A stretch of 64,000 nucleotides of DNA from Gluconobacter vitians (GTDB taxonomy: Bacteria; Pseudomonadota; Alphaproteobacteria; Acetobacterales; Acetobacteraceae): NCBI RefSeq assembly GCF_015244565.1, contig NZ_JABCQG010000008.1, forward strand, positions 62,001 to 126,000. Direction: 5' to 3'. The position numbers and the translations under genes are program-made. A model generated the notes under the pieces. The model was not told the DNA's origin, ran no database searches, and saw only the letters and a program-made list of their open reading frames with translations. Below are positions 1-64,000 of this stretch, piece by piece; position 1 is the stretch's first letter; the number at the start of each line of letters is the position of its first letter.

Positions 1-1
1 G

Positions 2-661
2 AACCTCACCAGCTACTGGGACCAGAATGTCGGCGCTTCGATGGGTTTCCTCGACCGCGTCGAGATCTCCTACACCCACAACTTCTTCCAGACCCGCGGC
101 ACCGGCGCAAAACTTGGCATCGGCAATGGCTACCAGTTCGATCTCGACGTCGCGGGTGCGAAGGTTCGCCTTTTCGGTCATGTCGCGGACAATACCCTGA
201 TCCCGCAGGTCGCCATCGGCGGCATGTACAAGCATGACAGTGATGGCAAGGTCATCCACGAAGTCGGCTCGATGCACACGGATGGTGGAGACGCCTATCT
301 CGCCGTCACCAAGCTGTTCCCGAAAGTCGGCATCCTGATCGACACCACCGTCCGCTTCACCAAAGGGAACGAGTGGGGCATCCTCGGCTTCGGCGGTGAC
401 AAGGACAACAACTATCATGCCCAGTTCGAAGGCTCACTCGGCTATTTGCCGTCCTTCATCCCCGGCCTGGTCGTCGGCGTCGAATACCGCACCAAGCCGC
501 GCAATCAGCGCTTCACCGACGAAAGCAACTGGTTCGACGTTTACACCAGCTATTTCGTCAACAAGCACCTGAACGTGACGCTGGCCTATGTGTCTCTGGG
601 TACGATCGCGACTTACAAGGATCAGACCGGCTTTTATTTTTCCGCCCAGACAGGATTCTGA
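2..661 (+). CDS. DUF3034 family protein, 3' part (5' end outside window)
   Basis: The reading frame is open from base 2, so the gene starts upstream of the window; about 219 C-terminal residues are visible. Alternating beta-strand pattern, frequent glycines and a terminal phenylalanine (ending QTGF) suggest a beta-barrel-like outer-membrane or secreted protein. The sequence resembles the DUF3034 family: motifs such as FLDRVEIS, LFGHV, FGGDKD and NKHLNVTLAYVSLG match what I remember of that family. Function is unknown. It runs convergently into the purine permease with a structured repeat between them. Confidence 0.8.
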   Translation, partial: NLTSYWDQNVGASMGFLDRVEISYTHNFFQTRGTGAKLGIGNGYQFDLDVAGAKVRLFGHVADNTLIPQVAIGGMYKHDSDGKVIHEVGSMHTDGGDAYLAVTKLFPKVGILIDTTVRFTKGNEWGILGFGGDKDNNYHAQFEGSLGYLPSFIPGLVVGVEYRTKPRNQRFTDESNWFDVYTSYFVNKHLNVTLAYVSLGTIATYKDQTGFYFSAQTGF

Positions 662-669
662 CGTGACGT

Positions 670-780
670 TCCGGGCTCTGCCCGGGCCCGGCAGGGATCT
701 CAATCCCTGCAGCCTGATTTCATGAATTGGTTTCCAAAGGCCCCCGGCCTTTGGCGGGTTTCAGGGCAGAGCCCTGAGCC
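670..780. repeat. Structured intergenic repeat, copy A
   Basis: This gap between convergent genes is nearly filled by an element that recurs at 40858-40963. It has two inner hairpins: GCAGGGAT (691-698) with ATCCCTGC (703-710), and CCAAAGG (734-740) with CCTTTGG (748-754). An outer perfect 11-base stem closes them: GGGCTCTGCCC (673-683) with GGGCAGAGCCC (764-774). The whole can fold as a three-way junction in RNA or as a cruciform in DNA. It may also end transcription from both sides. It resembles dispersed repeats I associate with acetic acid bacteria, which is an inference. Confidence 0.75.
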
Positions 781-2184
781 TCACCCCTCCCGGATCCGCT
801 CATCAATCAGCGCCTCACGCGGCACATCCGTCGCATACGCCGCCTCATGAATTGTCCGCTTCACGTTGAAAATCAGGTGCAGCAGGATCGCTGACAGGGA
901 CCCAAGCGTAATCCCGCTGCCAAACACGATCTTCGCCCACATCGGAAACGTATCGGAGATATGCGGCTGGGCCGTCGCCAGCATGCTCAGCCCGATGCTG
1001 GTGCCAACGATAATCACATTGCTCTGCCGGTTAAAATCCACCCGCGACAGCGTCTGCACCCCCACCACGGCCACGGTCGCGAACATCGCCAGCGCTGCCC
1101 CACCCAGAACCGGCAGTGGCACTGCAGCGACCAGCGCGCCCAGACGCGGCAGGCAGCCAAGCATCATCATGATGACCGCCGCAGCCGCCACGACCCAGCG
1201 GCTCTTCACTCCCGTCATCCGCACCAGACCAACATTTTCGGCAAAGCACGTATAGGGAAAGGAGTTGAGCACGCCGCCCAGCATGGTTGCGATCCCATCG
1301 GCACGCAGCGTGCGGGCAATGTCTTCGGACGTGATCGGCTTGTCGACGATTTCGCCCGTCGCATAGACGTTGCCGATCGTCTCGATCATGGAAATTGTCA
1401 TGACGATCACCATCGACAGGATCGAGACCGGATGAAATGTCGGCATCCCGAAATAGAACGGATGCGTGATGGACAGAAGCGGCGCAGATGCCACATCCCC
1501 GAAATTCGCATCCCCCAGCATCCAGGCCACCAGCGTGCCCAGAACCAGTCCGATCAGCACGGCGATCGTGGCAATAAACCCGCGGAACAGCCGCTGGATC
1601 ACCAGAATGGAGGCCAGTGTCCCCAGCCCGTACCAGATGCTCCGGAGCGGAACATGGTCCTGCATCACGGACGGACTGGCACCCGAGACAATGTCATTCG
1701 CCGCCACTGGTAGCAGCGCCAGACCGATGATGAGAATGATCGACCCCGTCACGACCGGTGGGAAAAATCGCACCAGCCCAGCAAAATGCCGCGCCATCAG
1801 GAGCGTCACGAACCCCGCCACGATGACGGACCCGTAAATGGACAGCAGCCCCGGCGTCCCGCCCCCGACAGCAGAACCAATCGCAATCATCGGCCCCACG
1901 GCCGTGAACGTCACGCCCTGCAACAGCGGCAGCCGAACCCCGACCGGGCCGAACCCCACCGCCTGAAGCAGCGACGCAATCCCGCAGGTGAACAGATCCG
2001 CATCAATCAGATGGATCAGCGTCTCGCGCGGCAGATGCAGCGCACCCGCCACGAGGATCGGTACGATAACCGCCGCCGAATAGAACGCCAGCACATGCTG
2101 CAATCCATAGGCCCCAAGCCGCCAGACCGGCAGTTTCTCGTCAACGGGATGCAGACCGGTCGTCGCGGCGTTCTCGGCAGTCAT
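781..2184 (-). CDS. NCS2 family purine (probable urate/xanthine) permease
   Basis: A 467-residue polytopic inner-membrane protein of the nucleobase:cation symporter-2 family, of normal length with about 14 hydrophobic segments. The NCS2 signature is present as ENVGLVRMTG near residue 316, the form with Glu seen in bacterial urate/xanthine members rather than uracil permeases. It is the last gene of the minus-strand purine operon, starting 9 bases after the HIU hydrolase stop, so urate uptake is the likely role. Xanthine or allantoin cannot be excluded from sequence alone. Confidence 0.9.
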   Translation of the reverse strand: MTAENAATTGLHPVDEKLPVWRLGAYGLQHVLAFYSAAVIVPILVAGALHLPRETLIHLIDADLFTCGIASLLQAVGFGPVGVRLPLLQGVTFTAVGPMIAIGSAVGGGTPGLLSIYGSVIVAGFVTLLMARHFAGLVRFFPPVVTGSIILIIGLALLPVAANDIVSGASPSVMQDHVPLRSIWYGLGTLASILVIQRLFRGFIATIAVLIGLVLGTLVAWMLGDANFGDVASAPLLSITHPFYFGMPTFHPVSILSMVIVMTISMIETIGNVYATGEIVDKPITSEDIARTLRADGIATMLGGVLNSFPYTCFAENVGLVRMTGVKSRWVVAAAAVIMMMLGCLPRLGALVAAVPLPVLGGAALAMFATVAVVGVQTLSRVDFNRQSNVIIVGTSIGLSMLATAQPHISDTFPMWAKIVFGSGITLGSLSAILLHLIFNVKRTIHEAAYATDVPREALIDERIREG

Positions 2185-2193
2185 GAAAAGCCC

Positions 2194-2526
2194 TCAGCTT
2201 CCGCGATAGGTGGAATATCCGAACGGCGCCGCCAGCAGTGGCACATGCGCATGGGCCTCCGCCGCCAGCCCGAACACGATCGGCACCACATCCAGAAATG
2301 GCGGATCGGACAGGACCTGACCGCCTTTGCGGAAGTAATCACTAATCCGGAACTCCAGACAATACGTCCCTTTCGAAACTGCAACATCCCGCAGTTCCGG
2401 GCAACGCCCATCCGTATTGGTCTGCCCTTCAAACAGAACCCGTTCCCCTTGCAGAAGACGCAGCTTCACACCTGCGGCCGGCTTGCCGGAAACCGTATCG
2501 AGAACATGCGTGGACAGAGAACTCAT
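2194..2526 (-). CDS. uraH: 5-hydroxyisourate hydrolase (transthyretin-like)
   Basis: A 110-residue protein that hydrolyses 5-hydroxyisourate, the first unstable product of urate oxidation, to OHCU. It shows the family hallmarks: an N-terminal STHVLDT, and the C-terminal tetrapeptide YRGS (residues 107-110), which is diagnostic of hydroxyisourate hydrolases as against true transthyretin. Length is standard for bacterial forms without a signal peptide, so it should be cytoplasmic. The start codon overlaps the preceding uraD stop by four bases (ATGA), indicating translational coupling. Confidence 0.95.
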   Translation of the reverse strand: MSSLSTHVLDTVSGKPAAGVKLRLLQGERVLFEGQTNTDGRCPELRDVAVSKGTYCLEFRISDYFRKGGQVLSDPPFLDVVPIVFGLAAEAHAHVPLLAAPFGYSTYRGS

Positions 2527-3047
2527 GACGCAACCAGATCCTTCAGACGAAGCGCTGCAATCGCATCAATCTGCGTCAGCGCCTCGGTCAGTTCCTTTTC
2601 GGGAGTGCCAGCCAGACGGCGCTCCATTTCATCCATGATAACGGTTTTCGCAGCTTTCCCGGGTGCGGCCACTTTGCGCACACAGATTACGAACGGCATG
2701 GAAAACCGCGCACGATACGCGTCATTCAGCCCCCGGAAACGCTCATATTCCGCAGGCGTCAGACGATCCAGCCCCGCCGACGCCTGTTCCGAAACGGAAT
2801 GTTCCGTCAGATCCGGATCAATCCCGGCCCGGTGCCCAAGCTCCGGATGCGCCCGCACCAGCGCAAGCTGCGCCTCTGCTCCCGCAGACCGTACAGTCTG
2901 CGCAAACGCGGACAGCATCGCGTCCAAATCCACAAAAGGCCGCGCCTTCAACGCTTCTTCCGCCACCCAGGGCGAATGTTCGTAAAGCCCACCGAACTGC
3001 GCGACAAACGCTTCATCCGACAGCGCATTGACGTCCGAAATCTTCAT
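2523..3047 (-). CDS. uraD: OHCU decarboxylase
   Basis: 2-oxo-4-hydroxy-4-carboxy-5-ureidoimidazoline decarboxylase, 174 residues, which gives S-allantoin. The active-site HPELG motif (a version of HPxLG) and the SEQ segment that follows are present. I chose the start at 3047 (MKISDVNAL) because it overlaps the puuE stop by four bases as ATGA; an upstream start at 3101 would add 18 residues unlike the family. Genes before and after supply the following and preceding pathway steps. Confidence 0.93.
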   Translation of the reverse strand: MKISDVNALSDEAFVAQFGGLYEHSPWVAEEALKARPFVDLDAMLSAFAQTVRSAGAEAQLALVRAHPELGHRAGIDPDLTEHSVSEQASAGLDRLTPAEYERFRGLNDAYRARFSMPFVICVRKVAAPGKAAKTVIMDEMERRLAGTPEKELTEALTQIDAIAALRLKDLVAS

Positions 3048-3955
3048 GCCGGATGCACAGACAGCCAGTGCCGCGCGATATCCAGCCGCGTCGCCACCCA
3101 CACATCCTCATGCTTCTGGATATGCTTCAGAAACTTCAGCAGTCCCATCGCACGCGCCGGTTTACCCGCGAGGCGACAATGCAGCCCGATCGACATCATC
3201 CGTCCGCCCTCGCGATACAGCATGTCGAATGCATCGCGCAGATAGACGAAGAACTGCTCGCCTTCCGTAAAACCGTTCAGCGCTGCGAACTTCATGTCAT
3301 TGGCATCAAGCGTATAGGGCACGATCAGCTGCGCACGGCCGTTGGTGCGCCCATTGGTCCGATCATAATACGGCAGATCATCCGCATAGGAATCGGCGTC
3401 GTAAACAAACCCGCCTTCCTCCGCGACCAGACGCGCCGTGTTTGGGCTCGTGCGTCCCTGGTACCAGCCCAGGGGCCGTTCACCGGTCACTTCGGTATGC
3501 AGCGCAATCGCCTCGCGGATATGCGCCCGCTCCACGTCTTCGGGGAAATCCTGATAATCGATCCAGCGCAGACCGTGAGACGCAATCTCCCAGCCACTCT
3601 CCTTCATGGCCGCCACAGCATCCGGATTGCGGGCCAGCGCCTTCGCCACGCCAAACACCGTCACCGGCATCCCGGCTTCATCGAACAGACGACGCAGCCG
3701 CCAGAACCCGGCCCGGCTGCCATATTCGTACAGGCTCTCCATCTGCGCACAGCGCGCGCCGATAATGGATTTCGTGCCAACCATTTCGGAGAGGAACGCT
3801 TCCGATCCCGCATCGCCATGCAGAACCGAGTTCTCGGCCCCTTCCTCGTAATTGATGACGAACTGCACGGCGATGCGCGCGCCATTCGGCCATTTCGGGT
3901 CAGGCGGCGTGCGGCCATAACCGATCATGTCCCGCGGGTAGCGGTCCTGCGTCAT
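3044..3955 (-). CDS. puuE: Allantoinase, PuuE type (polysaccharide-deacetylase fold)
   Basis: A 303-residue member of the metal-free allantoinase PuuE group, which has the polysaccharide-deacetylase fold and opens the allantoin ring to allantoate. The N-terminal signature YPRDMIGYGRTPP is typical. Start at 3955 (MTQDRYPRD) has GGGAGA just upstream; an in-frame start 18 bases earlier lacks one. It lies 14 bases after the flavoprotein gene in the same transcript. No allantoate-degrading enzyme is in this window. Confidence 0.93.
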   Translation of the reverse strand: MTQDRYPRDMIGYGRTPPDPKWPNGARIAVQFVINYEEGAENSVLHGDAGSEAFLSEMVGTKSIIGARCAQMESLYEYGSRAGFWRLRRLFDEAGMPVTVFGVAKALARNPDAVAAMKESGWEIASHGLRWIDYQDFPEDVERAHIREAIALHTEVTGERPLGWYQGRTSPNTARLVAEEGGFVYDADSYADDLPYYDRTNGRTNGRAQLIVPYTLDANDMKFAALNGFTEGEQFFVYLRDAFDMLYREGGRMMSIGLHCRLAGKPARAMGLLKFLKHIQKHEDVWVATRLDIARHWLSVHPA

Positions 3956-3969
3956 GGGTGTCTCCCTTC

Positions 3970-5415
3970 TCAAAGCACCGGCGGATCGAGGCTGACAAGT
4001 TCTTCCGTGTCATAGGCCAGCAGGCTCGCCAGATGCTTCTCCCCATCCTCGACGAACAGATCCCGCGCAATGCCCCGCGCCAGCTTCTCCACGCCAAAAC
4101 GCATCCCGCTGATGGACGCGCCGGAAAGACCCATGCTCGGCATGGCCCCGAACGTGAAATTGTAGATCGCCGCCAGCATCGGCGCCTTCGGATCTGCCTT
4201 GTCTTTTGGCAGAAACTGGAACCGCGCGCCCAGATACGGATGACTGCCCAGAAGCTCGCTTTCTTCACCAGCCGGCGGCGTGAAGTGATCGCGCCATAGC
4301 ATGACCGAAGACGCAAAATCCTGCGTTTCCGGCCGCTGCGACAAATCGATCGAGAACCCCGTCCCGATGATCAGGAAATCAAACCGCATCTCGCCCTGCG
4401 GCGTCGTCACCACGACCTCATCCCCGTCCATCCGCGTCGCCGTCCAGGGCGTTCCGGGATGGAAGGCGAAGTTCTCATGACGGCGACAGCGCCAGAACGT
4501 GTCCTGCGGCGGCGGCTGGTTCAGGCTGTAGATCTGTCGCATGAAACGCCAGCGCGTCAGATCCGGCAGCTCCGAGAAATGCGCGAGGAAACCCGCATTT
4601 TCCATCCAGCGGTACGGATTGATGGCCGGAATTTTCGCACGACGCAGGCACAGACCCACCCGCCCCGCACCCTTTTCCAGAGCCGTGGCGGCATTGTCGA
4701 ACGCTGAAGCCCCTGCGCCCAGAACACCGATCCGCTTGCCCTTCAGGGCCTCGAAATCAATGTCTTCATGCGTGTGCGCATAAACGGATTTCGGCAGCGT
4801 ATCGGAAATGAAGGCCGGCACATGCCACATCCCGCCGCCCTCGATGCCGGTCGCCAGCACCATCCGCCGCGCCAGACGTACCGTTTCCTGACCGGCCGCA
4901 TTGCGGAACGTCAGCCGCAGCAGCCCGTTGTCCCAGCCGACATGCACCAGTTCCTGATCGTTCACGACTGGGATGTCGAGCGTCTCCCGCACCCAGTCCA
5001 GATAGGCCTGCCAGTCATGGCGGGAAATCTTGTCCAGATCCTCCCAGGCCTTCGCTCCATAACGCGCCTCAAACCAGGACTGCGGCGTGAGATTCGGAAT
5101 CCCGAGGTCCGGCCCCGTCACATGCTTGGGCGTGCGCAGGGTAATCATGCGCGCAAACGTCACCCACGGTCCTTCGCCGCCTTTGGAAGCCTTTTCAAAC
5201 ACTTCCACATTGGTCACACCCTGCCGGCGCAGACCGAAGCAGGACGTGATGCCCCCCTGTCCCGCGCCAATGATGGCCACATCCAGAACCGCCTTCCCGT
5301 CCCGCTCCTGCGTCAGGCTCCAGTTGCCGGTCGCATAGCGGATTTTCGCCAGATCCTCCCGCACACGCTCCGAAAGCGCAGCCAGAGCATCGACGGGAGA
5401 AACGGTGGATGTCAT
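3970..5415 (-). CDS. FAD/NAD(P)-binding monooxygenase-like protein; candidate urate hydroxylase
   Basis: A 481-residue flavoprotein with two Rossmann dinucleotide motifs: GAGQGG at residues 50-55 for FAD and a second GAGASA mid-protein for NAD(P), plus a late IIGTGF strand as in Baeyer-Villiger and N-hydroxylating monooxygenases. It is the first gene of the purine operon. The operon has every step from 5-hydroxyisourate to allantoate but no classical uricase or HpxO-like protein, so this gene is the only visible candidate for oxidising urate. That assignment is inference from context. The start at 5415 (MTSTVSP) is chosen over 5487, which would add an unrelated Cys-rich leader. Confidence 0.8.
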   Translation of the reverse strand: MTSTVSPVDALAALSERVREDLAKIRYATGNWSLTQERDGKAVLDVAIIGAGQGGITSCFGLRRQGVTNVEVFEKASKGGEGPWVTFARMITLRTPKHVTGPDLGIPNLTPQSWFEARYGAKAWEDLDKISRHDWQAYLDWVRETLDIPVVNDQELVHVGWDNGLLRLTFRNAAGQETVRLARRMVLATGIEGGGMWHVPAFISDTLPKSVYAHTHEDIDFEALKGKRIGVLGAGASAFDNAATALEKGAGRVGLCLRRAKIPAINPYRWMENAGFLAHFSELPDLTRWRFMRQIYSLNQPPPQDTFWRCRRHENFAFHPGTPWTATRMDGDEVVVTTPQGEMRFDFLIIGTGFSIDLSQRPETQDFASSVMLWRDHFTPPAGEESELLGSHPYLGARFQFLPKDKADPKAPMLAAIYNFTFGAMPSMGLSGASISGMRFGVEKLARGIARDLFVEDGEKHLASLLAYDTEELVSLDPPVL

Positions 5416-5490
5416 GTGGTCAAATCCCAAAAAACCGGTACGGACAAAGCAGCATCCGGATGCCGCCAGATCGTCTTTCCGCAACAAAAT

Positions 5491-5505
5491 GACAGGTCAC
5501 CTGTC
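5491..5505. promoter_or_regulatory. Palindrome, candidate LysR-type operator
   Basis: A perfect inverted repeat GACAGGT-C-ACCTGTC lies between the divergent flavoprotein gene (start 5415) and the LysR gene (start 5589). This is where an autoregulating LysR protein would be expected to bind. Binding is inferred from position and symmetry only. Confidence 0.5.
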
Positions 5506-5588
5506 GGTCGGGATAGTTTCATACCGTTGTAAGGGCGTATACTCCATAAAAACGCATCTCCCGTTCGCAAAAAGAGAGCAGTTATTTC

Positions 5589-6497
5589 ATGCCTGTCTTC
5601 TCACGCTTCCTGCGTTACTTTCTTGCCGTTGCCCAGCACGGATCGATCCGCCGGGCCTCCGAACATCTGCGCATCGCCGCCTCGGCCATCGACCGGCAGA
5701 TCCTTCAGGGTGAAGAGTCCCTCGGCACCCCCCTGTTCGAGCGTCTCCCCACCGGCCTGCGCCTGACGGCAACCGGCGAACTGCTCTATGCGCATGGCAA
5801 ACAGTGGTCGCGGGATCTGACCAATATGTGCGTCCAGATCGAGGACATGCGCGGCCTGCGCCGGGGACAGGTGGACATCGCCGTCCCAGACGCCCTGACC
5901 CGCGGTTTCCTGCCCCGCCTGCTCCGCGCCATGCGCACGACCCATCCCGGCATCACCATCTGCACCCATGTCCTCGACAACAGCCGCATTCAGAATGCCC
6001 TGATCGACGGCTCGGTCGATGTCGCCCTGCTGCTCAATCCGACGCATGCCCGCGGCCTTCTGGTCCGGGCCCACAAGGATTTCCCGCTCGGATTCGTCTG
6101 CCTGCCAAACCATCCTGTTGCCGAACGCAAAAGCGCCCGCTTCAGCCTGGCCATGAACTATCCCATGATCATGCCCGAAGCCCCGCTCGCCCTTCAACGC
6201 CAGATCGAGATTCTCGAAATCGACAGCAATCTCGACATTCAGGCAGCTGCGACGTCCGACAATATCCAGATGATCAAGTCCCTGGTGCGTGAAGGTATCG
6301 GCCTTGGAATCCTGAGTGCGCTCGACGTTATGGACGAAGTCACCCGCGGTGAACTGGCCTTTATTCCCATTTCCAACCACGATCTCTCGCCCCTGACACT
6401 GGCTTTGTGCGTTGATCATTCCCGCCAGCTTTCGGGCGCCGCACGGCTGGTGATTTCCGAGCTTGAAAAAGAGTTCCTGTCTCCTGCCGCGCAGTAG
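5589..6497 (+). CDS. LysR-family transcriptional regulator
   Basis: A 302-residue LysR regulator. Residues 1-65 form the winged helix-turn-helix (FLAVAQHGSIRRASEHL, then PLFERLPTGLRLTATGE), followed by the periplasmic-binding-protein-like effector domain. It is divergent from the purine operon with 173 bases between start codons and a 15-base palindrome in the gap, so it probably controls that operon in response to a purine. The effector (urate, allantoin or other) cannot be told from sequence. Confidence 0.92.
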   Translation: MPVFSRFLRYFLAVAQHGSIRRASEHLRIAASAIDRQILQGEESLGTPLFERLPTGLRLTATGELLYAHGKQWSRDLTNMCVQIEDMRGLRRGQVDIAVPDALTRGFLPRLLRAMRTTHPGITICTHVLDNSRIQNALIDGSVDVALLLNPTHARGLLVRAHKDFPLGFVCLPNHPVAERKSARFSLAMNYPMIMPEAPLALQRQIEILEIDSNLDIQAAATSDNIQMIKSLVREGIGLGILSALDVMDEVTRGELAFIPISNHDLSPLTLALCVDHSRQLSGAARLVISELEKEFLSPAAQ

Positions 6498-6572
6498 CCT
6501 TGCAGCCCCTCGCATAATGCGGCCATTGGGAGACATAGACTGTCACATTTTTGCACCACCCTAAAAACGGCA

Positions 6573-6613
6573 ATGGCCTGCCCTGCATTTTATCTTTGAT
6601 GCAGATAGGCCAT
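6573..6613. terminator. Bipartite hairpin after LysR gene
   Basis: ATGGCCT (6573-6579) pairs with AGGCCAT (6607-6613), and CTGCAT (6583-6588) with ATGCAG (6599-6604). CCGTTTT follows. It may terminate the LysR transcript or sit in the leader of the TonB receptor gene that starts at 6692. Confidence 0.45.
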
Positions 6614-6691
6614 CCGTTTTACATCCACGTTTCGAATAAATACCGTTCCCAAAGTGAACCTTTCGTTTCGACAGGACAGGAGCCCGGCAGC

Positions 6692-9019
6692 ATGAAAGAC
6701 AACCGTTGGTCATCGGGCTACCGACGCCAGCTTCTTGCAGTCACCTGCCTTGCCGGCAGCGTCCTCGTCGCTTTCGGCACGAGCGCCCGCGCCGCGCAGG
6801 TAACGAAACATTCCGCTTCGCGACACCACGCGCCCGGACACAGCACGACGCGCCCTGCCACTACTCCGGTCCGCGCAAAGGCCTCCCCGCGCCCGCATGC
6901 GCTTGATGCCTCCGCTGCCGAAACGGTCTCCGTCACGTCCTCTCGCCGCGCCCTGAACGGTGGCGGCGGCATGATGCGCGTTGAGACGGCTCCCCATGCC
7001 GTCCAGACCGTCAGCAAGCAGTTCATCGACATGCGCGCGCCGACCAGCACCGCGCTTGACCTGGTCCAGAACCTGCCGAGCCTTAACGTCACCACCCCGG
7101 ATTCGTCGGGCATGGAAGGCGGACAGATCCAGTCCCGCGGCCTGACCGATCTCGATATGGGCCTGATGGTGGATGGAGCCCCCGCCGCAGCCGCCAAGTA
7201 TCTCAGCGAAAACGTCGATTCCGAAAACCTTGAGAGCGTCAGCGTCACGCCGGGTTCTTCCGCGACGGATCTTCCTGTCATGTCGGCTGCCGGTGGCGTC
7301 ATGGCCGAGGAAACCCGCACCCCTGCCCAGAAACGTGGTGGCCTGATCGACTTCTCCTACGGTACCAACAACCTGTCGCGCGAGTTCATCCGCCTCGAAT
7401 CCGGCGAGATCGGCCATAGCGGCGTGCGCGGCTATTTCTCGTTCTCCAACACGCATGCCCGATCCTGGATGGGCGCTGGCATCAACCAGCGCAAACATAT
7501 CGATTTCGGCCTGCAGAAAGACTGGAAGAACGGCTCCAATGCCAAGTTCTTCCTGTCCTGGAACTCGGCCGACTTCATCATCGACAACTACCCGACCTCC
7601 GACCAGTTCTTCCGCTACAAGCACACAGGTCAGGGCTATGGCCGTACGAACGACAAGACGAGCAACAACTACTGGGGCAACAATAACGATCACTGGAACC
7701 AGATCTTCATCTCGGCTCCGGTTCATATCGCCCTGCCATCCCGCCTGTCGCTCGACATCCACCCGTATTTCAGCTTCGGGCAGGGCTGGGACGCCTCGCC
7801 GGGTGGCACCACGACCGACGAGACCGGTGCCACGCGCGGCCTGACCAATTACTTCCTGCAGAACGAATACCGCTCGGTCGGTACGGTCGCGAAACTCAAC
7901 TGGGAAATCGACCGTCACAACACGTTCTCGGTCGGCTACTGGTATGAGAACACCCAGACGATCCAGTCCTACCCCACCAGCTATCAGATGCCGGACGGCA
8001 ATGCGGCCAGCCCGAACAACGCGGCCTATCTGATTTCTGCTGGCGACAAGCAGACGGCAGGTTACGAAATCCACTCGCTGTTCGTGCATGACACCGCCAA
8101 GTATTTCAACGATCACCTGACGATCGATGCCGGCTTCAAGTTCGTCATGACGAACATCTGGAACAAGGACTATTACGGCCGTCAGGAAGGCAACCGCACG
8201 GCACCCCTGCCGCAGCTTTCGATCGGCTATCGCATCAACAACCACCATCAGGTCTATCTGAACGTGGAAGGCGATTACCGTCAGCCCAGCGCGGTCGATC
8301 TCGGCTGGCTGTACACCAGTGTTGCGATCCCCAAGAACCAGTATTCCATCAAGGAAGAACTCGGCTACCGGTATCATGACGACCACATCATCGCGGACGT
8401 TGCCTTCTTCAACTACAACGTCACGAACCGCATCGTGGACCAGTATATCGGCATGAACAGCTACAAGCCGTTCAATGTTGGCAACCAGCAGATGCGCGGT
8501 TTTGACGTGATGGTCGCAGCACGTCCCATCCACGGCTTCAGCCCCTACGCCTCGATCGAATATCTGCACGCTTCGCAGGACAGCAACGTTTTCGATCCGT
8601 ATCTGAACACGATGCTGCATTCCAAGGGCACGCAGGCTGTCATGGCCCCGCATGTCATCGCGAATTTCGGCCTGACCTATACCTATAAGGGCTTCTTCGC
8701 GAACGGCTCCGTGCATTATACCGGCCCGCAATCCGTCAGCATCGCCGGCGACCAGCGTATTCCGGGCTATGTCACCGATACGCTCTCACTGGGCTATCAC
8801 TTCAAGCCGTTCATGTTCGCAAAGTCCCCGACCTTCCGCCTGAACTTCACCAACCTGACCAGTTCCGTCGTTCGCACCGGTGCCATGGGCGCAGTTTACA
8901 GCGCCAAGGACCCGAGCACCGTCTATAGCGGCAACATGGCGTCCTATACCGGCTACGGAAACTCCTTCATGGTCGCCCCGCGCTTTGCCATGACCGGCAC
9001 CGTCTCCACCGCCTTCTGA
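6692..9019 (+). CDS. TonB-dependent outer-membrane receptor
   Basis: A 775-residue TonB-dependent receptor. A signal peptide ends near residue 34 (SARA), then comes a His/Ser/Thr/Ala-rich linker, a TonB-box-like ETVSVTS, a plug domain (residues about 95-215) and a 22-strand barrel ending in aromatic TAF. Start at 6692 is preceded by AGGACAGGAG; an upstream in-frame start would displace the signal peptide. The substrate is unknown. A secreted cupin follows 93 bases downstream on the same strand. It is not clearly part of the purine operon. Confidence 0.92.
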   Translation: MKDNRWSSGYRRQLLAVTCLAGSVLVAFGTSARAAQVTKHSASRHHAPGHSTTRPATTPVRAKASPRPHALDASAAETVSVTSSRRALNGGGGMMRVETAPHAVQTVSKQFIDMRAPTSTALDLVQNLPSLNVTTPDSSGMEGGQIQSRGLTDLDMGLMVDGAPAAAAKYLSENVDSENLESVSVTPGSSATDLPVMSAAGGVMAEETRTPAQKRGGLIDFSYGTNNLSREFIRLESGEIGHSGVRGYFSFSNTHARSWMGAGINQRKHIDFGLQKDWKNGSNAKFFLSWNSADFIIDNYPTSDQFFRYKHTGQGYGRTNDKTSNNYWGNNNDHWNQIFISAPVHIALPSRLSLDIHPYFSFGQGWDASPGGTTTDETGATRGLTNYFLQNEYRSVGTVAKLNWEIDRHNTFSVGYWYENTQTIQSYPTSYQMPDGNAASPNNAAYLISAGDKQTAGYEIHSLFVHDTAKYFNDHLTIDAGFKFVMTNIWNKDYYGRQEGNRTAPLPQLSIGYRINNHHQVYLNVEGDYRQPSAVDLGWLYTSVAIPKNQYSIKEELGYRYHDDHIIADVAFFNYNVTNRIVDQYIGMNSYKPFNVGNQQMRGFDVMVAARPIHGFSPYASIEYLHASQDSNVFDPYLNTMLHSKGTQAVMAPHVIANFGLTYTYKGFFANGSVHYTGPQSVSIAGDQRIPGYVTDTLSLGYHFKPFMFAKSPTFRLNFTNLTSSVVRTGAMGAVYSAKDPSTVYSGNMASYTGYGNSFMVAPRFAMTGTVSTAF

Positions 9020-9112
9020 TTACCCACCGGTTCCCTGTTCCAAACCGGCTCTCCTCCAGCGCGTTGCTGCAAGACGGCACGCATACGCCCTTACGGGACG
9101 GAGGAGACCGCC

Positions 9113-9643
9113 ATGCCCCCCGGAAGCATTTTCACAAAACACCCTATCCGATCAGCACTGTTGCTCTGCGCGACACTGGCTGCAACGCCATTCGCACACA
9201 GCGCCCCGGTTCCGACGGAACCAGCGCCGGACCAGTCCACCGTCACCGTCATTCCGGGCTCGGATGCCGTGAAATGGCAGCCGGCTCCCGTCATGTTCCC
9301 GCATGGAACGAAAATGGCCATCCTGACCGGCGATACCAGCAAGCCGGGTCCCTTCACCCTGCGTGTCATGATGCCCTCGGGATCGTTCATCCCGCCCCAT
9401 ACCCATAATCTGGACGAAATGCTTACCGTCATCAGTGGCGATATCCAGCATTTCGTGGGGCAGAGTCTGGCCACCACACAGCAGCGCCACCTCGGCCCGG
9501 GTGGGTTTGTGCATCTGCCGGTCAACGTGCCCCACGCCATCAAGGCCGGCAGCCAGGGCGCAGTGCTTCAGGTCTCAGGCATGGGACCGTTCAGCATGAC
9601 TTACGTGAACCCGCAGGACGATCCCCGAAACACGGGCCGCTAA
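9113..9643 (+). CDS. Exported cupin-domain protein
   Basis: A 176-residue protein with a signal peptide (about residues 1-30) and a single cupin barrel. Metal-ligand candidates are in PPHTHNLDEM and the later VNVPHAI. GGAGGAG precedes the start. Such single-domain periplasmic cupins may bind a metal or act as small dioxygenases or isomerases; nothing here decides which. It follows the TonB receptor and may be co-transcribed with it. A second exported cupin of different sequence lies at 51906-52421. Confidence 0.85.
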   Translation: MPPGSIFTKHPIRSALLLCATLAATPFAHSAPVPTEPAPDQSTVTVIPGSDAVKWQPAPVMFPHGTKMAILTGDTSKPGPFTLRVMMPSGSFIPPHTHNLDEMLTVISGDIQHFVGQSLATTQQRHLGPGGFVHLPVNVPHAIKAGSQGAVLQVSGMGPFSMTYVNPQDDPRNTGR

Positions 9644-9657
9644 AGCCGCCGGATATG

Positions 9658-9692
9658 AAAAACCCTGCTCCCGGACCGGGAACAGGGTTTTT
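9658..9692. terminator. Bidirectional terminator
   Basis: AAAAACCCTG (from 9658) pairs with CAGGGTTTTT (to 9692), with A and T runs on the two sides, so it can end both the cupin gene (+) and the DsbD-like gene (-). Confidence 0.85.
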
Positions 9693-9714
9693 AAAACTCA
9701 GGAAAGCAGTGCGC

Positions 9715-11841
9715 TTATTTCCCGATCGTCGAGATCACGATGCCCGGCGTCAGGATCTGCGGCAGCACCACACCGTCCTGATGCGGGGCGTAATACATAT
9801 AGAACGGCACGCCATCGCGCCCATGCGCCTTGAGGAACGCGGCAATTGCGGCATTGCGATTCGTCCAGTCGCCCTTGAGGAACACAATCCCACGGGACCG
9901 GAAAGCCTCCCGAACGGACGGCACATCCAGCGCCACACGCTCATTGACCATGCAGGTAATGCACCAGGACGCCGTCATGTCGATAAACACCGGCTTGCCC
10001 TGCGCCCGAAGCTCCGCCAGACGCGCCTCGGAGAACGGTTCGACACCCGCTTCCGCTGCTCCGGCCGCCACGGGAGCAGGCGCGGCCCGCAATCCCTGCG
10101 CCAGCGCCGCACCGCAAACCACGACGCATAACACGGCCACAACACGGCAGAACGCCACTGTTCCCCGACCACCTTCCAGCATGGACCGCCGCTGCCCGAC
10201 GCCATAGATCCAGCCCGCAAACCCAAGCAGAACAACGCCCCCGGCTGTCAGCGCCACGAAGGTCACACCCCGCTGAATCGCTGCGACCCAGAGCAGCCAC
10301 ACACAGGTTGCAAACAGCGGGAACGCCAGAACCTGCTTGAGAATCCCCATCCAGGCTCCCGGCTTCGGCATCCGCGACGCCACGCCCGGAACCCCGGCCA
10401 CCAGAATATACGGAAACGCCAGCCCAAGCCCCATCGACAGGAACACCAGAACGCCCATCACCGGCGGTCCACCCAGTGCGCCTGCAATAGCGACCCCCAT
10501 GAACGGTGCGGTGCAGGGCGTCGCCACGATGACCGCCAGCAACCCCGTCATCATGTCACCGCCGCGACCACTCCCGGTCTGAACCTGACCCAGACGCCCG
10601 GCGCTGACTTCAAACACACCCAGCAGATTCAGCCCCATCAGGAACAGCAGCCAGCATACCCCGACCACAAATCCCGGCGACTGGAACTGAAAGCCCCATC
10701 CGGCCGCAGACCCGGCCAGACGCAGCCCGATCATGACAATCCCCAGAGCCGCAAAGGCGCCCATCACCCCGATCGTGTAGAACAGCGCGCTCTGAAGCTG
10801 CACACCCCGTCCGGCACCGCCCATTTTCGCCAGAGACAGCGCCTTCATCGCCAGAACCGGAAACACGCAGGGCATCAGGTTCAGGATCAGCCCGCCGACA
10901 AAGGCAAAGAGCAGAACCCGCAGCCATCCCGCGCCCGTCGGAACCTCCGCACCCGAGGCCTGACCCGGAGCCGAAGCAGTTTGCACAGGCGCAGGTGCCA
11001 CAGCTACTCCCCCAACCGGCCGCGCCTCGATCTGCAACGGACTTTCCTGCCCCGCCGCATCCTTGAGCACGACAACACCCGCCAGCGGCCTGTCCCGATG
11101 CGCCGATTTCAGGAATTTGAGCCCCAGCGTCAGTTGTCCGTCCGATACATGCAATGGCTGATCTGCCACCTGGTCGATCACGCCCCCATCCTGCGGCAGG
11201 AACCACGCCTGCGACACGGACGCCGCAGAGAGCCCCTTGCCCGAAAGCGTCAGAACACCATCTGCTGACACACTGGCCGCAAACGGGGACGCCACCGGCA
11301 TCGCCGCATCCGCCTTGTGGAACAGGGCCGCCTGCGCCCCTTCCGGAGCGTCCTGCGCCGAAGCTGGCAGAGTCAGTGTGAAATCACCGCTTTCAGGAAT
11401 GCAGACCTGCGCACAGACAAGCCATTCCCCATGCGCATGAAGCGTCGTGCCACCCGAACCCTTGAGAACCAGATCCTCCGGGAGCGTCACCTCATTGACA
11501 TAGGCGTAGGACATGAGGCCGCCTTCACTGATCCGCACCGGCACCGGCCAGTGGATCGGACCGCCCTTGCCCGTCGCGCCGCCGTTAGCGGTCACATCCA
11601 GCGTCGGCGTATCTCCGGCATCGCCCGGATTGATCCAGTAGGTATGCCATCCCGGCTTGAGCTGAAGCCGCAACCCGACACGCAGATGCTGGTCCGGCCC
11701 GACCGCATCGCGATCCGTGACAAGGGTTGCGGTATCATTCCCGGACGTGACGGGCGCGCTCTCCGCTGCCAGCGCGGACGCAGACCCCAGACCAAGAAAC
11801 CCTGCCAGAAGCAGGGCGGACATGCTGAACACTCGATGCAA
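9715..11841 (-). CDS. dsbD: DsbD-family thiol:disulfide interchange protein
   Basis: About 708 residues. The order is signal peptide, a beta-sandwich periplasmic domain (roughly 30-250, with Cys in WLVCAQVC), eight membrane segments carrying the electron-passing cysteines in LMPCVFPVL and ATPCTAPFMG, and a C-terminal thioredoxin domain with CITC at about residues 627-630. It passes electrons from cytoplasmic thioredoxin to periplasmic disulfides. The start is uncertain: TTG at 11841 gives a proper charged signal peptide (after GGAATGAG). ATG at 11823 would lack the charged n-region. ATA-flanked starts up to 11886 are possible. Confidence 0.88.
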   Translation of the reverse strand: MHRVFSMSALLLAGFLGLGSASALAAESAPVTSGNDTATLVTDRDAVGPDQHLRVGLRLQLKPGWHTYWINPGDAGDTPTLDVTANGGATGKGGPIHWPVPVRISEGGLMSYAYVNEVTLPEDLVLKGSGGTTLHAHGEWLVCAQVCIPESGDFTLTLPASAQDAPEGAQAALFHKADAAMPVASPFAASVSADGVLTLSGKGLSAASVSQAWFLPQDGGVIDQVADQPLHVSDGQLTLGLKFLKSAHRDRPLAGVVVLKDAAGQESPLQIEARPVGGVAVAPAPVQTASAPGQASGAEVPTGAGWLRVLLFAFVGGLILNLMPCVFPVLAMKALSLAKMGGAGRGVQLQSALFYTIGVMGAFAALGIVMIGLRLAGSAAGWGFQFQSPGFVVGVCWLLFLMGLNLLGVFEVSAGRLGQVQTGSGRGGDMMTGLLAVIVATPCTAPFMGVAIAGALGGPPVMGVLVFLSMGLGLAFPYILVAGVPGVASRMPKPGAWMGILKQVLAFPLFATCVWLLWVAAIQRGVTFVALTAGGVVLLGFAGWIYGVGQRRSMLEGGRGTVAFCRVVAVLCVVVCGAALAQGLRAAPAPVAAGAAEAGVEPFSEARLAELRAQGKPVFIDMTASWCITCMVNERVALDVPSVREAFRSRGIVFLKGDWTNRNAAIAAFLKAHGRDGVPFYMYYAPHQDGVVLPQILTPGIVISTIGK

Positions 11842-11949
11842 GACAGGCTCATTCCAACAATCAGGACAGAACCGCAACCATATCACTGACTGAAACGGAA
11901 AACAGGACCTTTACGGTAGCCAAACTGCAAAAGCCCTAAGAACCGCCCG

Positions 11950-13041
11950 TTACGGGATCAGTCGTTCCGCCCGCAGACGGGTGAACAGATCGGTAAAAGA
12001 GTCCGGCGTGTACTGGTAATCCAAAAACCCGGCGCGGCGGCTCTTGCTCATATCCGTCACACATTCGACCGGCCGCCCCAGATCCGCATCCGTATGCCAG
12101 GCCGAGGCCAACCGCCCGATCCGGCTCTCCGTCAGACCGTATTTCGCGGCAATCTGCTCCCAGAGTTCCGCATCACCCGAAAGCGTTTCCTCAAGCGAGG
12201 TCGCATGCCCCGGATAAGGCGCAGCCTCAATCCCGAACCATACTGCCAAACGCGGCCAGAGCCATTTCCAGCGCACCAGATCGCCATTCACAATATTGAA
12301 CGCCTCGTTCCGGCCCGCCGCAGACGTGGACGCCCAGAGCAGCTGCCGCGCCAGTTGCCGCGCATCCGTCAGATCGGTCAGCCCATCCCACTGCACCGGC
12401 GATCCCGGAAAGACGAACGGCCGACCGGTTTCCCGGCAGATCGTCGCATAGACCGCCAGCGTGCTACCCATATTCATCGCATTGCCGACCGCATAGCCGA
12501 TCACCGTATGCGGACGATGCACGCTCCACGAAAAGCCATGGCGCTCGGCCGCTTCGTAGAGCGCGTCTTCCTGATCGTAGTAGAAATTCCGCAGATCCAG
12601 TCGGGGCACCTCCTCCCGGAACGGCGTCACGGGCGGCTCTCCCGACGCATAGGCCTCGAACGGGCCAAGATAATGCTTCATGCCGGTCGTCAGCGCCGCG
12701 TGAACCAGAAGCCCCGGCTCCGGCAAGGCTGCGAACAGGTTGCGCACCATCGCCGCATTGACGCGGCAGTTCTCTTCCTCGGTCGCCTGACGCATCCAGG
12801 AGCAGAAGAACACATGGCTTGGCCGCAGATCCTTCAGCGCTTCGGCGAGCGACGACGGATCCAGCAGATCGGCCGCCACCGGCAGCACGCCCGCCACATC
12901 ATGGCGTGGCCGACGGGCCAGACCATGCACCGTCCACCCCTCGGCCACGAGACGCGCCGCAAGATTCTGGCCGACAATACCTGTCGCCCCGACCACCAGG
13001 GCGGTCCGAACTGGTGCCACAGCAGGAACAGAAGAGGTCAT
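11950..13041 (-). CDS. PRISE-type SDR / NAD-dependent epimerase-like oxidoreductase
   Basis: A 363-residue extended short-chain dehydrogenase. GATGIVGQ near the N terminus is the cofactor glycine motif. The overall pattern (FFCSW, HRPHTVIGY, FNIVNGD and an NFYYDQED segment) resembles progesterone 5-beta-reductase/iridoid synthase-like enone reductases of the PRISE group. Start at 13041 has AAAGGAAAAA upstream. It is divergent from an HxlR regulator 109 bases away, an arrangement typical of a stress- or quinone/enone-responsive reductase. The substrate is unknown. Confidence 0.85.
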   Translation of the reverse strand: MTSSVPAVAPVRTALVVGATGIVGQNLAARLVAEGWTVHGLARRPRHDVAGVLPVAADLLDPSSLAEALKDLRPSHVFFCSWMRQATEEENCRVNAAMVRNLFAALPEPGLLVHAALTTGMKHYLGPFEAYASGEPPVTPFREEVPRLDLRNFYYDQEDALYEAAERHGFSWSVHRPHTVIGYAVGNAMNMGSTLAVYATICRETGRPFVFPGSPVQWDGLTDLTDARQLARQLLWASTSAAGRNEAFNIVNGDLVRWKWLWPRLAVWFGIEAAPYPGHATSLEETLSGDAELWEQIAAKYGLTESRIGRLASAWHTDADLGRPVECVTDMSKSRRAGFLDYQYTPDSFTDLFTRLRAERLIP

Positions 13042-13150
13042 GGGATTTTTCCTTTGCAGAAAACAGGGTCTGCTCCACATCTGATACGACATCCCCAATT
13101 CCACCAGACGGCACCTTTTCGTGCCCTGGTGACCAGAAGGTTCCCACTCC

Positions 13151-13540
13151 ATGACATCGCCGCTGCCCGATCACTACCGTCAGGCACCTTTCGCCGAAGA
13201 CTGTGCGCCGCGCCGGATTCTGAGGCTTTTCAGCGGTAAATGGACCACCATGATACTGCACACGCTGCATCTTCTGGGTGGTACGGCCCGCCCCGGAAAG
13301 CTCCAGCGCAGCATCCCCGATCTGTCGAAAAAAATGATGATCCAGACTCTTCGTGATCTTGAATCGCAGGGCCTCATCCGGCGCAATGTCCGGCAGATCA
13401 TGCCACCCCATGTCGATTACAGCCTGACGGAACTCGGAAAGACCTTCGTGGAACCTGTCGAGCTGCTCTATCACTGGGCCATCCGCAACGCCGATGCACT
13501 CGACCGGCTCGCACAGCACGAAGCCTCCATATCCGAATAG
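13151..13540 (+). CDS. HxlR-family transcriptional regulator
   Basis: A 129-residue winged-helix regulator of the HxlR (MarR-like) family. The family Cys near the N terminus (residue 18, in EDCAPRRIL) and the following FSGKWTTMIL and LSKKMMIQTLRDLE helices are present. Some HxlR proteins sense electrophiles or quinones through that cysteine. Its divergence from the SDR gene suggests it controls that gene, and possibly itself. Confidence 0.92.
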   Translation: MTSPLPDHYRQAPFAEDCAPRRILRLFSGKWTTMILHTLHLLGGTARPGKLQRSIPDLSKKMMIQTLRDLESQGLIRRNVRQIMPPHVDYSLTELGKTFVEPVELLYHWAIRNADALDRLAQHEASISE

Positions 13541-13665
13541 GCCGCCCGCATGAAGAGGGCGGGACAGGGCCGCCGCCTTGTGCCATGTTTGCGTCAACAG
13601 ACTGTGCCCTGTGCATGTCACAAAACCCACTCCAGAACGCGTACTCTGAAGGACTCTCCAGACCG

Positions 13666-16158
13666 ATGCCGTTGATACCCCGTCCCGATCCCGCTTCATT
13701 CTCCGCGCCACGGACCGGACGGTCCCTCCCCGGTATCCTTCTCTTTCTGGCCCTCAGCCTCCTGACGTCTCTGGCGCCCGCCATGGCGGCGGACAGCACC
13801 ACGACCACAACGGACGCTCCCCTCAACAAGCAGGAAGCGCAGCAGCTCCTCAACGTCCTGAACAATCCCAAGGAGCGGGAATCCTTCACCCATACCCTCT
13901 CCCTGATGGCCCGTGGCCTTCAGGTCGAGACGCCCGCCACAACACCAGCACCCGCGGCTCCGGTGGCAGCGGCCCCCAAAGCGGCTCCTGCAAAAGTTAC
14001 ACCCGCCAAGCCGGTCGCCGAAGTCCCGCCCGATATCCATACCGGCCTGAGCAGCATCCGCCTTCAGGCTCTCGGTTATCTGCATAATTTCCTCGGACTG
14101 TTCAGCGACCTTGCAATCGTCGGCCACTGGGCCCACAGGATGCTGGCCTCGGCAGACAGCCGCACCACGATCCTGCACGCCTTCGGAGGCGGGCTCATCG
14201 TCATGCTGTGCGGCATCGCCCTGGAACGGGTTGTCGCCCTCAGCCTCCGCAAGCCGCTCCGGCAACTCACGCAGAATGCCGAGAACCGCGAACAGCGCAG
14301 CGCAGTCGCAACCGAAGAAGACACCCCGCAGGAACCCATCGTCGATGGCTCCAGCCAGACCCGTGCTGCAGACCAGCGCCGACAGGTCGAAACCCTGCGC
14401 TTCCTCGCCCGCGTCCCTTACGCGCTGGGACATTTCGCCCTGAAGGCCGTCCCGGTCCTCGCCTTCCTGGCAGTGGCCTATCTCGCCATTCTGATCTTCC
14501 CCTGGAATGCGAAGACCGACAACGTCATCATGACGCTGGCCAACTGCTACGCGGCCGCCCGCTGCCTGTATCTGTTCGTCGAAACCGGCTTCGCACCACG
14601 GTCCCCCACCATCCGCCTCCTGCCCGCCACGGACGCCACCGCCTTCCTGCTGACCCGCTGGTGGAACGTGCTGGTCGCCGCTCCCGCCATCATTTTCTGC
14701 CTCTCCACACTGGGCGGCCAGTTCAACCTGTCACCGCGCGGCACGGACGCCATGATCCGCGGCGTAGTCCTGATCGAACACATTCTGATCGCCATTTTCA
14801 TCTGGCGCATCCGTCACCTCGTCAGCCGCGCCCTGCAACCCCGCGCCGTTCCCGACACCGCGATGTGGACCTTTATCGTCGCCCTTACCCGGCTGTGGTG
14901 GGTCCCGGCCATGTTCCTCGACATATCGCTGTGGATTGTCTGGGCTGCCCATCTTCCGGGCGGCTACCGCTGGATTCTCGACACCACCGGCATCACCATC
15001 GGCATCCTGGTCGCCTCCCGGCTTGTGGCGGTCATGGCTTATGGATTGCAGGACCGCTTCTTCCGCATTAATCCGGCCCTGACCGAACGTTTTCCCGATC
15101 TGCAGAAACGCGCCGACCGCTACTATCCTTTCGCCCGCAGGATCCTGACCGGCGTCCTCTTGTTCCTGACCCTCATCGCCATGACCGAAGCCTGGGGCCT
15201 GCCCACATTCGGCTTCTTCCTTCACAACGCCATCGGCCGTCACCTGATGGATGCCGTCCTGACGATGCTGGTCGCCCTCACCGTGGCCGTCACGATCTGG
15301 GAAATCATCAACGCCCTGCTGAGCCAGCAGCTCAACCGCTTCGAAAAATCGGATCAGATATCGAGGGCAACACGCCTGCGGACCGTCATGCCGATCATCC
15401 GCACCGTCCTTCTGGCGGTCATCATCATCATCGTCGCGGTCACGACACTATCCCAGATCGGTATCAATGTTACCCCGCTGCTCACCGGCGCAGGCATCAT
15501 GGGTGCCGCCATCGCCTTCGGTTCGCAGAGCCTGGTCAAGGACTTCATCACGGGCTTTTTCATGCTCGTCGAAGACGCCATTCAGGTCGGCGACTGGGTG
15601 ACAACCAGCGGTGTAGCTGGAACGGTGGAAAACCTTTCCATCCGTACGGTGAAAGTGCGCGACTTTGATGGCGACCTTCACATCATTCCATTCTCGTCTG
15701 TATCCTCCATTGCCAACACCGCGCGAGGCTACAACCAGATCGTCATCAAGCAGCAGGTTGACAATTCCGAAGATCTGCCGCGTGTGGTCGCCCTGATGGC
15801 CGATACCATCAAAGAGATGCAGCAAGATGCCGTATTCGGTCCACTTCTGCTGACCGGATATAATGATCTGGGAGTCGATACCAGCGACAGCAACGGCGCA
15901 GTGCTGATCGGAACGATCAGAACCGCACCAATGATGAAATGGAAGGTCAAACGCGAGTTCTACCGCCGCGTAGCTAACCGTTTCGCGAATGCCGGGATCA
16001 AATTTTATACACCCACGGCCTATTCCACAACTCCACCGGGCAACGCCATGCGTATCGCCGCCGACGTGCGCCTGCCATCCCCTGCTAACGACGCTCCCGC
16101 CGCGCCAACACCACCAGCCCAGGACAACGGCAAGCCGGAGGGCAACGCACCGGCCTGA
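13666..16158 (+). CDS. Large MscS-family mechanosensitive channel
   Basis: An 830-residue membrane protein. A signal peptide (cleavage near AMA-ADS) is followed by an Ala/Pro-rich periplasmic stretch and about ten membrane segments. The MscS pore and beta domain lie at about residues 600-770 (GAGIMGAAIAFGSQSL, then LVEDAIQVGDWV). The tail is Pro/Ala-rich. Size and plan match the bigger MscS homologues such as YbiO. GAAGGA precedes ATG 13666. It releases solutes on osmotic downshock. Confidence 0.9.
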   Translation: MPLIPRPDPASFSAPRTGRSLPGILLFLALSLLTSLAPAMAADSTTTTTDAPLNKQEAQQLLNVLNNPKERESFTHTLSLMARGLQVETPATTPAPAAPVAAAPKAAPAKVTPAKPVAEVPPDIHTGLSSIRLQALGYLHNFLGLFSDLAIVGHWAHRMLASADSRTTILHAFGGGLIVMLCGIALERVVALSLRKPLRQLTQNAENREQRSAVATEEDTPQEPIVDGSSQTRAADQRRQVETLRFLARVPYALGHFALKAVPVLAFLAVAYLAILIFPWNAKTDNVIMTLANCYAAARCLYLFVETGFAPRSPTIRLLPATDATAFLLTRWWNVLVAAPAIIFCLSTLGGQFNLSPRGTDAMIRGVVLIEHILIAIFIWRIRHLVSRALQPRAVPDTAMWTFIVALTRLWWVPAMFLDISLWIVWAAHLPGGYRWILDTTGITIGILVASRLVAVMAYGLQDRFFRINPALTERFPDLQKRADRYYPFARRILTGVLLFLTLIAMTEAWGLPTFGFFLHNAIGRHLMDAVLTMLVALTVAVTIWEIINALLSQQLNRFEKSDQISRATRLRTVMPIIRTVLLAVIIIIVAVTTLSQIGINVTPLLTGAGIMGAAIAFGSQSLVKDFITGFFMLVEDAIQVGDWVTTSGVAGTVENLSIRTVKVRDFDGDLHIIPFSSVSSIANTARGYNQIVIKQQVDNSEDLPRVVALMADTIKEMQQDAVFGPLLLTGYNDLGVDTSDSNGAVLIGTIRTAPMMKWKVKREFYRRVANRFANAGIKFYTPTAYSTTPPGNAMRIAADVRLPSPANDAPAAPTPPAQDNGKPEGNAPA

Positions 16159-16173
16159 TCCCCAGACCGAACC

Positions 16174-16211
16174 ATGGGCGAGGCAATGCCATTCCGGCAT
16201 GCTTCGCCCAT
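16174..16211. terminator. Hairpin after the MscS gene
   Basis: A long stem: ATGGGCGAGGCAATGCC (16174-16190) with GGCATGCTTCGCCCAT (16196-16211), loop ATTCC, with one mismatch and one bulge. An AT-rich tract follows. It is a likely transcription terminator. Confidence 0.65.
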
Positions 16212-16251
16212 AATTATTAATCAATTAAATAAAGTCTTGATTTAAGGTTCC

Positions 16252-16268
16252 GACAGGATCATCCTGTC
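16252..16268. promoter_or_regulatory. 17-base palindrome in promoter region of small membrane genes
   Basis: A perfect inverted repeat GACAGGAT-C-ATCCTGTC lies just upstream of a possible -10 element TATTAT (16273-16278). Position suggests an operator for the 16366/16714 genes, but no cognate regulator is adjacent. Confidence 0.45.
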
Positions 16269-16365
16269 TCCGTATTATCGAGAACCCTCCTCACCGCTGC
16301 CACGCAGACGATTTCCCGGCCCGATTTTCCTGTGGCCCCGCATCGCCCGCCAAACGGCGAGGATC

Positions 16366-16698
16366 ATGCCAAGGAATCCAGCGATGTCTCTTGTCCTGGT
16401 CTCATCAGATTCGTCCGCCCCCGATCAGAAAACCACTCCTGCGACTGATCCTGGGGCTGCACCAATGGCGCGCCCCGATCCGGCCGCGCTGGCCGAGAAG
16501 AACCGTCAGGAAGAGCGGGTCCTGAAAAAGCGCTTTATTGGAATGGTCCTCGGCCTCGTGTTTGCGCATGTCTATGTGGCGCTCGCGCTGGCCTATTCCT
16601 ACATGGACGACCACAACCACCTGCACACCTGCTGGCTCCCGCTGCTCGGCGCCTTCATCTGCGGGATGATCTTCGTCTTCCACGTCTCGATCTCGTAA
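16366..16698 (+). CDS. Hypothetical small membrane protein
   Basis: 110 residues, family not recognised. A polar N-terminal half (Ser/Pro/Ala, then a basic AEKNRQEERVLKKR) precedes two hydrophobic segments (about 57-76 and 88-107) with His-rich DDHNHLHTC between them. Two starts are plausible: 16366 after GCGAGG, and 16384 (MSLVLVSS) after AAGGAA. It lies 15 bases before a second small membrane gene, so the pair is probably one operon. Confidence 0.7.
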   Translation: MPRNPAMSLVLVSSDSSAPDQKTTPATDPGAAPMARPDPAALAEKNRQEERVLKKRFIGMVLGLVFAHVYVALALAYSYMDDHNHLHTCWLPLLGAFICGMIFVFHVSIS

Positions 16699-16713
16699 CC
16701 CGGAGAGGCATCC

Positions 16714-16947
16714 ATGACCCGTACAGTCCGCCACGCATGGCTCCAGCCCTTCCTGTCCACAACATTGTGGACGCTCGTCCTGATCGACATCGCCGTCATG
16801 ACCTACCTGGAAAACCAGGATTTCTTCAAAGACTACGCCGGCTGGGCCTGGCCCTCCGTCCTGATCACCGGGATCATCGGTTACTTCATCGGCCCCGCGA
16901 TTGACCGCTTCTTTTCCAAGGAACCGGCGACACCGAACCGACGCTGA
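16714..16947 (+). CDS. Hypothetical small membrane protein
   Basis: 77 residues, family not recognised. Two hydrophobic segments (about 12-31 and 46-65) and a basic C terminus. GGAGAGG precedes the start. It follows the 110-residue gene closely and is ended by a strong terminator, which supports it as a real gene in a two-gene unit. Confidence 0.75.
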   Translation: MTRTVRHAWLQPFLSTTLWTLVLIDIAVMTYLENQDFFKDYAGWAWPSVLITGIIGYFIGPAIDRFFSKEPATPNRR

Positions 16948-16970
16948 GAGCGCCTTTCGTCCACAAGACA

Positions 16971-17002
16971 AAAAAGGGAGACAGAACACTGTCTCCCTTT
17001 TT
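16971..17002. terminator. Bidirectional terminator
   Basis: AAAAAGGGAGACAG (16971-16984) pairs perfectly with CTGTCTCCCTTTTT (16989-17002). It serves the small membrane genes (+) and the beta-propeller gene (-). Confidence 0.9.
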
Positions 17003-17024
17003 CAATCCATCACTCCCGCGGACC

Positions 17025-18245
17025 TTACCGCAGGATGCCCGTATGCCCGACGCTGTAGCGTCCCGGCTGCGGCCAGACCGTCAGGCCATGCGGCTCTGCG
17101 CCGACCGGGATCTTGCGCATCGCTCCCGTATCGGTATCGATCGCATAGACCACGTCATCAAACCGGCCCGACAGCCAAAGCAGCTTGCCGTCCGCGCTGA
17201 CATTGCCCATGTCCGGGCTACCGCCACCGGGGATCATCCACGTCTTGATGACCTTGTCCGTCGCGAAATCGATGATCGATACGCCACCCGGACCATGCTT
17301 CGGACCATGAATGCGGTGTGAGCCACGATTGGCGACATACATCAGCTTGCCGTCACGGCTCGGATACAGGCCATGCGTGCCGATACCCGTCGGGATGAAG
17401 CCGGTTTCCTTGAAGGAATCCCCGTCCACAACGAACACGCCATCCGCCATCATGTCCGCCACATAGAACTTGTGACCATCCGGCGCCGTCAGAATGTCCT
17501 GCGGCATGCCACCCTTGGACAGCTTCAGCATCCCGATCATTTTCAGGTTCACTGTATCGACCTTGGCGACATAACCGCCGAACTCGCAGGTGAAGATCGC
17601 GTATTTGCCGTCGATGGAGAAATCGGCGTGATTGACGCCCTTGCATTCCGGCGTCTCGACCGAGCCCTTCAGCTCCATCGTATGCGGGTCGCGGAAGTCC
17701 AGGCGCTTATGCGCCTCGGCCACCGTAATCGCGTATTTCCCGTCCGGCGTGAAATACATGTTGTACGGATCATCCACGGCAATGGACGGGCCCGGCTTGG
17801 CCGTCGCCGGATTGATCGGCGTCAGCGACCCGTCCGGACGGCCTTCGCTGTTATTCGTCACCCACAGCATCCGCAGATCCCAAGACGGCACCACATGCTG
17901 CGGCGAATGCCCGACCCGGAATGTGTCCACGACCTGAAAGGACGCCGGATCGATAACGGACACGCTGTCCCCGCGCAGGTTCGGCACATAGATGCGGGCC
18001 GGGTCCTGCGCAATCGCCGGCGAGATATGGGACGGTGTCGTCTCGCTATAGATGTTCTTCGGGTCAATCACCGGCGGCATGCCCGGAATCGTCTGGATAC
18101 CGGAGGCCGCGACCGGCGCCGCAACAGGTGCGGAAGCATCAGCCGGAACCGGCACCATCGGGGCACTCGGGGAATATTCCTGCGCATGGGCCGCGGCAGC
18201 TCCCAGCAGCGTCATCGCTACCAGAAGAGGAGTCTTGAATGTCAT
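17025..18245 (-). CDS. Exported YVTN-type beta-propeller protein
   Basis: A 406-residue exported protein. The signal peptide ends near residue 21 (AAHA), and a Pro/Ala-rich linker follows. About seven propeller blades follow with repeats such as IYVPNLRGDSVSVID, YAITVAEAHKR, KFYVADMMADGVFVVD and LMYVANRG, the 40-residue YVTN/YncE pattern. Its ATG overlaps the creatininase-like stop by four bases, so the two are translated together. In related bacteria such propellers are found beside PQQ-dependent oxidation systems, but no quinoprotein gene is here, so the role is open. Confidence 0.88.
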   Translation of the reverse strand: MTFKTPLLVAMTLLGAAAAHAQEYSPSAPMVPVPADASAPVAAPVAASGIQTIPGMPPVIDPKNIYSETTPSHISPAIAQDPARIYVPNLRGDSVSVIDPASFQVVDTFRVGHSPQHVVPSWDLRMLWVTNNSEGRPDGSLTPINPATAKPGPSIAVDDPYNMYFTPDGKYAITVAEAHKRLDFRDPHTMELKGSVETPECKGVNHADFSIDGKYAIFTCEFGGYVAKVDTVNLKMIGMLKLSKGGMPQDILTAPDGHKFYVADMMADGVFVVDGDSFKETGFIPTGIGTHGLYPSRDGKLMYVANRGSHRIHGPKHGPGGVSIIDFATDKVIKTWMIPGGGSPDMGNVSADGKLLWLSGRFDDVVYAIDTDTGAMRKIPVGAEPHGLTVWPQPGRYSVGHTGILR

Positions 18246-19099
18246 GGATGGCTCCTTTGGAAAGACTGGATTGCCGCAACCGCGGTCCGGATCTGCATGT
18301 CCGTGCCGATCCGGCCGAGCCCGGCCGATGCGCGCCGCGGATCGCCACCATAGACGCCCTCGGCCGCACCCGGTTTCGGAGCCGCGCGCAACGCATCCTG
18401 ACGCACAAGCGACGGATCAACCGCCAGCATCAGCGACGTATCGCTCAACTCCGCATGAAGCCCCACCTCTGCCGCATGCCCCTGCGCACGCAGGGCATCA
18501 GCATATTGGTGAGGAACAACTTCATAGTAATCGCGCAGGTAAAGCACGGCCGCTTGGCCCTTCCAGGCCCGGTTCAGCTCCTGCGCCACCTGCGCCATGA
18601 AAGACTGGTATCCGCCATGATCGCCCAGCAGCACGATCCGCTTGAACCCCTGAACGCGGAAACTCTCCGCAGCGCCTTTGAGCAGTCCTTCGAACACGGC
18701 GGGCGGCACAGAAATCGTGCCCGGAAACTTCATGTGAGACGTGCGCGGACTCGTTGAGCCTTCCGGCACATACGCCACAACAGGGGCCACCAGCGTATGC
18801 CCGGCCTGAAGCGCAATGGCATCCGCCAGAACCTGCGCCCGCACATTATGCTTGCCGACCGCCATATAAGGACCGCTCTGCTCGGTCCCGCCTACGGGAA
18901 TGATGATGGTATCTGTCCCCGCCTTCACATCCCGCGCCACCTCGGTCCAGCTCCGGCAGGCGAACTCGGCCTGAAGTGCTATTCCACTGCAATGCGGTGG
19001 CGCGTCCATCACGGCCTGCGCCCGCACCGCCGGAACAGACAGCCCCAGTCCCACACAGAGCAGGGCGACACGACAGGACAGGCGACGGAGAAACAGCAT
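18242..19099 (-). CDS. Exported creatininase-family protein with altered metal motif
   Basis: A 285-residue creatininase-fold amidohydrolase-like protein. It has a signal peptide (about 1-28), which is unusual since creatininase itself is cytoplasmic. The first metal motif reads GGTEQSGPYMAVGKHN, where creatininase has E-Q-H-G-P-H-L-P...D: Glu is kept, the first His is Ser and the Asp position is His. A second motif, GDHGG, is present. It is coupled to the beta-propeller gene. Activity on a C-N bond is plausible, but the substrate is unknown. Confidence 0.85.
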   Translation of the reverse strand: MLFLRRLSCRVALLCVGLGLSVPAVRAQAVMDAPPHCSGIALQAEFACRSWTEVARDVKAGTDTIIIPVGGTEQSGPYMAVGKHNVRAQVLADAIALQAGHTLVAPVVAYVPEGSTSPRTSHMKFPGTISVPPAVFEGLLKGAAESFRVQGFKRIVLLGDHGGYQSFMAQVAQELNRAWKGQAAVLYLRDYYEVVPHQYADALRAQGHAAEVGLHAELSDTSLMLAVDPSLVRQDALRAAPKPGAAEGVYGGDPRRASAGLGRIGTDMQIRTAVAAIQSFQRSHP

Positions 19100-19221
19100 C
19101 AGGGCCGGGACATCTCTTGTAATGGCTGCCCTTCCCTACTCCATCTGCCCCCTCTTTTGCCAGAGGCGCCTTTTCCGGACCCTGCGTCTTTCCGCAATCG
19201 GATCATGCAGTATAAGACACT

Positions 19222-19719
19222 ATGGCTTTTCCGATTTCCTACGATCCCGATCCCGTCGACAGTGCCGCCCACCTGATTCAGGTCGCGCTCACTCCCGTCT
19301 TCATGCTCTCGGGCATCGGCACGCTCATCAACGTCTTCAACACACGCCTGGCCCGCGTTGCCGATCATCTCGAAGACGTCCGCAAGAAGCTCAGCACACC
19401 CGCTACGGATGATGCGCCGGCCGATCCACTCAACACCCCCGAACGTCTCCGCACCCAGCAGACCCGCCTGCACCGCCGCGTCTTCGTGCTGGATGCCGCG
19501 ATTCTCCTCAACGCGATCGGCGGCGCCTCGACCTGCGGTGCGGCCATGGCGCTGTTCGTCGGCTCGATCCGGGACGCCTCGACGTCAGCATGGCTGCTCG
19601 CACTTTTCGGCATAGCTCTCGCCTGCACCGTCGGATCGCTGATGTTTTTCCTCGCCGACACCCTGCTGAGCTGGCACGGACTGCGCCGCGACACGGATCT
19701 GAGCCTCGACGCGGAATAA
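19222..19719 (+). CDS. DUF2721 family membrane protein
   Basis: 165 residues with a DUF2721 pattern: an N-terminal hydrophobic segment (ALTPVFMLSGIGTLINVF), then the basic NTRLARVADHLEDVRKK helix, and two more membrane segments near residues 85-140. Function of the family is unknown. It stands alone, divergent from the creatininase operon. Confidence 0.88.
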   Translation: MAFPISYDPDPVDSAAHLIQVALTPVFMLSGIGTLINVFNTRLARVADHLEDVRKKLSTPATDDAPADPLNTPERLRTQQTRLHRRVFVLDAAILLNAIGGASTCGAAMALFVGSIRDASTSAWLLALFGIALACTVGSLMFFLADTLLSWHGLRRDTDLSLDAE

Positions 19720-19894
19720 CCATCCGCGCAATTTTATTTCAAAAACCACCCGGAACGGTACCCTTTCCCGAAAGAAATACCGATCCACAAGCGCACGCAA
19801 CTTTACTTTAACAAAAGCGAAATAATCGCCTGACGGAAACAAAAACAGCGTCTCCGCAAAGAAGGTAAAAGTTTAAAACGCATTTATGCATGGA

Positions 19895-19914
19895 ATGCAG
19901 GGCTGACCCTGCAT
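19895..19914. other. Perfect short hairpin
   Basis: ATGCAGGG (19895-19902) and CCCTGCAT (19907-19914) flank loop CTGA. It lies in the 284-base gap between the DUF2721 gene and the 45-residue gene, and could be a terminator or part of the leader of the latter. Confidence 0.45.
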
Positions 19915-20003
19915 CTGTATTTGTTGCTTTGGACCCCGATTCTGGAGTTTCTCCCGCTGCACGCCGCAAAGACGGCAAACAAAACCACACGGAGATTTTC
20001 CAA

Positions 20004-20141
20004 ATGACGTCCATGACCCTGATCCACCTGATCGGCCTTCCCACCAGCCTGCTCGCACAGTTCTCGATGGTTGCCTTCGTCCCGATGATCGGCGCCCTGA
20101 TGATCGCTACGGTCGCTTCCGACCGCGTTTCCGAGAGCTGA
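20004..20141 (+). CDS. Putative 45-residue membrane peptide
   Basis: A short open frame starting MTSMTLIHL, almost wholly hydrophobic up to residue 37 and ending DRVSES. GGAG sits 10 bases before the ATG, and a strong hairpin follows the stop. The single-span, small-protein plan suggests a genuine membrane peptide, but no homologue is recognised. An in-frame extension up to 19890 is less likely because it is polar and lacks a ribosome site. Confidence 0.5.
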   Translation: MTSMTLIHLIGLPTSLLAQFSMVAFVPMIGALMIATVASDRVSES

Positions 20142-20153
20142 TCACAGTTATCT

Positions 20154-20187
20154 CGGGACAAGCCCGGCCATCGTGCCGGGCGTCCCG
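20154..20187. terminator. Hairpin between convergent genes
   Basis: CGGGAC-AA-GCCCGG (20154-20167) pairs with CCGGGC-GTCCCG (20176-20187). It lies between the 45-residue gene (+) and the Bcr/CflA gene (-). There is no strong T run. Confidence 0.65.
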
Positions 20188-20220
20188 CTCCTGATCTTTT
20201 CCGGCTGACGCGTATCGCGT

Positions 20221-21468
20221 TCAGTGACGGACCGAGAGGTAGGATTCCGGGTCCAGCCGGCGGCGCCACAGATCGCACAGCCAGCAGAAGCTGATCCCAA
20301 CCAGCATCCCGACCGATGTCGATCCGACCCAGTGTGTCGGCAGAAAGGACATCATGACGCCCGCCAGACCGGCGATCGTCCAGTTCATCGTTCCCATCAG
20401 TGCCGAAGCCGCGCCCGCCTGATGCCCATGATGCGTCAGTGCCAGGATGCCCGCATTCGGTCCGATGAAGCCCAGCGAAAATGTCGTGCACCAGATCAGC
20501 GTGCACAGGATCCACGGATCTTTTGGCCCCGCAAAGCCCGCCAGACAGATCAGAACGGCCAGAATACAGAACACCAGCACCGCCAGCATCCCGAACTCCA
20601 TCACCCGCGTGAACAGGAACCGGTTGGCCAGCCGTGCATTGATCTGCGAGCCCAGAATGAAGCCCACACCGTTCAGCCCGAAGAGAATGGCGAACAGATG
20701 CGGCGAGAAATGCAGGATGCCCTCGAACAGCGCCGGCGCGTTCGACAGATAGGCGAACATCGTGAACGTCCCGAAGCTGACGACCATCACCGCCGAACAG
20801 AATAGCGGCTCCCGCAGCAGATCCCTGTAACGGGCCACCATTCCGCTGACTGGCAACGCAAAACGCCGGTCCAGAGGCAGCGTCTCAGGCAGCAGGAACA
20901 GCGTGCCGAAGAACATCACGATGCCAAAAGCGACATTCGCCCAGAAGATCAGCCGCCAGTTCCCCAGATCCAGCAGAAAGCTCCCGATCGAGGGCGCTAG
21001 CAGAGGCCCCAGACCGAAAATCAGCATCAGCTGCGACATGAGCTTTACACCCGCCGCCCCGGTCGCCACGTCCCGCACCATCGCACGAGGTGCGACGGAA
21101 CTGATCGCCCCTCCCAGAGCCGCAACAAAGCGCAGCACACAGAACATGTGAAAACTGGTCGTCAGCGCCAGTCCGACCGAAGCAAGAGCATACACCACCA
21201 GCCCGCACAGAAGCGGCAGCTTGCGCCCATAGCGGTCACAGAGTGGCCCCAGGGTGAACTGCCCGATCGCCAGCCCCGCCAGCCAGGCCGTCAGCGTCAG
21301 CTGTGCCGATCCGGCCCCATGCCCCAGATCATGCTCCAGCGCCGGGAAGGCCGGCAGATACATGTCTGTCGAAACGGGCCCCAGAATGAAGATCACACCG
21401 ATCAGCACACGGGTCAGGGCATTCATCCCCGGCGGGGACGTCTGTTCGGAAAGCGACGTAGCGGACAC
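20221..21468 (-). CDS. Bcr/CflA-type MFS drug exporter
   Basis: A 415-residue, 12-span major facilitator protein. The opening GPVSTDMYLPAFPAL and the loop GPLCDRYGRKLPLL are hallmarks of the Bcr/CflA drug-resistance subfamily. It probably exports a drug or metabolite by proton antiport; the substrate cannot be inferred. It lies downstream of pstS on the same strand but is separated from it by a terminator. Confidence 0.92.
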   Translation of the reverse strand: MSATSLSEQTSPPGMNALTRVLIGVIFILGPVSTDMYLPAFPALEHDLGHGAGSAQLTLTAWLAGLAIGQFTLGPLCDRYGRKLPLLCGLVVYALASVGLALTTSFHMFCVLRFVAALGGAISSVAPRAMVRDVATGAAGVKLMSQLMLIFGLGPLLAPSIGSFLLDLGNWRLIFWANVAFGIVMFFGTLFLLPETLPLDRRFALPVSGMVARYRDLLREPLFCSAVMVVSFGTFTMFAYLSNAPALFEGILHFSPHLFAILFGLNGVGFILGSQINARLANRFLFTRVMEFGMLAVLVFCILAVLICLAGFAGPKDPWILCTLIWCTTFSLGFIGPNAGILALTHHGHQAGAASALMGTMNWTIAGLAGVMMSFLPTHWVGSTSVGMLVGISFCWLCDLWRRRLDPESYLSVRH

Positions 21469-21501
21469 GCAGGCACCATGGCTGGACTATCAGAAAACCG
21501 A

Positions 21502-21533
21502 AAACGGGCTTCCCCTGCTGGAGAAGCCCGTTT
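21502..21533 (-). terminator. Terminator of pstS
   Basis: AAACGGGCTTC (21502-21512) pairs with GAAGCCCGTTT (21523-21533). On the minus strand a T run ends the hairpin downstream of pstS. Confidence 0.8.
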
Positions 21534-21613
21534 CCATACTCAACGCCTTTTTGCCCGGACTGACCAGCCCTGAATTCAGGGCCGGCCGGTGCCTTCGGAC
21601 GGAAACGCAGACC

Positions 21614-22636
21614 TTACTTCGGCCAGTTGGCCAGAATGTCCGTCTTCACGTTCTGCGGAAGACCGACATAGTCGAGGCGGGCATTATCCGCGTCACCATG
21701 CTGGAAACCCCACGTAAAGAAGTTGCGCACAGCCTTGCCGGACTCTTTCTGGGCGGCATCGACCGGCACCAGAACGAATGTTGCCGTCACGATCGGCCAG
21801 GAAGAGGCACCATCCGTATCCAGCAGGTTCACTGCATAGTGATCGGCATGGGCCCAGTCAGCAGCCTTGGCAGCTTCGGCGAAGCTGGCCAGCGTCGGCT
21901 CCACGAAGGCACCGCTGTGGTTCTTCATCTTGGCGATGTTGAGGTGATTCTGCGCGGCATAGGAGTACTCGACGTAACCCACACCACCTTCCGTCTGGCG
22001 CACCATGGCGGCAATGCCGTCATTGCCACGCGCACCCGAACCGCCCGGCCAGGCGATGGACGTGCCGGCGCCGAGCTTCTGCTTCCAGGTCGGGGAAACC
22101 TGCGACAGATAGGACGTGAAGACGTAGCTTGTGCCCGAACCATCGGCACGGTGGATCGGTGCCACATCCGTGTCCGGCAGCTTCAGACCCGGGTTCAGGG
22201 CCTTGATGCGGTCGTCATCCCAGGTCGTGATCTCGCCGTCATACAGACCGGCCAGCGTCGGACCATCGAGACGGAGCTGCCCCGGTGCGATCCCCGGTAC
22301 GTTTGCCACGACCACGATGCCGCTCATGACGGTCGGGAACTGGTACAGCTTTTCCTTGGCCAGACGGTCGCCGCTCATCGGCTTGTCGGATGCACCGAAA
22401 TCAACCGTCCGGGCAATGACCTGATCCTGACCGGCGCTGGAGCCCACGCTCTGGTAGTTCACGGCAATACCGGTCTGGCTCTTGGCCGCCGTGCCCCACG
22501 CACCATAGATCGGTGCGGCGAAGCTGGACCCTGCGCCAGTGATGTCCGCAGCCTGTGCAGAGGACGAGGTCATGGCAGCAGTGCCAAGGGCCGTGGCAAC
22601 AAGAAGACCGAATAGCGGAGCTCTGCTCTTGATCAT
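21614..22636 (-). CDS. pstS: Phosphate-binding periplasmic protein PstS
   Basis: A 340-residue substrate-binding protein of the high-affinity phosphate ABC importer. The signal peptide ends near residue 29 (SAQA). Mature protein begins ADITGAGSSFAAP, the phosphate-contact loop, with GSSAGQD and ADGSGTSYVF as further ligand segments. The membrane and ATPase genes pstC, pstA and pstB are not adjacent. A PHO box lies 74-91 bases upstream, so PhoB-dependent induction under phosphate starvation is expected. Confidence 0.95.
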   Translation of the reverse strand: MIKSRAPLFGLLVATALGTAAMTSSSAQAADITGAGSSFAAPIYGAWGTAAKSQTGIAVNYQSVGSSAGQDQVIARTVDFGASDKPMSGDRLAKEKLYQFPTVMSGIVVVANVPGIAPGQLRLDGPTLAGLYDGEITTWDDDRIKALNPGLKLPDTDVAPIHRADGSGTSYVFTSYLSQVSPTWKQKLGAGTSIAWPGGSGARGNDGIAAMVRQTEGGVGYVEYSYAAQNHLNIAKMKNHSGAFVEPTLASFAEAAKAADWAHADHYAVNLLDTDGASSWPIVTATFVLVPVDAAQKESGKAVRNFFTWGFQHGDADNARLDYVGLPQNVKTDILANWPK

Positions 22637-22709
22637 GGGAATCCCTTATGGGGCGTGAAAACTGCGCCCTTAGTAACGCTGACCAGAAAACAGAAACAGT
22701 GGGCCATGC

Positions 22710-22727
22710 GTGATAGTTTCATGACAG
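22710..22727 (-). promoter_or_regulatory. PHO box of pstS
   Basis: On the minus strand it reads CTGTCAT-GAAA-CTATCAC, two 7-base half-sites 11 bases apart. This is close to the known consensus of two CTGTCAT repeats. It is correctly placed and oriented for pstS. Confidence 0.85.
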
Positions 22728-22855
22728 GGTCTGGAGACCGGGAAGTGCCAAAATGTCACACCTTTCTTCCCGCTGATTACCAGCCTGGCCCGCTTCCGCA
22801 ACAAAACTGACATACGAAATCTGAAAACCGCAGTTTCCCGCGCTTTAAGCCCGGA

Positions 22856-22884
22856 CTGTCATGGAACTGTCATGTTTCCGTCAT
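22856..22884 (+). promoter_or_regulatory. Triple PHO box of the porin gene
   Basis: Three half-sites in exact 11-base register: CTGTCAT (22856-22862), CTGTCAT (22867-22873) and CCGTCAT (22878-22884). It lies 83 bases upstream of the porin start. Confidence 0.88.
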
Positions 22885-22967
22885 GAAACCTTCCCATTAT
22901 TTCAAAATACGAATCAGATACCTGAACTGCGGAACACACGCCCTCCCCAGAAGGACGCACCGCAGCA

Positions 22968-24671
22968 ATGGTTTTTTCTTTCCGCCGGACCACGGCCCTC
23001 CCCAGGGCGCTTTTGGCCACGACGACCCTGGTTTCACTTCTTCCTCTTTGTGGCCATGCCCGGGCCGCCGACCAGATGCAGATCATGGAACGGCAGATCC
23101 AGGCCATGCAGGCACAGCTCTCCGCCATGAAGAAAGAGCATGCTGAAGAAGTGAAGCGCGCCCGCGCCGTTCTGGCCCGCCAGCGGGAAGAAGCCGAAAA
23201 CAACCCCTACGCCCAGCGTGGCCGCTATATCGGACAGCCGCGTCCGGCCGCACAGCCGTTCATCAGCGTCCGTCAGGCCAAGCCGGGTGCGGATGACGGC
23301 CGTCCGCCGTCAGACCGCGCGGATGTCTCCTCCTGGGCAGACTTCCAGCGCGCCACCGCGCAGGACGAAGAAGTCAGCGTCGGCGGCATCAAGGTCGGCT
23401 TCCCGAATGGTCGCCCCACGATCCAGTCGTCTGACGGCGCCTATGCCCTCTCGATCGGCCTTGCTTATCATGAAGACTTCGGCGGCTTCTTCAATTCCGG
23501 ACCCCGCCCCGGCGAGACGCGCGGCGCCTTCAACGGCTTCACATCCAACCAGCGCCGTCTGCGTATCCCGTTCATGTTCCGCTACAAGAACTGGGTCGCA
23601 GCCGTCACGCCTGACTTCGGCGCGAACCATAACGACGGTTACGTCGGCCTCTATGAAGGCAACCTGAACTATACCGGTCTGCACAACACGGTCCTGACCG
23701 TCGGTTACTTCCAGCCACGCGTGACCGAGGAAGATTCCGAAAGCTCCAACGACTTCTTCACGCTCGAGCGTCCGAGCATCACCGACATGGTGCGTAACAT
23801 CGCCGCAGGCGACGCCCGCTTCAGCGTCGGTGGCCTGCATTACGAGAAGCGCTGGTGGGTCGCCGGTTACTTCACGGGTCAGGAATGGGGCCATCGCAAC
23901 GCCTCTGACATGAGCTCCACCTATTATGGTGGCGGCAGCGGCTCCACGGTCGACAGCCAGACGGGCGCCGTATTCCGCGTCGCCGGTCGTCCGATCGCCA
24001 CCAAGGATGTGGACCTGCATGTTGGCGCTTCCGCAATGTCGGCCTTCAAGGTGGCCTGCAACACAGGCTCCGATCCGAACCACTGCACCCGTTCGACATC
24101 TTTCGGACAGCGTCCCGAGTTCGACATCGGCGAAGCCAATCTGGCCGCGACCGGTGGCATCAGCAACGCCGCACAGGTCTGGGCCGCCGGTCCGGAACTC
24201 GGGCTGCGCTGGCGCCGCCTGATCGTCAAGGGTGAGTACTATCACGTTGGTGTGGAACGCTCAGCTCCGGGTCTGAAAACCGCAAGTTTCCAGGGCTGGT
24301 ACGGATCCGCCGCTTACACCCTGTTCGGCAACCCGCGGATGTACAACTACAAGGAAGGCGCATTCGGCGCTCCAGGCGTGAAGGCTTCCGAGGAATTCAA
24401 TCCGGCCCTCAACCAGTGGGGCGCACTTGAAGTCGTCGGCCATTACAGCGTCATCGACCTCAACAGCAATCTCAACGACGCAAACGCCAAGAACGTCATC
24501 CGCGGCGGCCAGCAGACCGTCTGGACCGGCGGCCTGAACTGGTACCCGAACCGTCATTTCGCCCTGAAGCTGGACTACAGCCACTTCATCGTGTCCCGCA
24601 GCAACCAGGCCACCAACACCGCCGGTCGCACCGGCAACTCCATCGCAGCCCGTATCCAGGCCGCTTTCTAA
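22968..24671 (+). CDS. Phosphate-starvation porin, OprO/OprP type
   Basis: A 567-residue outer-membrane porin. After the signal peptide (about 1-33) comes a coiled coil (about 36-75, QIMERQIQAMQAQLSAM) of the type that trimerises OprO/OprP-like porins. A Pro-rich linker and a 16-strand barrel ending AAF follow. The triple PHO box upstream supports a role in phosphate or polyphosphate uptake in partnership with PstS. Selectivity residues cannot be assigned reliably by eye. Confidence 0.88.
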   Translation: MVFSFRRTTALPRALLATTTLVSLLPLCGHARAADQMQIMERQIQAMQAQLSAMKKEHAEEVKRARAVLARQREEAENNPYAQRGRYIGQPRPAAQPFISVRQAKPGADDGRPPSDRADVSSWADFQRATAQDEEVSVGGIKVGFPNGRPTIQSSDGAYALSIGLAYHEDFGGFFNSGPRPGETRGAFNGFTSNQRRLRIPFMFRYKNWVAAVTPDFGANHNDGYVGLYEGNLNYTGLHNTVLTVGYFQPRVTEEDSESSNDFFTLERPSITDMVRNIAAGDARFSVGGLHYEKRWWVAGYFTGQEWGHRNASDMSSTYYGGGSGSTVDSQTGAVFRVAGRPIATKDVDLHVGASAMSAFKVACNTGSDPNHCTRSTSFGQRPEFDIGEANLAATGGISNAAQVWAAGPELGLRWRRLIVKGEYYHVGVERSAPGLKTASFQGWYGSAAYTLFGNPRMYNYKEGAFGAPGVKASEEFNPALNQWGALEVVGHYSVIDLNSNLNDANAKNVIRGGQQTVWTGGLNWYPNRHFALKLDYSHFIVSRSNQATNTAGRTGNSIAARIQAAF

Positions 24672-24685
24672 ACAACACAACTACT

Positions 24686-24711
24686 CTCTCCTGAACTCCG
24701 GTTCAGGAGAG
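24686..24711 (+). terminator. Hairpin after porin gene
   Basis: CTCTCCTGAAC (24686-24696) pairs with GTTCAGGAGAG (24701-24711). Only a weak T-rich stretch follows. Confidence 0.7.
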
Positions 24712-24814
24712 GCCCTTCATTTCTCAACACCATTGCGTGCATGCCCGCATTCCCGATTGCGAGCCACGCCCCGCAGACAGCATGCTTGCCGTTCCACAAC
24801 GAGAGAACCGGCTG

Positions 24815-25354
24815 ATGCTTCCAGACGCAAAACCGCTCCTTCCCGCAGCAGCACTCGCAGTGGCGTTTCTCTGCCCCGCCGCTTTTGCCCAGCCCGCTGC
24901 CAGCTCCCATATTATCACGAGCCAGAAACTCGACTGGTCCACCGCCGCGGCCCTGGCCTCCGAAGCCGTCCGCATCTGCGCCGCACAGGGCTATTCCGTG
25001 ACCGCCACCGTCGTGGACACGAGCGGCCATGAACAGGCCGTCATCAAGGGCGACACCGTTCCCCTGCAATCGCTCTCCGTCTCCTATCGCAAGGCTTACA
25101 CGGCCTATTCCTACGGTCTGGCCTTCAACAAGAATACGACCAGCGAACTGATCGCCGCAGGCGTCACCGGCCCGGCGAACGGCGCCCTGAACACCATCCC
25201 CGAAGTCCTGTTCGTTCCCGGTGGCGTCACCCTGCGCCGCACGAGCGATCACGCCATCCTTGGCGGACTTGGCGTTTCCGGCGCACCCGGCGGTGACAAG
25301 GACGAAGCCTGCGCCCTGCATGCCGTCGAAAAATTCAGGGCTGAGTTCCAGTAA
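24815..25354 (+). CDS. Exported GlcG/HbpS-family protein
   Basis: 179 residues with a signal peptide (to about residue 25, AAFA) and a GlcG/HbpS domain: the pattern VTATVVDTSGHEQAVIKGD, then ASVSYRKAYTA-like helix, then VPGGVTLRR and LGGLGVSGAPGGDKDE. Members bind haem or small corrinoids, or have unknown function. Start at 24815 follows GAGAG and yields a standard signal peptide. It follows the porin gene, but a hairpin separates them. Confidence 0.85.
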   Translation: MLPDAKPLLPAAALAVAFLCPAAFAQPAASSHIITSQKLDWSTAAALASEAVRICAAQGYSVTATVVDTSGHEQAVIKGDTVPLQSLSVSYRKAYTAYSYGLAFNKNTTSELIAAGVTGPANGALNTIPEVLFVPGGVTLRRTSDHAILGGLGVSGAPGGDKDEACALHAVEKFRAEFQ

Positions 25355-25475
25355 CACAACCGCCGTCCGGGAAATCAAAAGGGACGGGCCTTTTTATCTC
25401 TGAGGCCTTTCCTGAAATAATTCCTGTATCCTCCAGTCTTTCACACAGAGTTTCCCTTTCAGAAACTTCCCGGTA

Positions 25476-27434
25476 TTGTCCGGCCTCACTGAAGAATCCC
25501 TGAAAGACTGTCTCTTGCTGCGCTGGTTTCTGGTTTCCATCCTGTCCCTGACCGTTCTCCTTCTGGCCCTGTTCGGCGCAGGATGGATCTGGATCGACCA
25601 TAAGGACCTCGCTGCCTTCGCCACCGCGAAGCTGGAAAAAAAGCTCGACCGCACCGTCCATATCGGCGCCCTGCACGTCCATCCCGGCACCTGGCTGACG
25701 ATCGAGGCCGATGACGTCTCCATCGCCAATATCGCCAGCGGCACGCGCCCGCAGATGGTCACGCTCGGCCATCTCGGTGCGCAAATTCGCCTGACCTCCC
25801 TGATCTGGGGACCGCCAGAAACGCGCAATGTCGTCATTTCGAAGTTCTCGGGCCTGTTCGAGCGCACGCCGGCGCATCTGCCCAACTGGCGTTTCGGCCC
25901 CCATCAGAATGAACCACGGCCGCCGCTTTCTCCCGAAGAACGTGCCAAAGCCAATGCTGCTCCAGATCTGCACGACGCTCCGGGCCTGCGCAACGCCACG
26001 ATCCTCGATAGCGACGTCACCTACCGCTCGGCCAATGGTGCGTCCTACAAGGCCACGCTTGAAAAGGTCGAACTCGCCTCGACCAGCGATACCAGCCCGT
26101 TCACCATGACGCTCGCAGGCGCCTATAATGGCACGCCCGTAAATATTTCCGCCGAAATGGAGCCCATCCGCGAGCTTCGCAAAACGCCTCAACGTCCCTA
26201 CGGCACCAGGGCCCATGTCACGTCCGGCGACATGACCTCGGACTTTACGGGCACCCTGACGGACCCGATGGATTTTGACGGCGTGGAAGGCCACACCACC
26301 GTCACCACGCCTACATCCGACACATTGTTCAGCGTCGCCGGCATGAAGGGTGACCATGCGCCCGTCAAACTGACGCTGTCCGGAGATTTCAGCCATTCCG
26401 GCGATAACTGGCATTTCCGCAAGGCGAACGGCACCATCCAGACCAGCACGATGGAAGACGGCGACTTCACGCTTGTCGAAGGCAGCCACGGCAAACCCGA
26501 TGACGTTACGGCAAAGATCGGTTTTGGCCGCCTCGACATTAACGGCCTGATGCCCATCCTCGCGCCTTCCGGCTCAAAAGGCAGCAAGAAGAGCCCCTCC
26601 ACGACCCATGCCGACCTGCTGCTCCTCACCCCACCCGATCCGGACCCGCTGGTCCATTTCGATCTTGCCGCCAGACAGCTGATCTACAACAAGCTCGATT
26701 TTGCGAACCTGAAGATCCAGGCCGCCCAGATCCCCAACCGTATCGATGTCCCTGTCCTGCGCCTCGGCTATGTGGGTGCCTCACTGAGCGCCAACGGCCA
26801 TATCGAAGCCGATGGGAAATCCTCACGCATCGCCGCCGAAGTCGCCCTCACCCACGGCGACATCGACCGCCTGCGCCGCGTCGCAGGTCTCGCACCTGTT
26901 CCCGTTCAAGGCACCTTGAGCCTGCGCATCACCGCCAGCGCCAACAACGTCCATACCCTCAACGAAGCCATGAGCCGTGCCGACCTGACGGCTGCCGTCA
27001 GCATGGAAAAGGGCGAAATCGCCCGTGAGATCGTCGAGGCCGCCTCGATGGATCTGCGCCTGCTGTTCCGCCACGCCAAGGGCGTGACCCCGATCACCTG
27101 CCTGCTCGGCGTCCTGCAGATGCATCAGGGCATCGGTGTGGTCGTGCCGCTCCGTCTGCGGACCGGTGCCGGCACGATCGCCGCCAAAGCGAATTTCGAC
27201 CTCAACCGCAGGTGGCTCGATCTCGTCTTCGCCAGCCGCCCCTTCTCCACCAGCTTCTTCGCTCTGGACGTGCCCGTCCGCGTCAGTGGCCGCTTTGACG
27301 CCCCGATCCTTTCCCTGGCCAAATGGTCCAAGGAAGGCCGGACCATGCTCGCGGATTCAAACGAGGTTACGAACCTCCCGCCCGTCCTGCAGGGCTTTGC
27401 GGCCTCGAATGCCTGTGCACGCCCCACGCGCTGA
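25476..27434 (+). CDS. AsmA-family protein
   Basis: About 652 residues with a single N-terminal membrane anchor (WFLVSILSLTVLLLALFGAGWIWI) followed by a large beta-rich periplasmic region with the AsmA pattern. AsmA-like proteins are thought to move phospholipid toward the outer membrane. The start is uncertain: TTG at 25476 has no good ribosome site, and TTG at 25515 gives a shorter N terminus. ugd starts 66 bases downstream. Confidence 0.85.
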   Translation: MSGLTEESLKDCLLLRWFLVSILSLTVLLLALFGAGWIWIDHKDLAAFATAKLEKKLDRTVHIGALHVHPGTWLTIEADDVSIANIASGTRPQMVTLGHLGAQIRLTSLIWGPPETRNVVISKFSGLFERTPAHLPNWRFGPHQNEPRPPLSPEERAKANAAPDLHDAPGLRNATILDSDVTYRSANGASYKATLEKVELASTSDTSPFTMTLAGAYNGTPVNISAEMEPIRELRKTPQRPYGTRAHVTSGDMTSDFTGTLTDPMDFDGVEGHTTVTTPTSDTLFSVAGMKGDHAPVKLTLSGDFSHSGDNWHFRKANGTIQTSTMEDGDFTLVEGSHGKPDDVTAKIGFGRLDINGLMPILAPSGSKGSKKSPSTTHADLLLLTPPDPDPLVHFDLAARQLIYNKLDFANLKIQAAQIPNRIDVPVLRLGYVGASLSANGHIEADGKSSRIAAEVALTHGDIDRLRRVAGLAPVPVQGTLSLRITASANNVHTLNEAMSRADLTAAVSMEKGEIAREIVEAASMDLRLLFRHAKGVTPITCLLGVLQMHQGIGVVVPLRLRTGAGTIAAKANFDLNRRWLDLVFASRPFSTSFFALDVPVRVSGRFDAPILSLAKWSKEGRTMLADSNEVTNLPPVLQGFAASNACARPTR

Positions 27435-27499
27435 GGCCGATTTGCACCCCATCCTGCCCCCGGCTATGCACGTCGGACCGTAAAGAAGAGGGTCCCAAT

Positions 27500-28825
27500 A
27501 TGCGTATTGCAATGGTCGGTGGCGGATATGTCGGTCTCGTCTCGGGCGCGTGCTTCGCCGAGTTCGGAGCCGACGTCGCCATCGTGGAACAAGACCCGAA
27601 AAAACTCGCCGCCCTTACTGCAGGCCGCATTCCCATCTACGAACCCGGACTGGACACCCTCGTCGCCAGCAATGTCGAAGCCGGACGCCTGACGTTCGGA
27701 GACGACCTCGGGGCAGCCATGAGCGACGCAGACGCGGTCTTCATCGCGGTCGGAACGCCCACGCGACGGGGGGATGGGCATGCCGACCTGACCTATGTCT
27801 ATGCCGCAGCCGAAGAAATTGCCCGCGCAGCTAGAACGGATCTGCTGGTCGTCACGAAATCCACGGTACCCGTGGGCACAGGCCGCGAAGTCGCCCGCAT
27901 CCTGCGTCAGACCCGCCCGGACCTGACGTTCGATGTCGCCTCCAATCCCGAGTTCCTCCGCGAAGGCAATGCCATTGAGGACTTCATGCGTCCGGACCGC
28001 GTCATTGTCGGCATTGACCGTTCGGGACCGGACGGCGGCGCACGGGCACAGGGACTGATTGAACAGCTTTATCGCCCGCTGCTGGCCATTCAGGCGCCGA
28101 TTGTCCTCACAGATCTGGAAACGGCCGAACTGACCAAATACGCCGCCAATGCCTTCCTGGCGATGAAGGTCACTTTCATCAACGAGATGGCCGATCTGTG
28201 CGAAAAAGTCGGCGGTAATATCCACGACGTCGCACGTGGCATCGGTCTCGACCAGCGGATCGGCAGCCGCTTCCTCAGCCCTGGCCCGGGCTATGGCGGC
28301 TCCTGCTTCCCCAAGGATACCCGCGCCCTGACCGCCATCGCACAGGATGCCGGCGCGCCTACAAGACTCGTGGAAGCTACGGTCGCCATTAACGAAGCCC
28401 GCAAAACGGGCATGGCCGAACGCATCATCGCTCAGGCTGGTGGCAGCCTTGAGGGCAAGACCATCGGCATCCTTGGCCTGACGTTCAAGCCCGATACGGA
28501 CGACATGCGCGAGGCGGCCTCCCTGCCCATTCTGGCCCGGCTGCATGAGGCCGGTGCCACCCTTCAGGTGTTCGATCCCGAAGGCATGGATGCCGCCCGT
28601 GCGCTTCTGCCCCAAAACGTGCGTTATTGCGACGATGCGCTGGCCGCTGCCCAGGAAGCAGACGTTGTGGTAGTCCTGACAGAATGGAATATGTTCCGCG
28701 CACTCGACCCCGCCCGACTGCGCAGCGCCATGCGTGGCAATGCCATCGCGGATCTGCGCAACATCTGGAGCCCCGACCTCATGCGCGAGGCCGGGTTCGA
28801 TTACCGCTCGATCGGGCGCCCCTGA
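27500..28825 (+). CDS. ugd: UDP-glucose 6-dehydrogenase
   Basis: 441 residues. It oxidises UDP-glucose to UDP-glucuronate with two NAD. The N-terminal Rossmann GGGYVGLVSG, the central FLREGNAIEDFMRPDR and the catalytic Cys at residue 269 in GYGGSCFPKD are all intact. Start at 27500 follows AGAAGAGGG; longer upstream starts overlap the AsmA gene. The product feeds glucuronate-containing exopolysaccharides such as those made by acetic acid bacteria. Confidence 0.95.
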   Translation: MRIAMVGGGYVGLVSGACFAEFGADVAIVEQDPKKLAALTAGRIPIYEPGLDTLVASNVEAGRLTFGDDLGAAMSDADAVFIAVGTPTRRGDGHADLTYVYAAAEEIARAARTDLLVVTKSTVPVGTGREVARILRQTRPDLTFDVASNPEFLREGNAIEDFMRPDRVIVGIDRSGPDGGARAQGLIEQLYRPLLAIQAPIVLTDLETAELTKYAANAFLAMKVTFINEMADLCEKVGGNIHDVARGIGLDQRIGSRFLSPGPGYGGSCFPKDTRALTAIAQDAGAPTRLVEATVAINEARKTGMAERIIAQAGGSLEGKTIGILGLTFKPDTDDMREAASLPILARLHEAGATLQVFDPEGMDAARALLPQNVRYCDDALAAAQEADVVVVLTEWNMFRALDPARLRSAMRGNAIADLRNIWSPDLMREAGFDYRSIGRP

Positions 28826-28834
28826 AAGGCTGCA

Positions 28835-30241
28835 TTACTGGGCCCGGGCTTCGGCCCGGGCTGCCGCGCGATCCACCGGCGCGAATGTTCCGTTCCGCAG
28901 GCGCCGCTCCAGTTCCTCAAGCGACTGGCCCTTGGTCTCGGGCACGTAGCGCAGCACGAACCAGAACGCGAAAGCATTGACGGCCGCAAACAGCCAGAAC
29001 GTCCACCCGGCACCCAGCATCTGCACCAGTGACAGCGTGGTCAGGGAAATGATCAGATCCGCGCCCCAGTGGCTTCCGGCAACGAGGCTCATACCCTTGC
29101 CACGGCAGGACAGCGGATAGACTTCCGCCCCCACCAGCCAGATGGCGACCGACAGACTGCCCGTATTGAAAATGGTGTAGGCCATCACAGCCGCGACCGT
29201 GATCCACGCCCCGATACCACCGGTGAGGTGCATGGCAAACGCCATGCCCAGTACGGCCAGCGCCACTACGGCTCCCGGCAGCAGTCGCAGAAGCAGTGTA
29301 CGCCGTCCCCAGGTATCGACGGCCCAGCCCCCGAACACCGTGGCAAAAACCATTCCGAACCCGACAGCCACGGAGGTCAGCAGGGCGGAATCCTGCCCGA
29401 ACCCCGCATCGGCAAAGATCGTCGGCGCGTAATACATGACGGCATTGATGCCCGTGAACTGGCACAGAAGCGCAATCCCCACGGACGCTGTCAGCGCAGG
29501 ACGCACCCAGGGTTTCGCCAGCTCGGACCAGGGAGCCTGTACATCGTGGTTTTCGACAATCTCGGCCAGCTCACGGTCAGCGGCCTCATCGGATATGCGC
29601 ACACGCCGCAGGACCACACGGGCTTCTTCCGTCTGCCCGTTCAGGGCCAGCCAGCGCGGGCTGTTAGGCAGAAACGCCATGCCAAAGAAGAGAATGAGCG
29701 CAGGCAGCATCCCGATGCCAAACATCAGACGCCAGCTGAAATCCCGCAGGAGATAGCCGGTAATGAAAGAAACCGTAATGCCGGAGACCACGGCCAACTG
29801 GAACCCGACGACAAGGCGGCCGCGACGCTCGGGAGGCGAGATTTCCGCGATATAGATCGGCACAATCTGCGAGGCTGCACCGATGGCCAGACCCAGGATC
29901 AGCCGGGCAATGATCAGAACCGCTACACTTTGCGCGGACGCGACAACCACGGTCCCCACCAGGAACAGGGCTGCTGCAATCATCACCGTCCGCCGGCGAC
30001 CGATCCGGTCGGAAATACCACCCGCCCCGAGACAGCCAAGCAGCGCGCCCAGAATGATGGCTGATGTGACGACTTCCGCGCCAAGCGTATCCAGATGGAA
30101 CTGGTTGCGAAGCTGAAGCAGGGCGGAAGAAATGATGCCGGTATCGTACCCGAACAGCAGCCCTCCCGTGGCCGAGATGGTCGCAATGAAATTCGTCAGA
30201 GCATATCCGCTCAGCTTTCTGGACCCGTTCCTGTTCTGCAT
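28835..30241 (-). CDS. MFS sugar porter (sugar/proton symporter)
   Basis: A 468-residue, 12-span protein of the sugar porter group. The signatures are GGLLFGYDTG in span 1, DRIGRRRT in the first loop, NSPRWL, and PETKGQSLEELE near the C terminus. It is likely to import a hexose or other monosaccharide by proton symport. It is convergent with ugd, and its 3' end contains a GC-rich hairpin. Confidence 0.93.
   Translation of the reverse strand: MQNRNGSRKLSGYALTNFIATISATGGLLFGYDTGIISSALLQLRNQFHLDTLGAEVVTSAIILGALLGCLGAGGISDRIGRRRTVMIAAALFLVGTVVVASAQSVAVLIIARLILGLAIGAASQIVPIYIAEISPPERRGRLVVGFQLAVVSGITVSFITGYLLRDFSWRLMFGIGMLPALILFFGMAFLPNSPRWLALNGQTEEARVVLRRVRISDEAADRELAEIVENHDVQAPWSELAKPWVRPALTASVGIALLCQFTGINAVMYYAPTIFADAGFGQDSALLTSVAVGFGMVFATVFGGWAVDTWGRRTLLLRLLPGAVVALAVLGMAFAMHLTGGIGAWITVAAVMAYTIFNTGSLSVAIWLVGAEVYPLSCRGKGMSLVAGSHWGADLIISLTTLSLVQMLGAGWTFWLFAAVNAFAFWFVLRYVPETKGQSLEELERRLRNGTFAPVDRAAARAEARAQ
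28842..28861 (+). terminator. GC-rich hairpin with TTCG loop
   Basis: GCCCGGGC (28842-28849), loop TTCG, and GCCCGGGC (28854-28861). It lies inside the last codons of the sugar porter gene, 17 bases after ugd. It may end ugd transcription, but there is no T run. Confidence 0.5.
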
Positions 30242-30403
30242 CGTGAACCCTTCCGCCGCGAAACCGCAGGCCGTTGTTCTGAAGACAATTCGTCTGCTTT
30301 AACGCTCCACATTCTAAAAGTAACATCAGAAAAGTGATGGTTTTCGTTTTTTGCGTGAAATTTTTCGTGTTCTTCCGAAACCTGTCATGGCAGGGCGCGC
30401 ATG

Positions 30404-30433
30404 AAAAAACCCCCTCTCCTTGCGGAAAGGGGG
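30404..30433 (-). terminator. Terminator of the cys operon
   Basis: CCCCC (30410-30414) and GGGGG (30429-30433) form the base of a stem extended by four to five more pairs. On the minus strand it ends in a TTTTTT run, 30 bases after the cysNC stop. Confidence 0.85.
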
Positions 30434-30464
30434 TCAGACAGAAGCCTTGGGAGTAAGAGTATTC

Positions 30465-32351
30465 TTACGGCTGGACAATCCGCAGGATAAACGCCGTCAG
30501 GGTGTTGATGGCCTCCTGTTCCGGACGGTCCGCAGGCAGCCGCAGTTCCGGGGAAACCGGCGCTTCATAAGGCGCAGAGATGCCGGTGAATTCCGGGATC
30601 TTTCCAGCGCGTGCCGCGGCGTACAGCCCCTTGGGGTCCCGCTTTTCGCAGGTTTCCAGCGGCGTATCGACGAAGACTTCATGGAAGTTCTCGCCCACGA
30701 TCTGCCGCGCCTGTGCCCGGTCCGCCTGAAGCGGCGAGACCAGCGCCACGATCACGACCTGCCCGCTCTCGGCCAGAATCTTCGCGACATGCGCCGCACG
30801 GCGGATATTCTCGTGACGGTCTTCCGGCGAGAACCCAAGATCGCTGCACAGCCCGGCCCGCAGGGTGTCCCCGTCCAGAACCGTTGCATTGATCGCCTGT
30901 TCGGACAGCGCCAGTTCAGCCGCACGGGCCACCGTGCTCTTGCCCGAACCGGGCAGCCCCGTCAGCCAGAACACACCGCTCTTGTGACCTCGTGCCTGCA
31001 CCTGACGGGCGGCAGACACACGGCTGGCCGTCGGATGGATGGCATGTTCGCCATCCGCCAGTTCAGCCGGACCGATCAGCGGCGCCCCACCAACAATGCG
31101 CTGGTAACGGTCCACCAGAACGCCGCGCCCGTCGCCGAAGCCAGGCGAGAACGGGTCGAACAGCACGGCATGGGACGCCGCCAGCGTGATTTCCGCAAAC
31201 CCGTCCGGCGGGACGCTGTCGCCTTCACGCAGGGTCAGGTCTTCCAGATCAACCACGGCGTCGATGGAGGCTACTGTCACGTCATGCTCGGCCGTGGCCA
31301 GACGCAGCGTAAAGCTCTCGCCCACACGCAAAGGCTCGCCACGCAGCCAGAACAGACGCGTGCGGATCCGGGCCGAACGCTCCGGGGCCGCGGCCTTGTC
31401 ATCAGCCGGAAACAGCAGATCACCACGATCCGGCACCAGATCCGGCTCCAGACGCAGGGCAATGGACTCACCTGCACCCGCGACCGGAAGCTCCGGCGCA
31501 TGCCAGCGGCAGACTTCCGCCACGGTCGCAACCTGTCCCTGCGCGCCGATGCTCAGACGATCACCCGCACGGACGGTCCCACGCTCAATCCGGCCCGCCA
31601 CATAGCGGATGCCATCAAAACGATAGACATCCTGCACCGGCATCCGGAACGGCAGCGCCGCACGCGAGGCCGGCGGCGGAACATTGGCCAACGCTTCAAC
31701 CAGCGTCGGACCCTTGTACCAGAGCGACCGCTCGGAGCGGCTGGCGATGTTGTCGCCATCACGGGCGGAGGCAGGCACCACAGCCTCGACCTCGATTTCC
31801 AGACGGCCCAGAAGCTGGCGCACATCGGACTCGACCTTGACGATCTGCGCCTCGTCAAAGCCCAGGATGTCGGACTTGTTGAGCAGCACGATCACATGGC
31901 GGATGCCGATCAGGCGCAGCAGCATGGCATGACGCCGCGTCTGTTCCTGCGCGCCTTCCTTGGCGTCCACGACCAGCACGGCAGCTTCCGCATCGGCGGC
32001 CCCAGTGATCATGTTGCGCAGGAACTGGCGATGGCCCGGCGCATCGACAATTACGAACTCACGCGAGCCCAGACGGAACGGAATGCGTGTGGAATCGACG
32101 GTCACGCCCTGATCACGTTCGATCTGAAGGGAGTCGAGCAGGAAGCTCCACTCCACCGCCAGACCACGCTTGCGGCTGCTCTCGACGATCTGCGCCAGCT
32201 TGCCGTCCTGCAGGCTGTCGGTGTCGTACAGAAGGCGCCCGATCAGCGTGGACTTGCCATGATCGACATGCCCGACGATGACGATGGGCGTCGCTGCAGC
32301 GCGGTGGATTTCCGAAAAGCTCTCGGTCACGATGTTGTCACCCATTTTCAC
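30465..32351 (-). CDS. cysN: Fused sulfate adenylyltransferase subunit 1 / APS kinase (CysN-CysC)
   Basis: A 628-residue fusion of the CysN GTPase (N-terminal two thirds: [13 protein letters not shown] and NKSD) with a CysC APS kinase ([11 protein letters not shown] near residue 455 onward). CysN with CysD makes APS from sulfate, and CysC phosphorylates APS to PAPS. Start GTG 32351 overlaps the cysD stop by four bases and has GGGA six bases upstream; ATG 32345 is an alternative. Last gene of cysH-cysD-cysNC, followed by a strong terminator. Confidence 0.95.
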
Positions 32352-33205
32352 AGATATCCCGCTACACGCAGACGCTCGAACACGTCCTCGGACTCATGAT
32401 CCATTGCACGCCCCGCGCGCTCGGAGGTCCGGCTGGTTTCCAGTTCGGCAATCACTTCCGCTACGGTGGAGGCATTGCTCTCGATCGGATTGGTGATGTC
32501 CTGATCGCCCAGCGAGCGGTAACGCTTGCCGTCTTTGGCGAAATACAGATCCACCAGCGGAATGCCCTCGCGCTCGATGTAGCGCCAGATGTCGATTTCC
32601 CGCCACGCCAGCAGCGGATGGACGCGGATATGCATGCCATCTTCATACGGCGTGGCATACTGGTCCCAGAACTCGGGTGGCTGGTTGCGCACGTCCCAGC
32701 GATGCCCGGCACCGCGCGGGCTGAACACGCGCTCCTTCGCACGGGTCGCCTGCTCGTCACGACGGATGCCGGCAATGACGCCCCGGAACTTGTGCTTGTC
32801 GATCATCGCGGCCAGACCGGCCGTTTTGCGCGCAGCGGAGCGGGCAGCCGGCGGCAGGGACGGGTCGATTTCCTCAACCGGCGGGCAGTAGCCCAGCAGC
32901 AGGTCCAGGTTCCACTTCTTCGTATATTCGTCGCGGAAGGCATACATTTCCGGGAATTTCTTCTCGGTATCGACATGCATGACCGGGAACGGGACATGCC
33001 CCATGAACGCCTTGCGCGCCAGCCAGACCATCACGTTGCTGTCCTTGCCCAGCGACCACAGCAGGGACAGGGGCTTCAGCTTGCGATAGGCCTCGCGCAG
33101 GATGAAAATGCTCTGGGCCTCGAGCTGGTCCAGATCATCCATGATACGCGGCTGTGCCAAACCGGTGGTGGACTGATCCCGGGACAGGATCCGTGTTTGC
33201 GTCAT
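32348..33205 (-). CDS. cysD: Sulfate adenylyltransferase subunit 2
   Basis: About 285 residues. The PP-loop ATP pyrophosphatase motif SLGKDSNVM is present, with [12 protein letters not shown] and the C-terminal ESNAST and SERAGR blocks characteristic of CysD. The chosen ATG (33205) has CGGAG at good spacing; ATG 33223 would overlap the cysH stop (ATGA) and is a credible alternative. It works as a heterodimer with the downstream CysN. Confidence 0.95.
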
Positions 33206-33219
33206 TATCCGCTCCGTAG

Positions 33220-33900
33220 TCATGCCGGCCTGTGAATGCCGCATTCCGTCTTGGCCAGACCGGCCCAGCGGCCCGCCCGTCCATCTTCACCATCCTTGAC
33301 CGCCCTTGTGCATGGAGCACAACCGATCGAGGTGTAACCTTTTGCAACCAGAGGGTGCCGCGGCAGATCCCGGCGCTGCATCTGCGCTTCGATTTTCTCG
33401 GGCCCCCAACCCGCCAGCGGGTTGAGCTTCACGCTGCCATCAGGCTGCGGATCAACCAGCGGAAGCGCCGCCCGTGTCGCGGACTGGCTGCGCTTGCGCC
33501 CCGTGATCCAGACATCGAAATCCGGCAGCACCAGATCCAGCGGCTCGACCTTGCGCAGCGCACAACAGGCATCCGGATCGAAATCCGCGAGCTGATCCTG
33601 TGGATCACGGTCCTGCAGCGCCTTTGGCGTGGGCGCGAGACTCCTCACGTCCGAAAGGCCAAGCCTGCGCGCCAGCCTGTCACGATATTCCAGCGTTTCC
33701 GGGAAATGCCGCTTCGTATCCAGAAAGAAAACCGGAACCGAAGGATCAATCTGCGCCACAAGATCCAGCAGAACAGCCGTCTCCGCCCCGAAAGACGAAA
33801 TGACGGCCACACGTCCCTGTAGCAGACCCAGAGTCTCCTTCAGGACCCGCTCTTCCGGGATCTGGCGAAGGTGATCCAATTCCGTCTGTAAGAGAGGCAT
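33220..33900 (-). CDS. cysH: APS/PAPS reductase with iron-sulfur motif
   Basis: 226 residues. It reduces activated sulfate to sulfite. The cysteine pairs CCALRK and GCAPC, typical of [4Fe-4S] APS-reducing enzymes, are present; the PAPS-only enterobacterial type lacks the paired cysteines. The catalytic C-terminal ECGIH is intact. GTG at 33909 is another possible start. The fused APS kinase downstream would supply PAPS as well, so the enzyme may accept either substrate. First gene of the operon. Confidence 0.93.
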   Translation of the reverse strand: MPLLQTELDHLRQIPEERVLKETLGLLQGRVAVISSFGAETAVLLDLVAQIDPSVPVFFLDTKRHFPETLEYRDRLARRLGLSDVRSLAPTPKALQDRDPQDQLADFDPDACCALRKVEPLDLVLPDFDVWITGRKRSQSATRAALPLVDPQPDGSVKLNPLAGWGPEKIEAQMQRRDLPRHPLVAKGYTSIGCAPCTRAVKDGEDGRAGRWAGLAKTECGIHRPA

Positions 33901-34206
33901 GTACTGCACCTAACCGTGTCCAGATCAGTCATGCCACCTGCGTGGCACGCCCCGAGACATAGGCGCATCATCCGTAAAAATAAACTATTTTATTTGATAT
34001 AACTTTTTTGTTTGGTGATTAAATCACTTTTGGTTAGCGTTTTTTAGAGCAGGAACCATCTTACCTTTTCATAATTGGCGTCCTGACCCACAAAATGGCC
34101 TGAAACACCATTTCAGCTTTTCAGTGAAGTTAGTGCAATAACATAAAAAGCCGACCCAGCATGATCTGGCACGGTTCATGCATCAGCAATGGTCATGGAT
34201 ATGTTG
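33901..34206. other. AT-rich promoter region of the cys operon
   Basis: 306 bases between cysH (start) and pspF (end), both minus strand. It is clearly richer in A+T than its neighbours. It holds a 13-base palindrome at 34015-34027 and a sigma-54-like sequence at 34167-34182 on the plus strand. I see no gene in it. Confidence 0.7.
34015..34027. promoter_or_regulatory. Palindrome upstream of cysH
   Basis: GTGATT-A-AATCAC is a perfect 6-1-6 inverted repeat, 115 bases upstream of cysH. It is a candidate operator, but no sulfur regulator is adjacent, and binding is not established. Confidence 0.4.
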
Positions 34207-35259
34207 TCACCCCTTCGGACCCAGCGCTTTGCGGGCCTCCTTGTCCGCCAGACCATGCAGCCGCAGGTGATGGCGGAACTGGTAGTAGGTCAGGCCAAGC
34301 AGCTCGGCGGCGCGCCTCTGACTGAACTGTGCTTCTCGCAGGGCAGCTTCCAGCAGGCTGCGTTCATGGGCGCTGATATCCGCACCAAAATCACGCGGGA
34401 ATGTCAGGGGACCGGCATCCGCCATGGACGAAACCGGCTTTTCAGCCGGAGAAACCGGAGCCTGCCAGTCTGGCGTCACGAACGGGTCCAGCACGATCTC
34501 GTCCAAGGCCTTTTCCGGACGGTCCATCCGATAGACACTGCGCTCGACCACATTGCGCAGTTCGCGCACATTACCGGGCCAGTCATAGGACTGCAGACGT
34601 TCCAGCGCCCGGTCCGTAAAGCCTGCGAAAACCTTCCGCCCCAGCTCTGCGCTCATGCGGGTGGCGAAATGCCCGGCCAGCAGCGGAATATCCTCGGGAC
34701 GCGCGCGCAGCGGCGGAATGTTCACGACATCGAAGGCCAGCCGGTCCAGCAGATCCGCCCGGAAGCGCCCTTCCCGCGCCATGGCGGGCAGATCGGCATT
34801 GGTCGCCCCGATCAGCCGCACATCCACCCGAATGGTCTCGCTGCCCCCCACGCGCTCGAAACTGCCGTATTCGATCACTCGCAGCAGCTTTTCCTGCACG
34901 GCCTGCGACGCGGTGCCGATCTCGTCGAGAAACATCGTGCCCCCGTCCGCCCGCTCGAAACGGGACAGGCGGCGCTTCTGCGCGCCCGTAAAGGCACCCG
35001 CCTCATGACCGAACAGTTCGCTGTCCAGCAGCGCTTCGGGCAGGGCCGCGCAGTTGAGCTTCACCAGCGGCCGGTCCCACCGGTCCGACAGCAGCGCCAG
35101 ACGCGCGGCGACCAGTTCCTTGCCCGTCCCACGCTCGCCGATCACGAGAACCGGCCGCTTCAGGGGCGCCAGACGGGAGACCTGATCCAGCATTCCCAGA
35201 AATGCCGGAGCCCGCCCGATCGGGGTCGGCACCTCGTCCATATCGGTGCTTCTCGCCAT
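34207..35259 (-). CDS. pspF: Phage-shock regulator PspF (sigma-54 activator)
   Basis: 350 residues. AAA+ enhancer-binding protein without an N-terminal sensor domain, as expected for PspF. Walker A is GERGTGKE; the GAFTGA loop that contacts sigma-54 is intact; Walker B is MFLDEIG; and the C terminus ends in a Fis-like helix-turn-helix (QRRAAELLGLTYYQF). Start at 35259 is preferred over GTG 35274. It is divergent from pspA with 114 bases between starts. Confidence 0.95.
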   Translation of the reverse strand: MARSTDMDEVPTPIGRAPAFLGMLDQVSRLAPLKRPVLVIGERGTGKELVAARLALLSDRWDRPLVKLNCAALPEALLDSELFGHEAGAFTGAQKRRLSRFERADGGTMFLDEIGTASQAVQEKLLRVIEYGSFERVGGSETIRVDVRLIGATNADLPAMAREGRFRADLLDRLAFDVVNIPPLRARPEDIPLLAGHFATRMSAELGRKVFAGFTDRALERLQSYDWPGNVRELRNVVERSVYRMDRPEKALDEIVLDPFVTPDWQAPVSPAEKPVSSMADAGPLTFPRDFGADISAHERSLLEAALREAQFSQRRAAELLGLTYYQFRHHLRLHGLADKEARKALGPKG

Positions 35260-35327
35260 TTTCTGGTCTCTCACGCCCCTGTTTCGGTCTTCAGTTCATA
35301 ACACCCTCAAAACAGCATCGCTGACAA

Positions 35328-35342
35328 GGGCAGGCATTCTGT
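35328..35342 (+). promoter_or_regulatory. Candidate sigma-54 promoter of pspA
   Basis: GGGCA-GG (-24) and CTGT (-12) at the correct 12-base GG-to-G spacing, 31 bases before the pspA ATG. The match to TGGCACG-N4-TTGC is partial (seven of eleven conserved positions). The known E. coli pspA promoter also has T rather than C at the last -12 position. Confidence 0.45.
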
Positions 35343-35373
35343 CCTAAGTCTCTCCAACAGGAAGGAAAGCATC

Positions 35374-36057
35374 ATGGGTATTTTCTCTCGCCTCGCAGAT
35401 ATCGTGAACTCCAATCTCAATGCGATTCTCGCCACCGCCGAGGACCCGCAGAAGATGATCCGCCTGGTGATCCAGGAAATGGAAGACACGCTGGTCGAGG
35501 TCCGCAGTCAGGCCGTCCGCACGATCGCCGAGCGCAAGCAGCTTGAACGCCGCGTCCGCACCATGATGCATGAGGAAGACGAGTGGCACCGCAAGGCCGG
35601 CCTCGCCATCGAGCGCGGCCGTGACGATCTGGCCAAGGCAGCCCTCGCCGCCCGCCACAGCGTCGAACAGTCCCGCGAGGCGCTGGAGCAGCAGATCGCC
35701 CAGATCTCCGACGGGCTGGACCAGCAGAACGACGACATCTCCAAGCTTCAGGCCAAGATCGCCGATGCCAAATCTCGCGAAAAGGCGCTCTCCATCCGCG
35801 CCCGCACTGCACAGGGCCGTCTGAAGACCCGCGAGAAGCTCTATGACACCCGCATCGACGACACACTGAACCGTTTCGATCAGGTGGAACGCGCTCTTGA
35901 TGAACTCGAAGGCAAGGCCGAGGCGTATGATCTGGGACGTCGTACCGGACATCCGACACTTCAGGAGGAACTTGCGGCCCTCGAAACCGATGCGGTCGTG
36001 GAAAGCGAGTTCGAGACCCTCAAGCGCCGTGTTGCCGAAAAGAAAAATGCAGGCTGA
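35374..36057 (+). CDS. pspA: Phage-shock protein A
   Basis: A 227-residue coiled-coil protein of the PspA/IM30/ESCRT-III family. The amphipathic N-terminal helix MGIFSRLADIVNSNLNAIL and EDPQKMIRLVIQEMEDTLVEVR are characteristic. It inhibits PspF at rest and oligomerises on damaged inner membrane to limit proton leakage. AGGAAGG precedes the start. First gene of the operon with pspB and two further genes. Confidence 0.95.
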   Translation: MGIFSRLADIVNSNLNAILATAEDPQKMIRLVIQEMEDTLVEVRSQAVRTIAERKQLERRVRTMMHEEDEWHRKAGLAIERGRDDLAKAALAARHSVEQSREALEQQIAQISDGLDQQNDDISKLQAKIADAKSREKALSIRARTAQGRLKTREKLYDTRIDDTLNRFDQVERALDELEGKAEAYDLGRRTGHPTLQEELAALETDAVVESEFETLKRRVAEKKNAG

Positions 36058-36084
36058 TCATTCATCCGCCACAGGAACTCCGGA

Positions 36085-36321
36085 ATGAATAACTTTAACA
36101 CACTCGCTCTTCTGCTTATTTTTCTGCCCATGGTCGCCATCGTTGCCAACGCGGCAAAATCCATCGCAAAGCAAAAGTCTTCCCCCCAGCAGGACCCCAT
36201 GCTTCAGGCCGCCCTGACACAGGCCGAAGCGCATGCTACGCGTCTGGAAGAAAGGATCGACCAGCTCGAACGCATCCTCGACGAGGATATCCCGGGCTGG
36301 AGAGCAAGGAACGCACGATGA
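36085..36321 (+). CDS. pspB: Phage-shock protein B
   Basis: 78 residues. One N-terminal membrane segment (about 6-24) followed by the diagnostic C-terminal leucine-zipper helix (LEERIDQLERILDEDIPGWR). PspB and PspC normally act together as membrane stress sensors that titrate PspA away from PspF. Its stop overlaps the next gene by four bases (ATGA). Confidence 0.92.
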   Translation: MNNFNTLALLLIFLPMVAIVANAAKSIAKQKSSPQQDPMLQAALTQAEAHATRLEERIDQLERILDEDIPGWRARNAR

Positions 36322-37649
36322 CACGCCGCCCCGTCCCCTTTTATGGTCGCCGCCCGGCGCTACTGGCGCTGCTGGCGGGCACGGTCCTGCTGGCGCCCGC
36401 AGCCCATGCGGCACGGATGACCCTCTCCGGAGAAGACCTGGACCTGTCCATCCCCTGCACGGGACAGGTGAAGGTCGTGGTCGATCCCGGCATGAAGGAC
36501 GGGGCGACCCTTGATTCGAGCAGCATGGCCCAGGTTGCGATGCATACGGGCAAGGAAGAAGCGGAAAGCCGCATTTCCATCGCCACGAAAGCCTGCGCGC
36601 CCAGCGGGAAGCTGACGATCAGCATTTCCCCGAGCACCGGCCTGACCATCCATGACAGCCACGACACGCATTTCGTCATCACCGGAAAGCTTGCCTCGCT
36701 GGATGCGAGCCTCGATTCCACAACCATGGACATCGAGGACACGCAGTCGCTCGATCTGAACATGCAGGGCGCCTCCAATGTCCATATCAAGGCGCTGGAA
36801 CGTGCAGCGCAGATCGTGGCGTCGGGAGCCTCGACCCTGACGGCCGACACCGCGCAGCTCGCCGCCCTTTCTGCGCAGCTGACGCAGAATGCGACCATGA
36901 CCCTTTCCGGCAGCAGTATTGATGCCCTGACGCTGGTGACGGCCGATCAGGCCAGTGCCACCATTCTGGGTCATGCGACCGTCGCAACCGTCGCGGCCAA
37001 CGGCACAGGCGAGGTCAATATCGAAGCCGTCTCCGGGCCTATGGTGCGCTCGGGCAAGGGCACAGTACGTGTCGGCGCGCAGAACGGTGTAATCTATCGT
37101 CCGACGACGCCTCCACCCGCTGCGGTGACTGCGCCTCCGACACCGGCACCGCTACCGGCTGCTCCCGTCGAGACCCCCGCCACCAGCGCCGCCTCGACCG
37201 TCCCCGCACCAGTCGTGCCGACACCCGCTCCTGTTCCCGCACCCGCTGCTCCCACCGCGCCACAAACACCGGTCCTGCCAACGGCTCCGACGAACACGCA
37301 GCCGGAAAACCAGCAGGGAAACAGTCAGCCGAGCGGAACATCCACTGCAGCCCCGCTGCCAGGCGTGTCGTCTTCCACGGCGGAAAAGGCACCTTCTGTT
37401 GAAGCAGCGCCTCCCGCAGTCCCCCCGGTGCCCTCGCAGCAGGCCGGAAACGCTGCTCCTGCCACGACCCCGGATACGGATTCTGCGCCGGCGCCACAGA
37501 ACAATGCTGCCACCGCTCCTCCGGAAGGCAGCGCGTCGGGCACCGCCACATCCACCCCGAATACCTCCACAGTGCCTGCCTCTTCGGGAACTCCGACGCC
37601 TGCCCCGGCAGCACCGCCTGCTACGAGCAAGAACTCGCAGGGAGAATAG
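36318..37649 (+). CDS. Exported beta-repeat (toastrack/GIN-like) protein with Pro/Ala/Thr tail
   Basis: 443 residues, third gene of the psp operon and overlapping pspB. A signal peptide (about 1-31) is followed by a beta-strand-rich domain (roughly 32-260) with short SGAS, MQGASNV and LSGSSIDAL turns like those of GIN/DUF2807 or toastrack folds. From about 262 to the end it is a low-complexity Pro/Ala/Thr/Ser tail with no hydrophobic anchor. I do not recognise an exact family. A periplasmic or envelope sensor role in Psp is inferred from the operon. Confidence 0.75.
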   Translation: MTRRPVPFYGRRPALLALLAGTVLLAPAAHAARMTLSGEDLDLSIPCTGQVKVVVDPGMKDGATLDSSSMAQVAMHTGKEEAESRISIATKACAPSGKLTISISPSTGLTIHDSHDTHFVITGKLASLDASLDSTTMDIEDTQSLDLNMQGASNVHIKALERAAQIVASGASTLTADTAQLAALSAQLTQNATMTLSGSSIDALTLVTADQASATILGHATVATVAANGTGEVNIEAVSGPMVRSGKGTVRVGAQNGVIYRPTTPPPAAVTAPPTPAPLPAAPVETPATSAASTVPAPVVPTPAPVPAPAAPTAPQTPVLPTAPTNTQPENQQGNSQPSGTSTAAPLPGVSSSTAEKAPSVEAAPPAVPPVPSQQAGNAAPATTPDTDSAPAPQNNAATAPPEGSASGTATSTPNTSTVPASSGTPTPAPAAPPATSKNSQGE

Positions 37650-37651
37650 GA

Positions 37652-38995
37652 ATGCGCGCCCGTCTGTCGGCACCTCTTGCCCTGATTGCGCTGATGGGAG
37701 GCCCTGTCATGGCGGCTCCGGCGGCCGCGCCTCCGCCTCCGCCCGCCCCTCCTGCGCCGCCATCCCTTGAATCATCGGCAGCCAGCGCTGGGACGCTCGT
37801 CATCCCGAAGACCTGTCTTGACCATCTCGCCATCATCGGCGGACCGGAGACCCGTCTCGTTTCGGGCAGCGGCCGCCTGACACGTCATGCGGACCGGCTG
37901 ACATTCACCACATCCGCAGCAGACTGCACGAAAGAAGCAGACGCGGTTGTCATGGTTCCGGCCCGGACCGGTATCGAGATCCAGATGCCCCATGACCGGG
38001 CGACCACGTATCGCATCACAGGCGTCAACGGAGACCTGACAGCCACTACGGGGCGCGGCAATCTGGACGTTGATCAGGTCAGCGGCCTGACGCTCACCAT
38101 GGGCGGCAGTGGTGACGTATCGGTCGGACATGCGGGCGGCCGGGTTTCCGTTAAGGATTTTTCCAGCGGTGACCTGCATATTGGCAGCATCGCAGCCTCT
38201 GGCGCCGACCTTACGACCATGTCGTCCGGCGACATCCAGATTGATCAGGGCAATGCCGATGTCCTGACCGTGCGTAATTATGGTTCGGCAGACACCACAC
38301 TGAACGGCACCGTCCGCGATGCGGACCTGACCCTGATGGGCAGTGGTGACATCGTCCTCGACAGGGTCACGGACACCCTGAAGAAGCGTGCGCTCGGTTC
38401 CGGCTCCATCACGGTTGACGAAACGTCGGGCGCCCGGATCACAACGCTGACCACACCCGATACATCCGCCGTCCTGTCCGACACGCTGAAAGATGTTCTG
38501 AACCAGTCCCACGTGGAGTTTCATTTCGGTGACGCGGAGACTGCCTCTTCTCACACCAGCCATCATTCCGGTGGCCATGGCGTGATTGGTCTTCTGCTGA
38601 AGATCTTCCTGATCATCTGGCTCGTGCGTCTCTTCCGACGCTACCGGAAGACCGGCATCGTGCCGTTCAGAAAAACCGTGGACAGGGCCGCTGCGGGTTA
38701 TGCTGCTGGCGTACGGAGCTGGTCACAGCGCGATCCGGTATGGCGTGAGACTCCGGCAGCGGGTGTGGCGGCTGTTGTAAAAAATGCCGTGCAGGGCTTC
38801 CGGGGTTATCAGCCCGCACCTCCTGAAGACTTTTCGCATTCCGTCCCGCCCGGACACCCGCTGGCCCGGCTTCAGGACCGCCTGATGCGGATGGAGCGCC
38901 GAATTGGTCTGATGGAGCAGTTCGTAACCTCGCCCGATTTCAGCCTGGAGCGGCAGTTCCGTGAGCTGGAACGGACCGATGGACGCCGTGCATGA
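37652..38995 (+). CDS. Beta-repeat (toastrack/GIN-like) membrane protein with PspC-like C-terminal tail
   Basis: 447 residues, two bases after the previous stop. Order: signal peptide (about 1-22), Pro-rich stretch, a glycine-rich beta-repeat domain (about 45-300; GVNGDLTATTGRGNLDVD, MGGSGDVSVG, MGSGDIVLD), one membrane segment (about 311-330, LLLKIFLIIWLVRLF), a basic loop, then a cytoplasmic helix ending in MEQFVTSPDFSL and FREL (418-439). E. coli PspC ends with MERYVTSDTFTL and FRQL, a clear match. No classical PspC gene is in the operon, so this protein probably fills the PspC role. The fold assignment of the repeat domain is by eye. Confidence 0.8.
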   Translation: MRARLSAPLALIALMGGPVMAAPAAAPPPPPAPPAPPSLESSAASAGTLVIPKTCLDHLAIIGGPETRLVSGSGRLTRHADRLTFTTSAADCTKEADAVVMVPARTGIEIQMPHDRATTYRITGVNGDLTATTGRGNLDVDQVSGLTLTMGGSGDVSVGHAGGRVSVKDFSSGDLHIGSIAASGADLTTMSSGDIQIDQGNADVLTVRNYGSADTTLNGTVRDADLTLMGSGDIVLDRVTDTLKKRALGSGSITVDETSGARITTLTTPDTSAVLSDTLKDVLNQSHVEFHFGDAETASSHTSHHSGGHGVIGLLLKIFLIIWLVRLFRRYRKTGIVPFRKTVDRAAAGYAAGVRSWSQRDPVWRETPAAGVAAVVKNAVQGFRGYQPAPPEDFSHSVPPGHPLARLQDRLMRMERRIGLMEQFVTSPDFSLERQFRELERTDGRRA

Positions 38996-39065
38996 ACTAC
39001 GGTTCTCACCGGTATGATGGACGGAAACTTTGACGTCCGGATGCTGGCAGGGTAGGGGCTGAAGG

Positions 39066-39851
39066 GTGAATGCCGTTCTTGATCCCATAGCGGCCCTTGG
39101 CCGTGCCGCTCTCGGCCTTATCAAACAGGCAGGTGCTCTCGCCCTGTTCGCGCTGGAGGCCCTGTCGCATCTGGTGCGACCGCCCTTTTACTGGCGCATC
39201 TTCTTTTCCAGCCTGATCGAGACGGGGTTCTTCTCCCTGCCCGTCGTGGCCCTGACCGCCCTGTTCTCGGGTGCCGTCATCGCACTGCAATCCTATGTGG
39301 GCTTCGGGCAGTATCATGTGCAGAGCGCCATTGCCGGGATTGTCGTCCTCGCCGTAACCCGCGAACTCGGGCCTGTTCTGGCCGGGCTGATGGTCGCCGG
39401 GCGTGTGGGCGCGGCCATGTCCGCACAGATAGGCACCATGCGCGTGACCGACCAGATCGACGCGCTCACCACACTCTCTACCAACCCGATGAAATATCTC
39501 GTGACGCCGCGCCTGCTGGCCGGGACGCTCGCGCTGCCCTGCCTTGTGCTGGTGGCCGATATTCTGGGCGTGATGGGCGGTTTCACGGTTTCGGTCGCCA
39601 AGCTCGGCTTCTCGCCCTCGACCTACATCACGGCCACACTGGACTCGCTCAAGACGATGGATGTCGTCGTGGGACTGGTGAAGGCGGCGGTGTTCGGATT
39701 CCTGATCGCGCTGCTGGGCTGCTACAACGGCTATAACAGCCGGGGCGGCGCGGAAGGCGTGGGCTCGGCCACGACGGCCGCCGTTGTTGGCGCATCCATC
39801 CTGCTGCTGCTGTTCGATTACCTCCTGACGGACCTGTTCTTCTCACAATGA
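39066..39851 (+). CDS. mlaE: MlaE-family ABC transporter permease
   Basis: 261 residues, GTG start after GTAGGGG. MlaE/YrbE motifs include REL-GPVLAGLMVAGRVGAAM and EIG/QIGTM-like loop, DALTTLSTNP, and five to six membrane segments. Such permeases move phospholipids between inner and outer membrane together with MlaF and an MCE protein MlaD. No MlaD is visible here. The downstream ATPase gene overlaps the stop by four bases. Confidence 0.9.
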   Translation: MNAVLDPIAALGRAALGLIKQAGALALFALEALSHLVRPPFYWRIFFSSLIETGFFSLPVVALTALFSGAVIALQSYVGFGQYHVQSAIAGIVVLAVTRELGPVLAGLMVAGRVGAAMSAQIGTMRVTDQIDALTTLSTNPMKYLVTPRLLAGTLALPCLVLVADILGVMGGFTVSVAKLGFSPSTYITATLDSLKTMDVVVGLVKAAVFGFLIALLGCYNGYNSRGGAEGVGSATTAAVVGASILLLLFDYLLTDLFFSQ

Positions 39852-40651
39852 GCACTCCCCCCGTAAGCACGCCCAAGATCCGCATCCGCGGCCTGCACAA
39901 GGCCTTCGGCTCCAAGATCGTGCTCGATGGCGTGGACCTCGATGTCGAGACCGGTACGTCCATGGTCATCATCGGCGGTTCCGGCTCCGGCAAGTCCGTC
40001 CTGCTGCGCTGCATCCTCGGCCTGATCGAACCCGACGCCGGCACGATCGAGATCGACGGTGAAAACCTCCTGACGGCATCACGCTCCCGCCAGGACGTCC
40101 TGCGCCGCCAGATCGGCATGCTGTTCCAGAACGCCGCCCTGTTCGACAGCATGAGCGTTGGCGAGAACGTGGCCTTCGGCATCCGCGCCAAACATTCCGA
40201 CCGCAACGGTCCGCCCCCCTCGCGCACGCAGGCCCTCCAGATGGCCGGAGACCTGCTCAAACAGGTCGGGCTTGATCCCTCCGTCGGTGATCTCAGCCCG
40301 TCGGAATTGTCGGGCGGCATGCAGAAACGCGTCGGTCTGGCCCGCGCCATTGCGGGCAACCCCAACATCATGTTCTTCGACGAACCCACAACCGGGCTGG
40401 ACCCGATCATGGGCGCTGTGATCGACGGGCTGATCGTAGACTGCGTACAAAAGCTCGGCTCTACGGCCATCGCCATTACCCATGACATGGCCTCGGCCCA
40501 GCGGATCGGAAACCGGGCGGCCATGCTCTATCACGGGCGGCTGATCTGGCAGGGTGAGGCGTCCGAACTCATGCATTCCGGCAATGCCATGGTCGATCAG
40601 TTCACCCACGGCCGGCGCGAAGGCCCCATCACCATGGAGCTGCGCAAATGA
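39848..40651 (+). CDS. mlaF: MlaF-family ABC transporter ATPase
   Basis: 267 residues. Walker A GGSGSGKS, the signature LSGGMQKR, and Walker B IMFFDEPTTGLDP are all present, with the MlaF-like GIMF-type HDMASA switch region. It powers the MlaE permease encoded just upstream. The start overlaps mlaE (ATGA) and the stop overlaps the next small gene (ATGA), a tightly coupled three-gene unit. Confidence 0.92.
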   Translation: MSTPPVSTPKIRIRGLHKAFGSKIVLDGVDLDVETGTSMVIIGGSGSGKSVLLRCILGLIEPDAGTIEIDGENLLTASRSRQDVLRRQIGMLFQNAALFDSMSVGENVAFGIRAKHSDRNGPPPSRTQALQMAGDLLKQVGLDPSVGDLSPSELSGGMQKRVGLARAIAGNPNIMFFDEPTTGLDPIMGAVIDGLIVDCVQKLGSTAIAITHDMASAQRIGNRAAMLYHGRLIWQGEASELMHSGNAMVDQFTHGRREGPITMELRK

Positions 40652-40854
40652 GCATTCTCCCCCGCTTTCCCAAAACCGATCCTGTCATCTGGAAGCGCAT
40701 CGGACTGAGCTATCTGATTGCCCTGCCGCTTCTGTACATCATGTTCCGACACCAGCCGGCCCATCCGAACATGCTGATCCAGCTTCTCGGATTCCTGCTG
40801 ATCATCATGGTGTCCCGCCTTCTGGCACGCCTGATCCTGCGGACCGACAAGTAA
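40648..40854 (+). CDS. Hypothetical 68-residue membrane protein in the mla unit
   Basis: Two hydrophobic segments (about 18-34 and 43-62) with a polar turn, basic C terminus. ATGA overlap with mlaF suggests co-translation. No family is recognised. It may be an accessory subunit of the MlaE/F complex, which is inference. Confidence 0.75.
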   Translation: MSILPRFPKTDPVIWKRIGLSYLIALPLLYIMFRHQPAHPNMLIQLLGFLLIIMVSRLLARLILRTDK

Positions 40855-40857
40855 GCA

Positions 40858-40963
40858 TCCGGGCGCTGCCCGGACCCGGCAGGGATCTTGATCCCTGCAC
40901 CCTGATTTTAAAGGTTTCCAAAGGTCGAGACCTTTGGTGGGGTCCGGGGCAAAGCCCCGTCTG
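40858..40963. repeat. Structured intergenic repeat, copy B
   Basis: Second copy of the element at 670-780. The inner hairpins are GCAGGGAT/ATCCCTGC (40879-40886 with 40891-40898) and CCAAAGGT/ACCTTTGG (40918-40925 with 40930-40937). The outer stem is CCGGACC (40870-40876) with GGTCCGG (40941-40947). Loops and outer bases differ from copy A while pairing is kept. It lies between the mla unit and radA. Confidence 0.75.
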
Positions 40964-41025
40964 GATCAGCACCGGGACACTCCCTATATACTGGCTTTGT
41001 TCCCCTCAGTCCGAAGAGATCCGTC

Positions 41026-42429
41026 TTGGCCAAAAAGCCGACTACCCGTTACGTCTGCCAGAACTGTGGCGCCACCTATCCGAAATGGAATGGTAAGTGC
41101 GAAGCCTGCGGCGAGTGGAACACGCTGGTCGAGGAAAAGATCGAGCCTACAGCCCGCAAGACCGGCAAGCTGAGCGCAGGGCGCCTTCAGACGGTCCGGC
41201 TGGATGGTGAAACCCGCCCGCCCCCGCGCATCACGACCAGCATTGCCGAACTGGACCGCGTTCTGGGCGGGGGTCTCGTCCCGGCTTCCGTCGTGCTGGT
41301 CGGCGGTGATCCCGGTATCGGCAAGTCCACACTCATGCTCCAGACCACCTGCGCACTGGCACGGTCCGGGCATCGCGTCCTGTATGTCTCGGGCGAAGAA
41401 TCAGTGGACCAGATCCGCATCCGTGCCCAGCGGCTGGGTCTGGACCGCGACAGCAAGATGCTGGACTCGCTGGACCTCGCATCCTCCATCAATGTGGGCG
41501 AGATCGTCGGATCGCTTGAACAGGACCGTGCCCATACGGTCGTGGTCATCGATTCCATCCAGACGATGTGGCTGGAAAGCGTGGAAAGCTCGCCGGGTTC
41601 GGTCTCACAGGTCCGGGCCAGTGCATTTGAACTGATCCGTCTCGCCAAAACGCTTGGCTTTGCACTGATCCTGATCGGGCATGTCACAAAGGAAGGGTCT
41701 CTCGCCGGACCGCGTGTTCTGGAACACATGGTCGATGCCGTCATGTATTTCGAAGGCGACCGCGGGCACCAGTTCCGCATCCTGCGTGCGGCCAAGAACC
41801 GCTTTGGCGCGACGGACGAAATCGGCGTCTTCGCCATGACCGATATCGGGCTGACCGAAGTCCCCAACCCGTCCGCGCTGTTCCTTGCGGAACGACGCGG
41901 CAATATCGCAGGATCAGCCGTCTTTGCCGGACTGGAGGGGACGCGCCCCGTCCTGCTGGAAATCCAGGCCCTGCTGTCACCCAAAGCTGGCGATGGCACC
42001 CCACGCCGTGCGGTCGTGGGCTGGGACACGTCCCGGCTGAATATGCTGCTGGCCGTTCTGGACGCCCGCTGCGGACTCAAGCTCGCCAATATGGACGTCT
42101 ATCTGAACATCGCCGGCGGTCTGCGCGTAAATGAACCGGCCGCCGATCTGGCTGTGGCGGCCGCACTCGTCTCTGCTGCGACAGGCACACCGACATCCCC
42201 CAATGCCGCTTATTTTGGCGAAGTCGGGCTGTCGGGTGAAATCCGGCAGGTCAATCAGTCCGATCTGCGCCTGAAAGAAGTGGCCAAGCTGGGCTTCGGC
42301 GAGGCGATCCTGCCTCGGCGTGTTTCGGCAGCATCCGCGCGGGTCAAGCCGCCCGCTGGACTGAAGCTGCGTGAGATCGGACATCTGACGGATCTGGTCG
42401 GACTGTTAACTGATACAGCGGAAACGTGA
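41026..42429 (+). CDS. radA: DNA repair protein RadA (Sms)
   Basis: 467 residues, TTG start after GAAGAGAT. A C4 zinc finger (CQNCG and CEACG) is followed by a RecA-like ATPase with Walker A GGDPGIGKS, the RadA-specific KNRFG motif, and a C-terminal Lon-protease-like domain. It helps migrate branches in recombination intermediates. Complete and of normal length. Confidence 0.95.
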   Translation: MAKKPTTRYVCQNCGATYPKWNGKCEACGEWNTLVEEKIEPTARKTGKLSAGRLQTVRLDGETRPPPRITTSIAELDRVLGGGLVPASVVLVGGDPGIGKSTLMLQTTCALARSGHRVLYVSGEESVDQIRIRAQRLGLDRDSKMLDSLDLASSINVGEIVGSLEQDRAHTVVVIDSIQTMWLESVESSPGSVSQVRASAFELIRLAKTLGFALILIGHVTKEGSLAGPRVLEHMVDAVMYFEGDRGHQFRILRAAKNRFGATDEIGVFAMTDIGLTEVPNPSALFLAERRGNIAGSAVFAGLEGTRPVLLEIQALLSPKAGDGTPRRAVVGWDTSRLNMLLAVLDARCGLKLANMDVYLNIAGGLRVNEPAADLAVAAALVSAATGTPTSPNAAYFGEVGLSGEIRQVNQSDLRLKEVAKLGFGEAILPRRVSAASARVKPPAGLKLREIGHLTDLVGLLTDTAET

Positions 42430-42634
42430 ATATTCAGAACGGGGGCGAAGTAAATGGAGAAGGACAGCGCTTAGTTTTCACAGAGCTGTGCTGATCGTTT
42501 TTAACGATTTATTTGCAACACATCCCGGACCGGACTGTTTATGGCTGGTACAGCAACAGTCTTGAAATCCGGACATCCGGCCGCACCTGACGCGGCGTGA
42601 GTATTGTCCTTCCCACGCAAGGAATGCACACACC

Positions 42635-44236
42635 ATGTCATCAACGTCCGCCCAGTCCTCGTCAGGCACCGAAACGGGAGCTGATGGCTCTGTTACTGTA
42701 GTTGGGGGCGCTACCGTCTCGGGACTGACCATCAATGGTGTGACGGAATATGTGCTCGGATCTGCGGTATCGACGATCGTGCACGGATATGAGCATTCCA
42801 TGGTCGGCCCATATGTCCCCGTCACGACAGGGACCCAGATTGTAGAATCCGGTGGCGTCGCGGATCACACCCAAATCCTGTCTGAAATCTATAGTGACGA
42901 CAGCTATATCCTGACGGAAGAAGCTCCTGCCAGCCAGGTCATTCAGAACGGTGGCACCGCTTTTGATACGACCGTCCAGGGGACGGCCGTCGATGCCTAT
43001 GTTGGCGTCGGCCGGGACTATGACGAAGAACTGGAAGCGTATCAGACCGTTGAAAGCGGCGGATATGTCAGCGGCGTTCAGGTTAACGGGGATGCCATTT
43101 CCACGATTGCCGCAGGAGCCTCGGCCAACGATACGGTTCTTCAGGGCTCATCCGCACTTTTCTTCCTCGGGAGTGATGCAAATTCCTGGCACTATGAAAC
43201 CCTTCGCTTCAAGGCCGAACAGGATGTTGAGGGAACGAGCGAAAATGTGACCGTCCAGTCCGACGGACTGCTGATGGTGGACGGGACCGTCCGGAATGTC
43301 ACGGTTTCAAATGGGGGCACCGTTGTCGCTCGTGGTAGCGCAACCCTCTCTGACATTTCCATCGACAGTGGAGGCGTCCTTGAACTGAACGATGCTGATG
43401 TCGTGCTTTCCGACCCCATTACAGTTCACACGTCCGCCGCGTTCATCTTTTCTGATGTCAGCGCTACGAACGGAACATTCAGTGCCGTGGTTGTTCCTGA
43501 CGAAGACGGTGCTACCGGAAATCTGGAAGTGTTTTCCGGAACGACGATGGTCAAGGACATTGCCGTTCAGGGTGACTTCACATCGCCGCTCTATTTCACC
43601 CAGGCCGCAGCCGGGAATTACCTTGAAATGGGGTTCGGCACGCCCTGCTACTGCCCGGGCACCCTGATTGCGACGCCCGGCGGAGAGCGGCCGGTCGAGG
43701 ACCTGAAAATCGGAGATCCCATTCTCACTGCGACAGGTAAAGTCCGGCCGGTTCACTGGATCGGACGGCGCGCCTATGATCCCCTGTTTGCTTACGGCAA
43801 CCGGGATATCCTGCCGGTCCTGATCCAGGCCGGAGCGCTGGCGGAGGGACTGCCGCAACGCGATCTCGTGATTTCACCGCTGCATGCCATGTTCATCGAC
43901 GGTTTTCTCATCCCGGCCCTGCATCTCGTAAACGGGATTTCCATCATCCAGATCAAACGGCCGGAGACGATCCGCTACGTGCATGTCGAGCTCGAAAGCC
44001 ATGATCTTCTGCTGGCCGAGGGAGCACCGTCGGAAAGCTTTCTCGATGACGGCTCGCGCGGGATGTTCCATAACGCCGACGAATACCAAATCCTCTATCC
44101 CGACCAGACCCAGCGGCCGCCGCAATACTGCGCACCCCGCCTTGAAGGCGGCGCCGAACTGGCAGTCATCCACCATCGTCTCCGCACCCGTGCCCTGAAT
44201 CGTCAGGACAGGGCACAGACTGACAGCGCCGCCTGA
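42635..44236 (+). CDS. Strand-loop-strand repeat protein with C-terminal Hint domain
   Basis: 533 residues. Residues about 20-330 carry repeats of the autotransporter strand-loop-strand kind (IVESGG, VIQNGG, TVESGG, VTVSNGG, ISIDSGG). From C338 and C340 (CYCPGTLI) a Hint_2-type domain runs to about 480, with a conserved SPLHAMFIDG block. Hint domains can self-cleave at the Cys, but no splice junction (HN followed by C/S/T) is apparent, so it is not an intein. No classical signal peptide is visible. A glycosyltransferase gene starts 20 bases downstream. Confidence 0.85.
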   Translation: MSSTSAQSSSGTETGADGSVTVVGGATVSGLTINGVTEYVLGSAVSTIVHGYEHSMVGPYVPVTTGTQIVESGGVADHTQILSEIYSDDSYILTEEAPASQVIQNGGTAFDTTVQGTAVDAYVGVGRDYDEELEAYQTVESGGYVSGVQVNGDAISTIAAGASANDTVLQGSSALFFLGSDANSWHYETLRFKAEQDVEGTSENVTVQSDGLLMVDGTVRNVTVSNGGTVVARGSATLSDISIDSGGVLELNDADVVLSDPITVHTSAAFIFSDVSATNGTFSAVVVPDEDGATGNLEVFSGTTMVKDIAVQGDFTSPLYFTQAAAGNYLEMGFGTPCYCPGTLIATPGGERPVEDLKIGDPILTATGKVRPVHWIGRRAYDPLFAYGNRDILPVLIQAGALAEGLPQRDLVISPLHAMFIDGFLIPALHLVNGISIIQIKRPETIRYVHVELESHDLLLAEGAPSESFLDDGSRGMFHNADEYQILYPDQTQRPPQYCAPRLEGGAELAVIHHRLRTRALNRQDRAQTDSAA

Positions 44237-44256
44237 ACCTGAGGGACTTCCCGACT

Positions 44257-46221
44257 TTGACTGCCCCTCTTGTCGGCTATGTCGATCTCTGTGACCGCGA
44301 ACAGTTTGCCGGATGGGCCGTTGATCTGGCCACGCCGGACACTCCGGTGCGGATTCAGGTGCGCGTCAACGGCGAACTGGTGGACGAAACGGACGCCGAC
44401 GGTTTCAGGGCCGATCTTCAGGGCGCGGCACGGGGCGGATACTGCGCCTTTCAGAAAACCTGGCCGGTTCCCCTGCCGCATGAAGGGGCGTTGATCGAAC
44501 TTACTGACGCCCGCGATGACCGTCCTCTGGCCGGCTCTCCGGTCCGGATCCCGCCCCTGCCCGCATCCCTTATGGGGTCGATCGATCTTGCGGACCGCTA
44601 TCACATTGCAGGCTGGGTCCGGGATCAGCTCAACCCCGACCGGACAGTGTGGCTGACAGTCTGGGTGGATGGCCAACCTGCAGGACGGGTTCCTGCCAAC
44701 CGCTTCCGCGCCGATCTGCGCGATGCCGGCTTTGGCACGGGACGGCATGGCTTTCATTATGCCTTTTCTTCCGCGATCGCCCCCCTGACGGATCATGTGA
44801 TCGAACTCCGGCATGGCGATGAGCGCTTCGGCACACCCTGCACGATTTCCGGAACCGGCAACGTCCTGTCCGCAGAGCTGAAGACCCATGTCTCCAGCAT
44901 TCTGCACGGACTGGATACACCCGTTGCACGGGCCGGGGCTCTGGCATTTCTCGTGAGTGAGGCGGACCGCCTCAGGGCACGGGAAAGTGCGGATCTGACG
45001 GCATTGCACGAGCGTGCACAGGCCCGGCGCATGCAGCGCCTCCGGCTTGAGGACAGTGACGCCCTCGCCGATGTTGCTTCGCTGCGGCCTGTTGCCCTGT
45101 TCATTGATGACCGCGCTCCTGATCCCCAACGGGATGCCGGTTCGGTCGCGTTCCTGTCGCATGTTCATACCGCCCAAAGCCTCGGCTACCGATGCTGCTT
45201 CATGGCATCCCGCTTTCCTCCCGGCGAAGAGGACCGCCTGCGTCTGGAGCAGCAGGGGATCGAATGTCTGATGCCGCCTGTCTTCACCTGCCCTGAAGAA
45301 GCGCTCAGGCAACTGGGAGCCGGGCTTGAAGTGGTCTATCTGCACCGGCTCAACAATGCGGAGAGCTATTCCGCCTTGGTGAGGGCCTTTGCGCCCACCG
45401 CCACGATGATCTGGAGCGTGGCCGATCTGACGTCCCTGCGCCTCCCCCGTCAGGCAGCCGTGGAATCCCGTCCCGAACTCGAACGGTTCGCCAGCCGTCT
45501 CGAGGTCCGGGAAAACATGTGTGCCTGGCTGGCGGATTTCGTGCTGACACATTCACCCGTCGAAGCCGGGCGCCTGTCACGCACCGTCCCCACAGCCAAC
45601 GTGCATGTCGCCCCCTGGACCGTGCCGGTATTTCCCCGCAAAGGACGGTCCCCGGATACTCCCGTCATCGCCTTCGTGGGGCATTTCGCCCATGACCCCA
45701 ATCTCGATGCGGCGAAATGGCTCGTTCTGACCATTATGTCGCTTCTGCGTGAGGCCGTCCCGGGCATCCGGTGCCGCCTGATCGGAAGCGCCATGCCGCA
45801 TGCCGTCCATATGCTGGCGGCAGAAGACGTGGAAATTATGGGGGCCGTGCCGGATCTGGAAGAGGCTCTGGCAGACGTCTCCCTGTGTGTTGCGCCGCTC
45901 CGCTTCGGGGCCGGGATCAAGGGCAAGGTGCTCGAAGCCTGGGCGGTCGGTCTGCCGATCGTCATGACTCCGATCGCAGCCGAAGGTCTGGTAGACCCTG
46001 CCGACCCGATATGGCGAAACTCCATCGCCGATACACCCTCCACGTTCGCAGAGCGGATCATCGCATTTCTGGACCCTGCCACGGGCCAGGAGCAGGTTAC
46101 GGCGGGGCAGAACCTTCTGAAAACCCGTTTCTCGGAACGGGCTGTTTTCAATGCCCTCTCCCCGCTTTTCCCTCCAGTGCCTCAGGAGATGGACGACATA
46201 GGCCCCATGGTCCTGAACTGA
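44257..46221 (+). CDS. GT4-like glycosyltransferase with two N-terminal repeat domains
   Basis: 654 residues, TTG start after GAGGGA. Residues 1-205 are two related domains of about 95 residues (GYVDLCDREQFAGWAVD and GSIDLADRYHIAGWVRD, each with a later FRADL block). A coiled linker follows. The C-terminal half is a GT-B glycosyltransferase with FGAGIKGKVLEAWAVGLPIV, typical of family GT4. Coupled to the Hint protein gene, so surface-protein glycosylation or polysaccharide synthesis is possible. Confidence 0.85.
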   Translation: MTAPLVGYVDLCDREQFAGWAVDLATPDTPVRIQVRVNGELVDETDADGFRADLQGAARGGYCAFQKTWPVPLPHEGALIELTDARDDRPLAGSPVRIPPLPASLMGSIDLADRYHIAGWVRDQLNPDRTVWLTVWVDGQPAGRVPANRFRADLRDAGFGTGRHGFHYAFSSAIAPLTDHVIELRHGDERFGTPCTISGTGNVLSAELKTHVSSILHGLDTPVARAGALAFLVSEADRLRARESADLTALHERAQARRMQRLRLEDSDALADVASLRPVALFIDDRAPDPQRDAGSVAFLSHVHTAQSLGYRCCFMASRFPPGEEDRLRLEQQGIECLMPPVFTCPEEALRQLGAGLEVVYLHRLNNAESYSALVRAFAPTATMIWSVADLTSLRLPRQAAVESRPELERFASRLEVRENMCAWLADFVLTHSPVEAGRLSRTVPTANVHVAPWTVPVFPRKGRSPDTPVIAFVGHFAHDPNLDAAKWLVLTIMSLLREAVPGIRCRLIGSAMPHAVHMLAAEDVEIMGAVPDLEEALADVSLCVAPLRFGAGIKGKVLEAWAVGLPIVMTPIAAEGLVDPADPIWRNSIADTPSTFAERIIAFLDPATGQEQVTAGQNLLKTRFSERAVFNALSPLFPPVPQEMDDIGPMVLN

Positions 46222-46231
46222 AAAACTGCTT

Positions 46232-47908
46232 TCAGAACCGGAACACGACATTGGACTGGGCATAGCTTCCGCTTTTGCCACCCGCCGCATGCAGCCCGTT
46301 TGAGGCCATGAACCGTGCCCCATAGATCTGCCAGGTCAGGTGCCGGTTCAGCTGGAGCTTGAGCGACGCCTGCGGCACCACGCCGATATAGCCGCCGTGA
46401 TAGGTTTTCGAGAATGTGTACGGGCCGGACGAATTCCAGATCGCACCATCCGCATTTTCCCGCCACATGAACGGCACCTTGAACTGAATGCTCGCAAAGC
46501 CTTTCCAGGGCGTGACGCTGAAAACCGGCGAGAGGCTGACGAGATTTGACGGCTGGATATAGGTCGTGGTGTCCAGATAGTTCGTCTGCGGATTGAAGGG
46601 CGCCATATAGGTCCGGACCGGTCCGTTCGTTCCATCGGCCCCGCCGGAATACAGATCCGCCTGCACGCCGATGAAGGGGTGGAGCGGCGACGGCGTATGG
46701 CGGTATCCCACGATCGTATTGACCGAATAGGCCTGAACGGAACTCTTGTGCTCGCTGCCAGATTTCTGGAACGTCCCGTCCTGATAGAGACCACCGAACG
46801 AATATTCGAAGGACGCGGCGGTGCCATACCAGCGGAATCCCACATTCCCGCGTGAGGACGTGCCTTTCATTGAACCTGAGACGAGTGGCACGACCGACAG
46901 GCTGCCACCATAGCGGTACCCGTAATAGAAGATGTCCAGAAATGAATGGACCGTTTCCCCGCCAATGGAGAACTGCGGCACGAGAGCCGTAATGTCACCG
47001 CCATACAGGCGCGTACCGTAATCTTCCTTGTCGTGGAACATCAGGGTCGCATCCGTCTTGGTCTGGACGAAATCGAACGCATCGACCCGGATATTCGGCC
47101 AGATCGCATAGATACGGCCACCGTTCCACGACAGCGGCACGTTGGGCGTCTCGCGGTTATATAGGACATAGGACGGCGCATCGAGGAACTGCTGACGGCC
47201 GAACATGAAGCCGGTCTGCGCGCCCGCCAATTTGCCTTTAAATTCGATGAAAGCCTGCTGAAGGTCCAGCCGCTTGCGATACGTCGTGTTGTAGCCAAAG
47301 CCCTTCCAGCCCGCGGCATCCGCGTTGATGAGCTGACCAAACAGCCGGACATGCTCACCTAAATGCAGATCCGCGCCATACAGGTTCCGCACGCCAAAAC
47401 GGCCGGAATTGCTGCCGCCCTTCTTTCCCAGAAAGGGCGTCTCCTCGTACCAGTTGCGCAGCCGCGTCTCGCCGGAAAAGGACAGCCAGATCGTCTTTGC
47501 ATCATTCAGAGCGATGAACTTGAGCGGATCGAACGGATCGTCCCGGCGGCTTTTATCCCGCAGGAAGCTCCAGTCTTCCGCCCAGGGCGCCACACCATAA
47601 CGGCCAACCGGCCCAAACCCAGCGGACTCGCCGTTGCCGTAACTGAACGCGCCCCACGGACCCTGACGCCCCTGCGGCGCATGGTTCTGACTGGCCACGA
47701 CACGACGCGGCTGTGCCACGACACCGGCATGGGGATAGTTCTGGATGGGTGGCCGTTCCGTGGACGGGACGTGAATCCACTCTTCCGTCTGCGTAGTCGG
47801 CGTGGCCGATACCGGCGTTCCGGCTGCCACGGACAGCCGGGGCATGCAGATATCCAGCGCCATCAGGGCAAAGAGAGAGCGGTTCCTGTACGAATGATGA
47901 CGCGACAT
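46232..47908 (-). CDS. Alginate-export (AlgE-like) outer-membrane protein
   Basis: 558 residues. Signal peptide (to about residue 29), a Pro-rich linker, then an AlgE-type beta-barrel (FGVRNLYGADLHLGE, MFGRQQFLDAPSYVLYN) ending VVFRF, with the aromatic terminal residue of outer-membrane proteins. AlgE homologues export anionic polysaccharides; acetic acid bacteria make acetan-like acidic polymers rather than alginate, so the substrate is uncertain. It is convergent with the glycosyltransferase, with only 10 bases between. Confidence 0.85.
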   Translation of the reverse strand: MSRHHSYRNRSLFALMALDICMPRLSVAAGTPVSATPTTQTEEWIHVPSTERPPIQNYPHAGVVAQPRRVVASQNHAPQGRQGPWGAFSYGNGESAGFGPVGRYGVAPWAEDWSFLRDKSRRDDPFDPLKFIALNDAKTIWLSFSGETRLRNWYEETPFLGKKGGSNSGRFGVRNLYGADLHLGEHVRLFGQLINADAAGWKGFGYNTTYRKRLDLQQAFIEFKGKLAGAQTGFMFGRQQFLDAPSYVLYNRETPNVPLSWNGGRIYAIWPNIRVDAFDFVQTKTDATLMFHDKEDYGTRLYGGDITALVPQFSIGGETVHSFLDIFYYGYRYGGSLSVVPLVSGSMKGTSSRGNVGFRWYGTAASFEYSFGGLYQDGTFQKSGSEHKSSVQAYSVNTIVGYRHTPSPLHPFIGVQADLYSGGADGTNGPVRTYMAPFNPQTNYLDTTTYIQPSNLVSLSPVFSVTPWKGFASIQFKVPFMWRENADGAIWNSSGPYTFSKTYHGGYIGVVPQASLKLQLNRHLTWQIYGARFMASNGLHAAGGKSGSYAQSNVVFRF

Positions 47909-47986
47909 AGCCTGAGAACTCCAGACGGGGTTCGCAGAACATTATGCAGAGCTGCAAAAACATCAATCGTCATAGTTTTAAATAAT

Positions 47987-48008
47987 AAAAACTATTCTAT
48001 TTAGTTTT
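47987..48008. other. AT-rich inverted repeat
   Basis: AAAACTA and TAGTTTT flank an 8-base spacer. It overlaps the last base pairs of the yigZ stop and lies in the 98-base gap upstream of the AlgE-like gene. It may slow or end transcription, but the stem is weak. Confidence 0.35.
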
Positions 48009-48594
48009 AATCCAGCCGCGTGATGTCCATCTGCCCCCGCGTCCGATCCCGCAGCCAGTCCATGATGGCATCGGCCTCTTCCACAGGGACAGCCAGCGTC
48101 ATCCAGGCCCCTTCCCCATCGAACTCACATTCCGTCCGGCTTGCCCGCCAGCCCTCGATTTTCGATTCCACCATGGCAAAGCTCGAAAACGGACAGTGAA
48201 ACCTCAGGGGCACGGTTTCGATCCGCTCGATCCGCTCCGCCTCGCGCAGACACGCCGACGCCGCCCCGCCATAGGCCCGCACGAGCCCCCCAGCCCCGAG
48301 CTGCACACCGCCATACCAGCGCGTGACGACGATCATCACGTTGTCGAAATCCTGCCCTTCAATGGCAGACAGAATCGGACGCCCTGCCGTGCCTCCGGGC
48401 TCTCCATCATCGCTGGAACGGAAGCGCTGGCCCGTTTTGAAGGCCCAGCAGTTATGGGTGGCGTCCGGGACGGCGACCTCGCGAAAGAAGGTCATGGCGG
48501 CAGCTTCGTCTTCCACGGGGGCCGCGGAAGCGCGGAAAACACTGTTACGAATCACACTTTCATAGGTCGCGAGGCCGGGAAGAGTCCATGTCAT
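48007..48594 (-). CDS. YigZ/IMPACT-family protein (UPF0029)
   Basis: 195 residues. The N-terminal UPF0029 core is clear (HNCWAFKTG, SSDDGEPGGTAGRPIL and VVTRWYGGVQLGAGGLVRAYG). A smaller C-terminal domain follows. Related proteins in eukaryotes inhibit GCN2; the bacterial role is not settled. It is divergent from hpnN. Confidence 0.93.
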   Translation of the reverse strand: MTWTLPGLATYESVIRNSVFRASAAPVEDEAAAMTFFREVAVPDATHNCWAFKTGQRFRSSDDGEPGGTAGRPILSAIEGQDFDNVMIVVTRWYGGVQLGAGGLVRAYGGAASACLREAERIERIETVPLRFHCPFSSFAMVESKIEGWRASRTECEFDGEGAWMTLAVPVEEADAIMDWLRDRTRGQMDITRLD

Positions 48595-48674
48595 GGCTTT
48601 CCTTCTGCCTCAGGATCGCTGAAATGTCAGGATGGGGTAGGGAAACGCTGCCCGTTCTGTTAAGGGTAGGCCCC

Positions 48675-51263
48675 ATGTTTTCGGATCTGACCGGTCGGCT
48701 GAATGCCGTCTGCGCGCGTCGTGCGCCCCTCGTTCTGGCCCTGTTCGCACTGCTCTGTGCCGGCTGCGTTGCGTTAAGTATCACGCGGATCAGCGTGACC
48801 ACTGACACGAGCAAGATGTTTGCCAACAGCCTGCCGTGGAAAAAGCGGAGCATGGAGCTGACGCGCCTGTTCCCGCAGGACAGCAACCAGCTTGTCGCCA
48901 TCATCGACAGCCGTATCCCCGAACAGGGCCGGCTGGCCGCACGACAGCTTGCCGCGACGCTCTCGCAGGATCATACCCATTTCAAGACGGTCAGTCTGCC
49001 CGGCGACAATGCCTTCTATAACAGTCACGGCTTCCTGTTCCTTGATACGAAGGATCTGGAGCCCCTGCTGGATTCGATCGTCTCCGCACAGCCCTTCCTG
49101 GGCACGCTGGCGGCTGATCCGTCTGCCCGCGGGCTGTTCGGCGCGCTGGGGCTGATCGGTGAAGGCATCAAGGCCGGACAGGGCATCCCGAGCGGCTTCA
49201 ACGGCGCGCTGGACGGTTTCGCCAATTCCCTGACCGCAGCGGCAAACGGCCACCCGCAGGACATGTCCTGGCAGAACCTGCTGATCGGCAAGCTCGCCGA
49301 ACTGGGCTCGCAATACGAGTTCGTCGTCACCCAGCCGAAGCTCGATTACAGCTCCTTCCAGCCCGGCGAGAGCGCCACGACCGCCATGCGCCAGGCGATC
49401 AACAATCTCGAATTCGTGAAGACGAAGGAAGCTTCGGGCATCATCACTGGCGAAGTGAAGCTGTCTGACGAAGAGTTCTCCACTGTCGCACACGGCATGG
49501 TGCTCGGCCTCATCATCTCGCTTGTTCTCGTCGCAGTCTGGCTGATCCTTGCGGTCCATTCCCCGCGCGTCATCATCCCCATCCTGCTGACCCTCATCAG
49601 CGGCCTGCTCCTGACGACAGGCTTTGCGGCTCTGGCGGTCGGCGAGCTGAACCTGATCTCGGTAGCCTTCGCGATCCTCTTCGTCGGCATCGCGGTCGAT
49701 TTCGCCATCCAGTACAGTGTGCGCCTGCGTGGACAGCGCAACCCGGACGGCTCGCACCCGTCCCTGCATGACGCCATCATCCTGACGGGTCAGGAAAGCG
49801 GTGCGCAGATCCTTGTCGCTGCCCTCGCAACAGCCGCGGGCTTTCTGGCATTCTATCCCACGAGCTTCATCGGTGTGGCACAGCTCGGCCTGATCGCAGG
49901 CTTCGGCATGCTGATCGCCTTTTTCTGCACCATGACGCTGTTGCCGGCACTGCTGTCTATTTTCCATGCGAAACTGGGCAATGGCACGCCGGGCTTTGCG
50001 TTCATGGCGCCCGCTGACGCGTTTCTGCGACACAAGCGCCGCCAGGTCGTCGGCGTTTTCGCGCTTCTGGGAGTTGTGGGGCTGGCTCTCATGCCGCTCC
50101 TGAAGTTCGATGCTGATCCGCTGCATACCAAGGATCCCAACACCGAGGGCATGCGCGCGCTGCATCTGCTGGAAGCCAACCCGCTCACCACGCCCTACAG
50201 CGCACAGGTCCTGACCCCGAACCTGACGGAAGCCGCCCGACAGGCCGCAGCGTTCTCGAAGCTGCCGAGCGTGCATGACGTGCTTTGGCTCGGCGCTCTG
50301 GTCCCCGATGATCAGAAGACCAAGCTGGCCATGATCGAGGACACAGCCTCCATCCTGCTGCCGACCATCACGGTCGCCAATCCGGCACCGGCACCGGACG
50401 CTGCGGCCATCCGCGCTGCCGCCGTCACGGCCGCGCAGAAACTGGATGCCGTGAAGGATCAGCTGCCCGCCCCGCTGGAAAAGATCCGTCAGGCCCTGCA
50501 CACGCTCTCGACGGCTCAGGACAACACGCTGCTTCAGGCCAGCACGTCCCTGACGCGCTTCCTGCCGGACGAGCTATCGATGCTGCGCACGGCGCTCCAG
50601 CCCACGCCGGTCACGATGGAGAGCATCCCACAGGATGTGCGTCAGGACTATGTCCTGCCTGACGGCCGCGCCCGCCTGACCATCCATCCCAAGGGCCAGA
50701 TGTCCGAGACGCCGGTGCTGCACCGCTTCGTCAGGGAGCTGCGTTCCGTTAACCCGGACGTGGCCGGCCCTGCGATGGAAATCACGGAGAGCGCCAACAC
50801 GATCGTCCATGCCTTCACGGTCGCGGCCATCTGCGCGCTCATCATGATCGCCATCATCCTGCTGGTCGTCCTGCGCCGTCTGCTGGATGCGGCTCTTGTC
50901 ATGGCGCCGCTGCTGATGTCCGCCCTGCTGACGGTCATTCTGGTCGTCACGGTGCCGGAGACGTTGAACTACGCCAACATCATCGCCCTGCCGCTGCTGC
51001 TGGGCGTGGGTGTGTCGTTCAACATCTATTTCGTCATGAACTGGCGCGAGGGTGTGAAGGGTCCGCTCACCTCTCCCACGGCGCGGGCGGTGCTGTTCTC
51101 CGCCCTGACGACCGCCACGGCGTTCGGCTCGCTCGCCCGCTCCGGCCATCCGGGTACGGCCAGCATGGGGCGTCTGCTTCTGATGTCGCTCGGCTGTACG
51201 CTGCTCTGCACGCTGGTCTTCGTGCCGGCCCTGCTGCCCAAACGCCCGATCGACGAGGCCTGA
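48675..51263 (+). CDS. hpnN: Hopanoid-associated RND transporter HpnN
   Basis: 862 residues with two six-span MMPL-type halves and a periplasmic domain in each. Proteins of this family move hopanoids to the outer membrane. The opening (AVCARRAPLVLALFALL, TTDTSKMF) and the LNLISVAFAILFVGIAVDFAI segment are typical of HpnN. Start at 48675 follows AAGGGTAGG; an in-frame start at 48588 would overlap yigZ. No other hopanoid gene is in the window. Confidence 0.9.
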   Translation: MFSDLTGRLNAVCARRAPLVLALFALLCAGCVALSITRISVTTDTSKMFANSLPWKKRSMELTRLFPQDSNQLVAIIDSRIPEQGRLAARQLAATLSQDHTHFKTVSLPGDNAFYNSHGFLFLDTKDLEPLLDSIVSAQPFLGTLAADPSARGLFGALGLIGEGIKAGQGIPSGFNGALDGFANSLTAAANGHPQDMSWQNLLIGKLAELGSQYEFVVTQPKLDYSSFQPGESATTAMRQAINNLEFVKTKEASGIITGEVKLSDEEFSTVAHGMVLGLIISLVLVAVWLILAVHSPRVIIPILLTLISGLLLTTGFAALAVGELNLISVAFAILFVGIAVDFAIQYSVRLRGQRNPDGSHPSLHDAIILTGQESGAQILVAALATAAGFLAFYPTSFIGVAQLGLIAGFGMLIAFFCTMTLLPALLSIFHAKLGNGTPGFAFMAPADAFLRHKRRQVVGVFALLGVVGLALMPLLKFDADPLHTKDPNTEGMRALHLLEANPLTTPYSAQVLTPNLTEAARQAAAFSKLPSVHDVLWLGALVPDDQKTKLAMIEDTASILLPTITVANPAPAPDAAAIRAAAVTAAQKLDAVKDQLPAPLEKIRQALHTLSTAQDNTLLQASTSLTRFLPDELSMLRTALQPTPVTMESIPQDVRQDYVLPDGRARLTIHPKGQMSETPVLHRFVRELRSVNPDVAGPAMEITESANTIVHAFTVAAICALIMIAIILLVVLRRLLDAALVMAPLLMSALLTVILVVTVPETLNYANIIALPLLLGVGVSFNIYFVMNWREGVKGPLTSPTARAVLFSALTTATAFGSLARSGHPGTASMGRLLLMSLGCTLLCTLVFVPALLPKRPIDEA

Positions 51264-51357
51264 ACCGCCCTGACACGGTTTGCAGCAATGTGACAGGCAT
51301 TATGGCAACCGTGCGTTTCCTCAAGGGTTGAGATCTTCCACAACGGAGGATCTCATC

Positions 51358-51909
51358 TTGAGCACAGATCATTCAGGATTGCCGCGCGGCATTGACCATG
51401 TCGGCGTCACCGTCCCGGACATCGAAGCTGCCATCCGCTTTCTGGAAGAAGCCTTTGGCGCGGTTGCGCTCTATCGCAACGTTACCCGCACCGAGCCACA
51501 GAAAGGCCCGCAGACGGAAAAGATCCTCGGCCTGCCCGCAGGTACCGTCGTGGTCGAAATGTGCATGATGGCGCTGGGACATGGCCCGGGCATCGAGCTG
51601 TTTGAAATGAAAGGCCCCGACCAGCGCGAGGCCGCCCGCCTCTGCGACTGGGGCCTCCAGCATTTCGCGGTCTATGTCGATGACATCCACGCCGCCTGTC
51701 ACCGTTTCCGGGAAGCCGGCGGCGCGCTCCTGACCGAACCGCAGGGTCAGCCCTCCCTCGAAGCCGCGCCGGGGAACATGTTCTGCTACGGCCGCACCCC
51801 CTGGGGCATGATCGTGGAGCTGCTTTCCACCCCCCATCAGGAACGCTTCAACGACATCGCCCCCATGGACCGCTACCAGCCACCCCCGCGCGAAGGATCT
51901 GATGCATGA
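51358..51909 (+). CDS. VOC-family protein (glyoxalase-like)
   Basis: 183 residues, TTG start after GGAGG. Vicinal-oxygen-chelate fold with the opening RGIDHVGVTVPDIEAAIRFLEEAFG and a repeat with FAVYVDDIHAAC. Metal-ligand candidates are His in IDHVG, His in LQHFAVY, and the Glu in VELLS. It may be a lactoylglutathione lyase-like or dioxygenase-like enzyme. The next gene overlaps by four bases. Confidence 0.88.
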   Translation: MSTDHSGLPRGIDHVGVTVPDIEAAIRFLEEAFGAVALYRNVTRTEPQKGPQTEKILGLPAGTVVVEMCMMALGHGPGIELFEMKGPDQREAARLCDWGLQHFAVYVDDIHAACHRFREAGGALLTEPQGQPSLEAAPGNMFCYGRTPWGMIVELLSTPHQERFNDIAPMDRYQPPPREGSDA

Positions 51910-52421
51910 CCCGCTTCCTCCCATTCGCCGCAGCCCTTCTGGCAGCAGCAACTTTCGGGCCGGTACACGCGGCCGATCCGACCCCGCCAACCGCCTGGTA
52001 CTGGCATAACTGGACGGACCATGACGGCATCAGCCACATGACCCGCTGTCCGTTTCACAACTATGACCTGAAATCCATGTCCAAGCCGGCAGGGCCGCAA
52101 TGGCAGGACCATGTTCATGAAGGCAACGCGCAGATCATCTCCACCGTGCAGCCCGCACACTGGGATGGAAGCTGGCATCCGGACCCGAAAGTGCAGTGGA
52201 TCATCCCGCTGCAGGGTTCATGGTATGTGACAGCCATGGACGGAAAGAAGGTTGTCATGGGTCCGGGAGAGGTCTCCCTTGGTGAGGACCAGATGAGCCG
52301 CAAGGACGCCAAGGGCCATGTCGGGCATTTTGCTGGCAATGTCGGAGACGGCCCCGTTACCCTGATGGTCATACAGACCGATGAACAGCCGACCGTGGAT
52401 CAGCCCTGCCGTTTCCACTAA
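51906..52421 (+). CDS. Exported cupin-domain protein
   Basis: 171 residues. Signal peptide to about residue 22 (VHA), then a cupin-like beta-barrel. His/Trp-rich motifs are WYWHNWTDHDG, HVHEGNAQII and WIIPLQGSWYV. It overlaps the VOC gene by four bases (ATGA), so the cytoplasmic VOC protein and the exported cupin are co-translated. Function unknown. Confidence 0.8.
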   Translation: MTRFLPFAAALLAAATFGPVHAADPTPPTAWYWHNWTDHDGISHMTRCPFHNYDLKSMSKPAGPQWQDHVHEGNAQIISTVQPAHWDGSWHPDPKVQWIIPLQGSWYVTAMDGKKVVMGPGEVSLGEDQMSRKDAKGHVGHFAGNVGDGPVTLMVIQTDEQPTVDQPCRFH

Positions 52422-52455
52422 AGGGCTTCTGGTGATCGGTGTCCGATCGGAACAA

Positions 52456-52486
52456 GCCGAATCCGGATCGACCGCCCGGATTCGGC
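52456..52486 (+). terminator. Hairpin after exported cupin gene
   Basis: GCCGAATCCGG (52456-52466) pairs perfectly with CCGGATTCGGC (52476-52486). There is no T run, so it may act as a weak or factor-assisted terminator. Confidence 0.55.
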
Positions 52487-52918
52487 GTTCCGGAAGACCC
52501 GTTCTGACAGATCGCCACGCTCGGATGGCATACCACCCTCTCCTGAAGCTGCTGCCCGCTCCTCCATATCGTGAATAATCCGCGAAAAGGTCGGGGAGCA
52601 TTTTTTCGGATTTCAGCTTCGCCGGGTCAGTTACAAAACCCGGAAAAATACCATGACAAACCGTTACTAAGTTACGATACCGGTATTATAATTGCCGCTC
52701 AGAACATTCGATGGGGCAGGAAATTAAAATACAGATACGTCATAGATTTATAGAATAATATTTAAAAATTAAATGCAAAACATTTGTTTATTTTTTTAAC
52801 AAAATTACTTCCGCAATATCAAAATTATCCTCAGGCAATATCCTGATTTCCTCTATTTACTACACAATATATATTCAGGAGTATATATTATATTCTAAGT
52901 ATATTACTTGAATTATCT

Positions 52919-52982
52919 TGTCACAATTCTCTCAGGAATTAGAAATGTGACATAAGCGCAACGCCTTTAATGACATGTGACA
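52919..52982. promoter_or_regulatory. Array of TGTGACA motifs
   Basis: TGTCACA (52919-52925, the reverse form), TGTGACA (52946-52952) and TGTGACA (52976-52982). The first two form an inverted repeat around an inner AATTC/GAATT. The last two are 30 bases apart, close to three DNA turns. This is a plausible activator-binding array upstream of the promoter at 53000. Confidence 0.5.
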
Positions 52983-52999
52983 TGAGTGTTGCATTCCTG

Positions 53000-53014
53000 T
53001 GGCAAAATCATTGC
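53000..53014 (+). promoter_or_regulatory. Sigma-54-like promoter of the TonB receptor gene
   Basis: TGGCA (-24) and TTGC (-12) at exact consensus spacing (TGGCA-N6-TTGC), 82 bases before the start codon at 53096. The match to TGGCACG-N4-TTGC is nine of eleven. Function is inferred. Confidence 0.55.
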
Positions 53015-53095
53015 GCACCGTTTCGATTTCCGATGAAAATATCGCCAGAGATAAAATCTACTTGCGACCTTCATCGAAAAGGAACAACGGCCGCG

Positions 53096-56000
53096 ATGAC
53101 CACCTCTGTGCACCACTCACTGAAAAGACGCGCTCCCGCACCCCGGACGCTTGTCCGGATGTTCCTGATGGCCGGCATTTCCTACAGTGTCCTGCCAAGT
53201 GTCAGTGCTCACGCCCAGACCACCACGACCACGCCCGCAAAACACGCTTCCGCTCACAAGAGCGCAGCCAGGAAAAAAGCTCCGGCAAAGGCTGCGACGA
53301 CATCTGTAGCCCAGGCGACGCCGGTTGCTGCAGCTCCTGCCGCTACGACTGCGGCACCGGTTGCAACAGCTACGGCGGCCGCTCCGGTCACCCAGACGAA
53401 CAGCAAAGTGCTGCAGCAGGGAACCGAAGCTTCGGGTTCAGCTGAAGTCGTCACGGTCACCGGTACACGTCTGTCCCAGACGCGCCTGACAAATGTCATG
53501 GCGGGCACCTCGCTCAGCGCCGACCAGATCAAGAAGCGCGGTTACACCGATATCGGCATCGCGCTGATGCGTGAAAACCCGGCTTTCGGTATCGGCGACA
53601 ACTCGCCGATCGGCAGCCAGGGCAGCTTTGGTGCCGGCCAGTCCTACACCTCGCTCCTGAACCTCGGCAGCCAGCGCACCCTGACGCTGATCGACGGCAT
53701 GCGTATGGTTGGCGGTGAAACGGCCTCCCTTTACGGCGCGGGTTCGGGCTCGCAGGTGGACATCAGCGCCATTCCGACATCCCTGCTGAAGGGCGTGGAC
53801 ACCAAGCTGGGCGGCGCAGGCGCGGCCTATGGTGCGGATGCCGTGGCGGGTGTGGTCAACTACCAGCTTGACGACCACTTCACCGGCGTGGACTTCAATG
53901 CCCAGGGCAACTGGAGCCAGAAGCTGGATGCCCCCGGCGAGAAGATCACCTTCAAGGTCGGGCATGACTTCGATCACGGCAAGGGTGGCATGGTCTTCGA
54001 CGTCGAATACCGCAATAGCGGCGGCATGCTCGACAATGACCGGATCAACCTGACCGGCCGGAATGCCACGACCTATGTTCGTGAGCCCATTGGTTCGACG
54101 TCGCCCTACACCTATGATTTCGCTCGCAGCGCCCGTAACGTCATCGCATCCGTCACCGGTGTTCCGCAGCTGACCGGCGGCCATCCGCCAATCTATGGCG
54201 GCAAGGTTGTGGACGGCATTTCCAATGCCGCTGGCCAGCCCCTGATGTTCAGCAGCAATGGCCAGTCCCTCGTCCCGATGACGTGGAACTACGCTACCAA
54301 GAGCCCGACAACGGTTGTGGGCGGCAACGGAACTGCACTTCAGGATTACGGCCAGCTTTACGCCCCGACCCAGAAGCTGAACCTGACCCTGCTCGGTCAT
54401 TACGACATCACCGACCACATCCACGCGACGTGGCAGGGCTGGTACGCACGTGGCACCGCATCAAGCGAAGTCGCACAGGGTACGTGGTCGACGCCGACGT
54501 TCAACGAGCCGTTGACGCTGGAGAACTACCACAATGACGGTGCGGTCACCGGAGCCTACCAGCTCAGCACCAACAACCCGTTCCTGACGGCTGCTGAACG
54601 GGCGACAATCACGAACGCCCTCGCCGCCAAAGGTCTTCCCACCGATACATTCTACATGTCGCGCCTGAACCAGGATCTCGATGGTGGCATGTATCAGACG
54701 ACAATGCAGATGTACCGCTTCCAGGGTGGTCTGAACGGTGACTTCGATGCCGTAGGTCGTCACTTCAACTGGAAAGTTACGGGTGAATACAGCCGTTATC
54801 TGAACGACACATGGCAGCCGTCCATTGTGGCACAGAACCTGATCAACGCGCTCAATGTCACGACTGATGCCGGCGGCAACATCATCTGCTCGCCCGGTTA
54901 CACCAGCGCACCCGTCAAGACCCGCAGTTCCACATGCGCACCGTTCAATCCGTTTGGTTCGGGTCAGTCCACGCCTGCGGCTGTCAACTACATCACGGCG
55001 GACGCGCATCAGAAGAACGCGAACGCACAGCGTGACATCCAGGCCGAAATCTCCAGCACGGTCATGCGTCTTCCCGCTGGCGACGTGCGCTGGGATATCG
55101 GTTACGAGCATCGCCGCGAAGGCTATCGCTTCAACCCGGGTGCCTTCTCCCGCGGCTGGGAACAGGACGACGGTTCGTACCTGCAGTACGGCAGCTCGAC
55201 CTCGCTTCCGCCCACGGGTGGCGCGTATCACACGCATGAAGTCTTCGGCGAACTTGATGTTCCGCTGGTCTCGCCCAACATGCACGTCCCCGGTGTCTAC
55301 AGCCTGTCCGCCACGGCGAACGGCCGTTACATCAACAACAGCATGACCGGCGGCTACTGGACCTACATGTTCGGTGGAGCCTGGTGGCCGACGCAGGACA
55401 TCGGCCTGAGCGGCAACTATGCCCGCTCTGTCCGTAACCCGTCCGTCACCGAACTGTTCGCGCCGCAGAGCACGGACTATGAAGACGGTATCGATCCCTG
55501 CTCGTCCGCTGGCCTCAATTCCGGCCCGAACCCCGCCGTCCGTGCGGCCAACTGCGCCAAGGCCGGAATCAAGCAGCCGTTCGAATCCAACTTCAACAAC
55601 TTCACCGTGCAGGGAACTACCGGCGGTAACAGCAAGCTGAAGAACGAAGTCTCCACCAGCTACACCGGCACCCTGGAACTTCGTCCGCACTTCATCCGCG
55701 GTTTCGACTTCCGCGGCTCCTTCGTGGACGTGAAGATCAACAACGCGATCACGTCTCTTGGTGCCCAGGACATCATGGACGGCTGCTACGACTCGACGTC
55801 CTATGGTCCGAGCAATGCCTATTGCGCCGCCTTCACACGCGGAGCGGATGGCCAGCTCGAGAACTTCACGGCCGGCTATTACAACATCGCCAACTACGAG
55901 ACGCAGGCTCTGCAGGCCAATATCGAATACAACACTCCGCTGTCACGCTTTGGCCTGCCGTCCTCGGCTGGTGAAATCGGCCTGACCGGAAACTATGTCC

Positions 56001-56380
56001 ACTATCTCAAGAGCCAGCAGAGCTATCTCGGCAACACCTATCTGCTGACCGGCACGACGGGCTCGCCCAACGACAACTTCACGCTTAACGCGAACTATAT
56101 CCGTGGTCCGTTCACCCTTCAGTGGCAGACCCTCTGGTATGGTCCGTCCCACTACGCGGTCCAGGTCCCTGCGACCCAGTACTTTGCCAACAAGCGTCCG
56201 TCCTTCGCCATGTTCAACCTGACGCTTGGCTACGAGATCACCAAGAATTTCAGCGCCAACTTTATGGTCAACAACATCACGAACGCGCTGCCGAAGTATC
56301 CCGGTACGGTCAGCCTGACGCGTTACTACGATGCGATCATCGGCCGTTCCTTCCAGATGAACCTCGGCGTTCATTTCTGA
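53096..56380 (+). CDS. Large TonB-dependent outer-membrane receptor
   Basis: 1094 residues. Signal peptide to about residue 40 (AHA), a long Ala/Thr/Lys-rich linker (42-115), a TonB-box-like VVTVTGTRL, plug domain (about 130-260) and a barrel ending LGVHF. This is the larger, oar-like receptor layout with carbohydrate-like variety, and the substrate is unknown. Start at 53096 follows AAAGGAA. Regulation by sigma-54 is suggested by the upstream promoter-like element. Confidence 0.92.
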   Translation: MTTSVHHSLKRRAPAPRTLVRMFLMAGISYSVLPSVSAHAQTTTTTPAKHASAHKSAARKKAPAKAATTSVAQATPVAAAPAATTAAPVATATAAAPVTQTNSKVLQQGTEASGSAEVVTVTGTRLSQTRLTNVMAGTSLSADQIKKRGYTDIGIALMRENPAFGIGDNSPIGSQGSFGAGQSYTSLLNLGSQRTLTLIDGMRMVGGETASLYGAGSGSQVDISAIPTSLLKGVDTKLGGAGAAYGADAVAGVVNYQLDDHFTGVDFNAQGNWSQKLDAPGEKITFKVGHDFDHGKGGMVFDVEYRNSGGMLDNDRINLTGRNATTYVREPIGSTSPYTYDFARSARNVIASVTGVPQLTGGHPPIYGGKVVDGISNAAGQPLMFSSNGQSLVPMTWNYATKSPTTVVGGNGTALQDYGQLYAPTQKLNLTLLGHYDITDHIHATWQGWYARGTASSEVAQGTWSTPTFNEPLTLENYHNDGAVTGAYQLSTNNPFLTAAERATITNALAAKGLPTDTFYMSRLNQDLDGGMYQTTMQMYRFQGGLNGDFDAVGRHFNWKVTGEYSRYLNDTWQPSIVAQNLINALNVTTDAGGNIICSPGYTSAPVKTRSSTCAPFNPFGSGQSTPAAVNYITADAHQKNANAQRDIQAEISSTVMRLPAGDVRWDIGYEHRREGYRFNPGAFSRGWEQDDGSYLQYGSSTSLPPTGGAYHTHEVFGELDVPLVSPNMHVPGVYSLSATANGRYINNSMTGGYWTYMFGGAWWPTQDIGLSGNYARSVRNPSVTELFAPQSTDYEDGIDPCSSAGLNSGPNPAVRAANCAKAGIKQPFESNFNNFTVQGTTGGNSKLKNEVSTSYTGTLELRPHFIRGFDFRGSFVDVKINNAITSLGAQDIMDGCYDSTSYGPSNAYCAAFTRGADGQLENFTAGYYNIANYETQALQANIEYNTPLSRFGLPSSAGEIGLTGNYVHYLKSQQSYLGNTYLLTGTTGSPNDNFTLNANYIRGPFTLQWQTLWYGPSHYAVQVPATQYFANKRPSFAMFNLTLGYEITKNFSANFMVNNITNALPKYPGTVSLTRYYDAIIGRSFQMNLGVHF

Positions 56381-56404
56381 TCCTTCGATCAGACGGGACA
56401 CTGG

Positions 56405-56432
56405 AAAAGAGGGGCTTCGGCCCCTCTTTTTT
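56405..56432 (+). terminator. Terminator of the TonB receptor gene
   Basis: AAGAGGGG-CTTCG-GCCCCTCTT with a following T run; classic intrinsic terminator with a TTCG-type loop. Confidence 0.9.
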
Positions 56433-56460
56433 GTCTGTCGTCCCACACGCAGGCACAAAA

Positions 56461-56488
56461 AAACGGGACGGATTTTCATCCGCCCCGT
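56461..56488 (-). terminator. Terminator for the minus-strand oxidoreductase
   Basis: AAACGGGACGGAT and ATCCGCCCCGTTT form a stem with one mismatch and loop TTTC. On the minus strand it lies 32 bases after the SQR stop and is followed by a T run. Confidence 0.75.
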
Positions 56489-56519
56489 TTCCGGTTCCAG
56501 CTCCCGGTAAAGGAAAAGG

Positions 56520-57755
56520 TCAGCCCGTCTCTTTGGGCGTGTGCTTGACCTTGATGTTGTAGCCTTTGAGCATTCCGTACCAGTACAGACGGGGGAAGAC
56601 TTCCGTCTTGAGGAACCAGGCGAAGCGGCTGGGCTTGCGCTGGTCATACGGGAAGCTCGGCGCCACCTTGCCGCCATACAGGAACTCGGCCAGCACGACC
56701 TTGCCATAGGACACTGTCAGCGGGCAGGCGCCATAACCGTCATAGCTGCCCATCTGCGGGCGGCCATCGAGCGAGGCCAGCAGGTTTTCCACCACGACCG
56801 GAGCCTGTTCGCGGGCTGCGGCGGCTGTCTTGGCATTGCTGGTGCCCAGAACGTCACCGGCCCCGAAGATGTTGTCATAGGTCTTATGGCGCAGGACGGT
56901 CGGATCGACGTCCAGCCAGCCGGCATCGTTGGCGAGCGGGCTTTTCTTGACGAAATCCGGAGCGCTCTGCGGTGGCACGACATGCAGCATGTCGAACTGG
57001 CGCACCACGGTCTGGTCCGTTCCGACGATCTGGAACGTGGCCTCACGCTTCTCGCCATCCACCTTGATCAGGTTTTCCTTCAGATGAAGGTTCACGCCGT
57101 AATAGTCGATCTCGCGCTGAAGCGAGGGAACGAAATACGGCACACCAAACAGGGCGTTTCCGGCCAGCGAGAAATCGACCTCCGTGCGATGCAGCGAGCC
57201 TTCGCGGCGCCAGTGATCGCAGGCCAGATAGACGATCTTCTGCGGCGCGCCGGCGCATTTGATGGGCATGGGCGGCTGCGTGAACAGCGCCTTGCCACCA
57301 TCCAGATGCCGGATGCATTCCCACGTGTAAGCAGCCGTCTCACGCGAATAGTTCGACGTCACGCCATTGCGGCCCAGCGTTTCGGGCAGGCCTTCGATCC
57401 TGTCCCAGTCCAGCTGAAGGCCGGGGCAGACAACCAGACGGCGATACTCGACAATACGGCCGCTTTTCAGCGTGACGGTATTGGCTTCGGGCTGGAAGCT
57501 CTCAACGCTGTCGCGCAGCCAGGTGACATTGCGCGGAATCAGGCCGCCTTCCTGCCGCAGCGTTTCGGGCAGCGTCATCACGCCTGCGCCCACAAGGGTC
57601 CAGCCCGGCTGGTAAGCATGAGTCGTGGACGGCTCGATGATGGCGATCGACAGGTTGGCGCGTTCACGCCTGAGCTGGGCTGCAATGGTAATGCCGGCGG
57701 CACCGCCACCAACGATGACGACTGAGAAGCGATCCTGCTGGGTCGGGTCTGCCAT
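56520..57755 (-). CDS. Sulfide:quinone oxidoreductase-like flavoprotein
   Basis: 411 residues. FAD motif GGGAAG near the N terminus. The motif MPIKCAGAPQK (about residue 162) is a hallmark of type II sulfide:quinone oxidoreductase, with a further Cys in the GACPLTV segment near 345. It oxidises sulfide and feeds electrons to quinone at the inner membrane. A detoxifying role is likely in this kind of organism. It lies apart from the cys operon. Confidence 0.88.
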   Translation of the reverse strand: MADPTQQDRFSVVIVGGGAAGITIAAQLRRERANLSIAIIEPSTTHAYQPGWTLVGAGVMTLPETLRQEGGLIPRNVTWLRDSVESFQPEANTVTLKSGRIVEYRRLVVCPGLQLDWDRIEGLPETLGRNGVTSNYSRETAAYTWECIRHLDGGKALFTQPPMPIKCAGAPQKIVYLACDHWRREGSLHRTEVDFSLAGNALFGVPYFVPSLQREIDYYGVNLHLKENLIKVDGEKREATFQIVGTDQTVVRQFDMLHVVPPQSAPDFVKKSPLANDAGWLDVDPTVLRHKTYDNIFGAGDVLGTSNAKTAAAAREQAPVVVENLLASLDGRPQMGSYDGYGACPLTVSYGKVVLAEFLYGGKVAPSFPYDQRKPSRFAWFLKTEVFPRLYWYGMLKGYNIKVKHTPKETG

Positions 57756-57793
57756 GTTCGGTTACTCCAACGTCATTGTACGACGGAAAGAGT

Positions 57794-58762
57794 CTAGTCC
57801 AGAAGGGCAAGTCTTTCCGTCAGAAGGGAATAGAAGGCGTCTGAATCAACGTCATTGATCCATAACGCGTTCGGAACGCGATCGGTTACGTTCCACAGGT
57901 CAACAACACTCTGACCCATGCACAGAGGTGCGTCGACCTCGATTTCCACATTGCAGTCGCGCCCCGAGAACAGTTCCGGCTTCAGAAGCCAGCCGATGGT
58001 GAGCGGATCATGCAGTGCACCGCCCTCCCAGCCGTATTTCAGCTTCTCGAAGCGATCTTCCGCCCCCAGCATCCGCACCACCATGTCCGTCACCGGCGTG
58101 CCGACCGCAGCAATCGGTGCCAAACGGGCCGGTGTGGCAATGGCGCGATGCGTCACGTCCAGCGGCAGGAGCGTGATGGGGATGCCGGAATGCATGACGA
58201 TCCGGGCGGCGTGAGGGTCCACAAAAAAATTGAATTCTGCGGTCGGCGTGATGTTGCCGCCTTCGCGCTGGGCCCCGCCCATGGCCACGACTCCCGCGAT
58301 CCGGGAGGCGATATCCGGCGCATGGGTCAGCGCAAGAGCCAGATTTGTCATCGGGCCGAGGCAGACGAGCGTGATCGCGCCCTCGGGTTCACGACGCAGC
58401 AGGTCCACCAGCCAGGTCGCGGCATCAATCGCCTGCGGCCGCAGAGTCGGCTCTGGAAGATCGGCGCCGGCCATGCCCGTTTCGCCATGGACATGCTCGG
58501 CGCTGATCGGCGCGCGGTGCAAGGGACGGGCCGCGCCCCCGAAAACGGGAATATCGGTGCGGCCTGCCAGTTCGAGCAGGGCGCAGGCATTCTTCGTCGT
58601 CAGGGCAACAGGCACATTGCCGGCAACGGTCGTGATGGCCTCGACCGTCAGTTCCGGCGAGGCCAGCGCCAGCAGGATGGCAACCGCATCGTCCTGACCC
58701 GGATCGGTGTCGATGACGATGCGGCGGGGTGCGATCGGTGCGGAGCCGGCCTGTGTCATCAT
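57794..58762 (-). CDS. Nucleoside hydrolase (inosine/uridine type)
   Basis: 322 residues of the inosine-uridine nucleoside hydrolase family. The calcium-binding DTDPGQDDAVAIL motif is intact near residue 20, with the later GPMTNLALAL and HDPLTI blocks. It hydrolyses ribonucleosides to base and ribose. Its ATG overlaps the upstream DUF3297 stop by four bases. Purine bases made here could feed the purine system at the other end of the window, but that is inference. Confidence 0.93.
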   Translation of the reverse strand: MMTQAGSAPIAPRRIVIDTDPGQDDAVAILLALASPELTVEAITTVAGNVPVALTTKNACALLELAGRTDIPVFGGAARPLHRAPISAEHVHGETGMAGADLPEPTLRPQAIDAATWLVDLLRREPEGAITLVCLGPMTNLALALTHAPDIASRIAGVVAMGGAQREGGNITPTAEFNFFVDPHAARIVMHSGIPITLLPLDVTHRAIATPARLAPIAAVGTPVTDMVVRMLGAEDRFEKLKYGWEGGALHDPLTIGWLLKPELFSGRDCNVEIEVDAPLCMGQSVVDLWNVTDRVPNALWINDVDSDAFYSLLTERLALLD

Positions 58763-59010
58763 GCTTCTTCTTCGGAGTCCTTGATCCAGACCTCGACCGG
58801 TCCTGTGACCTTGATCGTCATCGGACGGCCGCGGCGATCCAGCGTCTTGCCGACGGCCAGACGGACCCAGCCTTCGCTGATGCAGTATTCTTCAACGGTG
58901 GTGCGCTCTTCGCCCTTGAAACGGACACCGATGCCGCGCGAGAGCAGCTCTTCGTTGTAATACGGGCTGTCCGGGCTGGCGGAGAGACGATCGGGAATGG
59001 TGTCGGTCAT
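58759..59010 (-). CDS. DUF3297 family small protein
   Basis: 83 residues, a conserved small alphaproteobacterial family (DUF3297): ...SPYYNEELLSRGIGVRF and KTLDRRGRPMTIKVTG. Start at 59010 has GAGGATAG upstream; longer in-frame starts to 59154 are unsupported. It overlaps the nucleoside hydrolase by four bases, so the pair is one unit. Function is unknown. Confidence 0.88.
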   Translation of the reverse strand: MTDTIPDRLSASPDSPYYNEELLSRGIGVRFKGEERTTVEEYCISEGWVRLAVGKTLDRRGRPMTIKVTGPVEVWIKDSEEEA

Positions 59011-59192
59011 GGCGGGGCTATCCTCGTTTGTATCAGATCCGATCATGTCGGACCGGCGCGTCAGAGGTCTTCTCTGTAGCGCCGGATGGACGGCTCTCCA
59101 AGTCCACCTGGGTTCCGCAACCGGACATGGCCGCTCCCACAAGGCGCAGAGCACTGCTATGAGAGACGCTTCCCGTCGGAGACAGACCTCTC

Positions 59193-60398
59193 ATGCCGTA
59201 CTGCTCTTTTCGCCGCAAACCGGAGCGCCGCCTTCCCGGACTGACCGCCCTCGCATCGCTTCTGATGCTGCTGACAGCGGGAGTCGCCCTGTCCGGCTGC
59301 GCCTCGGATGATGATGGCGATAACTGGTCCGTCAGCGCGCCGGTTTCGGCCGGACAGGCCATCCGGCTGGATTCCGTACCGTCCCATGAGCCGGCCTCGG
59401 TCTATCGCCTGACCTATCGCAGTACGGATGCCCGCAATCCGCAGCAGCTCGTCCGCGTCTCCGCCCAGGTTCTGGTCCCGCGCGGTCGTGCGCCGGCGGG
59501 CGGCTGGCCTGTTCTGGCCTGGGCGCATGGGGAAAGCGGCCTGCACCTGACCTGCGCGCCGTCCGTTATGGGGATCGGCACCGTGCAGGCGCATTTCTAT
59601 GACGGATGGCTGCGTCAGGGCTTTGCGATCGTCGCGACCGACTATCCCGGCATGGGCGAGCCCGGCGCGCCGCTGCTGCTGAATGCACATTCGGAAGGCA
59701 TGAGCGTGCTCGATTCCGTCCGCGCCGCCCGAGAGCGCCTGCCGGACCTATCGGAGAACGTAGTGCTGAACGGTCATGCACAGGGCGGTCAGGCAGCCCT
59801 CGCCGCTGCGGCCATGGCTTCGACCTATGCGCCGCATCTGCGGATTCTGGGCACGATTGCCGCAGCCCCCCCCTATCTCGACCAGCAGACGGTGCAGGAA
59901 CTGCTGCACCCCGCCAATCCGCGCAGCTTCTCGCCAGCCGTGCCGGAACTGCTGACGCTCGGGCAGTCGCTGGTCGAGGCCGATCCGTCCACGGACATCA
60001 ACGAGGCTTTCACGCCCCGGGGACAGCGTCTCCTGCATGAGGCCGGGTCCATGTGCGCCTCGGATTTCTTCCCGATCGCCAAACGCTCCGGTTTGACGCC
60101 CGCAACCCTGCTCGAACCCGAAGCGGACCGTGTGCTGGCGCCGGTTTTCGACTGGGCGAAATATCCCGGCTTCTCCCTGCCCTCACCCGTGCTCATCGAG
60201 TCCGGCGCGCAGGATCTCCACACCTCCACCAGCCAGCAGAAGCGCCTCGTCGCCCGTCTTTGCACCGCCGGAACCGCCGTGACACACCGGATTCATGATG
60301 CCAGCCATAACGGCACCCTCGCCGCCATGATTACCGAGGCCCACAGCTTTGCCGGGCAGCTTCTGCAAGGCACGAAACCCCGTTCGGATTGCAATTAA
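59193..60398 (+). CDS. Lipase-family lipoprotein with missing catalytic serine
   Basis: 401 residues with a lipobox (LSGC), so it should be lipid-anchored. The alpha/beta-hydrolase body resembles the secretory lipase family. The nucleophile elbow, normally G-H-S-Q-G-G, reads GHAQGG with Ala at residue 196 (codon GCA at 59778-59780). The Asp (in ESGAQD) and His (in DASHNG) candidates remain. As sequenced it should be catalytically dead or have changed function. GGAGA precedes the start. Confidence 0.85.
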   Translation: MPYCSFRRKPERRLPGLTALASLLMLLTAGVALSGCASDDDGDNWSVSAPVSAGQAIRLDSVPSHEPASVYRLTYRSTDARNPQQLVRVSAQVLVPRGRAPAGGWPVLAWAHGESGLHLTCAPSVMGIGTVQAHFYDGWLRQGFAIVATDYPGMGEPGAPLLLNAHSEGMSVLDSVRAARERLPDLSENVVLNGHAQGGQAALAAAAMASTYAPHLRILGTIAAAPPYLDQQTVQELLHPANPRSFSPAVPELLTLGQSLVEADPSTDINEAFTPRGQRLLHEAGSMCASDFFPIAKRSGLTPATLLEPEADRVLAPVFDWAKYPGFSLPSPVLIESGAQDLHTSTSQQKRLVARLCTAGTAVTHRIHDASHNGTLAAMITEAHSFAGQLLQGTKPRSDCN

Positions 60399-60478
60399 CC
60401 AGGCCAAGCACAGGGGCAGGAGATGTTTTCACCCCGGCGGGGGTCGCATCCCGGAAACACTCTGTTAGACTCTGCCGG

Positions 60479-61282
60479 ATGAATATCCTGATTACAGGGG
60501 CGGCATCCGGCATTGGACGCGGTCTTGCCCTGAAGCTAGCCCGCCCCGGCGTTTCTCTGCAACTTTGCGATCATGCGGCAGACGGCCTGATGGAAACGGC
60601 CCGCCGATGCAATGAACAGGGCGCCAGAACAGTCCCCACCGTGCTGGATACGCGAGACCGTCAGGGCATGGCGGACTGGATCGCAACCGCTTCCGGCGAG
60701 CGGCTCGACATGGCGTTCCTCTGCGCGGGCATCACGGGCGGCCTGCCTCCCGAAGCCGATGACGGTCTGGTTCTGGAGCGCGAAGAGCGTGTGTGGGAGA
60801 TGCTCGACACCAACCTGACTGGAACGCTCAACACGTTCTTTCCGGTTGTGCAGGCCATGCGCCGGCAGAAACGGAACGGCGAAAACCTTCGGGGCCGGAT
60901 CTGCGTGATGGCCTCCATTGCAGGGTTCGTCTGCTATCCCGGCACACCATCCTATTCCGCCTCCAAGGCCGCTCTGGACCGGTTCGTCGTGGCCAATGCC
61001 GCCCGTCTGGAGCGCTTTGGCATCAGCCTGACCAGCATATGCTGCGGGTTTGTTGATACGCCCATGGTGAAGCAGAACCGTTTTCCCATGCCTGGGATGA
61101 TTTCCACGGAAGACGCGGTTGGCCGGATCCTGCGCGGTACGCTGCGTCAGACCCGGCGCGTGATCTTTCCCGCCTGGCTGGTCATGGGTTCGCGCCTGAT
61201 GGACCTGCTGCCACCCCGTCTGGCAGAGCGGTATTACGTGACCCAGCCTTCCGCGCAGCCCGCAGGGATGCCCGATTTCTGA
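60479..61282 (+). CDS. Short-chain dehydrogenase/reductase
   Basis: 267 residues, classical SDR. The cofactor motif GAASGIG lies at the N terminus, with the catalytic triad in the S of MASIAG, and YSASK. The substrate is unknown. The start at 60479 is chosen from the GAASGIG position; the ribosome site is weak. It is on the same strand as the lipase-like gene, 80 bases on. Confidence 0.9.
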   Translation: MNILITGAASGIGRGLALKLARPGVSLQLCDHAADGLMETARRCNEQGARTVPTVLDTRDRQGMADWIATASGERLDMAFLCAGITGGLPPEADDGLVLEREERVWEMLDTNLTGTLNTFFPVVQAMRRQKRNGENLRGRICVMASIAGFVCYPGTPSYSASKAALDRFVVANAARLERFGISLTSICCGFVDTPMVKQNRFPMPGMISTEDAVGRILRGTLRQTRRVIFPAWLVMGSRLMDLLPPRLAERYYVTQPSAQPAGMPDF

Positions 61283-61362
61283 CGTCCTTCATGGCCGGAA
61301 ACTGACATTTTGTGTCCTATCAGTAATGACCCGAAGCGCGGTTTTGTGGATAAACTGGACAC

Positions 61363-64000
61363 ATGAATTTCTGCCGCCTGTTCATAGACCGTCCTGTCGC
61401 GACGACACTGATGTCCATTGCCATCTTCATGGCGGGCTTCATCTGTTATCCACTGCTGCCTGTCGCCACGATGCCAGACATGACCACGACCGCCATCATG
61501 GTCGTGGCAACCCAGCCAGGTGCCGACCCGCAGCAGATGGCGACATCGGTCACCACACCTCTGGAACGCAGACTGGGATCGATCGCGGATCTGGAAAGCA
61601 TCGAATCCGATACCAGTGCCGGACAGGCCCGGATCTTTCTGGAGTTTTCATCATCGCGGAACATCGACGGCGCGCTGCGTGACACGCAGGCCGCTCTACG
61701 CGCGGCACGTGCCGATCTGCCAACCGGCACGATGGATGCCGATCCGCAGGCCTTCAAAATGGATGGCGGTGGCTTCCCGGTCTATCTGATGAGCCTGACC
61801 GGCGACCAGAAAACCCAGGCCGAGCTCTACGATATTGCCAATATCCGCATCAAGCCGCTCCTGGCCGAGGTCAAAGGCGTGGGACGTGTGGAAGTCGTGG
61901 GATCGGCCAACCCTGCCGTGCGTGTCGAACTCAATCCCGGACCGCTCTATAAATGGGGCATCGGGTTTGAGGACGTGCGGACAGCTCTGGCATCGGCCAA
62001 TGCTTTCACACCCAAGGGCTTTATCGACAGCAACGGCCAGCGGATGATGCTGTCCACCAATGATCAGGCAATCAATGCCGCCCAGTACCGTGACCTGATC
62101 GTCGGATACCGCAACAACTTTTATCCCGTCCGGCTGAGTGACATCGCCACCATCACCGACAGCGTTCAGGACGTTTACCAGACCAGCTACATCAACGGGC
62201 ATCGCGCCATTACCCTCGTCGTGACTGCCCAGCCGCATGCCAATACCGTGGCCATCGTGGACGGCATCAACGCCAATCTATCCCATCTGCGCGATGCCCT
62301 GCCGGCTGACGTCAATCTGGTCGTGGGCCTTGATACGTCCCGTTCCATCCGGGCGTCGCTGGCCGATGCGCGGCTGACGCTTGTCCTGTCCGTCGTGCTG
62401 GTCGTGCTCGTGATCCTGCTGTTCTTCCGCAAGATGATCACGACGCTTATCCCTGCCGTGACAGTCCCCATCGCCCTGTCCGGCACGCTGGCGGCCATGT
62501 CGGCCTTCAACTTCACGCTCGACGTCCTGTCGCTCATGTCGCTGACCATCGCGGTCGGCTTCGTGGTCGATGACGCCATCGTCGTGCTGGAGAACATCGC
62601 CCGTCATATGGAAGAGGGGAAAGACCGCTACGAGGCCAGCCTGATCGGGGCTTCGGAAATCGGCTTCACGGTCCTCTCTATCAGCGCTTCGCTGGTCGCG
62701 GTGTTCATCCCGCTGTTGTTCCTGCCCGGCGGCGCAGGCTCGATCATGTTCGAGTTCTGCATGACGATGATCTCCGCCATCGTCATCTCGATGTGGCTTT
62801 CCCTGACCCTGACGCCGATGATGTGTGCGCATCTTCTGGAAATCGACCATGGGGACCAGCCGCGAAAGGGCGTATTCGGGGCCATCGCCTTCGTTACGGA
62901 AACATCCCTGGACTGGACGCTGCGGCAGTATGGCCGTTCCATGCACTGGTGCCTGCGCCATCCCGTCCTGATGGGCCTCACCCTGCCGCTCAGCTTCATC
63001 GTGCTGGTGGGGTCGATCGTGCTGATGCCCAAGGAATTCATCCCGTCGCAGGACATGTCTCTGCTGGCCGGACGCATCAAGGGCGATGCCACCATGTCGT
63101 TCGATGAGATCGACAGACGTCTGCGCGTGGTGGGCGCCGTGGCCCAGACGGACCCGGACGTGCTGTCCACCACGATCTTCAGCGACGACAAGAACAGCGG
63201 CGAGCTCTACCTGCATCTGAAGGAAAAGGATCAGCGGGCTTCGGCCGAGACGATCCTGGACCGGATCCGCAAGCGCCTGCCCAATGAGCCGGGCGCGGAT
63301 GTCTCGTTCTGGAGCGTTGGCGGCAGCAGTCAGGGCGGCAACAGTTCAAAGAACACCGGCAGCTACCGGTATGTCCTGCGCGGCGACAATGTCTCCGACC
63401 TGTTCGGCTATGTCCCCACATTGCTGGGAGCCCTGCGGGCTTCGGGCAAGCTGGTCAATGTGTCTTCCACGACCGAAGGGCAGTCCGTCGCGGCCTACAT
63501 CACCGTCGATCGCGATACGGAAGCGCGGTATGGCGTAACGCCGCAGCTCATCCAGAATGTGCTGTATGACTCCTATGGTCAGGCCATCGCGTCCACGATC
63601 CACCTGCCTACCACCGATCACCGCGTGGTCATGGTTCTGGCCCCGCAGTACCGGGTGGACCCCGAAACCCTCAAGCAGGTCTGGATTTCCACATCTGCCG
63701 GAACCGCCGCCGGTGGCGTGGCCTCCAACCTGATCCGTGTCCGCAGCGATGCCAGCACTTCGGCAAACAGCTTCACGTCCCTGGCGACCGCATCGATCCA
63801 GAACTCGCTGGCCAACCAGATCTCGGGCAACACCTCAAGCGGTGCGGCTGTCTCGTCCTCGACCGAGACCATGATCCCGCTGATCAATGTCGCCTCCGTC
63901 CTGTGGAAGCCCCAGCCGCTCGATATCACCCATCGCGGCAATTACTATTCCGCCAATATCTCGTTCGATCTGGCGACGGGGGTGAGCTATAATGACGCGG
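61363..64000 (+). CDS. RND multidrug efflux permease, 5' part (3' end outside window)
   Basis: 879 codons visible; the frame is open at the window edge. It has the HAE1/RND plan: N-terminal membrane segment, periplasmic loop (roughly residues 30-320), and a central TIAVGFVVDDAIVVLENI, containing the DD pair of proton relay in span 4. No membrane-fusion protein is upstream, so it may follow downstream or be elsewhere. Closest in style to MdtB/MexB-type pumps. A drug or solvent substrate is likely but unproven. Confidence 0.9.
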   Translation, partial: MNFCRLFIDRPVATTLMSIAIFMAGFICYPLLPVATMPDMTTTAIMVVATQPGADPQQMATSVTTPLERRLGSIADLESIESDTSAGQARIFLEFSSSRNIDGALRDTQAALRAARADLPTGTMDADPQAFKMDGGGFPVYLMSLTGDQKTQAELYDIANIRIKPLLAEVKGVGRVEVVGSANPAVRVELNPGPLYKWGIGFEDVRTALASANAFTPKGFIDSNGQRMMLSTNDQAINAAQYRDLIVGYRNNFYPVRLSDIATITDSVQDVYQTSYINGHRAITLVVTAQPHANTVAIVDGINANLSHLRDALPADVNLVVGLDTSRSIRASLADARLTLVLSVVLVVLVILLFFRKMITTLIPAVTVPIALSGTLAAMSAFNFTLDVLSLMSLTIAVGFVVDDAIVVLENIARHMEEGKDRYEASLIGASEIGFTVLSISASLVAVFIPLLFLPGGAGSIMFEFCMTMISAIVISMWLSLTLTPMMCAHLLEIDHGDQPRKGVFGAIAFVTETSLDWTLRQYGRSMHWCLRHPVLMGLTLPLSFIVLVGSIVLMPKEFIPSQDMSLLAGRIKGDATMSFDEIDRRLRVVGAVAQTDPDVLSTTIFSDDKNSGELYLHLKEKDQRASAETILDRIRKRLPNEPGADVSFWSVGGSSQGGNSSKNTGSYRYVLRGDNVSDLFGYVPTLLGALRASGKLVNVSSTTEGQSVAAYITVDRDTEARYGVTPQLIQNVLYDSYGQAIASTIHLPTTDHRVVMVLAPQYRVDPETLKQVWISTSAGTAAGGVASNLIRVRSDASTSANSFTSLATASIQNSLANQISGNTSSGAAVSSSTETMIPLINVASVLWKPQPLDITHRGNYYSANISFDLATGVSYNDA

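Follow-up and report, generated by a model that had tools for sequence, protein, structure and literature searches.

Within the window, the whole 64,000-nucleotide stretch of Gluconobacter vitians DNA that was analysed, a gene for a Hint protein is followed on the same strand by a gene for a glycosyltransferase (GT), and an earlier note on this DNA had proposed that the two make up a unit for producing a glycosylated surface protein. The observation of the pair is confirmed, since both genes are present and adjacent, with an intergenic gap of exactly 20 nt that contains the putative ribosome site of the second gene. For the Hint gene, the nearest in-frame stop lies 72 nt upstream and there is no earlier start codon. 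The TTG start of the GT gene is supported by its orthologues, which begin with TTG or GTG (ATG in locus L099) and have a purine-rich stretch at the equivalent position. The features, in window coordinates, are as follows.

42619..42623, + strand: AAGGA, putative ribosome site of the Hint gene (from sequence)
42635..44236, + strand: Hint protein gene, 533 aa, ATG start
42668..43636, + strand: passenger, residues 12-334, strand-loop-strand-type beta solenoid (AlphaFold2 model)
43646..44050, + strand: Hint_2 domain, residues 338-472, intein/BIL fold (PF13403, structure matches)
43646-43648, + strand: Cys338, predicted autocatalytic nucleophile (first Cys in 55/55 Hint_2)
43652-43654, + strand: Cys340, second Cys of the CxC signature (from sequence)
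43883..43885, + strand: His417 of block B [ST]xxH (motif in 55/55 Hint_2)
44069..44074, + strand: His479-Asn480 (RGMFHNA), 23-24 residues after the block F His, motif of the GT-linked class
44242..44246, + strand: AGGGA, putative ribosome site of the GT gene (from sequence; orthologues purine-rich there too)
44257..46221, + strand: D-D-GT4 glycosyltransferase gene, 654 aa, TTG start
44269..44550, + strand: D1, residues 5-98, beta-sandwich-like (structure model)
44569..44847, + strand: D2, residues 105-197, repeat of D1 (structure model, repeat profile)
44872..45045, + strand: helical hairpin from D2 to the catalytic domain, residues 206-263 (structure model)
45091..46176, + strand: GT-B catalytic domain of GT4 type, residues 279-640 (PF13692, fold matches)
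45919..45921, + strand: Lys555 in the motif FGAGIKGK, conserved among Hint-linked transferases

By eye, the GT gene lies between radA-like and porin-like genes, as do its orthologues in L087, L098 and L100. A promoter and terminator scan gave a signal at about chance level. We rejected the pair as plasmid cargo, there being no plasmid match at blastn sensitivity, and as phage cargo, the phage search having returned three weak matches only, all to the GT.

The AlphaFold2 model of the passenger (pLDDT 87.6, pTM 0.76) finds TibA as its best match in the PDB (4q1q, E 2.9e-7) and Ag43 next. Against TIGR04415, the strand-loop-strand (SLS) repeat family, the passenger scores 23.1 or 28.5 bits, below the cut-off of 30 that is passed by the passengers of L071, L090, L095 and L099. 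The suggestion of an AIDA-type adhesin holds for the predicted solenoid fold but not for an autotransporter: a simple hydropathy test detected no hydrophobic or Sec-like N-terminus, and PF03797, the autotransporter barrel, has 0 matches in the whole genome, so that a classical autotransporter is ruled out.

The Hint domain is recognized by PF13403 with 146.5 bits against a cut-off of 28.4 (residues 337-472), and this region of the model matches gp41-1 intein and BIL structures. The block F His is found in 54/55 Hint_2 domains and is H456 in the window protein. Two further signatures set the GT-linked domains apart when Hint domains below 100 bits are left out: CxC, in 67/80 of them as compared to 9/47 other Hint domains (L194 was dropped from this count since it reads CYCPET and the regex requires G before T/S), and His-Asn placed 23-24 residues past the block F His, in 70/81 as compared to 6/47, with Ala directly following in 66 of the 70. 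As most of them share CxC and the later His-Asn, the GT-linked Hints constitute a distinct class. His479-Asn480 is a possible counterpart of the terminal His-Asn of inteins. In inteins the corresponding spacing is shorter than the 23-24 residues seen here; none of the 55 Hint_2 domains has His-Asn in the 20 residues that follow the block F His, and the AlphaFold2 model has no strand at His479-Asn480.

The transferase matches PF13692 (Glyco_trans_1_4; 71.5 bits, cut-off 27, residues 469-605), and its model finds GT-B folds with Z up to 31.1, the fold search being filled by matches to the catalytic domain. The two extra N-terminal domains that had been noticed before are real: in the model D1 and D2 precede the GT-B fold, and they are 35% identical to one another; the D domain has no credible Pfam or PDB match by sequence. 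Lys is found at the position of Lys555 in 77/79 linked GTs having a residue there.

Conservation, fusion and loss of the Hint gene

Of the 20 GT orthologues in the genus, 17 are immediately preceded by an intact Hint gene in the same orientation; 15 of these pairs are spaced by 0-28 nt and, with the longest open reading frame taken, two overlap. Locus L099 has three tandem Hint genes before one GT. Hint and GT distances are correlated (Mantel r 0.77, the highest of 1000 permutations reaching 0.15), indicating codivergence. In a wider set, whose proportions are not unbiased frequencies as its loci were picked by GT or Hint matches, 38/82 Hint-linked transferases are one polypeptide with the order passenger-Hint-D-(D)-GT4 and 44/82 are split (L184, with a weak Hint match of 28 bits, was counted as fused, and L124, a 100-base placeholder, was left out). 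The window therefore holds a split form of what is a single open reading frame in many relatives. The position of the split is not constant (Hint|DD-GT, Hint-D|D-GT, Hint-D|DD-GT and Hint-DD|GT), and parsimony requires at least 8 changes between fused and split on a GT tree that was quickly built and whose own checks warn of meeting long branches.

Linkage to Hint also follows the D domains: 81/97 GTs with D are linked as compared to 1/31 without (Fisher p 1.7e-16, relatedness not corrected for), and 57/58 two-D transferases are linked, the exception being L087, which has a Hint remnant. The expectation that the pair would be conserved is borne out in the genus, and codivergence and recurrent fusion support it as well. 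The counter-evidence named beforehand is seen in part elsewhere: no Hint gene adjoins 15 single-D GTs and 30 that have no D, the latter including L098 and L100 from the genus and four (L217, L228, L240, L251) whose 0-151 upstream bases are too short to show one. D-GT genes without a nearby Hint are found in other genera, and one such genome, G040, has no Hint_2 at all.

Three genus loci have lost Hint, the gene being absent in L098 and L100 and a remnant in L087. In two of the three orphans, L098 and L100, the GT lacks D1-D2. Over 58 columns, defined as conserved outside the genus, the orphans depart at 6, 6 and 13 and 18 paired genus members at 2-6, a difference (one-sided Mann-Whitney 0.002) that compares three genomes, two of which probably share one loss, and in which paired L099 equals two of the orphans with 6. 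The Lys555 equivalent is E in L087, T in L100 and K in L098, and hence lost in 2/3. Similarly, dN/dS is 0.28 in L098 and 0.23 in L100 as compared to 0.14 and 0.16 in two paired GTs; in L087 it is 0.15 and not raised.

That the two genes are chance or positional neighbours with unrelated roles is extremely unlikely. The window's genome has 10 Hint_2 genes, of which 4 are GT-linked (one, C36, runs off its contig) and 5 have neither D nor GT, as this explanation would allow, but conservation, codivergence and the changes after partner loss all speak against it and the repeated fusions contradict it. Its conservation, its codivergence and its recurrence as single-gene fusions make the pair a well-supported functional unit.

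Passengers, acceptors and the role of the D domains

It had further been proposed that the transferase is dedicated to strand-loop-strand repeats, a claim that our results do not support. Within 80 of the 82 linked units (L184 and L205, with passengers of 23 and 15 residues, were left out), 44 passengers are of SLS class and 15 are ExeM-type nucleases, and some match no family. Inspection by eye showed no more than a short SLS-like stretch and no evident signal peptide in the ExeM-type passengers. TIGR04415 is weakly commoner in the 120 residues before Hint in GT-linked proteins (17/80) than in others (4/46), and a regex for SLS coils hits 25/80 and 13/46, respectively; neither count points to a common acceptor. 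The diversity of the passengers means that no common acceptor emerges, and the presence of ExeM/NucH nucleases and family-less proteins argues that the acceptor is not simply an SLS adhesin.

In addition, the same genome encodes elsewhere an AIDA-type O-heptosyltransferase (TIGR04414, 566 bits), so this GT4 is not necessarily required for the SLS repeats; the window GT itself has no match to TIGR04414, the BAHT family, among its NCBIfam hits at E<=1. One might suppose that the GT4 extends heptose set on SLS serines by the TIGR04414 enzyme, making the pair the second step of an AIDA/TibA-type pathway. Indeed, in one locus (L062/L179) a fused SLS-Hint-D-D-GT gene is immediately preceded by a heptosyltransferase gene, and in L208 such a gene adjoins a unit. 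However, these two loci, one of them recorded under two ids, are the only cases in 93 unit loci, counted over the available flanks, three genomes (G003, G015, G021) have intact pairs and no TIGR04414 match over the cut-off, and the ExeM-type passengers would offer little or no SLS substrate; we regard this pathway as quite improbable.

The D domains likewise need not be dedicated to this substrate protein. They occur without Hint on GT2/GT92, formyltransferase and radical-SAM proteins (4/10 D proteins scanned have a Pfam family), which led us to reject D as a Hint-specific docking domain and suggests that its ligand may be a glycan or a shared scaffold, not this substrate protein alone. Together with the Hint-less D-GT genes, this points to Hint-free roles of the D-GT module as well. 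The same evidence is compatible with a role of the GT4 in making cell-surface polysaccharide or LPS, its D domains binding a glycan and the Hint protein serving as acceptor or anchor of the polymer, not as a substrate for direct sugar addition, so that Hint linkage would couple surface protein and polymer; the structural matches of the GT4 include LPS and polysaccharide enzymes, and it has a weak similarity to TIGR03087, the PEP-CTERM/XrtA-associated GT family (95.8 bits, cut-off 316.65). On the other hand, fusions place the transferase in cis to a protein passenger, Hint loss goes with loss of D1-D2 and of conserved residues, and none of the four loci checked by eye (the window, L087, L098 and L100) is a polysaccharide cluster. 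We consider this role unlikely, though a serious contender. In all, the interpretation in the earlier note is partly supported.

A proposed self-modifying precursor and its relation to known systems

We propose, with about an even chance of being right, that the pair is the split form of a modular self-modifying precursor, passenger-Hint-D(-D)-GT4, in which the GT4 glycosylates the precursor and Hint frees it. The GT4 would take a cytoplasmic nucleotide sugar and modify the Hint-tagged precursor, either on the passenger or on a Hint-proximal part that every passenger has in common; the D domains would hold in place the acceptor or a glycan attached to it. Hint would form a thioester at its first Cys and be cleaved there, with a second cut perhaps after the conserved His-Asn behind it, so that the modified passenger would part from Hint, and from D-D-GT where these are fused, before or during export. 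Such release is compatible with Hints that have the later His-Asn and with those that lack it. Export would not use Sec, and the first candidate for it is the single type I system; HlyD of type I secretion is present in 59/60 family genomes searched and also in G040-G042, which lack Hint_2, and being near-ubiquitous it is uninformative on a specific partnership. In split genes the adjacent translation starts would keep the partners together, and one transferase could serve several Hint proteins. Conservation, codivergence, single-chain fusions, the link between D domains and Hint, the loss of D1-D2 in 2/3 orphans, residue changes in 3/3, the retained Hint Cys and His residues, the signatures of the GT-linked Hint class, the tandem Hint genes of L099 and a passenger fold like that of the glycosylated adhesin TibA favour the precursor reading, whereas the diverse passengers, the Hint-free D-GT genes, the D domains on other enzymes and the residue preceding the Cys, mostly Pro in GT-linked Hints (67/80), count against it. 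Pro before the nucleophile Cys is unfavourable for thioester reactivity.

The fusion order recalls pretoxin Hint proteins, in which a passenger, Hint and a C-terminal enzyme follow one another, and a polymorphic-toxin-like system might be imagined in which the beta solenoid carries the C-terminal GT into other cells, where Hint sets it free. This is very unlikely, since in 44 of the 82 linked units the GT lies outside the delivered chain, the C-terminal enzyme is a conserved GT4 and not polymorphic, the passengers include nucleases, and Hint-less copies persist. A slim prospect is hedgehog-like glycan conjugation, in which the Hint thioester at the passenger C-terminus would be taken over by a glycan assembled or presented by D-GT4. 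If so, secreted adhesins and nucleases would bear a glycan anchor at the C-terminus, where such proteins of other bacteria have sorting tags, the conserved His-Asn would cut the conjugation machine loose, and the fusions would be the complete one-chain machine, with the pair in the window as its two-chain form.

Returning to the self-modifying precursor, since the unit is a single fused gene in many relatives, our data suggest that some secreted proteins come with a sugar-adding enzyme of their own and stay joined to it up to their release. The unexplained Hint_2 proteins of acetic acid bacteria, at least those of the GT-linked class, thereby gain a testable partner and role. In the open-access literature searched, we found no description of D-GT behind a Hint domain, and none of a glycosyltransferase in one chain with its presumed secreted substrate via an intein-type domain.

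Several known systems share parts of this arrangement. Known ExeM/NucH extracellular nucleases carry C-terminal sorting tags and resemble the passengers of the 15 ExeM-type units, in which the C-terminal part is instead an SLS-like stretch followed by Hint, D-D and GT4. Hedgehog/intein autoprocessing domains and bacterial intein-like (BIL) domains share with the GT-linked Hints the intein fold, the nucleophile Cys, block B [ST]xxH and the block F His, but in the latter the His-Asn comes later and is followed by Ala and then D-GT. For serine-rich repeat adhesins, GtfA/GtfB, GT4 enzymes with added domains, serve the adhesin in the cytoplasm before accessory-secretion export; the likeness lies in a GT4 with added domains for a surface adhesin, and the difference in the passenger and in the Hint domain and enzyme-passenger fusion on the side of the unit described here. 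AIDA-I/Aah and TibA/TibC likewise combine an SLS solenoid passenger with an adjoining glycosyltransferase gene, and TibC adds heptose to TibA serines and acts also on AIDA-I (PMC4358343). In contrast to these BAHT systems, the window enzyme is a GT4, its Hint protein lacks a Sec-like N-terminus in a genome devoid of the autotransporter barrel, a Hint domain stands between passenger and enzyme, and the TIGR04414 enzyme is encoded separately. Dedicated adhesin glycosylation is already known, but the open-access literature searched gave no counterpart of the one-chain link through an intein-type domain.

The Hint-glycosyltransferase pair and its conservation

The Hint protein gene and the glycosyltransferase gene (GT gene) lie on the same strand with only 20 nt between them. 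In the window sequence a purine-rich ribosome site precedes each, which bears out the separate site that the earlier note had read for the transferase. The features are as follows:

42635-44236, forward strand: Hint protein gene, 533 aa
Residues 337-472 of the Hint protein: PF13403 Hint_2 (Pfam profile)
44257-46221, forward strand: GT gene, 654 aa
Residues 469-605 of the GT protein: Glyco_trans_1_4 (Pfam profile)

In its predicted structure (pLDDT 87.6, pTM 0.76) the Hint protein combines a beta solenoid (residues 12-334) with an intein fold. This model comes closest in the PDB to TibA (4q1q, its TibC-glycosylated fragment) and Ag43, followed by inteins and bacterial intein-like domains; comparison by sequence gave matches as well. 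In the GT protein model (pLDDT 87.5, pTM 0.64) two beta-sandwich-like repeats, D1 and D2, are followed by a helical hairpin and then by a GT-B fold whose relatives are GT4 enzymes; D1 and D2 are the predicted counterparts of the two additional N-terminal domains noticed earlier.

An orthologous transferase is present in 20 of 25 same-genus relatives (loci L002-L021), and in 17 of these an intact Hint gene sits directly upstream, so that the proposed two-gene unit held up across the genus. The two genes are 0-28 nt apart in 15 of the 17 and overlap in two, taking the longest ORFs. Median identity between the window and these 17 paired orthologues is 38% for the passenger (the part before the Hint domain), 77% for Hint, 59% for D1-D2 and 68% for the GT domain, a pattern typical of a rapidly evolving exposed part joined to a processing module that is conserved. 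In one locus (L099:1936-9881) three tandem strand-loop-strand (SLS)-Hint genes precede a single D-D-GT transferase gene.

Fused units, split units and the D domain

Judged by its sequence relatives, the window pair is the split form of a fusion: single ORFs carrying both Hint and transferase occur as paralogues in the window's genome, where 4 of the 10 Hint_2 genes are GT-linked (fused or neighbouring), and in other genera. Of 128 non-redundant GT-domain ORFs (out of 140 from the loci analysed; GT profile at least 200 bits), 38 include Hint in the same chain and 44 come after a separate Hint gene. Linkage to Hint characterizes 81 of 97 transferases with D as compared to 1 of 31 without it (Fisher p 1.7e-16, optimistic given related sequences and short contigs), and rises from 24/39 with one D to 57/58 with two. 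The break in split units falls before the first D, between the D domains or after them. A quick GT tree with 107 rows requires, by parsimony, at least 8 changes of the fused or split state, and the starred branches force at least 3 changes for the fused label. Hint and GT distances correlate (r 0.77 over 78 units; best of 1000 permutations 0.15), with 0.36 among far pairs. Named carriers include Gluconobacter, Neokomagataea, Acetobacter, Asaia, Tanticharoenia (on a weak Hint match), Brytella, Acidisoma and one Methylobacterium.

Several loci show interrupted forms. In five genomes (L076, L070, L075, L166, L167) a Hint-D ORF and a D-GT ORF in a different frame, each taken at its longest, share 29-169 nt, for example L076:283-3819 and 3677-5398; coupled translation and a frameshift site are possible readings. 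An ExeM-type fused unit in L169:1616-6867 appears as two overlapping ORFs with a frame break near the N-terminus. In the window's genome, a Hint-D-D protein (L111:5034-6938, G000:C24) ends inside its second D, followed by genes that by eye resemble those of type I restriction-modification; this unit seems to have been truncated by an insertion.

Neither Pfam nor PDB sequence searches gave a credible match for D. A search of 190 genomes of the class located it in 12, including the window's genome. It is also present on transferases without Hint and at the C-terminus of Hint proteins without transferase (L111, L145, L146). Ten D proteins were scanned and four of them belong to a Pfam family: two carry GT92 and GT2, one of these with a methyltransferase (GT92/GT2-methyltransferase), the third is a formyltransferase, and the fourth, whose D match is weak, is a radical-SAM protein. 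The simplest reading is that D may have a general glycan-related role. An 884-aa protein of the window's genome (L282:4951-7605, G000:C5) carries two D domains and neither the Hint nor the GT domain of the unit.

Transferases without a Hint partner

Three of the 20 orthologous loci (L087, L098, L100) lack Hint. In L087 a piece of the Hint C-terminal end survives between radA and the transferase gene. In L098 and L100 the Hint gene is absent and the encoded transferases are missing D1-D2, that of L100 keeping the original ribosome site and TTG start. L098 and L100 have substitutions in common and probably represent one shared loss, giving two loss events rather than three. At 58 reference columns defined solely from Hint-linked units outside the genus, the Hint-less orthologues depart 6, 6 and 13 times versus 2-6 times in 18 paired genus members, of which only L099 reaches 6 (one-sided Mann-Whitney 0.002, a statistic that ignores relatedness). 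Lys555 of the FGAGIKGK motif, conserved in 77 of the 79 linked units having that position, is lost in L087 and L100 and present in L098. GT-domain dN/dS against the window is 0.28 for L098, 0.23 for L100 and 0.15 for L087, compared with 0.14 and 0.16 for two paired orthologues; by this measure there is thus no relaxation in L087. Taken together, the Hint-less loci suggest that the transferase depends on its Hint partner.

Passengers, processing and relation to known systems

The earlier idea of a transferase dedicated to an SLS adhesin is not supported. Among 80 passengers, in overlapping sets, 44 match TIGR04415 repeats, 40 the AIDA-I model, 15 the ExeM/NucH nuclease and 1 RTX repeats, and the window's genome encodes a separate TIGR04414 O-heptosyltransferase (566 bits, cut-off 200), a family over cut-off in 23 of 60 genomes, the window's own counted. 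In L062/L179 a TIGR04414 gene immediately precedes a fused unit, and in L208 one adjoins a unit; no further unit locus has one within the flanks covered; G003, G015 and G021 possess Hint-GT pairs and no TIGR04414 match over cut-off. Given this passenger range and distribution, the GT4 enzyme is not the obvious one for SLS repeats, and it is not simply a second step after TIGR04414 either. The stand-alone AIDA/TibA-type TIGR04414 gene (L152:13589-15028, G000:C8:58642-59817) lies 2.2 kb before the window start, with no adhesin gene seen beside it. A single 1736-aa ORF (L061:3285-8495, G000:C14; orthologues L064-L069) runs from a lamin-tail-like start (by eye) through an ExeM-type nuclease and a short SLS-like stretch to Hint, D, D and GT4.

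Across 55 aligned Hint_2 domains, the first Cys (55/55), [ST]xxH (55/55) and block F His (54/55) are conserved; these are the residues expected for a predicted cleavage before the Cys. No His-Asn occurs within 20 residues after the block F His in these domains; 23-24 residues past it sits an RGMFHNA motif, whose His-Asn is shared by 70 of the 81 GT-linked Hint proteins and by 6 of the 47 others, with Ala directly following in 66 of the 70. This His-Asn is a possible counterpart of the intein terminal His-Asn and might permit a second cut. A second Cys two residues past the first (CxC) marks 67/80 GT-linked Hints versus 9/47 other Hint_2 domains. Pro precedes the first Cys in 67/80 GT-linked Hints, and Pro before a nucleophile Cys is a caution for thioester reactivity. 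A second Hint_2 class without D or GT (e.g. L112-L116, L132, L149) mostly lacks both CxC and His-Asn.

With respect to export, a profile search found no autotransporter barrel in the window's genome, and a simple test detected a hydrophobic N-terminal stretch in 5 of 76 passengers, the window protein not among them. RTX-type repeats precede Hint in some D/GT-less proteins (L132 and L149 by eye, and by RTX-type models), which suggests that at least some Hint proteins leave the cell by type I export. In every one of the 26 genus genomes, precisely one type I HlyD exceeds the cut-off; because HlyD also occurs in family genomes without Hint_2, the type I system is a candidate exporter of Hint passengers and no more. 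In the window's genome the only type I locus detected by the HlyD profile over its cut-off (L292, G000:C6:116000-134000) encodes HlyD together with an ABC exporter, Sel1 and two glycosyltransferases, one a GT2-GT4 protein of two domains and the other a GT4.

That Hint and GT form a unit is shown by their conservation as a pair, their fusions, their codivergence and the changes that follow loss of Hint; we infer its acceptor, sugar, cleavage and export. In the mechanism that seems most likely, a cytoplasmic GT4 would be kept with the precursor by fusion or adjacent translation and would modify the Hint-tagged passenger; Hint would then cut off itself and the enzyme, and the passenger would be exported. 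The boldest reading, by which Hint would hand the passenger's C-terminus over to a glycan in the way that hedgehog uses cholesterol, is improbable.

Three of the components (Hint_2, the SLS solenoid, GT4) belong to known families; the libraries searched hold no description of D. In the open-access literature searched, no Hint-D-GT4 module came up, either as a fusion or as separate genes. Types of bacterial intein-like domain and one more Hint subgroup from bacteria are covered in a survey from 2008 (PMC2362128), and a 2025 genome comparison has PF13403 among the features of fast-growing marine Rhodobacteraceae (PMC12487129). One close parallel is with TibA, whose serines are modified by TibC, an enzyme that also acts on AIDA-I (PMC4358343): the window passenger is predicted to share the TibA solenoid, its best PDB match.
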